A DNA stretch of 64,000 nucleotides from Methanobacteriota archaeon. GTDB taxonomy: Archaea; Halobacteriota; Methanosarcinia; Methanosarcinales; Methanosarcinaceae. Made by a program: the position numbers and the translations under genes. The notes beneath the pieces are model-generated. The model saw only the letters and a list, made by a program, of their open reading frames with translations, made no database searches and was not told the DNA's origin. Positions 1 through 64,000 of the stretch are shown piece by piece (positions within the stretch are counted from its first letter, which is position 1; each line of letters opens with the position of its first letter). Location of the stretch: assembly GCA_016841265.1 (NCBI GenBank), contig JAENZL010000002.1:1891-65890 (forward strand), given 5' to 3'.

Positions 1-55
1 TGAACTTTAGCTTTTAGTGAACTTTAGCTTTTAGTGAACTTTAGCTTTTAGTGAA
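1..55. repeat. 17-bp tandem repeat at left edge
   Basis: Three full 17-bp units (TGAACTTTAGCTTTTAG) and a degenerate fourth run from the first base, so the array probably continues left of the window. There are no spacers, so it is a simple tandem array and not a CRISPR. It lies upstream of the CooC-like gene; no function is evident. Confidence 0.85.
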
Positions 56-186
56 TTTTATCCCTTCTTATTGATATAGCTATTATCTGGAGTACATTTT
101 TTCTATTCTTTTTCGGCTCTGGAAAACAGGTTTTTAACTTATCACGAAGTAAAGTACTGAAAACAATTATTCACTGGTGATCCTGA

Positions 187-1005
187 ATGAAAATAGCAGT
201 ATGCGGAAAAGGCGGAAGCGGAAAGAGCACTGTTTCGGCTCTCCTTGCAAAGCAGATGGCAAAAAAGAAGAACGTCCTGGTGCTTGACACCGACGAGTCC
301 AACTACGGCCTGCATACCCAGCTCGGGCTGGCCGCCCCAAAAGACCTGATGGAATACTTCGGAGGAAAACAGGGTTTCAAGCAGAAGCAAAGAACCCCGA
401 AGACCTCTGCAATAGGTGGGCTGGGCGGCCCGGGCAGTTCGGGAGGTTCAGGCGTCTCTGGGAGTTTTCCTCAGCAACAGCAGTCCCGCTTTTTCGAAGA
501 ACGGTGGAAACTTTCCGACATCCCCCCGGAGTTCGTGGAAGAATCCGGAAAAATCAGGCTCATGGCAATTGGCAAGATCCACGAGTTCGGGGAAGGCTGT
601 GCCTGTCCCATGGGTGTCCTTACCCGGGAGTTTCTTGAAAACCTTGACCTCTCCGAGGACGACATCGTGATCGTGGACACAGAAGCCGGGGTTGAGCACT
701 TCGGAAGAGGCGTTGCAAAAGACTTTGACACAATCCTTGTAGTCGTTGACCCTTCCTACGAATCCCTTAAATTGTCCCGAAAGTTCGAGACACTCGGAGC
801 CCAGGCCGGAAACAGGGTTTTCTTTGTGCTGAACAAGGTCGAGGAAGACATTAAAGCCGAGCTGCTGGAAGCCGTTGATCCTTCAAAAGTTGCCGCAGTG
901 ATTCCTGCAGATAGGGGGCTTTTCAAGGCGTCCCTGAAAGGAGAAGAATTCGACATTGAGCTTGAAGAGATTGTAAAACTTGAGAAGTTTCTGGAGAATA
1001 ACTGA
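187..1005 (+). CDS. CooC-like P-loop ATPase (MinD/ParA superfamily)
   Basis: A 272-residue cytoplasmic P-loop ATPase of the CooC group. The N-terminus carries the deviant Walker A motif GKGGSGKST (residues 8-16), then the switch-like LDTDESN near residue 35 and a Walker B-like IVIVDTEAG near residue 160. CooC proteins use ATP in nickel insertion or maturation of carbon monoxide dehydrogenase, and a CO dehydrogenase role is typical in methanogens; no CODH gene lies in this window, so the client is unknown. GEGCACPMG (about 137-145) supplies the CxC pair expected for CooC metal binding. Unusual: residues about 75-100 form a Gly/Ser/Gln-rich low-complexity insert. The ATG follows GGTGATC at a normal spacing. 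Confidence 0.85.
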   Translation: MKIAVCGKGGSGKSTVSALLAKQMAKKKNVLVLDTDESNYGLHTQLGLAAPKDLMEYFGGKQGFKQKQRTPKTSAIGGLGGPGSSGGSGVSGSFPQQQQSRFFEERWKLSDIPPEFVEESGKIRLMAIGKIHEFGEGCACPMGVLTREFLENLDLSEDDIVIVDTEAGVEHFGRGVAKDFDTILVVVDPSYESLKLSRKFETLGAQAGNRVFFVLNKVEEDIKAELLEAVDPSKVAAVIPADRGLFKASLKGEEFDIELEEIVKLEKFLENN

Positions 1006-1439
1006 TTCATTGATTCATGGGCCAGACCTTCGAATCAACACATTTTAATTTTTCCGGCTATCATTCCTTCTGTGACGCTTTCACTTAGCCGGGGCAACAT
1101 TCCCGTGTGAATTCTCTTCCTTAATTCACGTTGCTCTGGCTTTGAATTGCATTTTCATCCAAAAAAGCCTGTAAAGATTCCTTTTTCTCCATATGCTGAA
1201 AAACCCCGAACAATTATCCGAAAGTATATTATTGATCGTGTTATTTTGATAATACAAAAGTTTTACTTAGTTCTGAAACAGCAGGTTTTGTTCGCCTGAA
1301 ATGTCCTCTCAGGGACTTACAATTTATCGACTGATTGGTAATGAACTGTATTTAAACTGTATTTAATCTGTATTTAATCTGCATTTAAACTGTTATTGGA
1401 ATTGTATTTTTATTGTTTCAAACGTTGGAGATCAGAATT
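1006..1439. promoter_or_regulatory. Intergenic region with 11-bp repeats before iorA
   Basis: No credible gene is visible. Four 11-bp units (CTGTATTTAAT and close variants) occupy 1346-1389, ending about 50 bp upstream of the iorA start. Their TATTTAA cores resemble TATA elements, so they may overlap the iorA promoter. A regulatory role is inference. Confidence 0.5.
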
Positions 1440-3272
1440 ATGACGACACGCGAGTACATGCTTGGAAACGTGGCAATTGCCCGGGGCCTTTTAGAAGGCG
1501 GCGTGCAGGTGGCTGCTGGTTATCCGGGGACTCCTTCTTCGGAGATCATCGATACCCTTGCGGCCCGGAAGGAGCGGGACTACTATGTCGAATGGTCCGT
1601 GAATGAAAAGGTGGCAATGGAAGTGGTAGTCGGGGCCGCCTGGGCCGGGGTGCGCTCGGTGGTTACCATGAAGCACGTGGGGCTGAACGTGGCAGCCGAC
1701 CCCTTCATGACCCTTGCCTACGCCGGGACAAAGGGCGGGCTGATCGCTATTGTGGCTGACGACCCTTCCTGCCACTCCTCCCAGAACGAACAGGACACCC
1801 GGCGCTACGCCCAGTTTGCCCTTGTGCCCTGTTTTGACCCGTCCACTCCCCAGGAAGCCAAGGACATGATCCCCTATGCCTTTGAGTTTTCGGAAAAGTT
1901 CGAGATGCCCGTGATCTTCAGGCCCACGACCCGGATCTCCCACGGGAAGTCCGACATCGAACTCGGGGATATCCCGACCGAAAAAGCTCCCGCCAATTTC
2001 GAAAAGCTGCTCGACAGGTGGGTCATGCTCCCGAAAAATGCCCGGCCTCGCCATACCCACATCCTCTCGATCCAGCAGGCCATGGAAGACGCCCTGGCTG
2101 AGTCTCCCTGGAACTCCCTGGAATTGGAACCGGGCGCGAAGTTCGGGGTAATCGGGGCAGGGATCGCTTCGGTCTATGCAAAAGAAGCCCTTGAAGAACT
2201 CGGGGTTGAAGCTTCTTTCCTGAAGATCGGGGCTTATCCGGTCCCAAAGAAGCTTATTAAGGAGCTTCTTGAAACCGTGGACGCTGTGCTCGTGTTTGAG
2301 GAACTGGAGCCTATTGTGGAAGAGCAGGTCAAGATGATCGCACAGGACGCCGGGCTTCCTGTCTCCATCTTCGGGAAAATGAACGGCTTTGTCCCGCGGG
2401 AAGGGGAGCTGAACATAAGCGTCTTCCTGGAATCTCTCGGGAAAGTCTTCAACCTGCCCGAAGAGCCCGAGTCCGAAGCTGCTGTTGGTGCTGGTACTGG
2501 TACTGGTGCTGCGGCTCTTGAACTTGCTCCCCGTCCGCCTGCTCTATGTGCCGGTTGTTCCCACAGGGCTACTTTCTATTCCATGAAGAAAGTCTTTGGA
2601 AATGATGCTGTCTATCCGAGCGACATCGGCTGCTATACCCTGGGGATCCAGAGTGGGACGGTTGAGACCACCCTCTGTATGGGCTCGAGCATAAGCATAG
2701 CGTCCGGACTCTACCACGCCGGAGAGAAGAGGCCTATCTGCTGTTCAATCGGGGACTCGACTTTCTTCCATACGGGCATGAACTCGCTCCTGAACGCCAT
2801 CTACAACAAAGCTGACATTACGGTCACCATCCTTGACAACCGCATAACCGGTATGACCGGGCACCAGCCAAACCCCGGGATGGGCTTTACCGCAACCGGA
2901 GAGCCAACCGTGGAAGTCTCGCTTGCCGAACTCTGCAAGGCTATGGGTGCCGGGCTTGTGACCGTTGCCGACCCCTATGACCCTGCCGAAATCCAGGAAG
3001 CCTTCAAGGCCGCAAAGGAATTCAAAGGCACGGCTGTGGTAATAGCAAAGCAGCCCTGTGTGATTTCCGCAAAGAGGGCCGGGATCAGGCGTGTCCCCTA
3101 TGTGGTTGACCCTGAGAAGTGTGAAGGCTGCAAGCAGTGCGTGAAGTTTGGCTGTCCTGCAATCGAGTTTGATGAGGAAAAGAAGGTCGCGGTAATTACT
3201 GCTCTTTGCAGTGGGTGCGGGGTCTGTGCCCAGATATGCAAGTTCGATGCAATTGGGGAGGTGAAGAAATGA
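1440..3272 (+). CDS. iorA: Indolepyruvate:ferredoxin oxidoreductase, alpha subunit
   Basis: A 610-residue thiamine-pyrophosphate enzyme subunit. With IorB it oxidatively decarboxylates aryl pyruvates (indolepyruvate, phenylpyruvate) to aryl acetyl-CoA, or runs the reverse reaction, with ferredoxin as electron carrier in the cytoplasm. The N-terminal pyrimidine-binding domain has GYPGTPSSEI near residue 30. The central TPP-binding domain has PPALCAGCSHR and GDSTFFHTGMNS. The C-terminus carries two 4Fe-4S ferredoxin motifs (CEGCKQC...C and CSGCGVC...C). An Ala/Gly-rich linker precedes PPALCAGC. I chose ATG 1440, preceded by TTGGAG, over an upstream TTG at 1413. The stop overlaps the iorB start (ATGA), so the two are translationally coupled. 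Confidence 0.95.
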   Translation: MTTREYMLGNVAIARGLLEGGVQVAAGYPGTPSSEIIDTLAARKERDYYVEWSVNEKVAMEVVVGAAWAGVRSVVTMKHVGLNVAADPFMTLAYAGTKGGLIAIVADDPSCHSSQNEQDTRRYAQFALVPCFDPSTPQEAKDMIPYAFEFSEKFEMPVIFRPTTRISHGKSDIELGDIPTEKAPANFEKLLDRWVMLPKNARPRHTHILSIQQAMEDALAESPWNSLELEPGAKFGVIGAGIASVYAKEALEELGVEASFLKIGAYPVPKKLIKELLETVDAVLVFEELEPIVEEQVKMIAQDAGLPVSIFGKMNGFVPREGELNISVFLESLGKVFNLPEEPESEAAVGAGTGTGAAALELAPRPPALCAGCSHRATFYSMKKVFGNDAVYPSDIGCYTLGIQSGTVETTLCMGSSISIASGLYHAGEKRPICCSIGDSTFFHTGMNSLLNAIYNKADITVTILDNRITGMTGHQPNPGMGFTATGEPTVEVSLAELCKAMGAGLVTVADPYDPAEIQEAFKAAKEFKGTAVVIAKQPCVISAKRAGIRRVPYVVDPEKCEGCKQCVKFGCPAIEFDEEKKVAVITALCSGCGVCAQICKFDAIGEVKK

Positions 3273-3925
3273 GCGAAAGTGGAATTTGTGGAAATGGAAT
3301 TGGTGAAAGTGACGCAAATACCGGTGCAGGTGAAAGCCAGAAGCAGAGTTTCGACCTCCTGATTACCGGAGTGGGCGGTCAGGGCGCAATCCTTGCCTCG
3401 GACATCATCGGAAAAGCCGCAGTTATAGCAGGCCTTCCCATCCGCGCCGCCGAGACCCACGGCATGGCCCAGCGCGGAGGCTCGGTTGTAAACCATATCC
3501 GGATAGGAGCCGACCTTGGGTCCATGATCCCTGAGAAAGGCGCGGACCTGATGCTTGCCCTGGAGCCCATGGAGGCAATCAGGTACCTGGACTTCTTGAA
3601 GGACGGCGGAGTCGTGATCGTAAACACCGAAGCTGTGATTCCGGTAACCGTAACTTCGGGTCAGGCTTCATACCCCGAGGTTTCAAAGATCCTCGAAGCC
3701 CTCTCCGAGAAATATACGGTGAAAGCCTTCAGTGCAGACGATCTTGCCGCAGAAGCCGGGAGCAGGCTTGCCATGAATGTGGTGATGGTGGGAGCGGTTT
3801 CCAGTTATCTGCCGATTTCAAAAGAGGTTTTGCTGGAAAGTGTGAAGGCGCTTGTGCCTCCGAAGACTGTTGAGGTAAACGTGAAGGCGTTTGAACTGGG
3901 GAGGGAGAAGGTTCAGGAAAGTTAA
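3269..3925 (+). CDS. iorB: Indolepyruvate:ferredoxin oxidoreductase, beta subunit
   Basis: A 218-residue gamma-type 2-oxoacid:ferredoxin oxidoreductase subunit, partner of IorA. The diagnostic GVGGQGAILASDIIGKAA lies near residue 35 and AETHGMAQRGGSVVNHIR near residue 70, both typical of IorB and PorG-type subunits. The first 30 residues are Gly/Ser/Asn-rich and not conserved-looking. The start overlaps the iorA stop by four bases (ATGA), with GGGGAGGTG upstream as ribosome-binding site. I chose 3269 because the longer reading back to 3206 lies wholly inside iorA. Confidence 0.94.
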   Translation: MSESGICGNGIGESDANTGAGESQKQSFDLLITGVGGQGAILASDIIGKAAVIAGLPIRAAETHGMAQRGGSVVNHIRIGADLGSMIPEKGADLMLALEPMEAIRYLDFLKDGGVVIVNTEAVIPVTVTSGQASYPEVSKILEALSEKYTVKAFSADDLAAEAGSRLAMNVVMVGAVSSYLPISKEVLLESVKALVPPKTVEVNVKAFELGREKVQES

Positions 3926-4019
3926 AACTGAGTTTTGCAGACGGTTAAAACCTGGTGATTTTTCTGAAACTTGCTTTGTTTAAGTCCCTAACCATAACAT
4001 GCTGTTGAATTTTTTTACT

Positions 4020-4547
4020 TCACAGCATCTCTTTTTTCTTTTTTTGAATTGATTCCAGCATGATGATGAGGCCTTTTAATCCGAAAATAAGTGTGACCAG
4101 AGCGAGCTGTGCAAGGGCCAGTCCCAGCAGGTTCGAAAGCACGTCTGTCATGTCGGTTTTTCGATTTAAAGTGAAATATTGAATTATTTCCATGATTAAC
4201 CCGTACACGGAACCAACATATACGGCTGCAAGGGCTGGTTGGCTGCTAAGTGTTTTGTTTTTGGATCTCAGAAACACGAAGTAGAGCAGAAATCCGAAGG
4301 CTGCGTAGATTGATATGTGGCCCATATCCAGGGACATGTCTGCAGTATGGTGGTAAAGTCCTGTAAGAATATCTGCGGCAGAAGAAAGGTTATTCTGGAC
4401 CAGGAAATCTCTTGTTTTATAGAGGACATTGGTTTTAAGGAAGTTTTTTATGGGGGATACGGTGGGTGTAACTGAGAGATAGAATATCAGGAGAGTATAA
4501 AAAATTGTGATTATGATTATGTTGCCGGGTTTGGTGAGTTTTGACAT
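4020..4547 (-). CDS. VanZ-like membrane protein (downstream copy)
   Basis: A 175-residue protein with about four predicted membrane segments and a VanZ-family layout: a hydrophobic N-terminus ending in YLSVTP, then a central DMGHISIYAAFGFLLYF segment, then GLIMEIIQYF and TDMTDVLSNLLG. The family includes VanZ (teicoplanin resistance), but its biochemical role is poorly defined and archaeal members are uncharacterised. It is a paralogue of the gene immediately upstream (4587-5093), and the 39-bp gap suggests one transcript. The C-terminus is Lys-rich (cytoplasmic). It is convergent with iorB. Confidence 0.8.
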   Translation of the reverse strand: MSKLTKPGNIIIITIFYTLLIFYLSVTPTVSPIKNFLKTNVLYKTRDFLVQNNLSSAADILTGLYHHTADMSLDMGHISIYAAFGFLLYFVFLRSKNKTLSSQPALAAVYVGSVYGLIMEIIQYFTLNRKTDMTDVLSNLLGLALAQLALVTLIFGLKGLIIMLESIQKKKKEML

Positions 4548-4586
4548 TTAACCCTCAGGTGGTTGTTTTACCTTAACTATAAATGT

Positions 4587-5093
4587 TTATGTCTGAGTAT
4601 CTCTTATCTTTAAAATTTCTCTCATTCCAAGGACAAAAATTATTGCAACAATTTGAGCAAGTACAAGTCCAATAAAGTTCGACATTACGTCTGCCATGCT
4701 AGCTACACGGAAGGGGAGATACATCTGAAATATCTCATTGAGAATGCCGTAAGCTGTACCTGTGCATATAGCGCAAACTGCCGAATATTTTACGAGTGAC
4801 GGATTTTTGGAATTCAAGAATGCAAGATAAAGTAAAACCCCAAACCCGAAGTAAACTGTAAGATGGGCCAGGTCTATGGATAGACCATTGATAAACTTTA
4901 AGGAATCAAGTAGAAAATCTTTGATAAAATAAAGGTTGTTTTCAATCAGCGAGTCTCTTGTTTTGTAACCCAGGTTCATTATCAGAAAGTTTTTCAGGTC
5001 TTCTAGATTTGAAGTGACTGATAAGTATAAAATCAGGACTGAATATGAAACTGCGATTAAAGTAAAAATACTGGATTTTTTTGTTTTTGACAT
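4587..5093 (-). CDS. VanZ-like membrane protein (upstream copy)
   Basis: A 168-residue membrane protein with about four transmembrane segments. It is collinear with its neighbour at 4020-4547: YLSVTSNLEDLKNFL, KTRDSLIENNL, SIDLAHLTVYFGFGVLLYL, GILNEIFQMYLP and ADVMSNFIGL all have counterparts. It is a VanZ-like family member of unknown function; the Asp/His-Asp/Glu pattern retained by both copies suggests a conserved polar site in the membrane. CTAGGT a few bases before the ATG may serve as ribosome-binding site. First gene of a two-gene minus-strand unit. Confidence 0.8.
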   Translation of the reverse strand: MSKTKKSSIFTLIAVSYSVLILYLSVTSNLEDLKNFLIMNLGYKTRDSLIENNLYFIKDFLLDSLKFINGLSIDLAHLTVYFGFGVLLYLAFLNSKNPSLVKYSAVCAICTGTAYGILNEIFQMYLPFRVASMADVMSNFIGLVLAQIVAIIFVLGMREILKIRDTQT

Positions 5094-5663
5094 TTTACCT
5101 AGGATATTTATGAAAGCTGCTGGATTTAAAGCTATTTGCTATATGTGGGGATGTGGGGATGTGGGGATGTGATTACAGATTTATATCTTGAGATTATTTA
5201 AAGGTTAATTTATGGTATCTACTCTCTTTTGTTTTAATTTTTCACTTATTTTATTTTTATATAGATGATATCTTTATATTTAATAAGATTTTTATATATG
5301 TTTTGACGATACCTTACTTGGATATATATTGCCAATTTTAGGACCCGGTTCCAAAATCCGGTGGTTGGTGTAAACTAAAAAATCACTGGATTTCAAAGTT
5401 GGTTCCAATCCTTTGAACACGTCCCCTTGATTTAAGTCTTTAGATGTCGAATATTGAGTTTGATTGAAGAACGAATCCTTCCGGTAAGTTCAATGTTTCA
5501 ATCAAAAATGCAAAAATCACCAGATTTTGTATCAGAGTCAAATTTAGCCTTTATATATCTTTATTCCAATGAATATGGCGTAAAATTCTGGGATTGCATA
5601 TGATACTGTTATATAGAGTTCTTACCTGAACCTTTTATACAAGTCTGGAATAAAAATACATAT
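5094..5663. other. AT-rich intergenic region
   Basis: No gene is supported. A short direct repeat (TGTGGGGA, three times) lies at about 5143-5170. An imperfect inverted pair lies at about 5352-5368 (CAAAATCCGGTGGTT) and 5513-5530 (reading CAAAATCTGGTGATT on the other strand), perhaps the footprint of a lost mobile element. It contains the promoter of the VanZ-like unit. Confidence 0.4.
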
Positions 5664-5879
5664 GGATTAAACGTAAATATTGGATTAAACGTAAATATTG
5701 GATTAAGTGTAAATATTGGATTAAACGTAAATATTGGATTAAGTGTAAATATTGAATTAAATGTAAATATTGGATTAAGTGTAAATATTGGATTAAATGT
5801 AAATATTGGATTAAGTGTAAATATTGGATTAAATGTAAATATTGGATTAAGTGTAAATATTGGATTAAATGTAAAAAAT
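5664..5879. repeat. 12 x 18-bp tandem repeat
   Basis: Twelve contiguous 18-bp units with consensus GGATTAARYGTAAATATT fill exactly 216 bp. From the third unit on, variants alternate (AAGTG-type, AACG- or AAATG-type), giving a 36-bp higher-order period, which points to growth by dimer duplication. There are no spacers, so it is not a CRISPR. It ends 11 bp before the start of the phosphoglycosyltransferase gene and so occupies that gene's upstream region. Confidence 0.95.
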
Positions 5880-5890
5880 GGAAACCGGAT

Positions 5891-6880
5891 GTGGTCATTT
5901 TTATTAATTTTCTTCTTAATTATCAGATTGGAGTAATTGAACTCTTAAGCAATTTTTTATTTCCTTTATTAGTTACAGCAGTGACTATGCCTTATTTCAT
6001 TAATAAGCTGAAGGAAAATAAGTTCGTAGTTAAAGATTTTTACAAAAAAAAGCCGACAATGGTGCCGACTTCAGGCGGGCTTTTAATCTTACTCATAGCA
6101 TTACTATCAATATCTCTGAATTCCCTATTTTTCAGGTTCACAACTCAAAACTATGTTATTCTGGTGATTATCGTACTTTTCGGCCTTTTTGGAATACTGG
6201 ATGATATGATAAACATAGGGAGGTTGTCCAAACTCATAATTATGTACTACTGCACCTATCCCCTTCTCCAGTACGTACCCAATCCTCTCGTTTTGTATTC
6301 TGGTGAATGGGCTATTTCTCTTGGTTTTCTCTCTCTTCAGTTTATAATTCCTACGTACGTACTTGTTGCGTCAAACCTTGTGAACATGCACTCCGGATAT
6401 AACGGTCTGGCATCTGGCTTATCAGTAATTTTATTGTGTTCTCTCATTATTAAATCTATACTGATCAGTGATGTCGAAAATATAGTAACAGTAGTCGCTT
6501 TAACCGGGGCTTTAATTGGCTATTATATTTATGACCACTACCCATCAAAAATATTCTGGGGGAATGTGGGTTCCCTGGTGATCGGGGCTGCTATAGGCGC
6601 TATCATAGTCATACAGGGGTTCCTTATAAGCGGGTTTATAATGCTTATTCCACATACAGTGAATTTCTTGATGTATGTGTACTGGAAGCTTAAAAAAATC
6701 CCTCCTGCCAAGTTTGGCAAATGCCGTGAAGATGGAACACTAGAGGTCCCCAACCCTCTGACCTTGAAATGGGTCCTTCCTTACTATTATAATGTAACTG
6801 AAAAACAGGCAACTTATGCAATGTTCTTGCTAACCTCAGTTTTTTGCGCGATAGGCATTCTTATTCCGGGAAGGCTGTAA
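5891..6880 (+). CDS. MraY/WecA/AglH-type phosphoglycosyltransferase
   Basis: A 329-residue polytopic protein of glycosyltransferase family 4 in the MraY/Rfe/Alg7 sense. Members transfer a sugar-1-phosphate from a nucleotide sugar to a polyprenyl or dolichyl phosphate, the first step of membrane-linked glycan assembly. Evidence: about ten hydrophobic segments; MVPTSGGL near residue 57; the Asp-rich catalytic loop LFGILDDMINIGRLSK near residue 100; and NLVNMHSGYNGLASGLS near 165, typical of archaeal GlcNAc-1-phosphate transferases; KKIPPAKFGKCREDG forms a late loop. The start is GTG at 5891, directly after the 18-bp array, with no clear ribosome-binding site. It may supply lipid-linked precursors to the glycan locus at 12-25 kb, though transcribed separately. 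Confidence 0.85.
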   Translation: MVIFINFLLNYQIGVIELLSNFLFPLLVTAVTMPYFINKLKENKFVVKDFYKKKPTMVPTSGGLLILLIALLSISLNSLFFRFTTQNYVILVIIVLFGLFGILDDMINIGRLSKLIIMYYCTYPLLQYVPNPLVLYSGEWAISLGFLSLQFIIPTYVLVASNLVNMHSGYNGLASGLSVILLCSLIIKSILISDVENIVTVVALTGALIGYYIYDHYPSKIFWGNVGSLVIGAAIGAIIVIQGFLISGFIMLIPHTVNFLMYVYWKLKKIPPAKFGKCREDGTLEVPNPLTLKWVLPYYYNVTEKQATYAMFLLTSVFCAIGILIPGRL

Positions 6881-6961
6881 AGAATAGTAAATTGGCCTGG
6901 ATGACTGTAATTTGGCTTAAAAATAAATGAAAGGTTATTCGATGAAAAAACGCAATCACCA

Positions 6962-8236
6962 TTAACTTCTTTTAAATATCAGGAGTACGGGAAAGAACAG
7001 GATTATTCCCACTGCAACGTAGACAATTGCGGAGTAGTCCTTCTTCTCTACCTGCGCCTCATTTTCCCCTTCAGAAGCTTGAATCGCTTTTGAAGTAGCT
7101 TCTGATCTCAGGGCATCGTTTGAATCCTTCACATCATTTGAACCCTGGGTTGAACTTTCTGCGGTCTGCACGGTCCTGGTACTCTGCCCGGTTATCGCAA
7201 ACGGGGAAAACCCCTGAGTTTTTGATTCAAAGTAGAGGTACAGGTCATCCTCACCGGTTTGCCAGGTCTCAAGCACTTCCCACCTATAGTCGCTGAAATG
7301 GTTCAGGGTGATAGAGGTAAGGTCAATTTCATTTTCATTGATCCAGGCTCTTTCGACTCTAAAGCCCACAACTCCATTTTCAATATTTTCGGGGGTTGAA
7401 ATCCCGTCCGTACCTACCCAGATGTTCATGTGCTGGTATACCTTGCCTTCCGGTTCGCCCGGGGTCAGGGTGGATTTCCCTTTGAGCATCTCGATTATTG
7501 CGGTGGTTTTCCCAAAGCTTCTTTTGGGGTCAAATTCCACATACCTTATGTCATTCGTGTCCCCTTTAAACGTATATCTGGCCCGGACTCCATTGTTTAT
7601 GAAACATTGGGAAATCTCCTTTAGCTTGACATTCTCTGAGGATTCTGGGGAACCTGCGCCTCCTCCCCCTTCGCCACTTCCGCCTCCTGATATTGTTTCA
7701 GCAGGGGATGTTGAAATATCTCCTACTTTTACATTACCGCCTATAACTGTTACTGGCATTGAGCAGCCGCTTGAATCGCTTACCAACACATTTTTTAGCT
7801 CTAATTTGCATGCTCCGGAGCCGTCGGTTGAACTGAGGTAGACCGTTGCAAGGGTCCCGGGCGTAGTTATCGTATTCTTGCTCAGGATGGAGCCATAAAC
7901 GTCTGTAACGGTACCCTGTGAGTTGTCAGTAGTACCTGGACTGAATATGGTTGTGCTGCCTGTCTGTTTTAATAGGTCTCCTTCCCGGATTTCTTTTACA
8001 TTGACCAGAGAGTTATCAAAAACTAAATCAAGCTGAGCTCCGGATATCGGTGTGTCGGGTTCGACATATATGCTCAGGATGAAGTCCTGATTCTCTCCAA
8101 TTGATTGTGTTTCCGGCGATATGCTTACGATTGTCTCTGCCGCAGCAGTACCCGTAAATACGATGCTCAATGAGACAAATATCAGTAAAATCAGACTTAT
8201 GTGTAATGAATTGTTCTGCAGGCTCTTCCTGTGCAT
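6962..8236 (-). CDS. Surface protein: cohesin domain plus PGF-pre-PGF domain
   Basis: A 424-residue exported protein. A signal peptide (hydrophobic stretch ending AAAE, about residues 10-33) is followed by a cohesin-type beta-sandwich (about 35-170; ISGAQLDLVFDNSLVNV, GTVTDVYGSILSK), a Gly/Ser/Glu-rich linker, a PGF-pre-PGF-like domain (about 200-350; YVEFDPKRSFGKT, FRVERAWINEN), a Ser/Asn-rich stalk and a C-terminal membrane helix ending in KRS. It is therefore surface-anchored with the cohesin outward. Cohesins bind dockerins, and the next gene encodes both a related cohesin and a dockerin. I chose ATG 8236, which has GGGGGT upstream, over GTG 8251. Binding has not been shown. Confidence 0.85.
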   Translation of the reverse strand: MHRKSLQNNSLHISLILLIFVSLSIVFTGTAAAETIVSISPETQSIGENQDFILSIYVEPDTPISGAQLDLVFDNSLVNVKEIREGDLLKQTGSTTIFSPGTTDNSQGTVTDVYGSILSKNTITTPGTLATVYLSSTDGSGACKLELKNVLVSDSSGCSMPVTVIGGNVKVGDISTSPAETISGGGSGEGGGGAGSPESSENVKLKEISQCFINNGVRARYTFKGDTNDIRYVEFDPKRSFGKTTAIIEMLKGKSTLTPGEPEGKVYQHMNIWVGTDGISTPENIENGVVGFRVERAWINENEIDLTSITLNHFSDYRWEVLETWQTGEDDLYLYFESKTQGFSPFAITGQSTRTVQTAESSTQGSNDVKDSNDALRSEATSKAIQASEGENEAQVEKKDYSAIVYVAVGIILFFPVLLIFKRS

Positions 8237-8874
8237 TCGAGTTACCCCCACTCGCTATTCAAGCCAATTCGTTTTACGATCGTTATAACTATCTCAATAT
8301 ACTTTGATCTTTATTTTACACTTTTTATTATAAATTTATTTTGTCTGACGCTGGTATTTTTATATTGAACGAAAGGGGTTGAATAAGGCTGTATTCATGA
8401 AAATACCCGGATCTGCCAGGGAGATAGTGATTATTTGAAAGTTTCTATTTGAAAGTTTCAGGGCAGAGCGATGTATTTTGAGCTTTTTCCCGAAAACTTC
8501 CAGTACCCATGGACAGAATTACGCATGAACAGAATTTATTCATGGGCAGAATCACTCATGAACAGAATTTATTCATCGACAGAGCTAGCATTGCTCTAAT
8601 CAATCCGGTAACCCCTTTTCTGCTATTTCCATTCCCGCTTTTTTATTAGTTGAACAATGTATAAGTAACTTTTTTTATACAGTGCAACCATATATTTATA
8701 AATAAAATAATAATGTCTTAAAAAAGTGATAATATGTCAAAATAGTGATGATGTCAAAAAGTACTAATATGCCAAAAAGCGAGGGATGTCAAAAAGTAAT
8801 AGTTGCCAAAATAGTGAGATATGTTGAAAAAAAGTAATTTTGACGCAGGTTCCCCTCACCTGCGCCAGGTCATT
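8237..8874. other. Intergenic region with two families of degenerate repeats
   Basis: No gene is supported. Imperfect direct repeats of CATGAACAGAATTTATT lie at about 8509-8586. A second series built on ATGTCAAAAAGTGAT-like units runs about 8712-8830. Both are AT-rich. The region lies between two co-oriented surface-protein genes, so it must hold the promoter of the downstream one (6962-8236). Confidence 0.55.
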
Positions 8875-11800
8875 TTACTCTATTTTTTCTCCAAAGTGGT
8901 ATCCAACAACGCTAAGGTCCTGGACATTGACCTGCCCATCCCGGGTTACATCACACCTTGGGTTAGGTTCGGTTGTAGTGGTTCCAATTTCCTGAGCGAC
9001 TGTGGCTATATCCAGGATATTCACTTCTCCATCTTCGACGACGTCCCATTCAGGATGGTATTCAATGACGTAGATGGTGTGCTTCTCTGTTACCTGGTCG
9101 ATTCCATCGTTTACCGTTACTTCTACTATGTGTTTTCCACTGCTCAAGTAGTCGGTCTTCCAGATATAATTTGGAGCAGTGCTGCATGTTACTCCATTGA
9201 TCTTGATGATGTAATTCAGGAACTGTCCATCCAGATCAAATGCGCTTACTGAAATGCTTATTTCTTCTTTTTCATTGAAACTCGATCCGTTTTCCGGTTC
9301 GAAAGAAACAATAACCGGGACATTATTTGGTGGATTCACGGTTATCAAGACATCTTCCGAATCGCTGAGGTACCCATCACTGACTTCAAATATGACTGTA
9401 TAAACGCCGGACTGTCCCGGGGATGGTGTCCAGGTAAACACTCCCGTTGCCGGGTCAATGTTTGCTCCATCCGGAAGGCCTGTAGCTGAATAAGTCAGAT
9501 AATTGCCGTCCGCATCGCTAGCATCTACCGTAAAGTTCAGGGAGTTTGTCTCAGAAATCGATTTAGAGCCGATCGAGTTCAAGACAGGTGCAGTATCGAC
9601 CAGCACGGTTGCATTGCCAATGGTAATCGGTGCAGCCTTTAGATTGCTGTCACTAACAATTACATTGGAGAGTGTTAGTTCTGCTATGCCTGTGTCGCTT
9701 CCTGCGGTCATGCTGATAGTTGCCATCACTCCCTCTGAAGAGACATTTGATTTGCCAAGGATTGAGCCGTAGATATCTGTAACTGTTCCTGTGCTGTTGT
9801 CGATGGTCCCGTTGTTGAACAGGGTTCCAGCTCCGTCCTGGTTGAGAAGGTTTCCTTCAGTTACACTGTCTGCTCTTACCTTTGAACTGTCAAATTGCAG
9901 GTCAAACTGGGCTCCGGTTATGGCTGTGTCCGGATTGATTGAAACATCGATGTCAAATGGCTGGTTTGGAGCTACGATCTGATATTCAGGACTTACCTTA
10001 ACGTTTGATGCATCCTCGTATTCTTCCGAATCAATCACATCCATCTTCCAGATATGTGTGATTGCGTCTTCGCCGTTTGTCCCGGTCACCATAACTTCGT
10101 ATGTGCCAGGTGTGTCCCAGCTCTGGGTTATGGAAGCCGCATCGTTCCGAACCAATTCCCCGTTGATTAACCAGTTCGTGGTCAGGGGCTGATCCGAATT
10201 AACACTGAACGTGACAGGTTCGCCAATGTCTCGGGTAACTGTAGCATCTTCCGGAAAAAATTCGATGATCGTTGCTGGCTGGGTTCCAGTATTTTCTCCG
10301 ATGTTCCAACTCTGGTTAACATCACCGTTTACATTGGATCCTTTGAATTCAATTAAGTGGTCACCCTCTGTTACAGTCCATGTGTAACTCAAAGCTCCTC
10401 CAGATACAGGTGATCCATCAACATACCATTCCATGCTGGTTAGAGGTTCATCCGTCCAGACCCTGAAGATTTTTTCATCACCCTGGTTGAAGGGGTTTTC
10501 TTCGCTGGGTGCGAAACCGGTCTTGTGTGGGCCTTTTGATGAGCTATCAGGAATTATTGCTGTGATGGTGTAGGTCGGGATGTTTGGATCTTCGCGGTAC
10601 CAGGAGGGGTCAGGGGTGATTCCTGTGAGGGAAATTGTATACCCACTTTGAGTGATTGCTGTAGCTGTGTAAGTGAACTGGAGATGTTTCAAAAAATCAC
10701 GATAACTTTCAGCTATCGCAGGAGAGTTAGTACGGGAACTTAATGGATTCAAGAGTTTACCTTTTAAGTCAGTGATAAACAAATCCTTTTCATTGCCCTC
10801 TGCATCAATACATGGAAATTCAGTACTTACTTCATTTGTAAACTGAATACTTGTATTGCCAGAAGGATTTTTGTCTGAATCTAACAATATGATATCGGGA
10901 TAATAGTAAAATGTTCTTTCATTTGGTGCAACTGATCCTGTTCTATATGAATCATACTTTATATTTATCAGTTTCACATCTTCACATCTTTCAAAAAATA
11001 GTTCCCCATTGCTCAGATCTGCATCTATAAAAGTGATGTTATATGGTGTATAATACGGGGAAACATAAGATAGAGTAGATGACCTGCCTCCCCTTATTTT
11101 AGTTATATTGGTAAATTTACAATCATTTGAACCATAGATTACAATCCCCCGGCTTCCATCAATCATAGTTATATTTTTAAATGTGTTATTTTCAGCTCTC
11201 AGACCTATTTGATCTCCAAAGCAATCATACAAATTTATATCTTCAAAATGACAATCCGGCATCAAAGCATATAAGTTATTGCTCACACTATCATAAATTG
11301 ATATGTTATATGCAGTGTGATTATTCCCTCCGTGTAAATCTAATCCATTATGCCCAGCATTTCGAATAGTGAGATTGTAAAATGTGGTTCTGTATGAGCA
11401 GGTGTCGACACCACTCCATCCAGTACCATTGATGTAACAGTCACGAATTGTTATATTATCACAATATGTATGCGTTGCCCCATCATAGTAGGCTACAATT
11501 CCATAAGATCCTGTCGAAGGATTTTGAAAATCAGCGACATCTTCCACTCTTACATTATAGACTTCTGTATTAAAACATCTTTGTAATTCAAGACCTCCTC
11601 CAGTATAGTTAGATATGGTAACATCATGCACTGAGGAGTCATCAAAACCTATAAGTACTAAAGCGGTACTTGCACCGTCTGTCATTGTAAGATTATATAT
11701 TTCTCCATCCACACCATATGTCAAAACTCTCCCAAAAGATTTGAAATCTACATTTCTTAACACAGGATTTGAAAATTCAGCTTGGGCAACACCGCCTGCA

Positions 11801-12180
11801 ATAGAATACAAATTTGTTGTATAATCCCATGACCCTATAGTAACATTTTCGATTTTAAATGATCCCTTATATAGGTCTACACCAGAATTAGCACCATTAA
11901 TCCTTAGCTCTGAAACGTCAGAATCATTGATATAAAACCTAGTTCCGCTTCCGTAAAGTCTCATTGTTGCATTAAGATACCAGATATCTCCATCATGAGA
12001 TAAAATTGAATCATTGTTTAACGTATTGTATAACCAGGTGAAGTTCGCGGAAGGCTCATAGCAAATCGATATCTCGTTAGATGAACTTAAATATGTAGCA
12101 TATGCACCTGCACATCCAGATAATAATTGGGTACTTATCAAAAATATTATTAATTTAATTGCAAAAGTATTTCTAATCAT
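8875..12180 (-). CDS. Modular exported protein: beta-helix, PKD-like, cohesin and dockerin
   Basis: A 1101-residue exported protein. In order: signal peptide (1-29); a right-handed parallel beta-helix of the NosD/pectate-lyase kind (about 50-440) with repeated N-x-T/I strands and many NxT/S sites; two PKD-like domains (about 540-720; SMEWYVDGSPVSGG and TTNWLINGELV); a cohesin domain (about 725-870; ITGAQFDLQFDSSKV, GTVTDIYGSILGK); a cadherin/He_PIG-like domain (about 875-960); another PKD-like domain; and a C-terminal type I dockerin with two calcium loops (DVVEDGEVNILD and DVTRDGQVNVQD). There is no C-terminal anchor, so surface retention may depend on dockerin binding. The beta-helix DNA (about 10690-12180) is much more AT-rich than the rest, suggesting a fused module of foreign origin. 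The start has GAGAGG upstream. Confidence 0.88.
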   Translation of the reverse strand: MIRNTFAIKLIIFLISTQLLSGCAGAYATYLSSSNEISICYEPSANFTWLYNTLNNDSILSHDGDIWYLNATMRLYGSGTRFYINDSDVSELRINGANSGVDLYKGSFKIENVTIGSWDYTTNLYSIAGGVAQAEFSNPVLRNVDFKSFGRVLTYGVDGEIYNLTMTDGASTALVLIGFDDSSVHDVTISNYTGGGLELQRCFNTEVYNVRVEDVADFQNPSTGSYGIVAYYDGATHTYCDNITIRDCYINGTGWSGVDTCSYRTTFYNLTIRNAGHNGLDLHGGNNHTAYNISIYDSVSNNLYALMPDCHFEDINLYDCFGDQIGLRAENNTFKNITMIDGSRGIVIYGSNDCKFTNITKIRGGRSSTLSYVSPYYTPYNITFIDADLSNGELFFERCEDVKLINIKYDSYRTGSVAPNERTFYYYPDIILLDSDKNPSGNTSIQFTNEVSTEFPCIDAEGNEKDLFITDLKGKLLNPLSSRTNSPAIAESYRDFLKHLQFTYTATAITQSGYTISLTGITPDPSWYREDPNIPTYTITAIIPDSSSKGPHKTGFAPSEENPFNQGDEKIFRVWTDEPLTSMEWYVDGSPVSGGALSYTWTVTEGDHLIEFKGSNVNGDVNQSWNIGENTGTQPATIIEFFPEDATVTRDIGEPVTFSVNSDQPLTTNWLINGELVRNDAASITQSWDTPGTYEVMVTGTNGEDAITHIWKMDVIDSEEYEDASNVKVSPEYQIVAPNQPFDIDVSINPDTAITGAQFDLQFDSSKVRADSVTEGNLLNQDGAGTLFNNGTIDNSTGTVTDIYGSILGKSNVSSEGVMATISMTAGSDTGIAELTLSNVIVSDSNLKAAPITIGNATVLVDTAPVLNSIGSKSISETNSLNFTVDASDADGNYLTYSATGLPDGANIDPATGVFTWTPSPGQSGVYTVIFEVSDGYLSDSEDVLITVNPPNNVPVIVSFEPENGSSFNEKEEISISVSAFDLDGQFLNYIIKINGVTCSTAPNYIWKTDYLSSGKHIVEVTVNDGIDQVTEKHTIYVIEYHPEWDVVEDGEVNILDIATVAQEIGTTTTEPNPRCDVTRDGQVNVQDLSVVGYHFGEKIE

Positions 12181-12688
12181 ATTGAGAACCTCTCATATTT
12201 ACTTTGAGCATGAAGTCAAAGGTTCAATATCTTTATATCCTATCCTCTATTCTCATTTCTAAGTTCTTTCTGCTCTTTTGGAACCTGAATATTGTACACT
12301 GAATGCCACAAATTTATATCTTAAATAGGATATCCATAAGTTGTGGGCTGGTTCCCTTTTAGGCAGTGTGCCGAATTTTCTGTAGTGAAATTGTCTTTCC
12401 AACGACTTCTTGATATTTGTGATTTTACATGAAATTCGGGACACTATCGGTGAAGGTAGTTCCTCTTTTTGTAGCCTATTGTCTCTATATTTATTTTGTA
12501 ACCTAGGTTACATCTTAGTAAAAAGTGGTTCTTTAATCCTTTATAAGTAATTGAGTATAGTTTTAAGGTATTAGTCGTAAAATAATATGGTTTACTAATG
12601 AATATATCTTCGATATGATGTTAGTAAAATGGTATATCTAGCGTTATACTTCCTTTATTCTTAGGGTTACTATTGTTTCTGGGTTCGA
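12181..12688. other. AT-rich intergenic region
   Basis: About 500 bp separate the flippase gene from the beta-helix gene. A 61-codon minus-strand frame at 12259-12444 has no recognisable domain and no convincing ribosome-binding site, so I do not call it. Otherwise I see nothing beyond AT-rich promoter-like sequence. Confidence 0.4.
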
Positions 12689-14140
12689 TCACAAAGGTAG
12701 GAGATTTTTTATTTTATTTATTTCATTTTCACTAATTCCTTTGATCAATATCATTATAACAAAATAAACGATTGCACCCGTTATTACTGACTCAACTAAT
12801 CCAATAATATTGGAGGGGCTTATATAAAAAATGCTTTCATACATAATGGATGAAGCCAAAATACTTTTCAAAATAAAATTCAAATTTAAATCAAATACAA
12901 AGTGCTTAAAAGACACATGAATACACATCATCACCATTAAGGTGTACGATACTAATGTAGCAATTGCTGCTCCAACAATACCAATTGAAGGTATTAAACA
13001 AATGTTGAGAATCACATTTAAAATTGCAGAAAAAATTTGAATATATATATTGAGTCTTGTTTTGTTTACTAGGTTTATAATATTGACAACTATCTGAAAA
13101 ACACCCGCTAAAAGGCCTGATAAAGCTATAAACGGAACTGCATTACTTCCTGAAATAAACTCATTTGTTGTGAAGATTTCCAATATAGGTTTTGAGAGTG
13201 CCGATAATCCGAATACGGTAGGAATTGCTAATAAAAGAAAGTATTTCAATGAGTAACTTAAGTATACTTTCACTTTGTCAATATTTTCTTCATCATATAT
13301 CTTCGAAATTTCTGGAAAAAGTACAAATTGAATTGGAAAAATCAACAATTGAATAATATTTCCTATGGCGTAAGAAGCTGAATATATACCAACGCTACTT
13401 AGTCCCAGAAAATAACTGATCATGTATCTATCACTTGAATCAGTTATCCATCTAATCAAAGAATTTGGAGTCAAAGGTAATGAATACTTTAAGTAGTCAC
13501 GAATTCGGCTAAATTTTGGGATACTAAAGCCTATCTGAGATATAATTTTATGAATGGAGATTAAAAATATTAATCCTTGAACTATTAAAAGGGCGCATAT
13601 GACACCCAGCAAACCATAACCTATTGATAAAAATATATATATAAAAATAAGTTGTCCAAATGTTTGAAATAAATTTAACATGGAAAACATTTTGATTTGT
13701 TGAAATATTCTGAAATAAAATAGTGAAATTTCATCTACTGTTCCCAAAAGAATCAAGAAGGACGCAGCCTTTATTAAATAAGATTTGCTTACATCATTGA
13801 ATAAATTTGTTGCCAAAAAATTAGAGGAAAAAAACAGCATTAATGATGTTCCTAACCCTGTAAAAACAACTAAAAACAGTACCGAAAAAAATTCTTCCCT
13901 GATTTTTTCTATATCTCTTTCAGATGAAAGAAATCTTATTAGTCCCACTGATAATCCCATGAGGGCTACAGGAGAAAGTAATGACACAGTTATATTAATC
14001 TGCGCCCAAACTCCATAATCATTGGGTCCAAGGGTTTTTGTAATTATTGGTAGTAATAGGAGTCCACCTAATCGTGTAAGCATCCGCGTTAACGCAATTA
14101 TCCCTACATTTTTTGTAAAATCTTTACAGGACATTAGCAT
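12689..14140 (-). CDS. Polysaccharide flippase (Wzx/MATE-like)
   Basis: A 483-residue membrane protein with about 14 hydrophobic segments, the layout of oligosaccharide flippases that move lipid-linked glycans across the membrane. The N-terminus has TRLGGLLLLPIITKTLGP followed by NDYGVWAQ, a typical Wzx/RfbX-family opening, and the later FGLSALSKPILEIFT agrees. It belongs to the minus-strand glycan locus but is separated from the glycosyltransferases by a decayed insertion element. Start choice is uncertain: GTG 14143, ATG 14140 and ATG 14134 are in frame, none with a clear ribosome-binding site. Codon use is very AT-rich. Confidence 0.87.
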   Translation of the reverse strand: MLMSCKDFTKNVGIIALTRMLTRLGGLLLLPIITKTLGPNDYGVWAQINITVSLLSPVALMGLSVGLIRFLSSERDIEKIREEFFSVLFLVVFTGLGTSLMLFFSSNFLATNLFNDVSKSYLIKAASFLILLGTVDEISLFYFRIFQQIKMFSMLNLFQTFGQLIFIYIFLSIGYGLLGVICALLIVQGLIFLISIHKIISQIGFSIPKFSRIRDYLKYSLPLTPNSLIRWITDSSDRYMISYFLGLSSVGIYSASYAIGNIIQLLIFPIQFVLFPEISKIYDEENIDKVKVYLSYSLKYFLLLAIPTVFGLSALSKPILEIFTTNEFISGSNAVPFIALSGLLAGVFQIVVNIINLVNKTRLNIYIQIFSAILNVILNICLIPSIGIVGAAIATLVSYTLMVMMCIHVSFKHFVFDLNLNFILKSILASSIMYESIFYISPSNIIGLVESVITGAIVYFVIMILIKGISENEINKIKNLLPL

Positions 14141-14250
14141 CACATTTAGCTGAAAATGATAATATTCTTGTGTTTTTATTTTTTTATAGTGACATATCGG
14201 TCACATGTGATCCGCTATGTTACTCAACTTCAAATTTGTTTTATTACTAC

Positions 14251-14540
14251 GGGGGCGCGGAGGGTCACGAATACCCCGATCTTTCAGGTCGGGGATGAAG
14301 TGAACCCTCGCACGTTTTTTGTATTCCTTTAAATTGATAAAACATTACTTCGTTTTAAAGTGAGGTTTCTTGGTATCATGGTTACAGGAGTTGGAAATGC
14401 TACTCTATATTGAGGAAACCTTGTTAAATGATACTTAACTGTTCCCAAGAAACCGAGCGGGCGGCCCGAAGCATACCCCACCTTTTTAAGGTGGGGTGGC
14501 CGCCCGCAATTTGATTTTATGTGATTGTTCCATAGAACCA
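14251..14540. mobile_element. Decayed IS200/IS605-type element (two palindromes)
   Basis: Two strong stem-loops 140 bp apart are of the kind found at IS200/IS605 ends. The first (about 14255-14315) has an outer arm GAGGGTCAC pairing imperfectly with GTGAACCCTC and an inner CCCCGAT/GTCGGGG stem. The second (14457-14507) is nested and perfect: GCGGGCGGCC with GGCCGCCCGC, enclosing ACCCCACCTT with AAGGTGGGGT. No intact TnpA or TnpB lies between them; a 70-codon minus-strand frame (14329-14541) shows no motif I can assign. It could be a palindrome-associated MITE derived from such an element. Sequence to 14831 shows no gene. Confidence 0.55.
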
Positions 14541-14831
14541 ATGGTGGAATTGCAACTCTCTTGACACTTAGGAGCTGTTACAAAATCATTTAGGCATATT
14601 TTTTTCAAAGTTAATTTCCAATTGCTGACTATGGAATTGAAAATCAAGGCATCCAATCGAAACCTGTGTGTAGGTTGTTCTGTGACGACCCCTTAATCTT
14701 TTTTTAATAATATTATTATATAATCTATTATTCTATATATTTTGCGTCACAAATGTAATATTCCTACATGTTAAAATCTCATTTTTATTCATTCAATTCA
14801 TGGATTTACTCGCCGTAGTTATCAAGAATAT

Positions 14832-16010
14832 TTAAGAAGATTCATGAAGATTTTTGCAAACAGATTCAACTTTTTTCGCAACACCTTTCCAGCTATGATT
14901 TTCCATAATATATTCTCTTGATTTATCTCCAACAATCCTGAACTCTTTTTGACTTATTAATTCAATTATAGCTTTAGCCAATTCAGTTTCGTTTTCAGGT
15001 TCTACAAGTATTCCAGCATTTTGTTCCTCAATAAATTCTAAATTCATAATTCTTGAAGCAACAATTGGTTTGCAACAAGCCATGTATTCATATATTTTTA
15101 ATGGAGATAAACCTATATTTTCATTTCTTGCTTTTAAAAAAGGTGCTACGCATATATCGCCTAAATTAATATATTTAGGCACTTCTTTATATGGGGTGCG
15201 TCCTATAAATATAAAGTGATCTTCTAAACCAGATTCTTCAATCATGTGTTCAAGGTTCTGACGCATTAATCCATCTCCAACCATCAAAAATTTTGCGTCA
15301 ATTTCTCTCACAACTAATTTTGAAGCCTTTACAAGATATTCTAAGCCTTGCCAAGGTGCAAAGTTCCCAACAAAACAAACATAGTTAAATTTTTCATTTA
15401 AACCAAGTTGTTTTCTTAAATTCTTTTGGTTCAAAGGTTTAAATAAATCTGTATTTGCACCATTTTCTATTATGGTAATTTTTTCTTCAGAAACTCCGTT
15501 CTCTATTAAAAAATTTTTAATTCCTGGTGTCACAGCTATTACTTTGTCGGCTTGTCTCCACATAAATATTTCTTTATACTTGCGAAGTTCCGCTAAAAAA
15601 AACTTTAAAAAATTTCCTGCATCATTAGTTTTTTTTATTAAACTTTGTTCTTGGAATGAAATACCATTTATCTCAAAAACCAATGGAATTCCAAATATTT
15701 TTTTTGCTGTTAATCCGGCAAAGCCACTTATATTAGCCGGAGTTCTAGTATAAATAACGTCAAAATCATTATTTTTTATCAATTTTAGCAAAATTATTAA
15801 ACGTGTTAATCGTTTGAAAACAATAGTTTTTGGCACTGTATGAATTCTTAAGTTTTCATGTTTTGGATTACATTCTTCAGCAGATAACACATGGATATCA
15901 TTGCCTAGTTTTAATAGATTATATATAAGTTCCCACTTATGAATATTACTTCCATCCATTTCCTTATAATTCTTAGGCATTTCCACGAGATCCATTATAA
16001 ATATTTTCAT
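14832..16010 (-). CDS. Glycosyltransferase family 4 (GT-B)
   Basis: A 392-residue cytoplasmic GT-B glycosyltransferase of the GT4 (GPGTF) clan. The N-terminal acceptor domain includes FDVIYTRTPANISG. The C-terminal nucleotide-sugar domain has KITIIENGANTDLFKP, VCFVGNFAPWQGLEYLV and the EX7E region (SPLKIYEYMACCKPIVAS). Substrate cannot be told from sequence. It lies 14 bp downstream of a second GT4 gene. GGTAG precedes the ATG. Composition is very AT-rich, like its upstream neighbours to 18.7 kb, unlike the rest of the locus. Confidence 0.9.
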   Translation of the reverse strand: MKIFIMDLVEMPKNYKEMDGSNIHKWELIYNLLKLGNDIHVLSAEECNPKHENLRIHTVPKTIVFKRLTRLIILLKLIKNNDFDVIYTRTPANISGFAGLTAKKIFGIPLVFEINGISFQEQSLIKKTNDAGNFLKFFLAELRKYKEIFMWRQADKVIAVTPGIKNFLIENGVSEEKITIIENGANTDLFKPLNQKNLRKQLGLNEKFNYVCFVGNFAPWQGLEYLVKASKLVVREIDAKFLMVGDGLMRQNLEHMIEESGLEDHFIFIGRTPYKEVPKYINLGDICVAPFLKARNENIGLSPLKIYEYMACCKPIVASRIMNLEFIEEQNAGILVEPENETELAKAIIELISQKEFRIVGDKSREYIMENHSWKGVAKKVESVCKNLHESS

Positions 16011-16024
16011 GTTACTACCTATTT

Positions 16025-17131
16025 TTAATATAAAGTCATTTCTTTATATAGGTCTATATAAGATTTTATGACATTTTTCCATCTATATTTCTGAGCGAAC
16101 TTTTTCTGGGATTCAATTAAGTTCATAGTATATTGCTTGCATGAAAGGGCATCATATATATTTTCAACAGAAGGTTCAATAAGTTTAATTTTAAATCCAT
16201 CTCTTTTTATAAAGTCGCATATTCCCGCACGACTTGATATATACACGGGGCATTCTGCACATGCCATCGCTTCCATCATAGCCAGTGGGAAATTGTCAAA
16301 TATAGAAGGATATATCGCAACATCCACTTGACTTAAATAATACTTTATAATTTCCTTTTCAATATTGCCTAATAAAATAATATTTGAGGATATTCCTAAC
16401 TTACAAGCTAAATTGTATAAGTACTCTTTTTGGTCCCCCTCGCCTGCAATATAAAGAACTGTGTGCGGATTGTTTTTTAGATAACGTCCAGTTGCTTTGA
16501 TTAATAATTCAATACCTTTTTCCGAAGAAAGCCTGCCATGATAAAATACTTTATACGTATTACTATCTAATGCATGACCTTTAGGTATATCCTCTCCTTT
16601 TACTGGTTCAAACCAGTACTCATGTAATCCATTAGGTATTACAATACTATTATCAAGACCGTAATTTTGGATCAGAATGTCATTTAATAAATTAGAATGA
16701 GTTACAACAACAGTGCTTTTTTTTAAAATAGTTGGCATTAAAATAGTAGAAGGTAACCCTAACCAATCTATTTTTTTATCCTGTTTCAATTTTGTCATGA
16801 AATGTTTACGTATGTCTCCATGATAATGTATAATTAATGGCTTATTATTATTTATACAAAACAGATGAAGTAATAATTTTTTATTTGGAAATATATTGGG
16901 ACTTATCGGGATATGAACTATATAATCCTTTTTATAGTTTCTAAGGTCTGATAAATTAACAATCTCCAGTTTTTTTACACGAGAATCATTAAAATGTACA
17001 GAATCACTTGATGTGAAAATTTTTATTGATTCAAATGGTAAATTTGGGTTCTCTAATAAATAACTTAAGATTGACTTTCCAACTTTTGCTGGAGAATCAT
17101 TAAGTTCTGGATAAAAATATATTAAATCCAT
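16025..17131 (-). CDS. Glycosyltransferase family 4 (GT-B)
   Basis: A 368-residue GT4-type enzyme. The C-terminal domain has VVIPNGLHEYWFEP-like sequence, VFYHGRLSSEKGIELLIKA, VLYIAGEGDQKEYL and the EX7E region (NFPLAMMEAMACAECPVYIS), all typical of retaining GT4 enzymes. It is likely to add one sugar to a lipid-linked glycan; donor and acceptor are unknown. ATG 17131 has GGAG at a good distance. It sits in a minus-strand run between a GT-C-like membrane protein and another GT4, with small gaps that suggest one operon. Confidence 0.9.
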   Translation of the reverse strand: MDLIYFYPELNDSPAKVGKSILSYLLENPNLPFESIKIFTSSDSVHFNDSRVKKLEIVNLSDLRNYKKDYIVHIPISPNIFPNKKLLLHLFCINNNKPLIIHYHGDIRKHFMTKLKQDKKIDWLGLPSTILMPTILKKSTVVVTHSNLLNDILIQNYGLDNSIVIPNGLHEYWFEPVKGEDIPKGHALDSNTYKVFYHGRLSSEKGIELLIKATGRYLKNNPHTVLYIAGEGDQKEYLYNLACKLGISSNIILLGNIEKEIIKYYLSQVDVAIYPSIFDNFPLAMMEAMACAECPVYISSRAGICDFIKRDGFKIKLIEPSVENIYDALSCKQYTMNLIESQKKFAQKYRWKNVIKSYIDLYKEMTLY

Positions 17132-17164
17132 AGATGTTACTCCTTTGAATTGTATCCAGATGAG

Positions 17165-18685
17165 TTAAAGCATACAAAAATTAAACTGGCCACTATCATA
17201 TAATTTATTTCTTGTATTTCTTATCGAAGTGTCTAGATTCGTATAATAATTGTTATCAATTATGGAATATTTTGCATCCAGATTTTTTATTATATTTTGA
17301 GCACGTGAATCATCAACATTATCAAATTCATATAGCCAGTTCAAAAGACCTGATAAACTCGTCCCTGGTTTCAAAACATAGGGTCCATCAAAATAATACC
17401 TTGTAGAAATTGGACTCATTTTTATGGTTTCGATTTCCGACATGTTCACTTTTGGGGAGGATGGATTCCCATCTGATGTCACCAAAATCCTTTGAGATAA
17501 TAAACCTTGACTAATCGCGATCTGTCCCTCTGAGATGTAATTTTTACTCCATTTTGAGGTCATATATTCTTCTTCTGACATGTACCAGTAAGATTTGGCT
17601 TGACCTGTACGGAAATGATTGTAAAAACATGAAAATGTGCTAAGAGATATTATCATAATTACTATGATCGAAACAATAATCTTATTAGTCCCAATTTTCT
17701 TTGGGACTAATATATTCTTAAAAGCTACACTAATAAAAAAAATTGGGAATAATAATTGAATATATATACCGTATGTTTGGTTATAAAATAGTGGACTTAA
17801 TCCTAAAAACGCTAACAAAAAATACCACTCTTCAAATTTTTTATCTTTTTTAAATGTAAGGTATGCTAAGCCTCCAAATAAAAATATAAGTGTGGGGCCT
17901 ATATATCTGGCATTTATTTTGACCGTATCTAGTACCCAACCGTATCTTGATCCTGCCGTTATCATTGAGTGGCTTAAAAAGGGATGTGTTAAAATTACGA
18001 TCAAGCATGCAATGTAAAGATAATTTAAATACTCTTTTTCATTCCAATTTGGGATAATTTTCAATAAAATATTCATAAATAAATACAATACTGTAAGAGG
18101 TATAAGAAAATAAAAGAAATGATGTGTAGCCGCTAAAAAGACTCCTAATATACTTACTAATAGTATTGTCTTTCCATAATGCATCCGTTTTAATAAAATA
18201 TATAAATATAAAGGCATTAATATAATAAATGGTCCTCTGGTACTTATTTCCCACGTACTGAAAATCAACACACCTTGTGATATTGAAAAAAATAAAGCCA
18301 TTATATATTTAAATATAAAATTATCATACACAGTGCCAGCTAGCGAATAAGCCGTAAATATACTAATTAATCCAATGACTACTGAAAATAACAGAATAGT
18401 ATATTCCATTTCAATACTATCCAATCCTGTTAACTGAGATAACCCGGAAAGAGAGAATGGGATAGTACTTGCATAAGAATAAGGATATAATCCAAAGACT
18501 GAAATCCAATTGGTCCACCATTCTGCAACCCCTAAGCTTGTTATTGAGTTTGCATATGAATGTATAACAAAGGAATCTCCTCCTTTTTCGTGAGGGATTG
18601 AAGGGATTCTTAACACTACGTTGAGTATTATCAACAGTGTAAATAATATTACTTTTTTACGCCGTGAAATTTCATTTTTGAACAT
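17165..18685 (-). CDS. Polytopic membrane protein, GT-C glycosyltransferase-like
   Basis: A 506-residue protein with about 10-12 membrane segments in its first 360 residues and a soluble C-terminal domain. The N-terminal hydrophobic segment leads to RIPSIPHEKGGDSFVIHSYAN, where the acidic residue in the first outward loop resembles the catalytic Asp of GT-C enzymes (PMT, ArnT, STT3-like). The outer tail contains SEEEYMTSKWSKNYI. These use lipid-phosphate sugars on the outer face of the membrane. I do not recognise a precise subfamily. The start (GGAGATACT before ATG) lies inside the upstream GT2 gene, a 37-bp overlap, so translation is probably coupled. AT-rich. Confidence 0.7.
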   Translation of the reverse strand: MFKNEISRRKKVILFTLLIILNVVLRIPSIPHEKGGDSFVIHSYANSITSLGVAEWWTNWISVFGLYPYSYASTIPFSLSGLSQLTGLDSIEMEYTILLFSVVIGLISIFTAYSLAGTVYDNFIFKYIMALFFSISQGVLIFSTWEISTRGPFIILMPLYLYILLKRMHYGKTILLVSILGVFLAATHHFFYFLIPLTVLYLFMNILLKIIPNWNEKEYLNYLYIACLIVILTHPFLSHSMITAGSRYGWVLDTVKINARYIGPTLIFLFGGLAYLTFKKDKKFEEWYFLLAFLGLSPLFYNQTYGIYIQLLFPIFFISVAFKNILVPKKIGTNKIIVSIIVIMIISLSTFSCFYNHFRTGQAKSYWYMSEEEYMTSKWSKNYISEGQIAISQGLLSQRILVTSDGNPSSPKVNMSEIETIKMSPISTRYYFDGPYVLKPGTSLSGLLNWLYEFDNVDDSRAQNIIKNLDAKYSIIDNNYYTNLDTSIRNTRNKLYDSGQFNFCML

Positions 18686-19554
18686 AGTATCTCCTTCAAT
18701 CTTTTGCTTTGATAGTAATCCAGTATTTCTTCATCTTCTATTCTAGGAGCATTTTTCAAATATTCTGTAAAGTATCCATTTATGTATGCTAAACCAACTC
18801 CATTTTTGGAGTAGCGGTTTCTGCTATATAATAATTTTATTCCCTTCAGCAAAACATGGGCAGGGGTGTAGCCTATAAAGTAGTTGTTTGCACCCAATTT
18901 TTTATATCCTTTCCATTGTCCTTCAGCGCTGGCATATGCTCTTGTAGATATCATCTTTACGTGCTCAAATTGCCTTATGTCCCAGCCCCTAATTTTGGCT
19001 TTCACATTTGAGACGCTGTCCGGGCTGCATGTTAATAGATATCCTCCCGTATCTTCAAAACATGCTTTTTGCCAGAGTCTAGCCCCTCCTGAGGGCAAAT
19101 CTTTATTGAAGTCACTCCAGATGATTTCGCTGTTGATAATATTTCCAACGTACCCACTGCATATGCCCAGGTTTTCGTTCTTCTCAAATTCAGTTATAAG
19201 AGCTCCGAAATAATCGGTATCGAAGGTTATATCCGCATCAACACTGCCTATATACTCGTATTCCATGCCGTTATCGGCACAGTAGTTGATTGCGTAATTG
19301 AATCCGGTTCTGTATACATGGGATACGTGTATGCCCAGGTCTCTGGGCTTTTCATTCAATCTTATGCTTTGAATCCATTTGTGCTTTAAAGCCAGATCTC
19401 GCAATATCTCTGGAGTCCTGTCCGTACTTCCGTCGTCTACAATAACCCACATTTTTGGTTTTATTGCCTGGTTGACTACAGATCTGGCAAGTTCCGGAAG
19501 GCTTTCTTCCTCGTTTTTACATGGAGTTACAAGTATGTAGTCCTTTATACCCAT
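18649..19554 (-). CDS. Glycosyltransferase family 2 (GT-A)
   Basis: A 301-residue GT-A enzyme. VTPCKNEEESLPELARSV at the N-terminus and VIVDDGSTDRTPEI near residue 38 are the classic GT2 nucleotide-binding signature, and SVDADITFDTDYF near residue 105 supplies the metal-binding DxD. No transmembrane segment is evident. The sugar donor is unknown. It overlaps the PIG-L deacetylase gene by 10 bp and the downstream membrane protein by 37 bp, so these are almost certainly co-transcribed. Base composition here is balanced, and the shift to AT-rich begins in the next gene downstream. Confidence 0.92.
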   Translation of the reverse strand: MGIKDYILVTPCKNEEESLPELARSVVNQAIKPKMWVIVDDGSTDRTPEILRDLALKHKWIQSIRLNEKPRDLGIHVSHVYRTGFNYAINYCADNGMEYEYIGSVDADITFDTDYFGALITEFEKNENLGICSGYVGNIINSEIIWSDFNKDLPSGGARLWQKACFEDTGGYLLTCSPDSVSNVKAKIRGWDIRQFEHVKMISTRAYASAEGQWKGYKKLGANNYFIGYTPAHVLLKGIKLLYSRNRYSKNGVGLAYINGYFTEYLKNAPRIEDEEILDYYQSKRLKEILCSKMKFHGVKK

Positions 19555-20210
19555 ATGCTGTCATCCATTCGTATTACTTCAAAGCATTCGGCGTACTCAT
19601 ATCCCATTGCCCATCCGTAATTTTTAGCCATTGATTTTACGTGGTCAATTAACACTTCGCTGCCAAATTTTTTATACTGTGTTTCATATGCACGGATGGC
19701 ATTCAATTTGGTTTCAAGGGTCTCTGTGATATCAACGAAAAACTGGGGTCTGAATGCGAATACATTAGGGCGGTATGGCAGTGTTGAGGCACTAAATACG
19801 TTTTTTACACGCCCCTGCCTGGATACTGCAAACATAATATCGGCTGCAGCTTTATGATCCTGGTGTGAATCGAAAGGGTGATGAGAGATGAAAACATCAG
19901 GTTGCAATTCATTAACAATGGAATCCACTCGTGAAATTGTCTCCCCGTTTGCCGGTAGGTCTTTTGTGGAATAATCCAGGAAAATGACATCCTTTATACC
20001 AAGTATTTTTGTGGCTTCTTTAGCTTCATTTTGAAGTTGCTCATCAACATATGTATTGCCGTTTATGTCTGTATACCCACCGGATGTCAGGATCAGCAAA
20101 TGGACATTATATCCTTTTTCTGCAAATTTGGCAAGGGTCCCCCCAGCCTCAAGTTCCATGTCATCCGGATGAGCTCCCATAGCAAGAATTGTTGGCTTAA
20201 TTCTAATCAC
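19545..20210 (-). CDS. PIG-L family N-deacetylase
   Basis: A 221-residue zinc-dependent deacetylase of the PIG-L/LmbE family, which removes N-acetyl groups from GlcNAc-type substrates. The zinc-site motif AHPDDMELEAGG is at about residue 13 and the second motif HHPFDSHQDHKAAADI at about 110. It sits directly between a formyltransferase and a GT2, which suggests it exposes an amine on a sugar that is then formylated or otherwise acylated; this order of reactions is inference. The start is GTG at 20210, with AGGA upstream. Confidence 0.92.
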   Translation of the reverse strand: MIRIKPTILAMGAHPDDMELEAGGTLAKFAEKGYNVHLLILTSGGYTDINGNTYVDEQLQNEAKEATKILGIKDVIFLDYSTKDLPANGETISRVDSIVNELQPDVFISHHPFDSHQDHKAAADIMFAVSRQGRVKNVFSASTLPYRPNVFAFRPQFFVDITETLETKLNAIRAYETQYKKFGSEVLIDHVKSMAKNYGWAMGYEYAECFEVIRMDDSIWV

Positions 20211-20218
20211 GTCCTTTT

Positions 20219-21136
20219 TTATTCAAATTTATCTCCGACTTCAATGTCTAAATTTGTTTTATTTTCATTCTCATCAAAGATTGTATACTCGTTAACCAGA
20301 AGTTTGCCGCCCTTTACATTTATTACAAGCTTTGAACCTGAGATGTTGACTATTTCTCCAGCCGACGAATTTTGCAAATCGGGTTCAAATCGGACATCCT
20401 GGAATATCATTTTTTTACCTTTAATGTAACTGTATGCCCCTGGCCAGGGTTTAACAAGCGCTCTTATTAAATTATATATTTCTATGCCATTTTTATCCCA
20501 GTCTACAACTCCATCTTCCGGGGTTCTCGGCCTGAAATAGGAAGCTTTTGAATCATCCTGTTTTTTAGCCGGGAGGGTATTTCCAGATAAAATAATATTA
20601 GTTACTTGCGAAAGTAGCTCACATACTTCGTAATATATCCTATCATGCAGGATCTTTGCATTGTCCTCAAATAAAATTGGGACTCTCTTCTGGATTATGA
20701 TGTCTCCGGTGTCAATTCCCTTATCAACAAAGTGTATCGTAACTCCGGTTTCATTTTCCCCATTGATTATAGCCCAATTAATGACATGCTGTCCTCTATA
20801 GTTAGGCAGGTATGAAGGATGTATATTTATGGTTCTAAACCTGGGAATATTGAATATCTCGCCAGGAATAATGTATTTGTAACCACAAACAACTATTATA
20901 TCGGGATTTAAATCTTTTATGTACTGTATATAAGTGTAAATGTCCTTTTTTTCTGGCTGTTTGAGAGGTATGAAATATTTGTTGGCAATTTCTTTGACTT
21001 CAACTATATTTTCATTATTCCGATCTGCAGGTCTGCAAAAAATACTTTTTATATTCACATCTGAATGTTTTATCAAATTCTCCAGAACCGAACTATTATT
21101 GCCAAAAAATATCACGTTAATTTTGTTCTCATTCAT
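20219..21136 (-). CDS. Formyltransferase (Fmt/ArnA-like)
   Basis: A 305-residue N10-formyl-tetrahydrofolate-dependent formyltransferase. The catalytic Asn-His-Asp set is visible: INIHPSYLPNYRG (Asn, His) and GIDTGDIIIQ (Asp). The C-terminal Fmt-like domain follows (RTPEDGVVDWDKNG, ALVKPWPGAYSYIKG), similar in layout to the ArnA formyltransferase domain. Since archaea use unformylated initiator methionine and the gene lies among glycan genes, a sugar amine is the likelier acceptor than Met-tRNA. The start overlaps the WbqC gene by 8 bp; ATG 21136 and ATG 21142 are both possible. Confidence 0.88.
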   Translation of the reverse strand: MNENKINVIFFGNNSSVLENLIKHSDVNIKSIFCRPADRNNENIVEVKEIANKYFIPLKQPEKKDIYTYIQYIKDLNPDIIVVCGYKYIIPGEIFNIPRFRTINIHPSYLPNYRGQHVINWAIINGENETGVTIHFVDKGIDTGDIIIQKRVPILFEDNAKILHDRIYYEVCELLSQVTNIILSGNTLPAKKQDDSKASYFRPRTPEDGVVDWDKNGIEIYNLIRALVKPWPGAYSYIKGKKMIFQDVRFEPDLQNSSAGEIVNISGSKLVINVKGGKLLVNEYTIFDENENKTNLDIEVGDKFE

Positions 21137-21809
21137 GACCATCAACTTCCGGACCAGCATTCAATAGTGCATCCACTGCTGACATATTTGGCTCAAATCC
21201 ATTATACTGCTGTTGATAAGCTGGATGTTTGAACTCTTGATAAGTCACCTGGATATTTTTTTCCTCAAATAACTGGTGTTCAAGGTAATTTTTTCCCATG
21301 GGTCCTGATAAGTAAACATCTCCATCAACTGCGCTTACAAGATCAACGAGTTTCTCGGTGGATTTTGAATTGAATCCGAATTCGCTGGAATAGATTATCT
21401 TCGTATCAATGTCAAATGATTTCATCAGAAATTCTATTAATTCCATGTTAATATCGCTAAGCATGTCATATTGTTGTTCATAAATCCGCTGAATCTCTTT
21501 TTCATATTTCTGATAATAGGGGGCTTTTCTATAGTTGTCATGGATTTCTTTGAAATGTGCTTCCTGCCAGTTCATACCACTTATTTTAACATTATTTTTT
21601 ATTTTTATTTGATTAATTGGTATATGCTTTTTTTCAACTGGAACAGTGAGCCACTCCCATCCATGGTATATCCTTATCCGGTTCCTGTGTTGGAAATCTC
21701 CTTTGCTGAACTGGGCATCATCATAGATTATAAATACATCTGACTTCTTCAGCTTATCAACAAAGCCCAGATATGGCAAATAATTAGGTTGGTGTATTCC
21801 CACTATCAT
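21129..21809 (-). CDS. WbqC family protein
   Basis: A 226-residue protein of the WbqC-like family. The opening VGIHQPNYLPYLGFVDKL, then FIIYDDAQFSKGDFQHRNRI and a late YLSGPMGKNYL are hallmark segments. The family occurs in O-antigen and other surface-glycan loci; its activity is not firmly established, though the conserved His/Asp/Asn residues suggest an enzyme, possibly an acyl or amino-sugar transferase. It overlaps the formyltransferase start by 8 bp, implying a shared pathway step. Start ATG 21809. Confidence 0.9.
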   Translation of the reverse strand: MIVGIHQPNYLPYLGFVDKLKKSDVFIIYDDAQFSKGDFQHRNRIRIYHGWEWLTVPVEKKHIPINQIKIKNNVKISGMNWQEAHFKEIHDNYRKAPYYQKYEKEIQRIYEQQYDMLSDINMELIEFLMKSFDIDTKIIYSSEFGFNSKSTEKLVDLVSAVDGDVYLSGPMGKNYLEHQLFEEKNIQVTYQEFKHPAYQQQYNGFEPNMSAVDALLNAGPEVDGHE

Positions 21810-21929
21810 TTTTCCAACACATTCCTAGTTTTATTTCTAAATTATCTATAATTTTATTTTTTAATATTGTATTTAAATTTGCGGACTTATATTGCACATT
21901 TGGGAAAATTGAATTAGATATATTTAAAT

Positions 21930-22955
21930 CTAATTATCATAACTTTCAATAGTTTCAACCATGAACTCAACAACATCTACTTTTTCGCTCAACATTTTAT
22001 CTCGCTTGAGATGCCATGCATTTTTACTGGATCTATCCTCTAAGATTTCAATTGCTTTCTGCAGTCCTTCATCCCTTTTTTGAAGTGTATACACAAGTTC
22101 GTATTTTTGCTCCAGTTCGTTCAAGTACCCTCTTTGGGTACTGGATACATAAATTGAAGGTACGCCAAGAATCGCTGCTTCCGAAGCCATCGTAGCGCCT
22201 TCTCCGATGCACAGGGATGAATACGAGATTAAATCGTGCAGATCTTTAGGGTCAATCTTTAACTGGTGATCTCTTATTGTCTGCCATTGGGTGGTTTCGG
22301 AAGAAATTATTACTTTCCCATATTTTTCAAGTTGATTCACGTATTCCCGCAGGTCTTCTTCGGTTTTAAAGTTCAGTCCTGTTGCGTTTATGTCGTGGTG
22401 GGAGGAAAGGGCAGATAGCCTGAGTATAATATAATCTTCATCCAGCTGGTATTTCTTCAGCACTTTTTTGTCCGGGGTAAAGTACTTTGGGTGCAGGTAT
22501 GCCAGTTCATAATACCCGTCAAACCTTTCCTGTTTTGGGCCAAGGTCAAGATAAAAAGATTTGGATGTGTAAATTTTGTCAGTAAAAGGGAAGGTCAGTT
22601 TTATGACAAGACCTGCTATTTCGGTGTCTGAAAATGCAATGTGGGGTTTTCCATAAAGGCGGCTTACATGGGCCGAGTAGGGAGAACCCGGGCTCACAAA
22701 AACATCAGGCTTAAATAATCTGGCTTTTTTGTAAAGCCAAAGGTCATTCATAAGTATCCCGAAAGCTTTTCCAGGCATGGTCTTATAGTGCCTGCATACT
22801 TCGTATCCGAAACCGTATTCATTAAGTATTCTATTTGTGTTTTCCTTGGCTCGTGCGACTATTTTGATCTCATGTCCCCTTTCCTGGAGTTCCCACATTA
22901 CATTTTTAAATACATTAATGTCTTTGGGGTGCCCGACATCAAACAGTATATTCAT
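21930..22955 (-). CDS. DUF354 family glycosyltransferase-like protein
   Basis: A 341-residue protein of the DUF354 family, related to GT-B enzymes. MNILFDVGHPKDINVFKN is the typical N-terminus; VSPGSPYSAHVSRLYGKPHI and IGEGATMASEAAILGVPSI (the nucleotide-sugar pocket) follow. No membrane segment. Probably transfers or modifies a sugar in the glycan pathway, but no DUF354 substrate is established to my knowledge. The start overlaps the hexapeptide acyltransferase stop (ATGA). Confidence 0.88.
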   Translation of the reverse strand: MNILFDVGHPKDINVFKNVMWELQERGHEIKIVARAKENTNRILNEYGFGYEVCRHYKTMPGKAFGILMNDLWLYKKARLFKPDVFVSPGSPYSAHVSRLYGKPHIAFSDTEIAGLVIKLTFPFTDKIYTSKSFYLDLGPKQERFDGYYELAYLHPKYFTPDKKVLKKYQLDEDYIILRLSALSSHHDINATGLNFKTEEDLREYVNQLEKYGKVIISSETTQWQTIRDHQLKIDPKDLHDLISYSSLCIGEGATMASEAAILGVPSIYVSSTQRGYLNELEQKYELVYTLQKRDEGLQKAIEILEDRSSKNAWHLKRDKMLSEKVDVVEFMVETIESYDN

Positions 22956-23404
22956 GGCATCTCAACCTTCCTTATTATTTTTGCGGGCACTCCTGCCACA
23001 ATATAGTAAGGGTCTACATTTTTTGTCACCACCGATCCGGCTCCAACTACTGCGCCCTTCCCAATGGTAATATCAGGCATAATTACCGAACAGGCTCCCA
23101 ACCAGACGTCATCTTCTATTCTAACTCGTCCTCTGTGGGTTTTTACATAAGGTCTGATGTGAGAATAATTTGGGTCCGAAGAAGTTAACAGGGTTACATT
23201 TGGGCCAATGGCAACCCTGTCCCCAACGATCAGATTCCCTGTGTCTTCAAGTTTTTCAGCAATTGTAAGACCCTCTGCTATGTACACCTGCTTTCCTATT
23301 GTGTATCCGCAGTTTCTATACATAAATATCCGGAGGTTGCTGCATGGCAAATTCTTCGCAAAATATTTTAGTATTTTTTTCTTTAGTTTCCTTAGCGTTT
23401 TCAT
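22952..23404 (-). CDS. Hexapeptide-repeat O/N-acyltransferase
   Basis: A 150-residue left-handed beta-helix acyltransferase like maltose/galactoside O-acetyltransferases and WbbJ. Hexapeptide turns are clear (IGKQVYIAEGLTI, VGDRVAIGPNVTLLTS, IEDDVWLGACSVIMPDITI, GKGAVVGAGSVVTKNV), ending with YYIVAGVPAKIIRKV. It likely acetylates a sugar hydroxyl or amine using acetyl-CoA. I chose ATG 23404, preceded by GGAGG at 8 bp, over an in-frame codon at 23476 that would overlap the upstream FemAB-like gene. Coupled to DUF354 downstream. Confidence 0.9.
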   Translation of the reverse strand: MKTLRKLKKKILKYFAKNLPCSNLRIFMYRNCGYTIGKQVYIAEGLTIAEKLEDTGNLIVGDRVAIGPNVTLLTSSDPNYSHIRPYVKTHRGRVRIEDDVWLGACSVIMPDITIGKGAVVGAGSVVTKNVDPYYIVAGVPAKIIRKVEMP

Positions 23405-23465
23405 GCCCTGGCCTCCAATATCGGATAACTTGCAAACCTTCTCAAAGTTTACTCTTATTTTACTC

Positions 23466-24485
23466 TTATAATACACGCGACAAGTTTAACTTTTTATATG
23501 CTTTGAATCCGATATTTAAAATTTCTTTTTTACCTCGATCATGTACTTTTTCGTACCTGCCGTAGTTAACTTCCTCCCCACCAAACCTCTTCTTAAACTC
23601 CCTTACGCCGTAGGGCTTGTCCGGATGGCCTGCTCCTCCGAAATCAAAAACTTTTTCTTTTTCGGCATACTCACAAAGCATGTGCCACACAACCGCCTCA
23701 TTCACATAATTAATGTCCTGTTTTGAGCCGGCATACCAGTCGTGCACCATGCCTTTATACTTCAAAACCACTCTTGACCCGACGACTTCTCCATCTAAAA
23801 TGGCCAGGTAGAAATCGATAAATCCGGCATCGAAGAATTTTTCGTATGCACTTTCAAGAAGAGAAATATCGGCAAGAGGCAGCCTTACATTTTTGTAGGT
23901 CTCCTCAATTAGCCTGTAACAGTCTTTTATCTCATTTCGATTTTCAATTTTTCTAACCCCTATTCCGATCTTTTCAGCTCTGTTAATCCCTTTTCGGCGG
24001 GCTTTGTGGATGTTTTTCCACATCTCTTCGCTGGGACGGTCGAGGTCAATAAGGTAATTTAAGTGTGGTTCGTACTGGTATCCAAGGGTTTCCAGGGTGT
24101 TTCTGGAGCTTTCCATGTCCCATATATTGCGTACCTGGGTATAGATTGCCCGGTTGTGAAGGAGCTGCTCATAGTAGTTGAGCAGTTTTGTAACTGCTTC
24201 GAATCCTTTTTTATCTTCAACAAAAATAGGGCCGCCATTGATTATTGACCTTGAGGAAATCGAGCCTATCAGTCCGGCGGCATCCCGGACGATCACTGCC
24301 TGGAGAACTGCCACTATTTCATCATTCTCTGATTCAACTGCGGCCAGGGAAATTGGCTCATAATTTTTAGTCGAGCTGTACACCTCTGCCATATAACTTG
24401 TCTGAAAAATATTGCCTTTGGGATGATTGAATACAAAATCATCCCATTTTTCCCGATCGATTGAATCTCTAATTTCAATCATCAT
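23466..24485 (-). CDS. FemAB/GNAT-like N-acyltransferase
   Basis: A 339-residue protein with the double-GNAT (FemAB/BioF2-like) layout: FVFNHPKGNIFQTSYMAEVY near the N-terminus, EMWKNIHKARRKGINRAEK in the middle, and GEVVGSRVVLKYKGMVHDWY followed by FDFGGAGHPDKPYGVREFKK at the end. In bacteria FemAB enzymes add amino acids to peptidoglycan; archaea lack that substrate, so an aminoacyl or acyl transfer to a surface sugar is plausible. The ATG overlaps the deacetylase stop by one base (TAATG), so I prefer 24485 to an upstream TTG. Confidence 0.82.
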   Translation of the reverse strand: MMIEIRDSIDREKWDDFVFNHPKGNIFQTSYMAEVYSSTKNYEPISLAAVESENDEIVAVLQAVIVRDAAGLIGSISSRSIINGGPIFVEDKKGFEAVTKLLNYYEQLLHNRAIYTQVRNIWDMESSRNTLETLGYQYEPHLNYLIDLDRPSEEMWKNIHKARRKGINRAEKIGIGVRKIENRNEIKDCYRLIEETYKNVRLPLADISLLESAYEKFFDAGFIDFYLAILDGEVVGSRVVLKYKGMVHDWYAGSKQDINYVNEAVVWHMLCEYAEKEKVFDFGGAGHPDKPYGVREFKKRFGGEEVNYGRYEKVHDRGKKEILNIGFKAYKKLNLSRVL

Positions 24486-25294
24486 TAAACCCCGCAATTC
24501 CTGCTTTTCTGGGCTCTACTCCTGTACCACACGATTCCCGCTTTCCCAACATTTTTTATGTTCTGGAATGCCAGTTCCCTGGCCCATCCCCTAAAATCAT
24601 CACACCATCTGTTGGGGTGCGCAAGCAGGCATATCCTGGGAGTTCTTTCGCTCAGGATCAACCGTATAATATCATCAGTAGAAGAAATGGTCTTAAGGTC
24701 AGTGCCTGTGGCATTGACTCCGGTCCTGTCAATCGTATCCTTTACTCTAATGTTCAAATCTGCCCAGGTCCTTCCGGTGTCTGTCAGGTAGAGCACTTCA
24801 TTATAGTCAATTGAAAGGTACGGTTCCCCCAGAATTCCGAAATCCTTGAAATCATACTCCTGCCACAGGTCCCGGTTTGACCAGGATTTAAGGGGGTTTC
24901 CGTGCATGCAGACCGTGTTGATTTCGGTAATATTTCTGAGGTCTTCGAGTTCTTCTCTAAATATTTCAATCGCTTTTTTGGGGTCTCCGTTTGCCTTATC
25001 CATTACTTCGTAATGAAAGCCGATCTCGTGCCCCATATTTGCCATCTGACGAATGATCTCTGGCTTGAAGGTCTCTTCCACATGGCGGAAATAGTAGGTT
25101 GATTTTATTCCGTAACTGTGCTCCAGCCTTGCCATTTCCAGGTTTCGTTTGACTGCCCTGTCCACGTCATGTCTGAGAATAATGCATTTTTCGGGTGCAA
25201 ATTTAAGGAAATCCTGTACCGTACTGGTAGGATAATTCGTATTTTTGATTGCCTGTAAAAGGTATTCGTATTTTTTTAAGGTGAAATCCCTCAA
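24485..25294 (-). CDS. Polysaccharide deacetylase-like protein
   Basis: A 269-residue NodB-homology (CE4-like) protein. ILRHDVDRAVKRNLEMA gives the metal-binding HD..D near residue 42, GHEIGFHYEVM near 90 supplies further ligands, and CMHGNPLKSWSNRDLW and LLAHPNRWCDD supply later His residues. No signal peptide, so a cytoplasmic precursor is the likely substrate. It is the first gene of the minus-strand glycan run that continues through FemAB-like, acyltransferase and DUF354. The start appears to be TTG 25294; no strong ribosome-binding site is seen. Confidence 0.85.
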   Translation of the reverse strand: MRDFTLKKYEYLLQAIKNTNYPTSTVQDFLKFAPEKCIILRHDVDRAVKRNLEMARLEHSYGIKSTYYFRHVEETFKPEIIRQMANMGHEIGFHYEVMDKANGDPKKAIEIFREELEDLRNITEINTVCMHGNPLKSWSNRDLWQEYDFKDFGILGEPYLSIDYNEVLYLTDTGRTWADLNIRVKDTIDRTGVNATGTDLKTISSTDDIIRLILSERTPRICLLAHPNRWCDDFRGWARELAFQNIKNVGKAGIVWYRSRAQKSRNCGV

Positions 25295-25704
25295 GATTTG
25301 CCCCCCAAATAATCCTTTTTGTAGGAGAGTTCCAGTTTATTTTCCTGCCCGGGTTAGGAATCTCCCGGATAAAATAAACATGAATATCCTCTGTTTTACA
25401 AATTTTTACTTTTATATAATCCCTTAAGTTTGAATTTGTTTATTTAGTTTGTGGTTCTCTTGTGTGTAATCTTTTATATGTGGGTACTTTTTCCTGTATT
25501 TTTTGTTTAAGGGTTATTCTGGTTTTCAGGAACTCATTTATTTGAGATCAAGAGGAAAAATTTAAAAAGAATCATATAAATAAGGTAACTATATCCTCCA
25601 GCTTTAATATCTGGATTTTTTTGTCTCAAAATGCAAGGCAATAACCCAGTATAATTCTGACAACTATTTCCGGATGAATATAAGTGTAAAAATGAGAGCT
25701 TGTA
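25295..25704. promoter_or_regulatory. Divergent promoter region between glycan locus and archaeosortase
   Basis: There is no gene in these 410 bp. A plus-strand TATA-like box (CATATAAATA, about 25573-25582) lies some 125 bp before the archaeosortase start, and AT-rich TATA-like sequences near 25412-25420 and 25469-25478 could serve the minus-strand glycan operon. The assignments are inferred from pattern only. Confidence 0.45.
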
Positions 25705-26541
25705 ATGGAAAACGAAACTAAAAACCTTATCCTTATTTTGCTGGTATTGGCACTGTTTACCGGGATGGCAGTTGAAATCGCTGAGGGCTCTGCTGCTGTT
25801 GGAGTTGTTCTATTCCTGGTTTCAGTATTTCTGCTAACAAGGATTGACTTCAAGGACCTGGGTGACTCAGGTATCCTGAAAAAATCAAAAACCTATTTTG
25901 TCGTTGGGGTTTTTATAGTAAGCGCAGACCTTGTCTACAATTTCAAAAATGGTGGTGAACTGGGGACTCTTGACGTTATGGTCGTATTCTTCGGTTTTTC
26001 CCTGATTGGGACCCAGCTGCAAAACCCCCAGATAAACCGGATCTCCCGGTTTGGTGCATATATATCATCTATTTTTGTTCTTCTTTACCTTATCTTTTAC
26101 ACCATGTTTGCTTTCTTTAACATTGATTTCCTTCACAAGTTTGACCACTATCTCATACTTCTCCCCACTGTGGGTATTTTAAACATGGCAGGGATTCCTC
26201 TCGAAGTAATTGCCACGGAGACTGTTAGGATAAGCGGAGTTGAAGAAATGACTGTGGTTATCGGAGGGCCCTGCTCAGGCCTGTATTCCATGTTCCTTCT
26301 AATAGGGATCGTTTTTGGATACAGTAAAATTGAAAAAATGGATAATCGTAAAACCCTCATCATGCTCGGGTTTTGTGTGCTCGTTGCCTACATCTCAAAC
26401 CTGTTCCGGGTCGTAGTTCTCTATCTCACTGCCTACATGTACGGGCAGGAAGCAATGATGCTCGTGCACACACATCTCGGATGGATTATATTTGCAGTAG
26501 TTGCAGCTTTTATAATGTATTTAATAGAGCTAAAAAAGTAA
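25705..26541 (+). CDS. artC: Archaeosortase, probably type C (PEF-CTERM specific)
   Basis: A 278-residue polytopic membrane protein of the exosortase/archaeosortase family, proposed to cut C-terminal sorting signals and transfer the protein to a lipid. About seven or eight membrane helices. The catalytic residues are in place: Cys190 in GGPCSGLYSM, Arg235 in SNLFRVVVLY, and His255/His257 in VHTHLGWIIF. Archaeosortase C is the type known to pair with PEF-CTERM proteins, and one such protein is encoded 5.3 kb downstream on the same strand. Subtype assignment rests on that neighbour and general layout. ATG 25705 follows GAGAG. Confidence 0.85.
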   Translation: MENETKNLILILLVLALFTGMAVEIAEGSAAVGVVLFLVSVFLLTRIDFKDLGDSGILKKSKTYFVVGVFIVSADLVYNFKNGGELGTLDVMVVFFGFSLIGTQLQNPQINRISRFGAYISSIFVLLYLIFYTMFAFFNIDFLHKFDHYLILLPTVGILNMAGIPLEVIATETVRISGVEEMTVVIGGPCSGLYSMFLLIGIVFGYSKIEKMDNRKTLIMLGFCVLVAYISNLFRVVVLYLTAYMYGQEAMMLVHTHLGWIIFAVVAAFIMYLIELKK

Positions 26542-26833
26542 TTTTGAATTCGAGAACTTTTTTTGAAGTTTTTGAGTTCCTCTCTTATTTTTCTAGTTCC
26601 ACCTTAATTTTTTAGTGTCGCATCAATCCTCAAGGGTTGAATGGTTATAATTAGGTGTAATCGATTTTATGCGACATTTTACTGCTGACTCGACACCAGT
26701 TCCTCTCTAAATCTATCGATAGCTTCTTGTTCTCTTTTCGATATTCCGTTTCTTATTCAAAAAAGGGTGTGTTCTCCAACTCTTACTTTTTAATGAAAAA
26801 ATGTTTTTCAGCCATCTGGGCAATTCAGATCTT

Positions 26834-28021
26834 TTATCTTTTTACAAAGTAATTGAAAGCCTGCCTTGAGTTCAAAATAATTCTTTTATGTACCGGTAGA
26901 AGACACTTTTGCCGAGGCCTTCTGCGAGTAACTTTTGCAGTAATTCTCATTAGGAGTAAAACCGACCCGATATATACCCCGGCAATACCCCCATTTATAA
27001 GGAAGTTGAAGTCTTTTAATGCAAAAGTAACCACGACTATAATCACGAACAAAAACATCATATAAACAACAAAACTCACTCCCATGGCAAGTTTCCAGTT
27101 TTTTGAATCAAAAAATCCCGGAACCCTGGAGTACCTGTTAGTTATAATTCCGTTTTCCTTATAGTTTGAATGGTTGAGGATGTGCATGACTCTGTCCCCT
27201 GTATCGGGATGTGTGTCAAACATGGAAATGAAAATAGCATGGTCTCCTCTGATTCTCTGGGTGTGTGTACTGAACAGGTGGAAATGTCCGGGGTTAAACT
27301 TGCTGGTGAGCGGCTGGAAGGGTATGTAGTTTTCAAGAAACTCGAGGTTTTTTGCAAGGAGCTGGGGGTTCCTGGTAAGCTTGATGGCAACTTCATCGGC
27401 TTCAAGTTCCCTTCTTTGGGGGTTTGTAAGCTGTACCAGAGTTGCCGCGGGAGGTGTTGCAAAGGCTGTTGCCATAAACTTGAAGAACCTGGGTGCCGGG
27501 TCTTGGGGCTGCCCGAAGCCTGAGAGGATCGAACCCCATGTTGCAAGCTCCGGAAAGAGCATTATCGTTCCTGCAAAAAGTGCGGTGACTGTGTTCAGGC
27601 TGACATCTCTGTTTTTTATGTGTCCGATTTCATGTGCCAGTAAAACTTCCAGGCTCAGGTCGTCAAAGGTTTCAAACATCGATGTTGAAATGGCGATAAA
27701 GGTTTTGCTCCCGTTTCCAACTGTAAACATTCCGGGAGTTTCTGCTTCGAAGCTGTATAATTCGGGGGTCCGGACCTGTGCCCCGGTGGAAAGGTTTTCC
27801 AGAATTGAGTACAATAAAGAATTCTCATCCCTCCTGACTTTCCGGGCTTTATACAATCTGAGAATCAATCTGCCGGCTGAAAGGTAAATATAACTGCTCA
27901 GGATAAGCATCAAGAAGGCTACGGCTGCTACAACAACTGCATTTTTTGTAAGCCCCGCGAGCAGGACCGGAAATGCCGAAGGAACTGATAAAAGCAGAAA
28001 TGTCCCAAACCTGTTACTCAT
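26834..28021 (-). CDS. M48 family (HtpX/Ste24-like) membrane metalloprotease
   Basis: A 395-residue membrane protease. Two N-terminal hydrophobic helices (about 8-55) precede the catalytic domain with LLAHEIGHIKNRD (HEXXH, residues 130-134) and the third zinc ligand in RELEADEVA near 205; two further helices lie at about 310-365. HtpX-like enzymes degrade or process membrane proteins on the cytoplasmic side. GGGGG precedes ATG 28021. It is oriented opposite to the archaeosortase and the DUF1616 gene between which it lies; a role in processing sorted proteins is only a guess from position. Confidence 0.92.
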   Translation of the reverse strand: MSNRFGTFLLLSVPSAFPVLLAGLTKNAVVVAAVAFLMLILSSYIYLSAGRLILRLYKARKVRRDENSLLYSILENLSTGAQVRTPELYSFEAETPGMFTVGNGSKTFIAISTSMFETFDDLSLEVLLAHEIGHIKNRDVSLNTVTALFAGTIMLFPELATWGSILSGFGQPQDPAPRFFKFMATAFATPPAATLVQLTNPQRRELEADEVAIKLTRNPQLLAKNLEFLENYIPFQPLTSKFNPGHFHLFSTHTQRIRGDHAIFISMFDTHPDTGDRVMHILNHSNYKENGIITNRYSRVPGFFDSKNWKLAMGVSFVVYMMFLFVIIVVVTFALKDFNFLINGGIAGVYIGSVLLLMRITAKVTRRRPRQKCLLPVHKRIILNSRQAFNYFVKR

Positions 28022-28400
28022 AATGACCCCCTTCTTTTGACTTGTAATTAAAGTTATGGCTGATTTACACCTTTCGCAATTATTCTATCTTATTATGTAA
28101 TTCGGATTACTGTATTTATATTATAAAATTTCAACAGGTCATATATATCTACAATATTTATAATATCTTCTTTTAAATATTGGTGGCCATTATGTAGATA
28201 ACTTCGTAGTTTTTATGAAACTTTCGATTTTAATCTCAATGATTTCTGTAAAACGTAATCTTCGATAAAATTAAATGGTTTTATATGACGAATTTCTACG
28301 AAAATAAAATAGGTTTTATTTTGTTCTTGATTTTCCAGTTAAAATCTGGTAAATATAATTAGTAAAAGTTATATCTCTTGATGAATTACTCCGTAGCATA
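28022..28400. promoter_or_regulatory. Divergent AT-rich intergenic region
   Basis: About 380 bp between the divergent M48 protease and DUF1616 genes. It is AT-rich with several TATA-like stretches (for example TTTATAATATC near 28158). No gene, repeat or strong hairpin is seen. Confidence 0.4.
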
Positions 28401-30866
28401 ATGCCTGACCTCAAAAAATGTATTTTTGTTGAAGATCTGATAGCAGTCACTCTTTTTTCATGTTTGGGGTTTCTGTTCGTACTAATTCCTCCATTCAATG
28501 AAACTTTTTTCCGGATTCCAATAGCTTTGTCTCTCTTTTTTTTCATTCCCGGTTACGCATTTATAGCCGCACTTTTCCCTGGAAATGACGAAATCAGCGG
28601 TATCGAGCGCTTCACATTAAGTGTTGGCTTCAGTCTTGTACTTACGGTTTTTGACGGTTTTTTAATAAGTTTGCTTCCCTGGGGTTTTCGTCCTGCTCCA
28701 ATCGTCATATCCATCCTGGGTATGACGGTGTTTTTCAGCATAATTGCAATTTTTACAAGGAAACTCCGGGACGAAGATAAACAGTTCTCTTTTTCGATAA
28801 AAGAACTCATTGAACAGCTCCGGTCTGAAGAGCTTGATGAAATTGATGGATCTCCGGAAGAAGCCCCGGTTCCTGCCGAAAACAGGCGTTTTCACAGGTC
28901 AAAAACTAAAGTTAAAGCAAAGGGTTTAAAGGAAAAATCCACTAAGTCTAACAATTCTAATTCTTCTAATATTAATTCTAATTCTAATGCCAATTATGAA
29001 ACCCGGCAAATGCCTCTTTCTCCTGAAATTGAAAAAGCTCTGGTAATTGCTCTTATTGGCTCAATAATAATCGCAAGTGGGATGCTTGTATATGCCAAGA
29101 TGACTCGTGAAACCGAAACTTTTACAGCAATGTATCTTCTGGGGCCTGATGGAAAAGCCGAAGGTTATCCCTCGGAGAGCTTTATCGACATTCCTCTTAC
29201 AGTCTCCGTTGGGATAGATAACCATGAGCTTCAGGATGTAAATTATATCCTTCAGATGAAAGTGGATGGGCAGGTTATTGAAGAATTAAATGTTCCCGTA
29301 GTAGACGGGGGTACCTGGCAGGAAAATCTGACTTATACCCGTCAAAAATTGAAAAATGACAGGTCCAAACTTGAGTTTGCACTTTTTAAAGATGAGGTGG
29401 GATACTTCCCTTACAGGTCTGTCCATCTCTACCTGCAGAACAACAACTCCTTCACTCACCTCGAGGACAAATACGGAGATATTTCCCTACTTCCGGTAAT
29501 TGTAAACGGAAATATGGAATCCTTTACCGGGTGGGACTTTGTTTCAAACACGGAATTCATTACTGCTTCGTATGTAAATGGTTCGGGTGTGGATTCTTCC
29601 TCGGCGTATCGGATGTTAAATTCATACAGCGGGACTTTCCCCGAATTCACGGGGCAGTTTGGAGAGATCTCTCAAAGTCTGGACTGTAATGAAAGCACGA
29701 TGGCAGTGGTTTCGGTATTCGTAAAAGACAACTTTAGTTCAGGGCCTGCCGAACTGGGCAATTCCCAGCTCAAGCAGATTGTTCTGGACAACGAAGTTCT
29801 CTGGGAGGACGGGATCTCCGGAGATGAGGGCTGGCAGCACATTGAGGTTCCTGTTTCCTTGAATGCGGGTCTGAATAATCTAACTCTTCGCTTAATACAA
29901 ATCGGAAACTCCGAACTTGTGCCTGTAGAAATCCTCTGGGACAGTGTTTCTTTCAAATCAGTTGAAGAACTCTCTCCCTACTTGGAAGAGGAGTATGTCG
30001 TCGAAAGCATTCCTCCTGTTTCAAAGGTACTGGAGCTTCAGTCTTACATGACCGACGAGGCCTTTACGGTTGAGTGGAACGGAACTGATGACGGTTCAGG
30101 AATAGCTGGCTATTCCATCTCTTACAGTGTTGATGGGGTTAATTGGAAACCCTGGATTTCCAAAACAACTGCAAATTCTGCCATATTTACTGGAAAAACC
30201 AATAATACATATTACTTCCGTTCTAAAGCGGTTGACCGGGCTGGGAATTTGGAGCCGGAGCATTCTGAACCTGACACAAAGACTACAGTTCATACTGGTC
30301 TTCCTGAGATCACGCTTGATATCACTCCAAACCCATGCACTGAAGGTACCTGGTTTACCGTAACCTCCTCAGTGCCCCTTAAAGAGCAGTTCTGTATTGT
30401 CACAACAGAACAAAGTTTGTATTCCAAAAATGTAGAGATGACTTCTTCAGATGGTCTAATCTGGACAGGTAGGTATGTAGTCGGGCCTGACAGCAGATTT
30501 TATGTAGAAGCTGTATGCATCGACGTCTTTGGTAATACAATGTCAACATTTGAAGAATTGTTTGTTGACAACTCTCTCCCTGATTTTGAGATCGAGATTA
30601 GTCCCGTGAGTATTGACAAAGGTGAACTCGAGATTAGGGTTACACCCTCAACAGCTTTGAAAAGCAAGCCTTATGTTTCCATTTCAGCTAATGAGGATAT
30701 CGATGTCATTTACCTTAGTTATTCCGAAGACGGGGAGTATATATATACGGCCAAAATAAGAAGCGATATAAATGAAGGGTCTCACAAAGTTTCCGTAACC
30801 GGATATACACTAGATTCTGAAAAAATAACAGGTTCGAGCTCGTTTGTTGTTGAACATCCTGATTGA
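28401..30866 (+). CDS. DUF1616 membrane protein with large extracellular region
   Basis: An 821-residue protein. Four N-terminal helices (about residues 10-115; PIALSLFFFIPGYAFIAALF) match the DUF1616 family; then a cytoplasmic acidic/basic linker with an Asn/Ser-rich low-complexity run (about 170-195), a fifth helix (about 211-230), and about 590 residues outside. The outer part has a DUF1616-type beta domain (MYLLGPDGKAEGYP), a jelly-roll-like stretch (about 365-525), a fibronectin-III-like repeat (YSISYSVDGVNWKPW) and further Ig-like strands. Function is unknown. DUF1616 proteins are common in methanogens near exported-protein genes; here it lies between archaeosortase and the PEF-CTERM gene. 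Confidence 0.8.
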   Translation: MPDLKKCIFVEDLIAVTLFSCLGFLFVLIPPFNETFFRIPIALSLFFFIPGYAFIAALFPGNDEISGIERFTLSVGFSLVLTVFDGFLISLLPWGFRPAPIVISILGMTVFFSIIAIFTRKLRDEDKQFSFSIKELIEQLRSEELDEIDGSPEEAPVPAENRRFHRSKTKVKAKGLKEKSTKSNNSNSSNINSNSNANYETRQMPLSPEIEKALVIALIGSIIIASGMLVYAKMTRETETFTAMYLLGPDGKAEGYPSESFIDIPLTVSVGIDNHELQDVNYILQMKVDGQVIEELNVPVVDGGTWQENLTYTRQKLKNDRSKLEFALFKDEVGYFPYRSVHLYLQNNNSFTHLEDKYGDISLLPVIVNGNMESFTGWDFVSNTEFITASYVNGSGVDSSSAYRMLNSYSGTFPEFTGQFGEISQSLDCNESTMAVVSVFVKDNFSSGPAELGNSQLKQIVLDNEVLWEDGISGDEGWQHIEVPVSLNAGLNNLTLRLIQIGNSELVPVEILWDSVSFKSVEELSPYLEEEYVVESIPPVSKVLELQSYMTDEAFTVEWNGTDDGSGIAGYSISYSVDGVNWKPWISKTTANSAIFTGKTNNTYYFRSKAVDRAGNLEPEHSEPDTKTTVHTGLPEITLDITPNPCTEGTWFTVTSSVPLKEQFCIVTTEQSLYSKNVEMTSSDGLIWTGRYVVGPDSRFYVEAVCIDVFGNTMSTFEELFVDNSLPDFEIEISPVSIDKGELEIRVTPSTALKSKPYVSISANEDIDVIYLSYSEDGEYIYTAKIRSDINEGSHKVSVTGYTLDSEKITGSSSFVVEHPD

Positions 30867-31797
30867 ATCATGTGTTAATATTTTATTCATGCGTCTTCGG
30901 TTAAGGGGTGAATCACGATAAATTGCCCTATTTCCACAACATTTGTCGAAAAAATATATTGATGCAAAGTTGGAACAAGGCATCGATTTTAGTTTCGGTG
31001 TCCAAAATTTTAAACTGACTTTTGCTCTAAAATCGATAGCATGCAGGTAAGAAAATTCCTTTACCGATGACCAATGATATTTTATTCTATTTTATTTATT
31101 GGAAGTTTTGGATATATACTCAAGAAGCAAGTTCATACAAATATATATTAATCGGAACTTTTGTTAACCGGGCAAAATTTTATCCTATTATAAAGTTCAG
31201 ACCCCCACAAATTTCAATGTCAGCTCTTAATGATCTCCCCCACATCATAATTATATTTACCAAAATTTTACATTACTTACTTATAATATTCCTCGTGTCA
31301 TATTATTTTTTATCAAACAATTCTATAAAATGTCAAGTTTCTTTGTATGGGGATGTCTAAATGACTCCATATCAAGAGCTGTTAATCAATCGATTTCAGT
31401 ATTCTTAACTTCTTTGTCTTATGTGTTCACCACGTTTGCTTCTGAACATTGCATATAATGACATTTGCCATATATTTATCTTGAACAGCCTTTTATACTT
31501 TTGAATATATAGCAGTATAAAATGATCTTAATTGTTTTTAGTCAGGGAGATATTATAAACGCATTTTAATAAACGTCCCTTTATTAATGTGCGGTGGATT
31601 GTATTCTCCATGTAACTAAAACACGACTGGGTGGATTTATCTTCCCTACCATTTGTCCTTAATATATCCCTTAATTTGTCCCAAAAACGATTGAGTAAAT
31701 AAAATTGAATTGAAATAGTCCCAAATGGAGTAATTATAGTACTTAATTGAAAATCCATAGGAGGTATCTCCTCCGAGTGGTATAGGGGTTGTTAAAA
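30867..31797. other. Long AT-rich intergenic region with an inverted repeat
   Basis: About 930 bp without a supportable gene. A perfect 11-bp inverted repeat (ATCGATTTTAG at 30982-30992, CTAAAATCGAT at 31027-31037) encloses 34 bp. Just before the PEF-CTERM gene, GGAGGTATCTCC (31760-31771) is a short palindrome that could fold and affect translation. Frames at 31067-31360 and 31528-31758 look like chance openings in AT-rich DNA. Confidence 0.45.
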
Positions 31798-32325
31798 ATG
31801 AAGAAAATGTTTTTATTGGTAAGTGGGATCCTTATTCTATCCCTTGCTGGATCTGCAATGGCAAATCCATATGATGCATTCATCTACAATGCAGCAGGTA
31901 CTGCCTCAGCACCAAGTATTCTTGACCTGAAACCTGGGGACTCTATTGTGCTCAGTTACAGGGGAGAGAATATTATAACTGATGCACTAGGTCAGAACTT
32001 TGCGTATGTTTCAACTGTCGCCGCGACGAATGCACTTGGTAATCCATCTGACTTAACTGTCGCTTTTGCTCACCCGAACTTTGTGCCCACAACAGTCGAT
32101 TATACTGATGTAGGGGTAATTACAGTTAGTCTTGACGCCGATGCCACTCAAGGGGCCACATATGCAATAGAGATTCGGGCAGGCAATCTCTTACAGGGTG
32201 ATATTGAGGCTGGATCCGCATCAAGGTCCATAGATTCCATCCCCGAATTCCCGACCGTTGCTCTCCCTATAGCAGCCATCCTTGGTCTGGTCTTCATATT
32301 CGGACGTAGGAAAGAGGAATTGTAA
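31798..32325 (+). CDS. PEF-CTERM surface protein
   Basis: A 175-residue exported protein. A signal peptide (1-22, ending SAMA) is followed by a beta-rich domain of about 120 residues with no recognised family, then the tripartite PEF-CTERM sorting signal: SIPEFPTVALPIAAI, a hydrophobic helix (LGLVFIFG) and the basic tail RRKEEL. This signal is the substrate of archaeosortase C, encoded at 25705-26541. The expected outcome is removal of the tail and lipid attachment at the outer face. ATG 31798 follows AGGGG; an in-frame TTG at 31789 is less likely. Confidence 0.9.
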   Translation: MKKMFLLVSGILILSLAGSAMANPYDAFIYNAAGTASAPSILDLKPGDSIVLSYRGENIITDALGQNFAYVSTVAATNALGNPSDLTVAFAHPNFVPTTVDYTDVGVITVSLDADATQGATYAIEIRAGNLLQGDIEAGSASRSIDSIPEFPTVALPIAAILGLVFIFGRRKEEL

Positions 32326-32485
32326 GTTCTTCACCAATTCTTCTTTTTTCAAATTTTTCTTTTTTCGTGATTGATATTTTTTTATTCATCGACGTGGGGT
32401 TAGTGTGTGCTCAAAAGTAAAAAAAGTGCCATTGATACCTGATGAATACTCAGCTACATACTGAAGAATAATAGGTGGTATCTGA

Positions 32486-32641
32486 ATGGAATATATAAAA
32501 AAGATTTGCCCGGTTTGTGGGAATGAATTTGTCGTCCTGAAATGTGCGGACGATAAGGCGGTTTACTGTACTCTCGAATGCCTTTCTGAAGCTCAGGGGA
32601 GTATATATAACAGTGAGATTCTCTCTCCACTGGCAGTATAA
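32486..32641 (+). CDS. Small zinc-finger protein (51 aa)
   Basis: A 51-residue open frame with a strong ribosome-binding site (AGGTGG, 8 bp before the ATG). Five cysteines occur in zinc-finger-like order: CPVCG at residues 8-12, C20, C28 and C33 (CTLEC). The first four or a subset could bind one zinc. It lies 160 bp downstream of the PEF-CTERM gene on the same strand. No family is recognised; it may be a small regulator or an uncharacterised metal-binding protein. Confidence 0.6.
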   Translation: MEYIKKICPVCGNEFVVLKCADDKAVYCTLECLSEAQGSIYNSEILSPLAV

Positions 32642-32765
32642 TCTTTACTTAGTAGTGCCGCGGGTGTTTCCGCATGCTGTAGAGTTGTCAGGTATAATTT
32701 TTCCTGAAAAACTCTAAAAACTTTTTTCAACAAAATCTCCTTATTTTTTATTTTAAATGCTAAAT

Positions 32766-32840
32766 TTTTGAACAAAGTTTATTTAAATGATGAAGTTCTA
32801 TCTTTCATTGTCATTTGAAATTTAATTATAATGGGAATAG
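32766..32840 (+). promoter_or_regulatory. Duplicated promoter region, upstream copy
   Basis: This stretch matches 38181-38254, the region before the 204-aa gene: both run TTTTTGAACAAAGTTT, an AT-rich TATA-like box, and a shared 3' end TTTAATTATAA/T-GGGGAATAG. Here it precedes a pseudogene copy instead. It is direct evidence of a segmental duplication with its promoter. Confidence 0.75.
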
Positions 32841-32888
32841 GCTGTACTGATACACCTTTTACAACAAACGTTCCAGGGTGCTGTTAGT

Positions 32889-33293
32889 GTGGCTAATATG
32901 GGGGGAATTGGGGAAGTGATAATCACTCCTCTCTCAAGGCTTCTGGGGGGAAGCCGGGTTCTCTATATCAGGATTCTGCAGTTTTCTTTGCAGGACTCTA
33001 TCGGCTCCATCTAGAAATGGACTCGTGTGAGGAAATGTGGGGTATGGTATCCGGGTATTTCGGTATCCTGGTGTCATATCCTGAAAACCGGTCCTGGTTT
33101 AAGATGTCGTTTTCAATGAAGCTCGGGGGAGAGCGTGGCCCTGAAAGGGGTCTCGTATTTGGAGCTTCTCATTAATTCGGCGCCTCTCAATGCTTCTTCA
33201 TAGTTCCCTGTACAGATGCGGTGTTTGCGGTTTGAGTTACATTAAGGCCGGAAAATCCATCCTTATTTCGTCTAAAAGGTCCGGGAGGATTAA
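32889..33293 (+). pseudogene. Degraded copy of the 134-aa gene at 39017
   Basis: This segment aligns along its whole length with the intact gene at 39017-39421. The start region (GTGGCTAATATGGGG), the ATCACTCCTCTCTCAAGGCTT stretch (ITPLSRL), GGCGCCTCTCAATGCTTCTT near 33179, and the end GTCCGGGAGGATTAA all have counterparts. It is broken by a TAG at about 33013 and by frameshifts and small deletions. The following spacer and the AGGAGGAATG ribosome-binding site of the PASTA gene are also shared. Any reading of the PASTA gene starting at 33190 would run through this remnant. Confidence 0.82.
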
Positions 33294-33315
33294 ACGGTCT
33301 ATCAGGAGGAATGAA

Positions 33316-36300
33316 ATGGAGGAGATTGTAGAACTCAAGAATAACCTGGAAAATTTCAATAGAATAGGGGCAATTGACAGTGGCAGTTATGCTATTATCA
33401 TGAATAACCTGGAAGGGTTGGAGACTAAACTTGGATCTGATGAGGGATCATCCACCAATAATCCAGAAAGTCTTGAGGTGTTACTTGATGAAAAACTTCT
33501 CATGGAACAGGAAAATGAAGCTCTCGCTGACCAGATTGAAAAGCTTTCCAGAGATCTGAGAAGAGTGGAATATGAACTCGAATCCATGGAAAAGGTAGTT
33601 CTGGAGCATAAAGAAAGTTCCGGGAGGCTGCTTAAAGATAACCTTCTTCTGGTAAAGGAAAAAGAGGCTCTTGCCGGCCAGGTTTCAAATCTTTCCAAAA
33701 ACCTGGCGAAGCTGGAAAATGAGCTCGAATCCATGAGAAAGGTAGCTTCGGGTCATAAAGAACGTTTTGAGGGATTGCTTGCCGAAAAGCTCCTCTTGAA
33801 TCAGGAAAAAGGATTTCTTGAGTCCCGGGTTTCAAACCTTTCGAAAGACCTGATGAGGCTGGAAATTGAGTTTGAATCCATGGAAAAGGTGGCTCTGGGC
33901 CATAAGGAAAGTTCTTTGAACTTGCTTAAGGAAAAGCTCTTTCTGGAGCAGGAAAAGCTTTTTCTGGAGCAGGAAAATGTTTCCCTTATAGCCCAGACAG
34001 CAAAACTTACAAAGGAAAATTCCGAATTAAGGTCCCGGCTTTTAGTGCTCCAGAGAGCCAGACCCGCCTTAACGCCTGTAAACCTTGTAAGCACTTTCAG
34101 GACTTCGCTTGAACAGGTTGACCGGGCGCTTAAAGAGACGTCTTCCGGGACGAAGTACGGCATCGGCAACATGAACGTGAGCCTGAAGACCAATCTTGCT
34201 TTCGAAGGCGAAGAATTGAGGTTCCAGATGCCAAAGGCCGATGACATCATACCTCCGGAAAACCTCAGCACTATCGAGTTCTCTCTCGGGGTAGTTCCTG
34301 ATAAATCGGTTTCTTCTTCTTCTTCTTCTTCTTCTTCTTCTTCTTCTTCCGCTTACAGGGAAGTCCCGGACCTAGTTGGGCTTTCAAAGAAGGAAGCTGA
34401 AAGTATAATGCTGAAAGCAGGTTTCAAGCCAGGGGAAATTCTGGAAAAGAACAGCAGCATTCCTCAGGATATGGTCATTTCCCAGCTTCCGGCAAGTGGG
34501 GGACTGGTAGAACAGGGCTCGGCAGTTGATCTTATCATTGCCAAATTCCTCCCCTCAAAGGTCCCGGATCTGATGGGGCTTGAGCTTGATATCGCAAAAA
34601 CGGTCATAGAACTTTGCGGGCTTAAGCTTGGTGGGGTCAGGGAAAAGCTCTCTGAAGGCAAACCCGGGCTTATCTTTGCCCAGAGTCTCAAACCCGGTTC
34701 CGAAGTAGAATTGAATTCCAAAATCATCCTTATGGTTTCGGTTTCTCCTGAAAATGGGGCATCTGAGGCTGTTCTGTCCGAGGGATTGGGGGAGAGTCCC
34801 GCAGATGCCGCAACTAAAGATTTCATTGAGACTTCCTCCGATGTTTCAACGGTCACTTCCAAAGTTTCAATTGAGACTCCGGTTGCACCCTTCCCCTCTA
34901 AACCTGTGGCCAACATGAAACCTCCCATCATCCAGCGTCCCGGATATTTTAAATCCTCTAAAGTGGATGCCAAAAATGTTCCTCTCATTCTCGGGCTAAC
35001 TTTTGAAACTGCCTCTGAAATCTTGAACGAGGAAGGCATAAAAGTCGGGAAGATTTCCGAGCTTTTCTCCCCTATTTCTGCCGGTACGGTGCTCCACCAG
35101 GGCCCTAAAGCAGGCTGCATCGCCAACCCGTTGATTCCTGTTGACCTTGTTGTCTCCAGGGAAAAGCCTCGGTTGAAACCCCCTATCATCCAGCGTCCTG
35201 GGGCTTTAAAGTCTCAACAAAAAGATGTAAGAGAAGTTCCACCGGTTGTTGACCTGTCTTATGAAAAGGCGGTTTCTGCTCTGGAACAGGAGGGTATAAA
35301 GGTCGGGAAAATTTCCGAGCTTGTCTCCCCGATTTCCCCCGGTACGGTGCTCTACCAGGGACCCCGGGCAGGTTGCATCGCTAACCCGTTGATTCCGGTT
35401 GACCTTGTTGTTTCAAGAGAACGGCCTAAGTTGAAACCCCCTATTATCCAGCGTCCCGGAGCTCTGAAGTCTCCACAAAAAGCTGTCCGGAAAGTTCCCG
35501 GAGTTCTCGGAGTTTCTTTTGAAGAGGCAGTTGGGATTCTGAATGAGGAAGGCATTAAAGTAGGAAAAATTTCCGAGATTTTCTCCCGGATTTCTGCCGG
35601 TACGGTACTCCATCAGGGCCCAAAAGCAGGTTGTATTGCTAACCCCCTGATCCCTGTTGACCTTGTGGTCTCCGGAGAGCGGCCTAAGTTGAAACCTCCT
35701 ATTATCCAGCGTCCCGGAGCCCTGAACTGTCCAAAAACCGATGTTATGAAAATTCCCCGGGTCCTCGGTGTTTCTTTTGAAAAGGCAGTTGAGGTCCTTA
35801 AACAGGAAGGCATCAAAGTCGGGAAGATTTCCGAGCTTTTCTCCCGGAGTACTCCCGGTACGGTGCTCCACCAGGGTCCAAAGGCAGGTTGCATTGCCAA
35901 CTCTCTGATTCCCGTTGATCTCGTGGTTTCCAGAGAACGGCCTAAGTTGAAACCTCCTATCATCCAGCGTCCCGGATTCCTTAAATCCTGTAAAGAGGAT
36001 TCCATAACTGTTCCTCCAGTTCTCGGGCTTCCTTCTGGAGAGGCAGTTGAGGTCCTGAAACAGGAAGGTATCAAAGTCGGGAAGATTTCCGAGCTTTTCT
36101 CCGGGATTACTCCCGGTACAGTGCTCTACCAGGGCCCAAAGGCAGGTTGCATTGCCAACTCTCTGATTCCTGTTGATCTCGTGGTTTCAAAAGCTGTGGT
36201 TTTTGAGCTTAAAACTGTGCCTCGAGTAACCGGACTTCCGTTTGAGGAAGCCCTTGTTATTTTGGAACGTGAGGAAGTAAACATCGGAAAGGTTTCCAGG

Positions 36301-37770
36301 ATTTCTTCGAGAGTTTCTCCCGGCATGGTTCTTTTCCAGGGTCCCAGGGCAGGCTGCATTGCTAACCCTGTGATTCCTGTTGACCTTATTGTTTCTAAAG
36401 CTCCAAAAATTGAGGTCAAAAAGATCCCGCCAGTCATCGGGCTTCCGTTTGAAAGGGCAGTTGAGACTCTAACCGGGAAAGGTGTAAAAGTTGGGAATAT
36501 TTCTGAAATCTCTTCCCGGTTTTCTCCCGGTATGGTGCTCCACCAGGGGCCCAGAGCAGGCTGCATCGCCAACCCGATAATTCCCGTTGACCTTGTTGTT
36601 TCCAGAGAGATCATTCCTGAGGTCAAAATGGTTTCCCGTGTCCTCGATATGCCTTTTGCAGAGGCGGTTGAGACACTGAAAAAGGAAGGGATAAATGTCG
36701 GCAGGATTTCGGAAATTGCTTCCAGAGTATCTCCGGGCATAGTCCTTGTCCAGGGTCCAAGACCAGGTTGTATCGCCAACCCTATTATACCCGTTGACCT
36801 TGTTGTTTCCAAAGAGGTCGTTCCTGAGATCAAGGAGATTCCTGAGGTCAAAAAGGTCCCTCGTGTCGTCGGTATGCCTTTTGAAGAGGCGGTCGCTACT
36901 CTGGAATCCGGGGGTGTAGATGTCGGCAAGGTTTCCAGGATCTCTTCGAGAGTTTCTCCCGGTATGGTTCTTTTCCAGAGCCCTAAATCCGGCTGCATCG
37001 CCAACCCTGTGATTCCTGTTGACCTCGTTGTTTCTAAAGCTCCAAAAATTGAGGTCAAAAAGGTCCCGCAAGTCATCGGGCTTCCGTTTGAAGGGGCAGT
37101 TGAGACTCTAACCGGGAAAGGTGTAAAAGTTGGGGAAATTTCTGAAATCTCTTCCCGGGCTTCTCCCGGTATGGTGCTCCACCAGGGGCCCAGAGCAGGC
37201 TGCATCGCCAACCCGGTAATTCCGGTTGACCTTGTTGTTTCTAAAGAGATCGTTCATGAGGTCAAAATGGTTCCTCGTGTTATCGATATGTCTTTTGAAA
37301 AGGCTGTTGAAACTCTGGAACAGGAGGGCGTAAAAGTCGGGAAAATTTCTGTGATTTCCTCCAGGGAGTCTCCCGGTATGGTGCTTCATCAGAGTCCCAG
37401 GGCAGGCTGCATCGCCAACCCGGTAATTCCGGTTGACCTTGTTGTTTCCAGACAGTCTCCTGAGCCGGAACCTTCTCCGGTCCAGGAACCGGAAGTTTCA
37501 CCGGAAGTCTCCGGATCTTTGAAGGCAGAAGTCAAAGAGATTCCCTCGGTTGTCAACATGCCCCTCGATAAGGCGAAAGAGGTCCTGGAACAGGAAGGGT
37601 TAAAAGTAGGAAATATTCTGGAAACTGCTTCCCGGTTTTCTCCGGGCACGGTGCTCAGCCAGAACCCTAAAAACGGGTGTTTTGCTGGTCCGGAGCTTCC
37701 CGTTGATCTGGTGGTCTCCAAAAAGAGGTCGAGACTGACTCTTCGCAGGCTTGCCAGGTTGAGGCGCTGA
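33316..37770 (+). CDS. Coiled-coil protein with 14 PASTA repeats
   Basis: A 1484-residue protein with no signal peptide or membrane helix, so probably cytoplasmic. Order: N-terminal helix (ELKNNLENFNRIGAIDSGSY); coiled coil of about three 49-residue repeats (about 45-245); a conserved beta domain (about 250-325; YGIGNMNVSLKTNLAFEG, FQMPKADDII); a poly-Ser linker; then 14 PASTA units to the end, and a basic tail (RLARLRR). PASTA units 3-14 each keep a GC(I/F)A cysteine; units 3-7 are preceded by a PPIIQRPG linker. PASTA domains normally face outside on PknB kinases and penicillin-binding proteins; neither partner is present. The start at 33316 has AGGAGG at 7 bp and matches the paralogue's start at 39443. 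Confidence 0.88.
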   Translation: MEEIVELKNNLENFNRIGAIDSGSYAIIMNNLEGLETKLGSDEGSSTNNPESLEVLLDEKLLMEQENEALADQIEKLSRDLRRVEYELESMEKVVLEHKESSGRLLKDNLLLVKEKEALAGQVSNLSKNLAKLENELESMRKVASGHKERFEGLLAEKLLLNQEKGFLESRVSNLSKDLMRLEIEFESMEKVALGHKESSLNLLKEKLFLEQEKLFLEQENVSLIAQTAKLTKENSELRSRLLVLQRARPALTPVNLVSTFRTSLEQVDRALKETSSGTKYGIGNMNVSLKTNLAFEGEELRFQMPKADDIIPPENLSTIEFSLGVVPDKSVSSSSSSSSSSSSSAYREVPDLVGLSKKEAESIMLKAGFKPGEILEKNSSIPQDMVISQLPASGGLVEQGSAVDLIIAKFLPSKVPDLMGLELDIAKTVIELCGLKLGGVREKLSEGKPGLIFAQSLKPGSEVELNSKIILMVSVSPENGASEAVLSEGLGESPADAATKDFIETSSDVSTVTSKVSIETPVAPFPSKPVANMKPPIIQRPGYFKSSKVDAKNVPLILGLTFETASEILNEEGIKVGKISELFSPISAGTVLHQGPKAGCIANPLIPVDLVVSREKPRLKPPIIQRPGALKSQQKDVREVPPVVDLSYEKAVSALEQEGIKVGKISELVSPISPGTVLYQGPRAGCIANPLIPVDLVVSRERPKLKPPIIQRPGALKSPQKAVRKVPGVLGVSFEEAVGILNEEGIKVGKISEIFSRISAGTVLHQGPKAGCIANPLIPVDLVVSGERPKLKPPIIQRPGALNCPKTDVMKIPRVLGVSFEKAVEVLKQEGIKVGKISELFSRSTPGTVLHQGPKAGCIANSLIPVDLVVSRERPKLKPPIIQRPGFLKSCKEDSITVPPVLGLPSGEAVEVLKQEGIKVGKISELFSGITPGTVLYQGPKAGCIANSLIPVDLVVSKAVVFELKTVPRVTGLPFEEALVILEREEVNIGKVSRISSRVSPGMVLFQGPRAGCIANPVIPVDLIVSKAPKIEVKKIPPVIGLPFERAVETLTGKGVKVGNISEISSRFSPGMVLHQGPRAGCIANPIIPVDLVVSREIIPEVKMVSRVLDMPFAEAVETLKKEGINVGRISEIASRVSPGIVLVQGPRPGCIANPIIPVDLVVSKEVVPEIKEIPEVKKVPRVVGMPFEEAVATLESGGVDVGKVSRISSRVSPGMVLFQSPKSGCIANPVIPVDLVVSKAPKIEVKKVPQVIGLPFEGAVETLTGKGVKVGEISEISSRASPGMVLHQGPRAGCIANPVIPVDLVVSKEIVHEVKMVPRVIDMSFEKAVETLEQEGVKVGKISVISSRESPGMVLHQSPRAGCIANPVIPVDLVVSRQSPEPEPSPVQEPEVSPEVSGSLKAEVKEIPSVVNMPLDKAKEVLEQEGLKVGNILETASRFSPGTVLSQNPKNGCFAGPELPVDLVVSKKRSRLTLRRLARLRR
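34311..34349 (+). repeat. TTC/TCT microsatellite coding poly-Ser
   Basis: Thirteen uninterrupted TTC units encode about 13 consecutive serines between the beta domain and the first PASTA unit. The paralogue at 39443 lacks this tract. Length changes by slippage would stay in frame and only lengthen or shorten the linker. Confidence 0.9.
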
Positions 37771-38180
37771 AAAGTTCTTACTTCCGGATGACCTTTTTTC
37801 CGGATTATCCTTTTCCCGGGCTTTGTGTTTCAGGGATTTTTGCCCTGACCTGGAACCCGATCCGATCGGGTTCCTATCTTTTCTTTTTTGAGGAATTTTC
37901 CGGTTTTAATTTATTTTCCGCTCTTATATCCGCGATCTCTGTTATTTTATATTTTAAACCTTTTTCATTTTTATATTTTGATTTCTGTTATTTTATTTTT
38001 TAAATATGATTTGTTTTCATCTCTCAATTTATCATGTCTTTTTCCTTAATGTCTCCCGGATAAGTTAGGATGTGTGCAATAAAATCGTATTTAGTTGCCG
38101 GGTCACTTAATTTTCTTCTGAGTTATCTTTTCTAACTATCTTTCTCATGTATTATCTTTTTTTATTTTTATAACTCATTT
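37771..38180. other. Pyrimidine-rich intergenic region
   Basis: A 410-bp stretch rich in T. CCGGAATTATCC-like and GATCCGATCGGGTTCC segments form weak stem-loops just after the PASTA gene and could aid termination. No gene is supported. Confidence 0.4.
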
Positions 38181-38256
38181 TTTGAACAAAGTTTTTATAA
38201 GCAATAAAGTGCTACTTATTATCATCCTTTGAATTTTAATTATAAAGGGGAATAGA
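38181..38256 (+). promoter_or_regulatory. Promoter of the DUF2589-like/PASTA operon
   Basis: TTTTATAA (about 38193-38200) is a good archaeal TATA box, preceded by GAACAAAG as possible BRE; transcription would start near 38225. AAGGGG at 38245-38250 is the ribosome-binding site for ATG 38259. The whole region is duplicated at 32766-32840. Confidence 0.65.
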
Positions 38257-38258
38257 AA

Positions 38259-38873
38259 ATGGTTAGCGTTGGTCAGGAATTGCTGAATGTCCCATTTGGG
38301 GATATGATTAGAGAGATGGCTCTTGCGATTGCAGAAGGGCAGATGGCACTCGACATGAACTCCGTGCAGGTCGCACAGGCTCTGGCGGCAACCGAGCTGG
38401 ATGTCGGCAGTGTTGTGATGTATGTCGAGGAAACCGTGGATGAGGACGGGAATGTGACTGCTACGAAAGTTGTCACGAATGACAGTCCCATGTCCCTGCT
38501 GACTTACGGGCTTGAACCCCGTTTCTATGAGTTCACTGAGTCCATTATCGAAGTTAAGATGGCAATCACGATGATGAGGGAACACTCTCTCGAGCTCAAG
38601 TACGGCAGTGAATTCAAGTTCACGAACCAGTCGAAGATCAAGGGAAGCTACCAGTCCGGCGGGCTTGCAGGGCTCCTCTTCGGCAAGGCAAAGGTGAGCG
38701 CTGAAAACACGACTACGGTTGCTTACACTTCCACGTTCAATGCAAAGTACAACTCCAAGTATTCCTTCAAGGAAGAAGGCACAAGCCTGCTCAGGACAAC
38801 CCTGAAACCCGTTCCGGCACCCGACAGGGCCATACCCAAGGTGACGGTTAAAGAAAGCGGCGGATCTACCTGA
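38259..38873 (+). CDS. DUF2589-like protein (204 aa)
   Basis: No function is known. An N-terminal amphipathic helix (GQELLNVPFGDMIREMALAI) is followed by a variable segment, then LEPRFYEFTESIIEVKMAIT and alternating beta strands rich in Thr/Ser/Asn (about 105-190). This layout, with a helix, a PLL-type strand, and a soluble beta domain, resembles what I remember of DUF2589 proteins; I could not check. The IEVKMAIT strand has a counterpart in the 134-aa protein (LELKMSLT) and in both PASTA proteins (VSLKTNL, VTLKTNL), suggesting a shared fold or mutual assembly. No signal peptide. First gene of the C-B-PASTA-D run. Confidence 0.75.
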   Translation: MVSVGQELLNVPFGDMIREMALAIAEGQMALDMNSVQVAQALAATELDVGSVVMYVEETVDEDGNVTATKVVTNDSPMSLLTYGLEPRFYEFTESIIEVKMAITMMREHSLELKYGSEFKFTNQSKIKGSYQSGGLAGLLFGKAKVSAENTTTVAYTSTFNAKYNSKYSFKEEGTSLLRTTLKPVPAPDRAIPKVTVKESGGST

Positions 38874-39016
38874 TCCCTGCTGGCATGACTCTCTCAGCTC
38901 CCCCTGGCTTTTGATAGCTCTGCGGGGGATTGGGGGCATCAATGGCACGGCTGCCCATTAAGGTCTGGCTGTGCCTGCACACTTTTTTGCAATAATCGTT
39001 CTAAGGAGTTGTTAAT

Positions 39017-39421
39017 TTGGCTAAAAATGGGGAAGAGATTGAGGAAGTACTGATTACTCCTCTATCCAAGCTTCTGGGGGAAGTTGGGCGCTCCGTAGCC
39101 GAGACCCAGTGGACCCTTGACCGGAACTCCATCAGGACCCAGCTCGAAATCGAGGCTGACGAGGTAATGAAAGAGTATGATGTCCAGGCTCCCTGGTACC
39201 ATATCCCGGAAGTTGACCTTGAACTTAAGATGTCACTTACGGTGAAGCTCGAGGAAGAACGGGACTCCAAAAATGTGGTCCGGGGATATAAGCCTGTCCT
39301 GAATGCGGCGCCTCTTAATGCTTCGTATAACTCGCTGTACAGCTATAATGTGCAGGGTTCGAGCTGCATCAAGGCCAAAATAGTGTCCATCCCGGCTTCT
39401 TCAAAGGTCAGGGAGGAGTAA
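39017..39421 (+). CDS. Small beta-rich protein (134 aa), DUF2589-like
   Basis: Soluble 134-residue protein, apparently a shorter relative of the 204-aa protein upstream: ITPLSKLLGEVGRSVAETQW forms the N-terminal helix, then VDLELKMSLTVKLEEE, and NASYNSLYSYNVQGSSCIKA matches the NAKYNSKYSFKEEGTSLLRT strand pair of the neighbour. The start is TTG 39017 with AAGGAG at 8 bp. Its stop lies 21 bp before the downstream PASTA gene. A pseudogene copy precedes the other PASTA gene (32889-33293), so gene B and PASTA were duplicated as a unit. Function unknown. Confidence 0.75.
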   Translation: MAKNGEEIEEVLITPLSKLLGEVGRSVAETQWTLDRNSIRTQLEIEADEVMKEYDVQAPWYHIPEVDLELKMSLTVKLEEERDSKNVVRGYKPVLNAAPLNASYNSLYSYNVQGSSCIKAKIVSIPASSKVREE

Positions 39422-39442
39422 GGTCCTTTCAGGAGGAATGGA

Positions 39443-41191
39443 ATGGAGAATATTAAGGAGCTCAGGAACAACCTGGAAACATTCAGAAGGAAGGGGGTAA
39501 TTGACAGCAGCAGTTATGCGGTCATGTTGAATAACCTCAAAGGGCTGGAGGTAGGGCTTGAATCCGTGGAAAAGACGTCTTCGGTCTATAAGGAAAGTTC
39601 GGAAAAGTTGCTGAAGGAAAAAATTCTCCTGGTACAGGAAAAAGATGTCCTGTCAATCCAGGTGGCAAAACTTTCCAGGGAGAAATTGGAACTCGAATCA
39701 AGGCTTTCGGTGCTCCAGAAGACCCGGCCTGCCTTATCGCCGACAAACCTCGTGAGCACTTTCAAAACTTCACTTGAAGAAATGGACCGGGGGCTCAAAA
39801 AGGCACCTTCAGGGACAAAGTACAGTGTCAGCAGTATGAACGTAACCCTGAAGACCAATCTTGCCCTGGAAGGGGACGAACTGAGGTTCCAGATGCCCAA
39901 AGCCGATGACATCATCAGCCCGGAAAACCTCAGCATCATAGAGTTCTCTGTAAAGGCGCTTCCTCAAAAGCCGGACCTTGCCTCTTACGGGGAAGTCCCG
40001 GACCTTGTTGGTCTCTCAAAAGAAGCCGCCGAAGGCAAACTCCTGGAAGCAGGTTTCAAGCCAGGGGAAATCCTGGAAAAGGACAGCAGTACCCCGGAGG
40101 GCACGGTCATCGCCCAGATCCCTTCAGCCGGATCCCTGGCAGAACCCGGGGCTGCAGTGGACCTCATCATCTCCCGAATCTCTTCTCTGAAGGTCCCGAA
40201 CCTGCTAGGGCTTGAGCTTGAAAGCGCAAAGCAGGTCCTGGATAAGTTCGGGCTTAAGCTCGGCGGGGTCAGGGGGCAGCCCTCGGATACAAAACCCGGG
40301 ATCATCCTGGCCCAGAGCCTGAAACCTGGCTCGGAAGCCGAAGTGGATGCCAAAATCTTTCTGATGGTCTCGACCGAAATGAAAAAAGAGGTGTCTGAGG
40401 GCGTCCTGTCTGACAGGCTGAAGCGGCCTCAAATAACCCCTCTGAAAGTTTCTTCCGATGTCTCTGCCAAAGTTTCAACCGAAACTTCCGTTAGGGCTCC
40501 GGCCGAAACTCCATCTAAAATTTCAACGGAAACCCCTGCCAGGGTTTCCACAGAGCCTTCGGTGGTGGCTCCCGGGCCTGTGCCTGAACCCCAAGCTCCG
40601 GTTGTCGAGCAGCCTGAAGTCGAGAAACCTGAAGGTCCGGTAGCTCCGAAAACTGAGGTCAAAACAGTCCCCCGGGTTACCGGCATTCCTTTTGAAAAAG
40701 CTGCTGAGATCCTGAAAAAGGAAGGAGTAAACATTGGCAAGGTTTCGGAGATTGTTTCCAGGATTTCTCCCGGAACAGTGCTCAACCAGAGTCCCAGGGC
40801 TGGTTCTATCGCCAACCCGCGAATTCCTGTCGACCTTGTGGTTGCAAAGTCTGCACCGGTGCGTGAGCCCGAACCCAAAGCTCCGGTTGTCGAGAAGCCT
40901 GAAGTCAAGACACCTGAAGTTTCGGAACTTCCGAAAACCGAGGTTAAAAAGGTTCCCCGCGTTGTCGGCCTTCCTCTTGAAAAGGCTACTGCGACTCTGG
41001 AACGTGCGGGCATAAAAGTCGGGGAGGTTTCCGAAATATATTCTCGTTCCGCTCCCGGAACCGTACTCAACCAGAGTCCCGGAGCCGGGTCTATCGCCAA
41101 CCCGCGAATTCCTGTCGACCTCTCGGTTTCGAAAGAGAGGCCTGACCTGAATCCTCGCGTATCAAGCATAACCCGCAGGATAAGCCGCTGA
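39443..41191 (+). CDS. Coiled-coil protein with 4 PASTA repeats
   Basis: A 582-residue paralogue of the 1484-aa protein at 33316. The N-terminal helix (ELRNNLETFRRKGVIDSSSY), a single coiled-coil repeat instead of three, the same beta domain (YSVSSMNVTLKTNLALEG; FQMPKADDII), two PASTA units, a long Thr/Pro/Val-rich linker, then two more PASTA units with a Pro-rich spacer, and a basic tail (SSITRRISR). The equivalent of the cysteine in the long protein's repeats is serine here (AGSIAN). No signal peptide. AGGAGG precedes ATG 39443. It is likely to be the ancestral-length form, from which the long one expanded. Confidence 0.86.
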   Translation: MENIKELRNNLETFRRKGVIDSSSYAVMLNNLKGLEVGLESVEKTSSVYKESSEKLLKEKILLVQEKDVLSIQVAKLSREKLELESRLSVLQKTRPALSPTNLVSTFKTSLEEMDRGLKKAPSGTKYSVSSMNVTLKTNLALEGDELRFQMPKADDIISPENLSIIEFSVKALPQKPDLASYGEVPDLVGLSKEAAEGKLLEAGFKPGEILEKDSSTPEGTVIAQIPSAGSLAEPGAAVDLIISRISSLKVPNLLGLELESAKQVLDKFGLKLGGVRGQPSDTKPGIILAQSLKPGSEAEVDAKIFLMVSTEMKKEVSEGVLSDRLKRPQITPLKVSSDVSAKVSTETSVRAPAETPSKISTETPARVSTEPSVVAPGPVPEPQAPVVEQPEVEKPEGPVAPKTEVKTVPRVTGIPFEKAAEILKKEGVNIGKVSEIVSRISPGTVLNQSPRAGSIANPRIPVDLVVAKSAPVREPEPKAPVVEKPEVKTPEVSELPKTEVKKVPRVVGLPLEKATATLERAGIKVGEVSEIYSRSAPGTVLNQSPGAGSIANPRIPVDLSVSKERPDLNPRVSSITRRISR

Positions 41192-41235
41192 AAATTACTG
41201 AGTTTTAAAAAGCCCTGATCTCCAGGTTTTTGCCC

Positions 41236-41499
41236 ATGTCAGTAGAATCTCATATTATCAGAATTTCGGATAACGCCAGCCAGCCTCAGATTCAGGAAAT
41301 CCTGAAAACGGTTATCGGGGTTGGTGGGAGGATCGAAATGGTCGCCGGCAAGATCATCATTGCAAGCTTTGATAGTGCCTACGCCGGGGTAATAAAGAAA
41401 AAGAAAGGTGTGGCACTTGTAGGTGGGGTCAATTTCAGGGGCAGAAAAATCCGCAAAGTCATAAAAAGGGTTTCCAGGGAGGAACAGCCGGACTCATAA
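41236..41499 (+). CDS. Small protein, possible inhibitor-I9-like fold (87 aa)
   Basis: An 87-residue protein ending the PASTA cluster, 44 bp after the shorter PASTA gene. SHIIRISDNASQPQIQEIL, then GGRIEMVAGKIIIASFDSAY and VALVGGVNFRG give a beta-alpha-beta pattern like the ferredoxin-like fold of peptidase-inhibitor I9 propeptides; this is a weak resemblance. The C-terminus is basic. No equivalent follows the long PASTA gene. The ATG at 41236 is preferred over TTG 41230. Confidence 0.6.
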   Translation: MSVESHIIRISDNASQPQIQEILKTVIGVGGRIEMVAGKIIIASFDSAYAGVIKKKKGVALVGGVNFRGRKIRKVIKRVSREEQPDS

Positions 41500-41647
41500 G
41501 CTTTTGAGGCGGGTCCGGGTTTTTTCTTTTCTTTTGTATTTTTTTCCTGCAATATGTGGTCTTATATAATACTATGCTGCATTCTGATCGACTCATTCTG
41601 ATCAAATTACATTTGTTCCGGTCGGTTCAATGTGGTCAATTCAATGT

Positions 41648-41689
41648 GGTTTGCTTCTTTTGGTTTGCTTCTTTTGGTTTGCTTCTTTC
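41648..41689. repeat. 3 x 14-bp tandem repeat
   Basis: Three units of GGTTTGCTTCTTTT (last ending C), preceded by two copies of TTCAATGTGGT (about 41627-41650). It lies between the PASTA cluster and the ribosomal operon promoter. No function is evident; the surrounding 41500-41876 holds no gene. Confidence 0.8.
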
Positions 41690-41876
41690 GGCTGAATTAT
41701 AGTCGTTTGTGGTTGCATGTGGTTAAATTCTTGTATTCTAATTCTTCCGGTCAAGTTCGATCCGGGTCTGATGTCTCCCGTCTTTTTCATCTTTCCAACC
41801 GGGTTGAAAATTATTTTATGTTTATCACGATGGGTGCTGATTATTTTTCCTTATCTATTCGTTTTTCTGCAAAGGA

Positions 41877-41885
41877 TTTATATAC
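41877..41885 (+). promoter_or_regulatory. TATA box of the ribosomal superoperon
   Basis: TTTATATAC with an upstream AAAGG (BRE-like) is the best archaeal promoter in the window. Transcription is expected to start about 25 bp further on, near 41910, which places about 590 nt of leader before rpl3. No other convincing TATA box lies between here and 42503. Confidence 0.7.
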
Positions 41886-41928
41886 AAGATGTGATATCTT
41901 AGGGCAAAGTACATCCGACATGTGATGT

Positions 41929-42490
41929 TTCAGGCACTTAGGGTGCTTGAAATCAGTGTTTTAACTGATCAATGTGATGCTTTAACACTTACATCCCGGA
42001 TACGTCCGGGGGATACGAGTCACCTGCTGTTGATTATGGTAGGTGCTCGGCAGTGAAGATAATCCAGTGAGAAACGTCGGATCAACATGAGTGTCAAAGG
42101 GCCAATGCTTTGAAACGCCCGCTTTTGGCGCCTTAATGGCGCCCAAAATCGCACGAAAATGTTTATGTTTTCGGTGAGTCGCGTTTAGTAGAGACTGAAA
42201 TGTTTCAATTCAGGGCTCAAATCACCTGGATTTGGGTCTGTTAGGGAATTATATGCAGTTCTCCCATCAATGCTGCCTTCTGAAGTAGCTGGCAGGAGGG
42301 GAATTGGAACTATCAGATGCCTGAAGGGATAAGGTGCCAAAGGGCGTATAGCTCTGGCCTGCTCGAGGCTTTCTGGCCAGGCAGGTCTGGAAAATAATTC
42401 TCTGACAGCGTTCGGAAATAATCCGGGACTTATGATTTTGTCACTCAGGTTGTGCCGACCGGAGGGACTGGTATTTCTATTAAAACATAA
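41929..42490 (+). ncRNA. Structured leader or independent ncRNA before rpl3
   Basis: A string of hairpins with no credible open frame: TTCAGGCAC/GTGCTTGAA (41929-41951), ATCAGT/ACTGAT (41952-41969), CCCGGA-TACG-TCCGGG (41995-42010), CACCTGC/GTAGGTG (42021-42045), a long TTTTGGCGCC/GGCGCCCAAAA stem (42123-42148), CAAATC/GATTTG (about 42214-42230) and CTGCC/GGCAG with a GCCTG/CAGGC stem further on. I looked for the RNase P RNA core GAGGAAAGTC and for an SRP RNA helix 8 and found neither. It may be a long regulatory 5' UTR or a separate RNA ending at the 42123-42148 stem. Confidence 0.5.
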
Positions 42491-42502
42491 CGGAGTAGAA
42501 AT

Positions 42503-43516
42503 ATGGCAAATGTACACCGACCAAATCGAGGTTCTCTCGCATTCAGCCCACGTAAAAGGGCCAAGAGCCACATCCCAAGGTTCAGGTCATGGCCGGAAGC
42601 CGCAGGTGAACCAAGGCTGCAGGGCTTTGCCGGCTACAAGGTGGGTATGACCCACGTTATCATGGTTGATGACGTAAAGAACAGTTTGACTGAAGGCATG
42701 GAGATCTCCGTTCCGGTCACTGTTCTCGAAACTCCTGCCATCAGGGTGGCCGCCATCAGGGCTTACGGGAATGACAGCTTTGGTGAAATCGCAATTGCGG
42801 AAGCCTGGACTGCGGAACTTGACCCTGAACTTGAAAGGCGGATGCCAATGCCTGATACGGGAAACACCGATGAATCCCTTGAAAAAATCAGCAAACTGAT
42901 CGAAGAAGGCAAAGTTTCCGATCTCAGGGCCATCACCTACACTCTTCCGAAGAGCCTGACCGGTGTCCCCAAAAAGAAGCCGGACATCATGGAAACGGGA
43001 ATCACCGCAAAGGACATTCCCACCAAGTTCGAGTTCGGAAAGTCCATTCTGGGTACTCTTGTAAGCGTTACCGACGTGTTCCGGAACGGGACCATTATTG
43101 ATACGGCTGCGATTACAACCGGAAAGGGAACCCAGGGTCCTGTAAAGCGCTGGGGTATCCAGTTGCAGAAGGGTAAGCACTCCCGTCAGGGCAGTCTCCG
43201 GCAAGTCGGAACCCTCGGGCCTTTCAATCCGTCCCGCGTCTCCTGGCGTGTGCCGCAGATGGGTCAGATGGGTTACCACCAGAGGACTGAGTTCAACAAG
43301 CGCATCCTGAAGATCGGAACCGACGGCGAGGAAATTACTCCCGAAGGCGGTTTCCTTAACTACGGGCTGGTCCGCGGGGACTATGTGCTTATCAAGGGCA
43401 GCGTGCCCGGGCCTTCCAAGAGGCTGATCAGGTTAAGAGACCCGGTCAGAGCAAAGAAAACCGGCCTTGGCGAACCTCAGATCCTTCACATTAGCAGGGA
43501 GTCCAAGCAGGGGTGA
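42503..43516 (+). CDS. rpl3: 50S ribosomal protein L3
   Basis: A 337-residue L3 (uL3), an early-assembly protein near the peptidyl-transferase centre. [11 protein letters not shown]-like N-terminus, then [14 protein letters not shown] and the conserved [17 protein letters not shown] and [17 protein letters not shown] loop that approaches the active site. Length fits archaeal L3. First gene of the superoperon; GGAG lies 8 bp before ATG 42503. Six bp separate it from rpl4. Confidence 0.97.
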
Positions 43517-43522
43517 TGTAAT

Positions 43523-44284
43523 ATGGCTACAGCAAAAACCATAGATCTTTCAGGTAACGTTGTCAGGGAAGTTGAACTCCCTGCCGTGTTCGATGTGGAC
43601 TACCGTCCTGACCTGATCAAAAAGGCCGTGCTCGCAGCACAGGCAAACAGGCTTCAACCCTATGGCCCCCGTCTTTACTCAGGTATGGACACCTCTGCAA
43701 GGTCCTGGGGGTCCGGACGAGGCGTCGCGCAGATCCCGAGGCTTACCAACGGTAGCAGGGCTGCAAGAGTCCCGCAGGCAAAGGGCGGAAGAAGGGCACA
43801 TCCCCCAAAACCCGAAGCTGACAGGACAGAGAAGGTCAACACCAAGGAACGCCGCTATGCAATCCGCTCTGCAATCGCAGCAACCCAGGACCCGACCCTT
43901 GTGAGCCTGAGAGGCCACATTTACGAGGCCGAACTTCCGATCGTTGCGGACAGTGCTCTTGAAAGCCTTGAAAAGACAAAGCAGGTCATAGATTTCCTTG
44001 AAGCTGCAGGCGTCTACGGAGATGTTCTCAGGGCAAAGAACGGAAGACACATCCGGGCAGGCCGCGGGAAGCTCAGAGGCAGGAAGTACAAGCACAAGAA
44101 GAGCCTCCTGATCGTAGCAGGGGAAAATTCTCCTATCCTGAAGGCAGCAAGAAACCTCTCTGGTGTGGACGCTGTCACAGTGGATGCACTTAACGCCGAA
44201 ACACTAGCACCCGGTACGCATGCAGGCCGCCTTACGATCTGGACCGAATCCGCAATTCAAAAACTGGAGGGCGCATTCCAATGA
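43523..44284 (+). CDS. rpl4: 50S ribosomal protein L4 (L4e/L1e type)
   Basis: A 253-residue archaeal L4 (uL4), which lines the exit tunnel. Conserved tunnel loop: [13 protein letters not shown], then [16 protein letters not shown]; and [17 protein letters not shown] near residue 175. The stop overlaps the rpl23 start by four bases (ATGA), so the two are coupled. Confidence 0.97.
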
Positions 44285-44529
44285 ATTCCGTCAAATATCC
44301 TTTTGTCACAGAAAAAGCGATGATGTTGCTGGATGATAACAAGCTCCAGTTTATCGTGGACACGAGGTCAAACAAGTACCAGATCAAAGAGGAAGTTGAA
44401 AAGCTGTACGGGTTCAAAGTTAATTCCGTGCGGACCATGACCACCATGAAGGGTATGAAAAAAGCAATCCTTACCTTTGAGGGGACCGAAGCGGCCCACG
44501 AGATTGCTACCCGAATAGGACTTATTTGA
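44281..44529 (+). CDS. rpl23: 50S ribosomal protein L23
   Basis: An 82-residue L23 (uL23), a tunnel-exit protein and docking site for [22 protein letters not shown] and [17 protein letters not shown] are family signatures. Starts within the rpl4 stop (ATGA) and ends 10 bp before rpl2. Confidence 0.96.
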
Positions 44530-44539
44530 GGTGTGATGT

Positions 44540-45256
44540 ATGGGTAAACGGCTTATATCACAGAACAGGGGCAGAGGCACTCCGACCTATAGAGCTCCTT
44601 CTCATAAATTCAAAGCAGAACTGAGGCACCCTCGCGTGGATGAAAATACCATCCTCGAAGGGGAAGTTATCAGGATCGAACATGACCCTGCTCGGTCTGC
44701 TCCCATTGCAAGAGTTGCCTTTGAAAACGGGGAAGAACTCTTCCTTCTGGCTTCAGAAGGCATTTCCGTCGGGACAACGGTTCTCTGCGGAGACGACGTC
44801 GAGATCAATCCCGGTAACATTGTTTCCATAGGAAACGTGCCGGAAGGTTTCCTCGTCTGCAACATCGAATCCAAACCTAACGACGGAGGCAAGTTCGTCC
44901 GTTCCTCCGGAGTGTACGCAACGGTTGTAACCCACGAAGAAACCAGAACCGCTGTGTCACTACCCTCTGGAAACATCAAGTGGCTGAACCCCAAATGCCG
45001 GGCAACTATCGGAATTGTTGCTGGCGGCGGAAGGGTAGACAGACCCTGGCTTAAGGCAGGGAAAAAGTACCACAAGATGAAGACAAGAGCTGCAAAATAT
45101 CCCAGGGTATCTGGAGTTGCCATGAACCCGGTTGACCACCCGTATGGTGGGGGTAACCGTAAGCATCCGACTAGACCGACCACTGTGAGCAGAAACGCCC
45201 CGCCTGGACAAAAGGTAGGGTTGATTGCAGCAAGAAGGACCGGAAAGAAGCGCTGA
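44540..45256 (+). CDS. rpl2: 50S ribosomal protein L2
   Basis: A 238-residue L2 (uL2), needed for subunit joining. [18 protein letters not shown] and [19 protein letters not shown] contain the conserved His of the family. The length is typical for archaea. AGGTG precedes the ATG. Confidence 0.97.
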
Positions 45257-45272
45257 ATAAGGGGTATTCATT

Positions 45273-45683
45273 ATGGCAAGAAAAGTAGCATCAAGGTTAC
45301 CGAAAAGAAAGGGTGAGTACACTTATCGCGGCAAGACCATTGCAGAACTTCAGAAGCTGAGTATTGAAGAGTTTGCAGAGCTTCTGCCCTCCAGGGAACG
45401 CCGGAGCATTAAGCGCGGGTTTACCGACGGGCAGAAGAAGGTCTTGCACGAGTTCAAGGCAGGAAAGAATGTCAAGACTCACTACAGGAACATGATCATC
45501 TTCCCGGAAATGATCGGAAGTACGGTCGAAATCTACAACGGTAAAGAATTCTTAAGTGTGGAATTCCAGCCTGAAATGGTAGGACACCGCTTCGGAGAGT
45601 TCGCACCCACCCGGCCAAGGGTTTCCCACGGTAGTGCAGGTGTCGGAGCAACCCGTTCAAGCAGGTTCGTTCCGCTGAAGTGA
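45273..45683 (+). CDS. rps19: 30S ribosomal protein S19
   Basis: A 136-residue S19 (uS19) of the small-subunit head. [20 protein letters not shown] and [18 protein letters not shown] are diagnostic. The N-terminal extension (about 35 residues, including [15 protein letters not shown]) is usual in archaea. Confidence 0.96.
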
Positions 45684-45694
45684 GGTGAAAGGGA

Positions 45695-46150
45695 ATGGCA
45701 AGAATAAAGTATTCAGTCGAGATGGACCCTGAAAGAACCTCCAAGGCAATGGGCTCCGAACTTCACATTTCTCCTAAGAAATCCCGAGAAATCTGTTGCA
45801 AGATCAAGGGCATGAAAACCGCTGAGGCAAGAAAGTTCCTCGAGGATGTCATCGCCCTGAAGCAGGCTGTACCCTTTAAAAGGCACCATGACGGAGCCGG
45901 ACACAGGAAAGGGCCTATGGCAGCAGGCAGGTATCCGGTCAATGCTTCCAAAGAATTCTTAAAGATCCTCAAGAACGCAGAGAGCAACGCCGAATACAAA
46001 GGCCTTGAACCCAGTCAGATGTACATTGCCCACACGGTCGTGCAGCGCGGCAGGGTGATCCACGGGATCATTCCTAGAGCCAGGGGCCGGGCCACTCCCA
46101 AAAACACAGATACTGTAAACATTGAGATGGTTCTTTCCGAGGTGCGCTAA
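45695..46150 (+). CDS. rpl22: 50S ribosomal protein L22
   Basis: A 151-residue L22 (uL22), whose beta-hairpin lines the exit tunnel. Family segments: [38 protein letters not shown] and the hairpin with [11 protein letters not shown]. It directly abuts rps3, whose ATG follows the stop. Confidence 0.96.
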
Positions 46151-48358
<2,208 letters not shown>

Positions 48359-48368
48359 GGTGGTGAGG

Positions 48369-48719
48369 ATGGTTTCAAAACTGCCAAGAAAGCAGAGAAA
48401 GTCTAGGTACAATGCCCCTCTCCACAAGAGACATAGTTTCATGGGTGCAAGGCTCAGCGATGAACTTACAAAACAGTATGGCACGAGGAGTGCCGCAGTC
48501 GTCACCGGCGACACCGTGAAAGTCATGCGCGGGGATTTCAAAGGAAAGGAAGGAAAAGTCCAGTCCGTATCCCTGAAGGATGGAAAGATTTCAGTGGACG
48601 GCATCATCTCCACAAAGGTGGATGGTACCGAAGTTCCAAGGCCGATCTATCCCTCCAACGTACTGATCACGAAGCTGGAAATGGACGATCCGCGGAGAGC
48701 ATCGAGCATAAAGAAGTGA
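48369..48719 (+). CDS. rpl24: 50S ribosomal protein L24
   Basis: A 116-residue L24 (uL24), an early 23S rRNA binder with a KOW motif ([18 protein letters not shown]). The N-terminus [20 protein letters not shown] is the archaeal/eukaryal L26-type form. ATG 48369 has GGTGAG just upstream; an in-frame codon at 48351 would overlap rpl14. Confidence 0.96.
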
Positions 48720-48732
48720 GGCAGGTGATTTT

Positions 48733-49440
48733 GTGACACACCAGAAAAGATTATCCATTCCAAAAAGCTGGAAGGTCGGAAAGAAGGCCAACAAGTGGGT
48801 TACCGCCACCCGCCCGGGACCCCACAGCAAGGCACGCAGTCTTCCTCTTGGAGTAATTATCCGGGACGTACTTAAGCTTGCGGATAACCGCAAGGAAGGA
48901 AAAAGGATTCTTGCTGAAGGCAAGATCCTGGTAGACGGGATCCCCAGAAAGGAACTTAAGTTCCCGGTAGGACTCTTTGACGTTATTTCTATCCCGCTCA
49001 TGAACGAGGCATATAGGGTTGTCCAGGACGAGAAGGGACGCCTCATCCTCCACAAACTGAGCGAGACTACTGTAAACAAGCTGTGCAGAATTGACAACAA
49101 GACTACCATCAAGGGTGGTCAGGTGCAGCTTAATCTCAGTGACGGGACCAACATCTTCGGGTCTAACGAATACAGGACCAAGGATTCTTTGATTCTGTCC
49201 ATTCCTGGCAAGCAGGTCGTAAAACGCCTGGAGTACAAAGTTGGAAACCTGGCAATGATTGTAGGCGGCCAGCACTCCGGGGAAATCGGAACGATCAAGG
49301 AGATCCGGGAAGTCAAGAGTTCCAGGCACAACACGGTTACAATTTCCGGAGATACGGACTTTGATACCATTGAAGATTATGTTATTGTAATCGGTGAGGA
49401 CAAGCCAGAGATCCGCCTCGGTGGTGAGATCAGTGACTAA
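48733..49440 (+). CDS. rps4e: 30S ribosomal protein S4e
   Basis: A 235-residue S4e (eS4), found only in archaea and eukaryotes. [20 protein letters not shown], an S4 RNA-binding region ([17 protein letters not shown]) and a C-terminal KOW motif ([19 protein letters not shown]). Starts with GTG 48733, AGGTGA upstream. Overlaps rpl5 by 8 bp. Confidence 0.97.
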
Positions 49441-49942
49441 TCCCATGCGCACTCCAATGGTCGAGAAGGTAATCGTCCATATGGGCGTAGGAGAAAGTGG
49501 GCAGCACCTTGTGGATGCCGAAAACATCCTCAGGACCATTACCGGTCAGGAAGTCGTGCGGTGTCATGCCAAAAAGACCCTGCCTGCTTTCGGGATCAAG
49601 AAGAGTGAGCCCATTGGCTGTAAAGTAACTCTCAGGGCCCAGAATGCCCAGGGATTCCTTGAAACTGCTTTCGAGATCGTTGAAAAGACCCTGAACAGGT
49701 ACCAGTTCGATTCCCTCGGAAACGTTTCTTTCGGGGTTGAGGAACACACCGATTTTCCGGGAATGAGATACGACCCGAACATCGGGGTTTTCGGAATGGA
49801 CGTTACCGTTGTGCTCAAACGCCCTGGAGAAAGGATTAACAAGAGAAGGATCGTAAAGCGGAAGATTCCGACATCCCACAGAGTTACCGTGGATGATGCG
49901 ATTGTTTTCCTGAACGAAAGTTATGGCGTGGAGGTCGTGTAA
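49433..49942 (+). CDS. rpl5: 50S ribosomal protein L5
   Basis: A 169-residue L5 (uL5), which holds 5S r[23 protein letters not shown] is the archaeal N-terminus, and [20 protein letters not shown] is a family signature. The start is probably GTG 49433 (GGTGAG upstream), inside the end of rps4e; an ATG four codons on is the alternative. Confidence 0.95.
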
Positions 49943-49943
49943 T

Positions 49944-50096
49944 ATGGTACAGACCAAGAAGATTTTCGGAAGAGGTGCAAACGAGTGCAAACGGTGTGGC
50001 AGAAAGCAAGGCCTTGTCCGTAAGTACGGGATCTACCTCTGCAGGCACTGTTTCAGGGAGATGGCCCACGATATGGGCTTTGAGAAGTATTCATGA
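49944..50096 (+). CDS. rps14: 30S ribosomal protein S14 (zinc type)
   Basis: A 50-residue S14 (uS14) with a zinc ribbon: Cys15, Cys18, Cys33 and Cys36 (CKRCG, CRHC). [21 protein letters not shown] is typical of archaeal S14P. It starts one base after the rpl5 stop and ends 11 bp before rps8. Confidence 0.96.
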
Positions 50097-50107
50097 GGTG
50101 ATGAAAC

Positions 50108-50500
50108 ATGGTATTACTTGATCCTCTTGCAAACGCCCTTTCCACAATCAAGAACGCGGAAGCCGTCGGAAAGAGTTCCTGCGTTGTCAGACCTGCTTCC
50201 AAGACCATCGGCAATGTGCTGAAGGTTATGCAGGACCTGGGCTATATCGGGGAGTTTGAGTTTGTTGATGACGGAAAGGCCGGGGTTTATGATGTAACCC
50301 TTGCCGGGAAAATCAACAAATGCGGTGCAATCAAGCCGCGTTATTCCGTCGGTACTGACAGTTTTGAGCGCTGGGAAAAGCAGTTCCTTCCGGCAAAGAA
50401 TTTCGGAGCGCTCATCGTAACCACCTCAAACGGGGTTATGTCCCAGCACGATGCTCGTGAGAAAAACATCGGCGGGCAGCTTCTGGCTTATGTATACTGA
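50108..50500 (+). CDS. rps8: 30S ribosomal protein S8
   Basis: A 130-residue S8 (uS8), a primary 16S rRNA binder. [20 protein letters not shown] and [20 protein letters not shown] (the conserved C-terminal STSxGxM-like loop) identify it. GAGGTGAT precedes the ATG. Confidence 0.96.
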
Positions 50501-50518
50501 TCGGGGAGGGATCTAAAG

Positions 50519-51049
50519 ATGGTAAAGGAAATCGCAAAAAGAATTACCATTCCCGAGGGAGTCACAATATCTCGCTCCCAGGATGTCTTTACCACCACGG
50601 GCCCTAAGGGGTCCGTTGAAAGAAGACTCTGGTATCCTGGGATTAATATTGAAATCAATGACGGCGAACTTCTCGTGGACGCTGTATCTCCCAGGAGAAT
50701 GGAAAGAGCCATGGTAGGAACCTTTTCCTCTCATATTAGAAATATGATCAAAGGTGTAACCGAGGGCTTTGAGTACAGGATGACTATCGTGTACTCTCAC
50801 TTTCCGATGCAGGTCAAGGTCGAAGGCAGCCAGTTCGTTGTTGGTAACTTCCTTGGAGAGAAGAAGCCCAGGAAATCAAGAGTCCTCGGCGAGACCAAGG
50901 TGAAGGTTAGTGGAAACGAAGTAATTGTTTCCGGAATCAGCAAGGAAGATGTCGGGCAGACTGCCGCAAACATTGAGCAGGTTACCAAGATCAAGCGGTT
51001 CGATCCCAGGGTTTTCCAGGATGGAATCTACATTGTTGACAAGGCCTGA
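50519..51049 (+). CDS. rpl6: 50S ribosomal protein L6
   Basis: A 176-residue L6 (uL6), near the factor-binding site. [20 protein letters not shown] and [20 protein letters not shown], then [20 protein letters not shown], match archaeal L6 (eukaryal L9). Confidence 0.96.
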
Positions 51050-51060
51050 AGGTGGTCATG

Positions 51061-51501
51061 ATGGCAGAAGAAATCATAGAAAATGAAGTTACTCCAGTTT
51101 CCACCCTGGATATGGACCCTGAATCCAAGCGTTTATTCAATGTTAGGAAGGTCCAGAAAGGGAAGAAACCCCAGTTTAAGAGGACCTGCAGCCACAAGTT
51201 CAAGAGGCTTGACTCTAACTGGAGGCGCCCTAGAGGTCTTCAGGGAAAGCAGCGCAGAAAATACCTCGGAAAAGGTGCCGTTGCCCAGGTAGGGTTCGGA
51301 AGCCCGACCGCTGTAAAAGGCCTGCACCCTTCCGGGTATGCCGATGTACTGGTTGCTACCGTAGCAGACCTCGAGCTTGTTGATCCCTCTTACGAGGCCA
51401 TCAGAATTGCAAGCAAGGTTGGCTCGAAAAAGAAAGCCATGATCCTGGCAAAGGCCGAAGAACTCAGTATCAAGGTTCTGAATCCTGGTAGAGGTGAGTA
51501 A
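51061..51501 (+). CDS. rpl32e: 50S ribosomal protein L32e
   Basis: A 146-residue L32e (eL32), specific to archaea and eukaryotes. [19 protein letters not shown] and [20 protein letters not shown] are the core. Two adjacent ATG codons (51058, 51061) are possible; 51061 gives the better spacing from GGTGG. Confidence 0.95.
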
Positions 51502-51503
51502 AG

Positions 51504-51962
51504 ATGTCAAACCTTTCCAACCAGAGAAAACTTGCTTCCAAGGTTCTTGGCTGTGGGCTTGACAGGGTCTGGTTTGACCCTGAAGCCTCTGAAGAAATCG
51601 CCTCTGCAATTACAAGGGAAGATCTCCGCGGACTCATCGAGAAAGGCACTATCAAAGCAAAGCCGATCAGAGGAGTCAGCAGGGGAAGAGCCAGAGTCGT
51701 TGATGAAAAGCGCAAATACGGGCACCGCAAAGGGCACGGTTCGCGCAAGGGTAAGAAAGGGGCTCGTAACTCGAGAAAAGAGCAGTGGGTCAAAAAGATC
51801 CGGGCTCTTCGGAGAAGACTTAAGGAACTGCGTGAAGACGAGTCTCTCGACAAGTCTGTGTACTGCAGGCTCTACAGGAAGGCAAAAGGCGGAGAATACA
51901 GGAGTGTTGCCCACCTTGAGTCTCACCTTGAGGCCGAAAAATTGTTAATTAAAGAAGAATAA
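51504..51962 (+). CDS. rpl19e: 50S ribosomal protein L19e
   Basis: A 152-residue L19e (eL19), which bridges to the small subunit. [20 protein letters not shown] and [20 protein letters not shown] are diagnostic. It begins two bases after the rpl32e stop with GGTGAG upstream. Confidence 0.96.
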
Positions 51963-51981
51963 GAAGTCGGATGGGCTTATA

Positions 51982-52506
51982 ATGGCTACAGGACCAAGAT
52001 ATAAGGTTCCTTTTAGAAGAAGAAGGGAAGGTCGCACCAATTACCACCTGCGTCTCAAACTCCTGCTCTCCGAGCAGGACCGTGTGGTCGTCAGGAAGAG
52101 TGCGAGAAACATGCAAATTCAGTTGATAGCTCCAACCCTCGAAGGGGACATAACTCATTCCACAGCCGTTTCAAGTGAACTTGCAAAGTATGGCTATACA
52201 GGGCCTACAGGGAACACAACGGCTGCATACCTCACAGGGCTTTTATTCGGGCTCAAGAGTCTGCAGAATGGTTATGAAGGTGGCGTGCTCGACATCGGGC
52301 TCCAGGCTTCCTCTGCAGGTTCCAGAGTTTATGCTGCCCTTAAGGGTGTTGTGGATGCCGGGTTCGAAGTCCCCTGCAACTCTAACATTTTCCCATCCGA
52401 GGAACGGATTCGGGGAGAACATGTTGCAGCGTACAGGGAAGAGAGCTCAGACCTGCCAGAGCAGTTTGAAGCAACCAAAGAGAAAATCTTTGCTGAGTTT
52501 AGTTAA
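51982..52506 (+). CDS. rpl18: 50S ribosomal protein L18
   Basis: A 174-residue archaeal L18 (uL18, L5-like in eukaryotes), which binds 5S r[23 protein letters not shown] and [16 protein letters not shown] are conserved; [18 protein letters not shown] follows. Confidence 0.96.
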
Positions 52507-52515
52507 GGTGATTAG

Positions 52516-53145
<630 letters not shown>

Positions 53146-53146
53146 A

Positions 53147-53608
53147 ATGTATGCGATTGTGAGGTTGAGAGGCCCGGTTAATGTCCGCTATACAATCGAG
53201 GACACTTTGAAGTTGCTTCGCCTTCACAGGGTCAACCACTGTGTGGTCGTGCCTGATACCCCTCATTACAAGGGTATGATTCAGAAGGTAAAGGACTACG
53301 TTGCATACGGGAAGGTTGACGCAGAGATGCTCACTGGAATCCTCAAGAACCGCGGGAGACTCGAGGGCGGAGCCCGCCTGACCGAGGAATACGTGGCGGA
53401 AAACACCGACTATGATTCCATTGAAGCCTTTGCCGGGGCAGTAATCGAAGGAAAGGCCAACCTTAAAGACATCCCCAGGTTAAAGCCTGTTTTCAGGCTG
53501 CACCCGCCCAGAAAAGGGCACAGGGGTATCAAAAGGACTGTGCAGCAGGGTGGCGTTCTCGGTAATCACGGGGAAGATATCACCGTGCTCCTGCACAAGA
53601 TGAGATAA
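53147..53608 (+). CDS. rpl30: 50S ribosomal protein L30
   Basis: A 153-residue archaeal L30 (uL30; long form, like eukaryal L7). [20 protein letters not shown] and [20 protein letters not shown] open it, and [20 protein letters not shown] closes it. The ATG is one base past the rps5 stop, with GGGAGGA upstream. Confidence 0.96.
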
Positions 53609-53618
53609 GGTGGTTGGA

Positions 53619-54041
53619 ATGAACACAAAGAAGTTTAGAGGATCCCGGACCTGCGGAGGCGGCACCTCAAAGAACAGACGTGGAGCCGGAAACCGCGGAG
53701 GCCGCGGGAGAGCCGGTGGATGTAAACACCATTTCGTAAGGGCTCTCCAGCGGGGGTACAGCTACGGTAAGCATGGCTTCAAGCGCCCTGCTGAAGTGCT
53801 CAAGGATGTTTCCATTGTGAATGTGGGCGAACTTGACGAACTTGCTTCCTATCTTGTTGAAGAAGGACTTGCAGAAATCAAGGACGGAACTTGCCACATC
53901 AACCTTGAAACTCTTGGAATCGAGAAGGTACTTGGGAGCGGACATGTCACCAGAAGCCTGGCGGTTACTTCCGATGAATTCTCAGCGACTGCTCGCGAAA
54001 AGATAGAAAACGCAGGCGGAAGCTGTATTGATGCCAAATAA
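53619..54041 (+). CDS. rpl15: 50S ribosomal protein L15
   Basis: A 140-residue L15 (uL15). [20 protein letters not shown] and the [14 protein letters not shown] segment identify it. Last ribosomal protein gene of the run. ATG 53619 is preferred to an in-frame GTG at 53610. A 235-bp gap follows before secY. Confidence 0.96.
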
Positions 54042-54103
54042 GTAGTGTCGTACTGACATTACTTATCCATTCTTTTTAACAGTTACTTTTTCATATAAGC
54101 TAT

Positions 54104-54206
54104 GTTATGTAGCAAGTGTTTTATGCAAAGTTATGTAACAGGTGTTTTATACGAAGTTATATAGCAAGTGTTTTATACGAAGTTATAGAGCAGTGTTTTA
54201 TACGAA
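54104..54206. repeat. Four degenerate ~26-28-bp direct repeats before secY
   Basis: Units of GTTATRTAGCAAGTGTTTTATACGAA, each slightly different, occupy the only sizeable gap in the superoperon. The sequence just before (TTCATATAAGC, 54090-54100) resembles a TATA box, so secY-adk may also have its own promoter. Each unit contains TTTTATACGA, another TATA-like string. Confidence 0.75.
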
Positions 54207-54276
54207 AATCCAACAAATATTAAGTCAGAAGCATCCAACTGTTAAAATAATTGTACTTTCTGAAATGGTGTAATCG

Positions 54277-55755
54277 ATGACTCTCAGGGAAACGTTAGAG
54301 CCGCTTTTTAACAAGTTACCTGCAGTTGCAAGTCCTGAAAAACATGTTCATTTTAAGGATAAGCTGTGGTGGACCCTTGGGATACTGATGCTGTACTTTG
54401 CCTTAGCAAATGTGCCGCTTTTCGGAATGTCCCAGGACTCGATCGACCTTTTTGAATCATACCGTGCTTTCTTTGCCGGGGCCTCAGGGTCACTGATCCT
54501 CCTCGGTATCGGTCCGATCGTCACGGCTTCCATTGTCCTGCAGCTCCTTGTCGGGGCGGACATTATCAATCTTAATCTCTCGGACCCGAAAGATCAGGCA
54601 TTTTTCCAGGGCGCTCAGAAGTTCCTTGTCTTTGTCATGATCCTTCTGGAAGCTCTGCCACAACTTCTTGGCGGGTATATCCAGCCGGACCCGGGGCTTG
54701 CTGCTGCACTTGGTGTGGGCCTGGGAGTGATCACCTTACTGCTCCTCATACAGATCTTCATTGGAGGCGTCCTGATCCTTTTCATGGATGAAGTTGTCTC
54801 TAAGTGGGGTATCGGTTCCGGGGTCGGGCTTTTCATTGTCGCAGGAATCTCTCAGCAGATTGTCACAGGGATCTTTAACTGGCAGCTTGATTCTTCCGGG
54901 CTTCCGGTAGGCCTGATCCCCAAGTGGATCTACATTGCCCAGAATGTCGGGGCAGATTACCTCTTCTCCGGCGAGGGCCTGATGTTCTTGCTTGTCAAAG
55001 GAGGAATTCTTGCACTCCTGAGTACGGTTATTATCTTCCTGCTCGTGGTCTTTGTGGAGAGTACAAGAATCGAGATCCCTCTTGCCCACAGCGCGGTGAG
55101 AGGTGCCAGGGGTCGCTTCCCTGTTAAGCTCATATACGCATCCGTTCTGCCCATGATCCTTGTCAGGGCCCTTCAGGCTAACATTCAGATGATCGGGATC
55201 ATCCTTTACGGTAGAGGGATAACGCTCTTTGGAGAATTCAGTGGTTCGAAGCCGCTTAACGGAATTATGTATTACCTGGCTCCCATCCACAGCCCGTATG
55301 ACTGGATCCCGTCCCTTGTACGGGAATCTTTCGCAGGCTACGGGGCTCCGGCTCCGGCTATCTGGCAGATTGGGCTTCACGTCTTTAGTGATGCCGTAAT
55401 GTTGATCGGAGGCGGGATTATCTTTGCCCTCTTCTGGATTGAGACCACGGGCATGGGTGCCAAGCCAACAGCCCAGAAGATCTTTAATTCAGGGATGCAG
55501 ATCCCAGGGTTCAGGAGAAATATTGGCAGCATTGAAAAGGTCATGCAGCGCTACATCCCCAAGGTAACCGTTATCGGTGGGGCTTTCATTGGGCTTTTGA
55601 CCCTGGTTGCAAGTCTACTCGGTACGCTCGGAAGTGCCGGGGGTACGGGCCTGCTGCTGACTGTGAGTATCGTCTACCGCCTGTACGAGGATATTGCCTC
55701 GGAGCAGATGATGGAGATGCACCCGCTGATGAGGTCTTTCTTTGGAGAACAGTAA
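54277..55755 (+). CDS. secY: Preprotein translocase subunit SecY (Sec61 alpha)
   Basis: A 492-residue channel protein of the Sec translocon. About ten membrane helices; the plug-region GIGPIVTASIVLQLLVGADI after helix 1-2, GIGSGVGLFIVAGISQQI (helix 4-5) and ETTGMGAKPTAQKIFNSGMQ in the last cytosolic loop are characteristic. It is needed to export the many signal-peptide proteins in this window. GGTG precedes ATG 54277. Confidence 0.97.
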   Translation: MTLRETLEPLFNKLPAVASPEKHVHFKDKLWWTLGILMLYFALANVPLFGMSQDSIDLFESYRAFFAGASGSLILLGIGPIVTASIVLQLLVGADIINLNLSDPKDQAFFQGAQKFLVFVMILLEALPQLLGGYIQPDPGLAAALGVGLGVITLLLLIQIFIGGVLILFMDEVVSKWGIGSGVGLFIVAGISQQIVTGIFNWQLDSSGLPVGLIPKWIYIAQNVGADYLFSGEGLMFLLVKGGILALLSTVIIFLLVVFVESTRIEIPLAHSAVRGARGRFPVKLIYASVLPMILVRALQANIQMIGIILYGRGITLFGEFSGSKPLNGIMYYLAPIHSPYDWIPSLVRESFAGYGAPAPAIWQIGLHVFSDAVMLIGGGIIFALFWIETTGMGAKPTAQKIFNSGMQIPGFRRNIGSIEKVMQRYIPKVTVIGGAFIGLLTLVASLLGTLGSAGGTGLLLTVSIVYRLYEDIASEQMMEMHPLMRSFFGEQ

Positions 55756-55854
55756 GGGTTGATAAGTTAAAACTCGCAGCAAGGAATCAAGCAACAAACT
55801 AAAAGCATAATCAGGAATATTAAAAATATAATTGACAAAAATGGGGATCTTCGG

Positions 55855-56502
55855 ATGAATATTATACTCTTCGGGCCCCCGGGTGCCGGGAAAGGTACCC
55901 AGGCCAAAAAACTGGTTGATTTCTACAAGATCCCGCAGATCGCTACAGGCGATATCCTGCGGGCAAACGTCAGGGAAGGAACCGAACTGGGCCTCGCCGC
56001 AAAGTCATATATGGACAAGGGCGAGCTGGTTCCCGACGAGGTACTGATCGGAATTATCAAGAACCGTCTGACTGAAGCCGACTGTGAAAAAGGCTTCATC
56101 CTGGACGGCTACCCCAGAACTATCCCCCAGGCCGACGCCCTTGGCGAAATCCTGGTAGAAATTGAAAAGCCCATCGACGTCGTCCTCAACTTCGAAGTTC
56201 CGGACGAGGACCTGGTAGAAAGGATCAGCGGCCGCCTTATGTGCAAGTGCGGGGCAAGCTACCACAAGACATTCAACCCGCCGGAAAAAGACGGGATCTG
56301 CGATGCCTGCGGCGCTGAAATCTACCAGCGCGCCGATGACACTGCAGATGCTGTCCAGAACCGCCTCGATGTCTATAAGAAGCAGACCCAGCCCCTCATC
56401 GAATACTATGATGAAACGGGCATCTTAAGGACTCTCGACGGTACCACAGACATCAACGTGGTCTTTGAAGAGATCAAGGCAATTCTTTCCGAATTTGCCT
56501 GA
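55855..56502 (+). CDS. adk: Adenylate kinase
   Basis: A 215-residue adenylate kinase (AMP + ATP to 2 ADP), of the bacterial-like long type. The P-loop FGPPGAGKGTQAKK (residues 5-18), GFILDGYPRTIPQADAL, and a LID domain with a Cys4 zinc site (CKCGASYH and CDACG) are clear. It follows secY as usual; 100 bp separate them. GGGGATC upstream of the ATG. Confidence 0.96.
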   Translation: MNIILFGPPGAGKGTQAKKLVDFYKIPQIATGDILRANVREGTELGLAAKSYMDKGELVPDEVLIGIIKNRLTEADCEKGFILDGYPRTIPQADALGEILVEIEKPIDVVLNFEVPDEDLVERISGRLMCKCGASYHKTFNPPEKDGICDACGAEIYQRADDTADAVQNRLDVYKKQTQPLIEYYDETGILRTLDGTTDINVVFEEIKAILSEFA

Positions 56503-56813
56503 TTTTTTCATTTTTCATTTTTCTTTTTCTTGCTGACTTTTTTCCTCCCTGATTCTTTTGCTGGTTTTTTATTGATTTTCTGACTGCTTTTATTGATTTT
56601 CGTTGACTGCTTTTGTTGATTTTTCTTGCTGGCTTTTTTCCTTTCCTATTTTTTTTGTTGATTTTTTTCCATTCTTATCCTTTTCCGCCGAATTGCTGTT
56701 TCGAAGTCCTACCTGGCTGCTATTTGGTTTCAATGCTCTCCGGAGTTTCCGGCAGCCGGGGTGATTATATTTTAAATATCATGTGGCTGCTTATGTTCAC
56801 TGGAAAAAGTGTG
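56503..56813. other. T-rich intergenic region after adk
   Basis: Runs of TTTTTC and TTGATTTT immediately after adk (56505-56680) suit archaeal U-rich termination of the superoperon. No gene is supported; TATTTTAAATATCATG near 56769 could hold the promoter of the next gene. Confidence 0.5.
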
Positions 56814-57101
56814 ATGAAAAATATGAATGAAAACTCTCTTGATGAGCTTCTTAGGTGGGTCGTCAGTGTTGACCGACGGCTAATACTTATGGATTCCATG
56901 AAAAAGCATAATATAGTGAAAGCTTCCGATATTGCCCACGAGACTCAAAGGTCTACCCAGAATATCAGTCGAGCCCTGAAAGAATTTGAAAATAAGGGTT
57001 TAATTGAATGTTTAACTCCTGAAAAAACCACGTGGAAAAAGTACATCCTTACCAATACGGGCAAACAAGTTCTGAAAAAGCTGGAGGGGAAGTTTCTCTA
57101 G
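56814..57101 (+). CDS. Small winged-helix transcription regulator
   Basis: A 95-residue winged-helix DNA-binding protein of the MarR/ArsR-like kind. VKASDIAHETQRSTQNISRA is the recognition helix-turn-helix, and LIECLTPEKTTWKKYILTNT the wing. No effector domain. A close paralogue lies 1.2 kb away (58264-58542). ATG 56814 aligns best with it, though ATG 56823 is also possible; no strong ribosome-binding site is seen. Confidence 0.85.
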   Translation: MKNMNENSLDELLRWVVSVDRRLILMDSMKKHNIVKASDIAHETQRSTQNISRALKEFENKGLIECLTPEKTTWKKYILTNTGKQVLKKLEGKFL

Positions 57102-57122
57102 TTCCGGGAAACTTGATCTTTT

Positions 57123-57260
57123 CTTGCTTCTTTCCTTCTTTCCTTCTTTTTTCTTTTTCTTTTTCTTCTTCTTCTTCTTCTTCTTCTTCTTTTCTTCCTT
57201 TTTCGCTTGCTTTTTTTCCTTCTTTTCCTTCTTCTTCTTCTTCTTTTCTTCCTTTTTCTC
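57123..57260. repeat. TTC/TTTC polypyrimidine tract
   Basis: Nearly pure pyrimidine on the plus strand, mostly TTC and TTTCCTTC units. It lies between two convergent genes and could end transcription of the regulator (T-rich). Frames running through it encode only poly-Phe or poly-Ser and are artefacts. Confidence 0.85.
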
Positions 57261-57264
57261 TTGC

Positions 57265-57888
57265 TCATTTGCTTTCTTCTTTCACAGGATCTGCATTTTT
57301 TGTTTGAATAAACTTCCTAAATCCTTCTTTCCCTTCTTCCTCTTCCTCTTCCTCAGCAAGTTTTTTGTAGCCTTCAAGAAGATCAATATTTGCTTCAACG
57401 ACTGATTTTTTAAATTCTGCCATCTCTTCGGTGAGCTCTTCAAGGTCACTGACCTTCGCCTGGGTGGTGACGGTCATCCCGTCAGGCACCACTTTGCTGG
57501 AAGGGAGCTCTACTCCGCGGACTGTTGTGTTGTGGAGGATTACTGTATCTTTTCCGATGCTGCAGTCAAACACCACAGCTCCGAACCCGACAAAGCAGCC
57601 TTCTCCTATCCTGCAGGGACCGTGTACGATACAGCCGTGGGCAAGGGAGCTGTTGCCGCCTATTATCACTTCCGAGTCTGAGAGCCCGTGAACAACCACA
57701 TTATCCTGTACATTGCAGCGGTTTTCGATGACAATGGAAGAACCCGGTTCATCCGCCCTTATGACCGCGTTTGGCCCTACGAACACTTCATCCTTTATGG
57801 TTACGTTTCCGACTATTACTGCGGTTTCGGCTATCCATGCGGTTTTGCTTATTTTCGGGTACTGTTTTTGGGGATTTTGAGTCTGCAT
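57265..57888 (-). CDS. Gamma-class carbonic anhydrase-like protein (CamH type)
   Basis: A 207-residue left-handed beta-helix protein of the gamma-carbonic anhydrase family, which hydrates CO2 to bicarbonate. Candidate zinc ligands sit in VVVHGLSDSE and SSLAHGCIVHG (three His). It lacks a signal peptide and the acidic loop of the exported Cam, so it is closer to CamH. The C-terminus is a helix with a run of seven Glu and then a basic tail. I prefer ATG 57888, which has AAGGAG 9 bp upstream, to ATG 57897, which abuts that motif. Confidence 0.88.
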   Translation of the reverse strand: MQTQNPQKQYPKISKTAWIAETAVIVGNVTIKDEVFVGPNAVIRADEPGSSIVIENRCNVQDNVVVHGLSDSEVIIGGNSSLAHGCIVHGPCRIGEGCFVGFGAVVFDCSIGKDTVILHNTTVRGVELPSSKVVPDGMTVTTQAKVSDLEELTEEMAEFKKSVVEANIDLLEGYKKLAEEEEEEEGKEGFRKFIQTKNADPVKEESK

Positions 57889-58263
57889 TCCGGGCATCTC
57901 CTTTTCATGCTGCAGGTTTTTTCCGCTAATGGGAATGTTTTTTGTACTGTTTGATAATCGTATTTTTAAGCCCTGAACTGTCTCAGGCAGGCTTTGAAAC
58001 GTTTTTATGATAACTTATGAGAACTTATTTAAACTTATTTGCTGCCCCTCACCAATTCCAGCAATAATTACGAATTGTATCTTTCAAAAAAAAGTGACTT
58101 TGAAACGAAGCAATATTTTGAACTTTCTTATGTAGTGTTCTCTGGTATTTTTTGCGGGCTAAGTCTGTGTGTGTGTGTTTCAAATGACAATTACTCTCTA
58201 AATTTCAAAAGAATTTAAATATTAATGCTGATTTATTCCCTAAAAATATTGTGAGGGAATCAT
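57889..58263. promoter_or_regulatory. Divergent region between carbonic anhydrase and second regulator
   Basis: TTATGAGAACTTATTTAAACTT near 58014-58035 is repeated imperfectly at about 58722-58745 (GTTATGAGAACTTGTTTGAGCTT), on the far side of the regulator gene. That symmetry could mark an operator or an old duplication. TTTAAATATTAATG near 58213 may be the regulator's promoter. No gene. Confidence 0.5.
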
Positions 58264-58542
58264 ATGCTTGAGAACATGCTTGATGAACTGTTAAAGTGGG
58301 TTGCGAGTTCTGACCGCCGCCAGATACTCATGGAATCAATGAGAGGGCGTGATATTGTAAAAGCTGCGGATATTGCTCATGAGACCTGGAGGTCGACGCA
58401 GAATATCAGCCGTGCCATGAGAGAACTTGAAGGTAGAGGTTTAATGGAATGCCTGACCCCTGAGAAAAACACCTGGAAAAAGTATATCCTTACTGATGTT
58501 GGGGAAAAAGTTCTGGCGAAAATGGAGGAAACGAATTTCTAA
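58264..58542 (+). CDS. Small winged-helix transcription regulator (paralogue)
   Basis: A 92-residue winged-helix protein nearly collinear with 56814-57101: LDELLKWVASSDRRQILMES, VKAADIAHETWRSTQNISRA, LMECLTPEKNTWKKYILTDV. Likely a sequence-specific repressor or activator; targets unknown. GAGG lies 8 bp before the ATG. The pair flanks the carbonic anhydrase gene, which may be a target. Confidence 0.88.
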   Translation: MLENMLDELLKWVASSDRRQILMESMRGRDIVKAADIAHETWRSTQNISRAMRELEGRGLMECLTPEKNTWKKYILTDVGEKVLAKMEETNF

Positions 58543-59108
58543 TTTTGCAAATCTCCGTTTTCGAATATCCGTGCTATTTTTACTCATGTCGGGGCTGTTT
58601 TTGGAGGATGTGGGAAAATCAACCGGTTCATCTTCCCTACATAATGCAGGTTTTGCGGCAACTTCAGTGTTATTTACTTTGTTTTTCTGGTTCCAAATGT
58701 ATCTAAATCTTTTTTGTCAAGTTATGAGAACTTGTTTGAGCTTATTTCCCCCTCAGTCTTATATTTCTCATCCTGATCTGCGAAAAACTTCTCGATTAAT
58801 TCGATTTTGTGAGCAGGTAGGGTTTTTGAGATTCGGTCAGGTTTTTGAGGTGCAGGGGGAGTCAGTAGTTGGGGGAGGGGCGGTGAACTTCACGAAAGAA
58901 GAACGTGACCAAAATTTTTCTTTTAACCTCAAATCACTATCTTTATCTGGATAGAATCAGATTTCTATTTAATAATTATTTTTGGTAGAAGTTGCGGTCG
59001 AAAAAGGGAATGCAGCCTGACTAAAGCCTTTGAATCCGGGGGGAGTCAAAGGTAAGTGTGGGATGAAGGTTCACTCAATAAATAGATGGGGTTGGTGCCA
59101 TTAACGAA
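58543..59108. other. Intergenic region before the SUMF1 genes
   Basis: About 570 bp. A frame from 58496 to 58954 overlaps the regulator and has no recognised domain, so I do not call it. The 58722-58745 repeat is noted under the preceding region. TATTTAATAATTA near 58967 may be a promoter for the following gene. Confidence 0.4.
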
Positions 59109-60476
<1,368 letters not shown>

Positions 60477-60824
60477 GGCCTTTTCCTTCTTCCTTTTTTC
60501 ATTAGTGCACGGGTAATGATTGGAGCTGTCTATTTTCAAAAAACCGAACTCCTTTGAAACGAAAAACTGCTTTAACTTAGCTGTGGCAACATTCCCAGGT
60601 TTTTTTCATTTCCTCATTAGTCCGCTTGAGGAGCAAAGCGACCGAAACGGACTGCGCACTGCCGAGCCGCAACTCGGCTGGCGAAGCCCGGCCTGAGCAG
60701 GTGTAAATTGAAGGGATAAATGAAAGAAAAATTAGTATTTTGTGTAGTTTCAATATGAAAATCAGGAATTAATATTCCTTAAAACGTGTTTTGTTTTGAA
60801 AGCCACTTCCAAAAATCTCCCCGT
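60477..60824. other. Intergenic region with GC-rich structured element
   Basis: Between convergent genes. At about 60618-60705 lies a GC-rich segment with two stems, AGTCCG/CGGACT (60618-60644) and GCCGAG/CTCGGC (60652-60669), unlike the flanking AT-rich DNA. It could be a dispersed repeat or a termination structure. No gene is seen. Confidence 0.5.
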
Positions 60825-61385
60825 TTATTTTTCTTCATCCCCGTGAACCAGACTCGCAAAATAAGCTTCCTCAATGAAATTACATAATTCCAGAACCCGT
60901 GTCTGATGCGTCTCCTCAAGTTTGCGGAACGGGTCATCGTAGAGGGCATCCATCATTTTTCCAACGCTTTCAAGATACCCGAGGGACTTTTCATCCCTCA
61001 TCTTTTTCTTAAGGACTTCCACGGTCACCTTGACTGCGAAAGCTTCATCATTTACGCACTGGTCCCGGAGTTCGTTCAGGGTCCGCGAAATGTCAAGGGC
61101 GGCGAGTTCTCCTTCCCTTCTTTCCCCGGCTTTCTCAGCTTCCATTTTCATTATTTCGATTTTCGTCTCGGCCATTTTTGCTTCATTTTCTATCTGCTGA
61201 TAGCCGGCGGTGTCTTCTCTTTTGATGGATTTGAGCTGGCGGAGGAGTTCGAGGCCTTCCTGGGCTTCTTCCATGTCGGATTGGAGTTCGGCAGCGTCTT
61301 CTGCGGTTTTGGCTTCTGCGCCTCCCGAGGTTTTGCCGCCTATGATGATGGAATCTTTTATTGTGATTGATTTCCGGGATTTCAT
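60825..61385 (-). CDS. Coiled-coil protein with N-terminal DSxI motif
   Basis: A 186-residue soluble protein, unknown function. The first residues are ITIKDSIIIGGKTSGG, echoing VTIKGSVIQRSNL and ILVEDSLIQHSTL in the neighbouring 749-aa protein; I read these as one short beta motif. The rest is helical and charged: DAAELQSDMEEAQEGLELL and AKMAETKIEIMKMEAEKAGE form a coiled coil (about 28-95), then a helical C-terminal domain (LRDQCVNDEAFAVKVTVEVL). It is divergently transcribed from the 749-aa gene, sharing a 148-bp upstream region. Confidence 0.75.
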   Translation of the reverse strand: MKSRKSITIKDSIIIGGKTSGGAEAKTAEDAAELQSDMEEAQEGLELLRQLKSIKREDTAGYQQIENEAKMAETKIEIMKMEAEKAGERREGELAALDISRTLNELRDQCVNDEAFAVKVTVEVLKKKMRDEKSLGYLESVGKMMDALYDDPFRKLEETHQTRVLELCNFIEEAYFASLVHGDEEK

Positions 61386-61533
61386 ACTCTCAGATTTAGC
61401 TCTATCCCTATTTAACTTATTTCAAGAGTCCCCCTTAACTTAAAACAAAAATTTCTTTATAGTATCAGCCAGAAATAACTTTGATCCATATCTTTAAAAT
61501 GAATCAGGGCTCGAAGTCGAGAGGTAAAACAGG
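61386..61533. promoter_or_regulatory. Shared upstream region of divergent genes
   Basis: A 148-bp spacer. Plus-strand TTCTTTATAGTATC (about 61452-61465) is a plausible TATA box for the 749-aa gene, and GAGAGG (61520-61525) its ribosome-binding site. Minus-strand AAATAGGG near 61410 could serve the other gene. Confidence 0.45.
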
Positions 61534-63783
61534 TTGGACTCTCAAATTGAGATTAAGCGTGAAACCGAATTCTACCAGGGTTTTATACGCTTAAAGATGT
61601 CTGTTTCAAACAAAGCTCCTTCTGTAATAACAGACGTCACTCTCGACTTTCTTTTTGAAGACGACCTCCTCCGGATAGACCGTTACGAACCTCATTACGA
61701 AAAAAGGAACGGCAAAATCCTGCTGGGCAACATAAGCGGGGGTACGTCCAAGTCCATAGCCACTTATTTTGACCCCCTGATGTGCTCAAGGGGCGCTGAG
61801 ATCAATTGCCAGCTAACTTCCAGGGACGCCCAGGGCAAGCTCAGTTCTGTTTTCATGGAGCCAAAACTTATCAGCGTGGTCTGCCCGATCATCAAAACCG
61901 ACTTCGACATCAACGTGGGGAGACTCAAAGAGTTCATCGAAAAGCTCCCTAGCAAGGACAGCAAGGTCTATGAGATCCAGCATGGTTTTGACATAGAAAA
62001 ACTCGCCTCAATCGCCCGCGAAGTTGTGGAAAAGCACGACGTTCGCCATGTCCGCACCCTGAAGACAAAAGACAGCAGGGACTGGGAGATCTGGTACTAC
62101 GGGAAAACAAAGGTCACAAAAGCCGACATTGTGATCAAGGTCTCCATTTCCTCCGAAAAGCAGCTCCTCGAACTCTTCGCAGCCACGGAAACCGCCGAAG
62201 CCCTGACTGGCCTCCTTGCGGAAGTCGGGCGCGACCTTAAACACGGAATAGAATTCCGGGCGAGCGGCAAGGGCAATGTCATCAATGTAACAATCAAAGG
62301 TTCTGTTATTCAGAGGAGCAACCTCCTCGACCTCTGCAGCATGGACGGGACCTGCCCCGTTAACATTCTGGTGGAAGACAGCTTAATCCAGCATTCCACC
62401 CTCATCTCCGAAAAGGATGAAGCCAGAGAAGAAAATGAGCGCCTGAGGAAAGAAAGGGAAGAACAGGAGAAACTGCGCAGACAGCAGGAAGAAGAAGCCC
62501 GCTTAAAGAAAGCTGAAGAGGAAAGGTTGCGCAGGGAAAAGGAAATCAAGGGACAGGAAAGGCTCAGGAAACAGCGAGAAGAAGAAAGGAAGAGAAAAGA
62601 AAAAGAAGCCCTTGAAATAAAACAGCGGGAAGCTCAGGAGAGAAAACGCAGAGCAGAAGAGGAAAAAGCCAGAAGGGAAAGGGAAGATCAGGAAAAGCTC
62701 AGGAAGCAAAGGGAAGAAGCTGAAAGGAAGTCCAGGGAAGAACTCGAAAGAAAGAAGCGTGAGGAAGCCGCAAAAGCTCAGGCTTCCCGACAAGCAGTTC
62801 AAAGTCCTGCCCAGCAGAAAGTTCCTCCAAAAAAGCCGTTTTCTTCATCCTCCGCAGCAAAACCGAAGGGCTCTTCTGGAAAGGGAATCCTTGTCTTCAG
62901 CCTCATTTTCGGCATCATACTGATAGGTTCCGTTGCTGCCCTTCTTGGTTCTGACAGCTCTGATGGCAGTCCTCAGGAAACCCAACCTGAGCTTGTAAAC
63001 ACTCCTTCTCAAGCAGTTGAAGAAGATGTTCCCGAAGAAACGTCAAAAACAAATACTGCTCAAACAGCGTCCTCACAAAATTCGGATACCTATACAAACT
63101 CCATAGGCATGGAATTCGTGCTCATTCCTGAGGGTGAATTCAGGATGGGCTCGCCTTCGGATGAGGGCGGAAGATGGGATAATGAAGGCCCGGTTCATAA
63201 AGTCACGATTGAAGAAGCATTCTATCTGGGCAAATTTGAAGTAACCCAGAAACAATGGCGTGAAGTGATGGGCAACGATCCTTCTTATTTCGAAGGTGAT
63301 AATCTTCCCGTTGAACAAGTATCCTGGAATGATGTTCAGGAGTTTATTGATAAGCTCAACGAAATGGAAGGTACAAACAAATACCGTCTTCCTTCCGAAG
63401 CTGAATGGGAATATGCATGTCGTGCCGGGACAACAACAAGATATTACTTTGGAGATGATGAATCAAGTCTGAGTGAGTATGCATGGTGGGATGGTAATTC
63501 AGGAGACAAAACACATTCTGTTGGTCAGAAGAAACCCAATCCCTGGGGACTTTATGACATGCATGGCAATGTCTATGAATGGTGTCAGGATCGTTATCAT
63601 TCAGATTATGACGGTGCTCCTTCCGATGGGAGTGCATGGGAAAGTGGAAGTGGCTCTCTCCGGGTCCTGCGGGGCGGTCGCTGGCTCCTCCACGCCGGGG
63701 ACTGCCGGTCGGCGCTTCGCAGCTTCTACGCCCCTGGCAACCGCCGCGAGTACCTCGGTTTCCGCGTCCTGAGGAAAATGTAA
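61534..63783 (+). CDS. Membrane-anchored SUMF1 protein with coiled coil
   Basis: A 749-residue protein. Residues 1-120: Ig-like beta domain (GFIRLKMSVSNKAPSVITDV); 120-280: alpha/beta domain (FEI-type strands, DVRHVRTLKTKDSRDWEIWY) ending in two DSxI-type strands (NVTIKGSVIQRSN and ILVEDSLIQHST); about 285-425: highly charged Glu/Lys/Arg coiled coil; about 450-473: membrane helix (GILVFSLIFGIILIGSVAAL); then a stalk and an outward SUMF1 domain (about 520-749; FVLIPEGEFRMGSPSDEGGR, FYLGKFEVTQKQWREVMG, GLYDMHGNVYEWCQDRYH). The last 126 bp encode a hypervariable-looking end (RVLRGGRWLLHAGDCRSALR, GFRVLRKM). TTG 61534 is the start; DNA from 63030 to 63650 is AT-rich, then abruptly GC-rich. Confidence 0.85.
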   Translation: MDSQIEIKRETEFYQGFIRLKMSVSNKAPSVITDVTLDFLFEDDLLRIDRYEPHYEKRNGKILLGNISGGTSKSIATYFDPLMCSRGAEINCQLTSRDAQGKLSSVFMEPKLISVVCPIIKTDFDINVGRLKEFIEKLPSKDSKVYEIQHGFDIEKLASIAREVVEKHDVRHVRTLKTKDSRDWEIWYYGKTKVTKADIVIKVSISSEKQLLELFAATETAEALTGLLAEVGRDLKHGIEFRASGKGNVINVTIKGSVIQRSNLLDLCSMDGTCPVNILVEDSLIQHSTLISEKDEAREENERLRKEREEQEKLRRQQEEEARLKKAEEERLRREKEIKGQERLRKQREEERKRKEKEALEIKQREAQERKRRAEEEKARREREDQEKLRKQREEAERKSREELERKKREEAAKAQASRQAVQSPAQQKVPPKKPFSSSSAAKPKGSSGKGILVFSLIFGIILIGSVAALLGSDSSDGSPQETQPELVNTPSQAVEEDVPEETSKTNTAQTASSQNSDTYTNSIGMEFVLIPEGEFRMGSPSDEGGRWDNEGPVHKVTIEEAFYLGKFEVTQKQWREVMGNDPSYFEGDNLPVEQVSWNDVQEFIDKLNEMEGTNKYRLPSEAEWEYACRAGTTTRYYFGDDESSLSEYAWWDGNSGDKTHSVGQKKPNPWGLYDMHGNVYEWCQDRYHSDYDGAPSDGSAWESGSGSLRVLRGGRWLLHAGDCRSALRSFYAPGNRREYLGFRVLRKM
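63655..63780 (+). other. Candidate DGR variable region
   Basis: The 3' end of the SUMF1 gene is abruptly GC-rich. Constant anchors (GGC GGT ... TGG, TGC CGG TCG GCG, CGC, GGT TTC CGC) alternate with codons of the NNC form where family members usually have Asn: CTC CTC CAC, AGC TTC TAC, GGC AAC, TAC CTC. That is what adenine-directed mutagenesis of AAC codons produces in diversity-generating retroelements whose target has this fold. The expected template and reverse transcriptase would lie beyond 64000; neither is visible here. Confidence 0.55.
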
Positions 63784-64000
63784 CTACTTACCACTTTACG
63801 ACTTTACCACTTCACCCCGTAAGTTGGGATGAACCCCGGTGAAGCCCGAAGGCCCGAAGCGTGCGTAAGCCGCCGGGACTGAGGTGCTGAGCCCCGCCAG
63901 AGTCTTTGAAAATTAATAATGTAAACTAACAATACTGAAGCTGGATAAGAAATGCTGAAAATATTTACTGTAAGATATTCGGAAAAAACTGAGAATTTTC
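63784..64000. other. Right-edge non-coding flank
   Basis: A short 9-bp tandem pattern (ACCACTTTACGACTTT) at about 63789-63812 is followed by a GC-rich stretch (about 63830-63895; CCGAAGGCCCGAAGCGTGCG) similar in flavour to 60618-60705, then AT-rich DNA. No gene starts within the window's end. Confidence 0.4.

Follow-up and report, generated by a model that had tools for sequence, protein, structure and literature searches.

The L3-L4-L23-L2 ribosomal operon in the window (the whole stretch of 64,000 nucleotides that was analysed) starts with rpl3 at position 42503 and is preceded by a leader of ~600 nt, counted from the TATA box to the L3 start, with a structured core at 42066-42180 upstream of the operon on the same strand. 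The genome belongs to a genus next to Methanosarcina, represented here by 4 genomes, and we aligned 30 leaders from this genus, Methanosarcina, and one further genus, from the TATA region to the L3 start codon. The TATA box that a sequence-only reading of this DNA had placed at 41877 (41877-41884, TTTATATA, preceded by GCAAAGGA) is kept near-invariantly across all 30 leaders, and conservation sets in sharply at the promoter, in agreement with that reading. Judged from the TATA spacing, the transcript would start at ~41901-41908. Within the leader, a near-invariant block spans ~42064-42120. In Methanolobus psychrophilus, ribosomal mRNAs are described as usually carrying long leaders, and the largest operon, which comprises 23 genes, is ribosomal and may be the L3 operon, as having a single mapped start (PMC5378194).

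Upstream of the leader, positions 39443-41191 encode a protein of 582 amino acids whose only Pfam matches are four PASTA domains, followed at 41230-41499 by an 89-amino acid basic protein with no Pfam match. Just 5′ of the promoter (41630-41690) lie tandem-like repeats, TTCAATGTGG and then TTTGGTTTGCTTCT.

Table 1. Coordinates of the rpl3 leader elements in the window and the evidence for each
Feature	Position	Strand	Evidence
BRE/TATA promoter element	41869..41884	+	sequence; conserved in 30-leader alignment
5′ hairpin Ha, 10 pairs	41928..41952	+	95.6% of cells paired; 2 pairs changed on both sides
Hairpin Hb (CCCGGA/UCCGGG)	41995..42010	+	91.7% paired; 2 pairs changed on both sides
Outer long-range helix, 5′ strand CCAG (partner 42468-42471)	42064..42067	+	100% paired, invariant
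Core, homologous to the non-coding leaders of other Methanosarcinaceae and to the methyltransferase-embedded RF03135-type element	42066..42180	+	model R1
Long-range helix, 5′ strand (partner 42437-42459)	42076..42098	+	94.1% of cells paired
P3 GGGC/GCCC hairpin, invariant loop	42099..42120	+	invariant in 30 leaders; counterparts in A3 and RF03135
P4 hairpin	42123..42148	+	97% paired; 3 pairs changed on both sides
Hairpin Hd (CGAAAA/UUUUCG)	42154..42173	+	99.3% paired; changes one-sided (wobble) only
3′-domain hairpin Hg	42336..42358	+	95.4% paired; 3 pairs changed on both sides
3′-domain hairpin Hh	42359..42385	+	CTGC/GCAG invariant; inner pairs 86.7%
Long-range helix, 3′ strand	42437..42459	+	30-leader alignment; single-sequence fold; window pair count
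Outer long-range helix, 3′ strand CUGG	42468..42471	+	20 nt before ribosome-binding site
GGAG ribosome-binding site of rpl3	42492..42495	+	sequence; invariant tail GGAGUAGAAAU
rpl3 (L3), first gene of ribosomal operon	42503..43516	+	PF00297, E 3.5e-85

The single-sequence fold of 41902-42502 has an energy of −223.5 kcal/mol, compared with −182.0 ± 6.5 for 20 shuffles (z = −6.4). Across the 30 leaders, the 74 pairs of 10 helices are formed in 95.7% of cells, as against 30-48% when the partners are slid by 1-3 columns. Changes on both sides of a pair occur in 11 pairs and 29 cells, compared with 5.8 and 9.2 in shuffled alignments (0/500); P3 and large parts of the long-range helix vary too little for covariation to show. 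Of the open reading frames of at least 15 codons, even the best-kept one, of 16 codons, has both its start and its stop intact in no more than 16 of the 30 leaders, and a small leader peptide was dropped as a candidate for lack of an ORF conserved across them. These data bear out the sequence-only reading, which had described a stem-rich leader with no credible frame and proposed a covariance analysis of it.

The core consists, in order, of CCAG, an internal loop (GUGAGAAA), the segment GUCGG-AU-CAACAUGAGUG-U-CAAA, the P3 GGGC/GCCC hairpin, and the P4 hairpin. Two or more 5′ hairpins precede it, and its 3′ partner strands, CACUC..GUUG.GCCGAC and CUGG, lie at 42437-42471, pairing with the core across ~350 nt and ending 20 nt short of the L3 ribosome-binding site. 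The minimum-energy fold recovers the helix 42076-42098/42437-42459 unaided; in the window, 19 of its 20 pairs are formed, or 23 of 24 when CCAG/CUGG is included. Its sole two-sided change is that of pair 42089/42446 from G-C to A-U in 4 leaders, and 10 of its pairs vary one-sidedly, some by wobble. A further invariant pairing, CAAAG/CUUUG, a possible alternative fold without variation among the leaders, would form a pseudoknot with P3. In Methanosarcina, a near-identical repeat array of variable copy number (~ATCAGGTTACTGAATACTGAAGTTTCAA; L012:1083-1851, L023:1492-2240, and others; columns 360-530 of alignment A4) sits between Hd and the 3′ domain; it is absent from the window's genus.

Most of the leader is thus bracketed by one long helix, which might act like the processing stalks of pre-rRNA, as the target of an RNA-processing nuclease that sets mRNA stability with no ribosomal-protein ligand; a core-to-start-codon distance that differs among lineages would suit such a role. 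We consider this unlikely, as the long-range helix is confined to Methanosarcina and its close relatives and the part shared more widely is predicted to be a compact junction, which would resemble a binding site more than a stalk. A non-coding RNA that acts in trans, independent of rpl3 and simply located before it, would account for a promoter of its own, the high degree of structure, and the very conserved core. The sequence-only reading had envisaged such an RNA, ending at the 42123-42148 stem. That stem is real (P4), but it is internal, with conserved structure running to 42471, and an independent RNA ending there finds no support: 42437-42471 is the pairing partner of the core, and the interval from that strand to the L3 start leaves no space for a promoter. 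Because, in addition, the element sits just upstream of L3 in every genome read and is carried in other lineages in the mRNA of the gene adjoining L3, a trans-acting RNA of any extent seems quite improbable.

RNase P RNA and SRP RNA (RF00373 and RF01857), neither of which the sequence-only reading had found in this segment, are indeed encoded elsewhere in the genome, on contigs C53 and C47, and an Rfam scan of the window, which that reading had also proposed, returned no match to any family. The core segments GAAAAAGUCGG/CGGCUUAC bear a passing likeness to the conserved regions CR-I/CR-V of RNase P, which was dropped: the GGCUUAC side is confined to ANME-3-like leaders, and on the RNase P locus the core model R1 described below scores no more than 5.6 bits (E 9.7).

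Other Methanosarcinaceae have a shorter leader upstream of L3 with a related core. The alignment of these leaders supports P2-P3-P4, and P2b and P4 show compensatory changes; 91.5% of cells are paired, compared with 38-44% for slid partners, and two-sided changes occupy 46 cells as against 19.9 in shuffles (0/500). All parts of a three-way junction, P2a-P2b/P3/P4, are supported there. In the window, P3 and P4 are present, and the P2 strand is paired with 42437-42459 instead. From these 25 non-coding leaders, and from nothing else, we built the covariance model R1, which matches the window at 42066-42180 (L001:1767-1881) with 32.7 bits and E 7.5e-4, and also matches Methanimicrococcus, Methanoperedenaceae, and some Methanomicrobiales.

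R1 links the window to RF03135, the L4-Archaeoglobi leader, which the main text of its description reports for Archaeoglobi only, as a borderline candidate, and does not mention in connection with a methyltransferase (Eckert and Weinberg 2020, PMC7247131). Of 393 genomes from the phylum, 223 contain RF03135. The family matches methyltransferase coding sequences at the place where R1 does, and it also matches non-coding Methanomicrobiales leaders. The matches listed include no Methanosarcinaceae genome, and in the window RF03135 itself gives no match even at E 5. Because its curated cut-off of 34.5 bits is not reached, we do not file the window leader as a member; comparison through R1 nonetheless identifies it as a diverged homologue. 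The two are alike in their position before the L3-L4 operon, in a GGGC/GCCC-type hairpin, which in RF03135 is part of a three-way junction, and in that R1 and RF03135 matches coincide in coding sequences and leaders. They differ in that RF03135 has 85 nt, whereas the window leader extends over ~600 nt, has its P2 partner rewired to the long-range strand, and has no surrounding ORF.

In many families, the gene directly before L3 encodes a SPOUT methyltransferase (PF02598), as the sequence-only reading had remarked. That remark proved to be the key, because the RNA core is homologous to a structure in that gene. R1 matches 10 loci inside the methyltransferase coding sequence, at a homologous position and nowhere else in those loci; in one example, the codons for GSDKSAW and NVRIFSR read as GGAUCUGAC...GUCAGAAUCUUUUCGCGA. 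That a model built from non-coding leaders matches both argues firmly for shared descent of the window core and the embedded element. The 30 best RF03135 loci, in each of which the methyltransferase immediately precedes L3, likewise have the RNA within the coding sequence.

Such pairing could be a by-product of protein conservation, in which case the coding and non-coding elements would not be one functional RNA, and that of P3 does follow in part from Trp-Val and Ser/Arg-Pro codons. However, synonymous codon shuffling of 22 methyltransferase genes adjoining L3 strips about a third of the pairs (16.9 → 11.6 of 19; p ≤ 0.02 for each gene, the p-values not being independent among these related genes), sliding the partners leaves 4.9-8.3 pairs, and the structure is kept in lineages without the ORF. 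The haloarchaeal genes show an excess that is weak when taken alone (11.7 vs 9.4 of 15 pairs, mean z 1.7, in a weak test with approximate model positions). The excess is limited to genes adjoining L3. In family f4, where the methyltransferase lies away from L3, pairs stay near the shuffled level (9.3 vs 8.1), and the OB-region motif of the protein is VHENGSWVDIGSKRSA in place of GSD..AWVDIG..SP; relocated copies thus lack the excess. We therefore regard a protein by-product as very unlikely, and codon shuffling together with the non-coding lineages rules out that the RF03135 matches are a pure protein signal.

The window genome lacks PF02598, as do all the Methanosarcinaceae whose genomes were searched. 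In several lineages, including that of the window, the ORF is absent and the RNA is retained. On a quick L3 protein tree of 75 loci, which tallies state changes and not their direction, the most parsimonious history has 5 switches between the coding and the non-coding state, 2 of them forced by well-supported branches; families f26 and f28 each hold both states. Given how widespread the methyltransferase is across the phylum, loss of the ORF is the probable direction. In four Methanomicrobiales loci with a broken ORF (L205, L206, L207, and L222), methyltransferase fragments of ~20-60 codons flank the RNA. These decayed fragments and the clear homology to the lost coding sequence are what a functionless pseudogene remnant in a leader of tolerated length would leave, but the near-invariance of the core across the whole genus group beside diverged flanks, the compensatory changes, and the retention of the RNA through several separate ORF losses make this explanation scarcely credible.

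Control of the ribosomal operon in cis is suggested by several features together: the position, the persistence without the protein, the lack of an ORF, and the pairing near the ribosome-binding site. We conclude that this is probably a cis-acting ribosomal-protein leader of the L3-L4-L23-L2 operon, an RF03135 homologue that was once embedded in a coding sequence, was kept after loss of the ORF, and was enlarged in Methanosarcina and its close relatives. Of the ribosomal-protein-binding autoregulatory RNA proposed by the sequence-only reading, the leader part is upheld, by position, conservation, covariation, and RF03135 homology. The promoter at 41877 would transcribe the leader as the 5′ part of the operon mRNA, a protein encoded by the operon and in excess over rRNA would bind the junction, and the bound protein would stabilise the fold and lower operon output. 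L4 is our best guess for this ligand, made tentatively; Rfam predicts it by analogy with bacteria, and it should not be read as a result. As no resemblance to 23S rRNA beyond chance was found by BLAST or by R1 (7 bits, E 4.8), rRNA mimicry supports no ligand. In Methanosarcina and its close relatives, the long-range helix would set the base of the leader 20 nt before the L3 ribosome-binding site, which makes translation initiation or mRNA stability the likeliest controlled step here; since the core-to-start-codon distance varies elsewhere, transcription attenuation may be a further one. Against this explanation count family f4, which manages with a short L3 leader that lacks the element, the missing RF03135 match in the window, and the strong conservation of P3 and of the long-range helix, the latter with its single two-sided change.

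With less assurance, we incline to a wider account in which a regulatory RNA within the coding sequence of one gene controls the next operon, repeatedly outlived the protein encoded there, became an ordinary leader, and was greatly enlarged in Methanosarcina, so that coding sequence would have turned into regulatory RNA directly. To judge from the texts searched, three points are new: the location of the element inside the methyltransferase coding sequence, its survival after ORF loss, and its enlargement in Methanosarcina and its close relatives.

The bacterial S10 operon, which begins S10-L3-L4-L23-L2, likewise has a leader in front, with L4 as its regulator; the likeness to the window leader, whose ligand is putative, concerns the working only. 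Archaeal S15 and eL15 leaders are, like the window leader, ribosomal leaders predicted by covariation (Eckert and Weinberg 2020); they belong to other operons, and some resemble rRNA sites, unlike the window leader as far as tested. Few cis-regulatory RNAs are known in archaea. The borderline RF03135 entry now gains independent support from lineages without protein constraint, and in most genomes examined the element of this type lies within a coding sequence. Methanosarcina and Haloferax are both genetically tractable, and regulation of the main archaeal ribosomal operon can now be put to the test in them. Loss of the ORF with retention of the RNA provides natural replicates, and the family f4 loci (L125-L130, L139-L144, and L185-L197) serve as a natural control for how the RNA constrains the protein sequence.

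Follow-up and report, generated by a model that had tools for sequence, protein, structure and literature searches.

A probable archaeal DGR variable repeat beside a deleted cassette in the family of Methanosarcina

Does the GC-rich end of a gene for a probably membrane-anchored protein in a Methanosarcina-family archaeon record the work of a diversity-generating retroelement (DGR), and where would the machinery that wrote it be? DGRs are enzyme systems that copy a template (TR) into a target gene with deliberate errors. The window, the whole 64,000-nucleotide stretch analysed here (C24:1891-65890), comes from a genome of 3.65 Mb in 67 contigs (G000, 97.3% complete), whose genus is presumably the sister of Methanosarcina. 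We consider it very probable that the gene ends in an archaeal DGR variable repeat (VR) whose adjoining cassette was deleted, which was later rewritten in trans, and which is now frozen. The gene and its neighbours are arranged as follows.

59109-60476, plus strand: sister FGE-domain gene, outside the DGR targets and used as an internal control (region equivalent to the VR, 60354-60461)
60825-61385, minus strand: conserved neighbour gene, beginning MKSRKSITIKDSIIIGGK, which fixes synteny with the relative G001
61534-63783, plus strand: predicted DGR target gene, 749 aa, TTG start (open reading frame with PF03781)
62884-62949, plus strand: likely transmembrane segment of the target, GILVFSLIFGIILIGSVAALLG, read from the translation

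The target protein consists of an N-terminal domain, a coiled coil, one transmembrane segment and a C-terminal FGE-sulfatase domain of the C-type-lectin type (residues 527-747; PF03781, E=1.2e-55). Its gene has syntenic relatives in G001 and further relatives in G002, and a gene of similar architecture is found in G044. The GILVFSLIFGIILIGSVAALLG segment is preceded by K/R-rich residues and followed by acidic ones, and these flanks indicate that the FGE domain probably lies outside the cell. When the domain was compared with solved structures, its best relatives included PvdO and Treponema denticola TvpA (2y3c, E=7.6e-36), and FGE structures were matched at E~1e-17 to 1e-18. The matches to PF03781 and to FGE structures support predicted homology with the FGE family, catalysis aside, and the domain has a putative role in ligand binding.

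GC content is 68% in the final 129 nt of the gene, compared with 44% in the 500 nt ahead, which bears out the abrupt switch from AT-rich to GC-rich DNA described in the original prediction. Across the window, 0.06% of 126-nt stretches were equally GC-rich; inside the target gene 16/708 such stretches reached at least the value of the 3′ end, and therefore GC alone is not diagnostic of a VR. NNC codons account for 25 of the last 42 codons (gene mean 29%, maximum elsewhere in the gene 55%), and the constant motifs TGG, TGC CGG TCG GCG and GGT TTC CGC were found among them, again as had been described. An abrupt change in GC might also mark a segment that came in by recombination or horizontal transfer and has nothing to do with DGRs. 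We regard this as extremely improbable, since it is contradicted by the match to TRs: the aligned TRs and the adjoining scar (see below) explain the composition, the 3′ end being GC-rich because AAC-rich template adenines were replaced.

The match itself was established by alignment to the TRs of another contig of the same genome, C63, and of G001 and G044.

63649-63773, plus strand: predicted DGR variable repeat, aligned without gaps to all three TRs

Within a core of 36 codons (63661-63768), the window VR differed from the G044 TR at 28 of the 36 template adenines and at 7 of the 72 other sites (P=1.6e-12), so that with this TR as reference the changes are concentrated at template adenines. 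Compared with the C63 TR, 21/29 template adenines and 16/79 non-adenine sites differed, and with the G001 TR 21/29 and 15/79, respectively; the non-adenine differences were mostly third-position changes. The genome yielded no TR to match the window VR. Because the VR departs from the C63 TR at non-adenine sites as well, we infer its cognate template from relatives and take its own TR to have been lost. On this evidence the 3′ end of the 749-aa gene is a predicted DGR variable repeat, set on an FGE/C-type-lectin-fold C-terminus in a Methanosarcina-family archaeon.

When G000 was searched with the VR, contigs C63 and C47 proved to carry related 3′ ends. On C63 an intact, adenine-rich TR lies only ~190 bp past the VR gene, and the pair differs exclusively at TR adenines (16/29 adenines, 0/79 other sites; P=1e-11). 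Two adjacent TRs in relatives gave a similar picture: 21/29 adenines and 0/79 others for a caspase-FGE VR of G001 (P=3e-16), and 15/36 and 0/72 for the target VR of G044 (P=6e-9). For a KAP-FGE VR of G001 the values were 12/29 and 4/79, so that this pair also has non-adenine differences. Differences confined to template adenines are the signature of a DGR, and they are present in the window's own genome. The original reading of the gene as a DGR target thus stands as regards origin but not as regards present machinery, the cassette at the locus having been deleted.

Differences at putative binding residues, as judged from the fold family, could also arise through ordinary positive selection on the exposed positions of a fold resembling lectins, with no retroelement involved. 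The three VR/TR pairs with no non-adenine differences (0/79, 0/79 and 0/72) contradict such a mechanism, as do the TR copy beside an RT in G044 and the HRDC remnant that adjoins the window VR. The sister gene, rightly proposed earlier as a contrast, provides a good internal control and is almost invariant: 2/36 residues differ from the G001 orthologue in its VR-equivalent region, against 16/36 in the target. We therefore give selection alone next to no credence.

In G044 a complete DGR is present, in the order target, HRDC accessory gene, Avd, reverse transcriptase (RT; DGR-type, with IGNLTSQ and YMDD) and TR, and the same pieces (target, HRDC, Avd, RT and TR) were found in G178. The HRDC protein of G044 starts MLKIFTIKYEEKSESFP. 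To the right of the window VR, two features follow.

63784-63951, plus strand: post-VR spacer, common to relatives with and without the cassette (alignment of G002 and G001)
63952-64000, plus strand: 5′ part of the predicted deletion scar, with the HRDC start codon and first codons (MLKIFTVRYSEKTENFP...), running on past the window to the point of fusion at C24:65979

The scar begins ~170 bp past the VR gene with the open reading frame start MLKIFTVRYSEKTENFP, and an HRDC remnant was detected at C24:65842-65949 (E=1e-5; E=1.3e-7 in a second search). At about codon 36 the HRDC frame is fused directly to post-TR sequence, ending ...RLPDEDELSRCLW*, and the RLPDEDELSRCLW part matches the segment that follows the TR in C63. 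Since both flanks, the HRDC 5′ end and the post-TR segment, are still joined, the remainder of HRDC, Avd, RT and TR are read as deleted beside the window VR. A short stretch, GTGC, is shared at the junction, which suggests that the scar formed by a short-repeat deletion. Of the accessory proteins, only ~36 HRDC codons are left at the locus, and no Avd. A TR and an RT had been expected just right of the window; neither was found in ~14 kb there, where a deleted cassette has left its scar instead. The same HRDC/post-TR junction was observed in the window and in two further species of its genus, G001 (G001_1) and G002 (G002_a), and for this reason the deletion probably predates the split of the three lineages. 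A junction of the same type in G003 is at another locus, which shows that the scar may have arisen repeatedly or moved.

We next consider whether an RT persists elsewhere. The exact TR pattern gave 84 stretches in GTDB contigs, nearly all bacterial with one uncultured archaeon listed, and no match in viral contigs; from the former an RT profile was built with 26 bacterial DGR RTs. In G000, RVT_1 gave nothing at E<=0.001 and the search for DGR RTs nothing at E<=10, and no RT open reading frame was present at the locus of the C63 TR (L018). The proposed search for a template elsewhere in the genome therefore succeeded in part, yielding the intact TR on C63 but neither a DGR RT nor Avd. A missing RT in G000 alone may be an assembly gap, given 97.3% completeness and 67 contigs; however, searches for a DGR RT and for Avd were negative across the four genomes of the genus, including one that is complete in a single contig. 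True DGR RTs were found in 1 of the 112 genomes of the family (G044) and 2 of the 186 of the order (G044 and G178), at profile scores of 424-434 bits (G044, 424), and Avd was convincing only in G044. RT-like matches in other families of the order (~145-177 bits) were not counted as DGR RTs, nor were RVT_1 matches in G001, G002 and G003, which look group II intron-type or retron-like.

Intact TR patterns occur both in genomes with an RT (G044 and G178) and in genomes without one (G000 and G001). Because the C63 and G001 caspase-FGE pairs show 0/79 non-adenine differences, homing at these loci was recent on the time scale over which the genus diverged; either the RT was lost recently, then, or unsampled strains still have one. 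A DGR might still be active, with RT, Avd and TR in the unassembled ~3%, in some strains or in mobile elements, and VRs rewritten in trans. The intact TRs of C63 and G001, identical to their adjacent VRs at 79/79 non-adenine sites, are consistent with this, and for Thiohalocapsa there are reports of targets diversified in trans and of RT loss that varies between strains (PMC10907252). We nonetheless think it unlikely in view of the four genomes lacking DGR RT and Avd and of the window VR lacking a matching TR; moreover, a scan of viral contigs returned one RT relative, at 35% identity.

The VRs that share the scar were then compared with each other. At codon positions 1 and 2, window and G002_a VRs differed at 19/34 adenine sites and 0/38 others (P=1.6e-8). 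Their third positions differed at 2/32 non-adenine VR sites versus 56/195 in the constant domain (P=0.007); no such deficit was seen between window and G001_1 (9/32 versus 75/195), and third-position divergence within the genus is 0.29-0.38. The species-level VR comparison thus fits adenine-directed change. As VRs with a common junction differ mainly at template-adenine sites, the simplest account is that, with the cassette gone, they probably continued to be rewritten in trans by a TR and RT elsewhere. Such later diversification could be mimicked by VRs swapped between targets, and tandem copies and fusions at the locus make it uncertain whether G002_a is a strict orthologue.

The following sequence of events is proposed for the window locus. 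The ancestral order, whole in G044, would have comprised a target with VR, HRDC, Avd, RT, TR and a structured 3′ RNA segment. By analogy with known DGRs, the RT would have made cDNA from TR RNA, erring at random where the template has adenines, and this cDNA would have taken the place of the VR, altering surface residues of the FGE/C-type-lectin domain. A deletion from about HRDC codon 36 to the post-TR segment would then have taken out the adjoining machinery, a TR and RT elsewhere probably kept rewriting the VR in trans, and the RT was presumably later lost from the sequenced genomes, leaving the VR frozen. A different and doubtful proposal is that orphan TRs and VRs constitute a standing substrate, diversifying only when an RT is brought in by another strain, a mobile element or a viral one, or when a non-DGR RT acts on them; if true, diversification would be a shared, intermittent function in these archaea.

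RT-less DGR remnants are already known in bacteria, and the Methanosarcina-family case adds to them. Treponema denticola isolates keep target genes without RT or TR (PMC4891356). That DGR resembles the window in its FGE-type C-type-lectin target (TvpA, 2y3c, matched above) and the cassette of the window's relatives in its HRDC accessory gene; it is bacterial, whereas the window's archaeal relatives carry Avd plus HRDC. Unlike in Treponema denticola, the deletion junctions can be read here, and none of the sampled genomes of the genus yielded an RT of the DGR type. In Thiohalocapsa PB-PSB1, where degenerate loci lack RT or TR and trans diversification best explains the targets, related loci have KAP NTPase targets, as in the window's genus (PMC10907252). 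Thiohalocapsa PB-PSB1 retains an intact DGR in its genome, while no RT was found in G000, and much of the decay there is caused by mobile elements, whereas in the window's lineage it looks like plain deletions at short repeats. The ANME-associated archaeal virus ANMV-1 has a DGR with the TR/VR adenine signature (PMC4372165); it is a virus with its own RT, in contrast to a cellular chromosome with a deleted cassette. In the DGR-linked FGS conflict systems an FGE-type domain is fused to other domains (PMC7159879); relatives of the window likewise fuse FGE to KAP NTPase and caspase, but no effector domain was recognised in the window target.

Our literature search, partial in coverage, returned no report on DGRs or RT-less DGR remnants in Methanosarcina-family methanogens. 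With the present locus, the range of DGR diversification comes to include the family of Methanosarcina, several strains of which are cultured. How a diversity generator is lost can be read here from the junctions of the deletions, from the templates that survive and from targets still carrying the variants last written into them. Reactivation also becomes testable, since an orphan TR/VR pair would be expected to respond once an RT is supplied.

Further degraded loci were identified. On C47, 130 HRDC residues (68% identical to G044) lie behind a KAP_NTPase-FGE gene with a VR and run into sequence that elsewhere precedes the TR. C53 has the TR 3′ end and the post-TR segment alone, several genomes of the genus Methanosarcina (g13) keep only post-TR pieces, and the G083 TR resembles a VR-TR recombinant. 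A weak HRDC match at C10:6124 was rejected as a DGR remnant after reading. The ~20 nt ahead of the TR (R-A-S-G-R stop) were rejected as an RT tail, the listed RTs being without that ending, and are termed only pre-TR sequence. Between tandem targets lies an HRDC 5′ fragment joined to the leader of the next target (L078:10221-14833; L079:7951-11466), an arrangement that points to duplication inside degraded cassettes.

DGR targets of the genus have FGE fused to KAP_NTPase or caspase (L073:3609-6188 and 6957-8720; L019:8706-11228), fusions that resemble proposed bacterial conflict systems. In G000 and G083 an ATPase gene (M[AV]EKVFVVGGEVEPPYFIGRERE...) adjoins the TR/VR locus (L019:6612-7799, minus strand; L074:8747-9934). 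FGE genes on C14 and C21 have VR-like ends (CRSA, GFRV) with drifted third positions (L043:8600-8770; L020:7168 and 7969), and these ends are possibly older frozen VRs.

Finally, the post-TR segment contains a 10-bp helix that is 94% paired in 15 sequences. Its covariation was 0.215, compared with 0.139 in shuffles (0/500) and <=0.087 in slid controls. The fold of the segment by itself is ordinary (z=-1.0), support coming from covariation, and no Rfam family matched it. The helix is retained in the window scar (beyond 64000), where two of its pairs carry changes on both sides. The segment also occurs alone at several sites in two genera (L018:6491-6660; copies in L042, L066, L078, L080 and L083), and the copies on C63 of G000 and C47 of G096 are 93% identical over ~112 nt.
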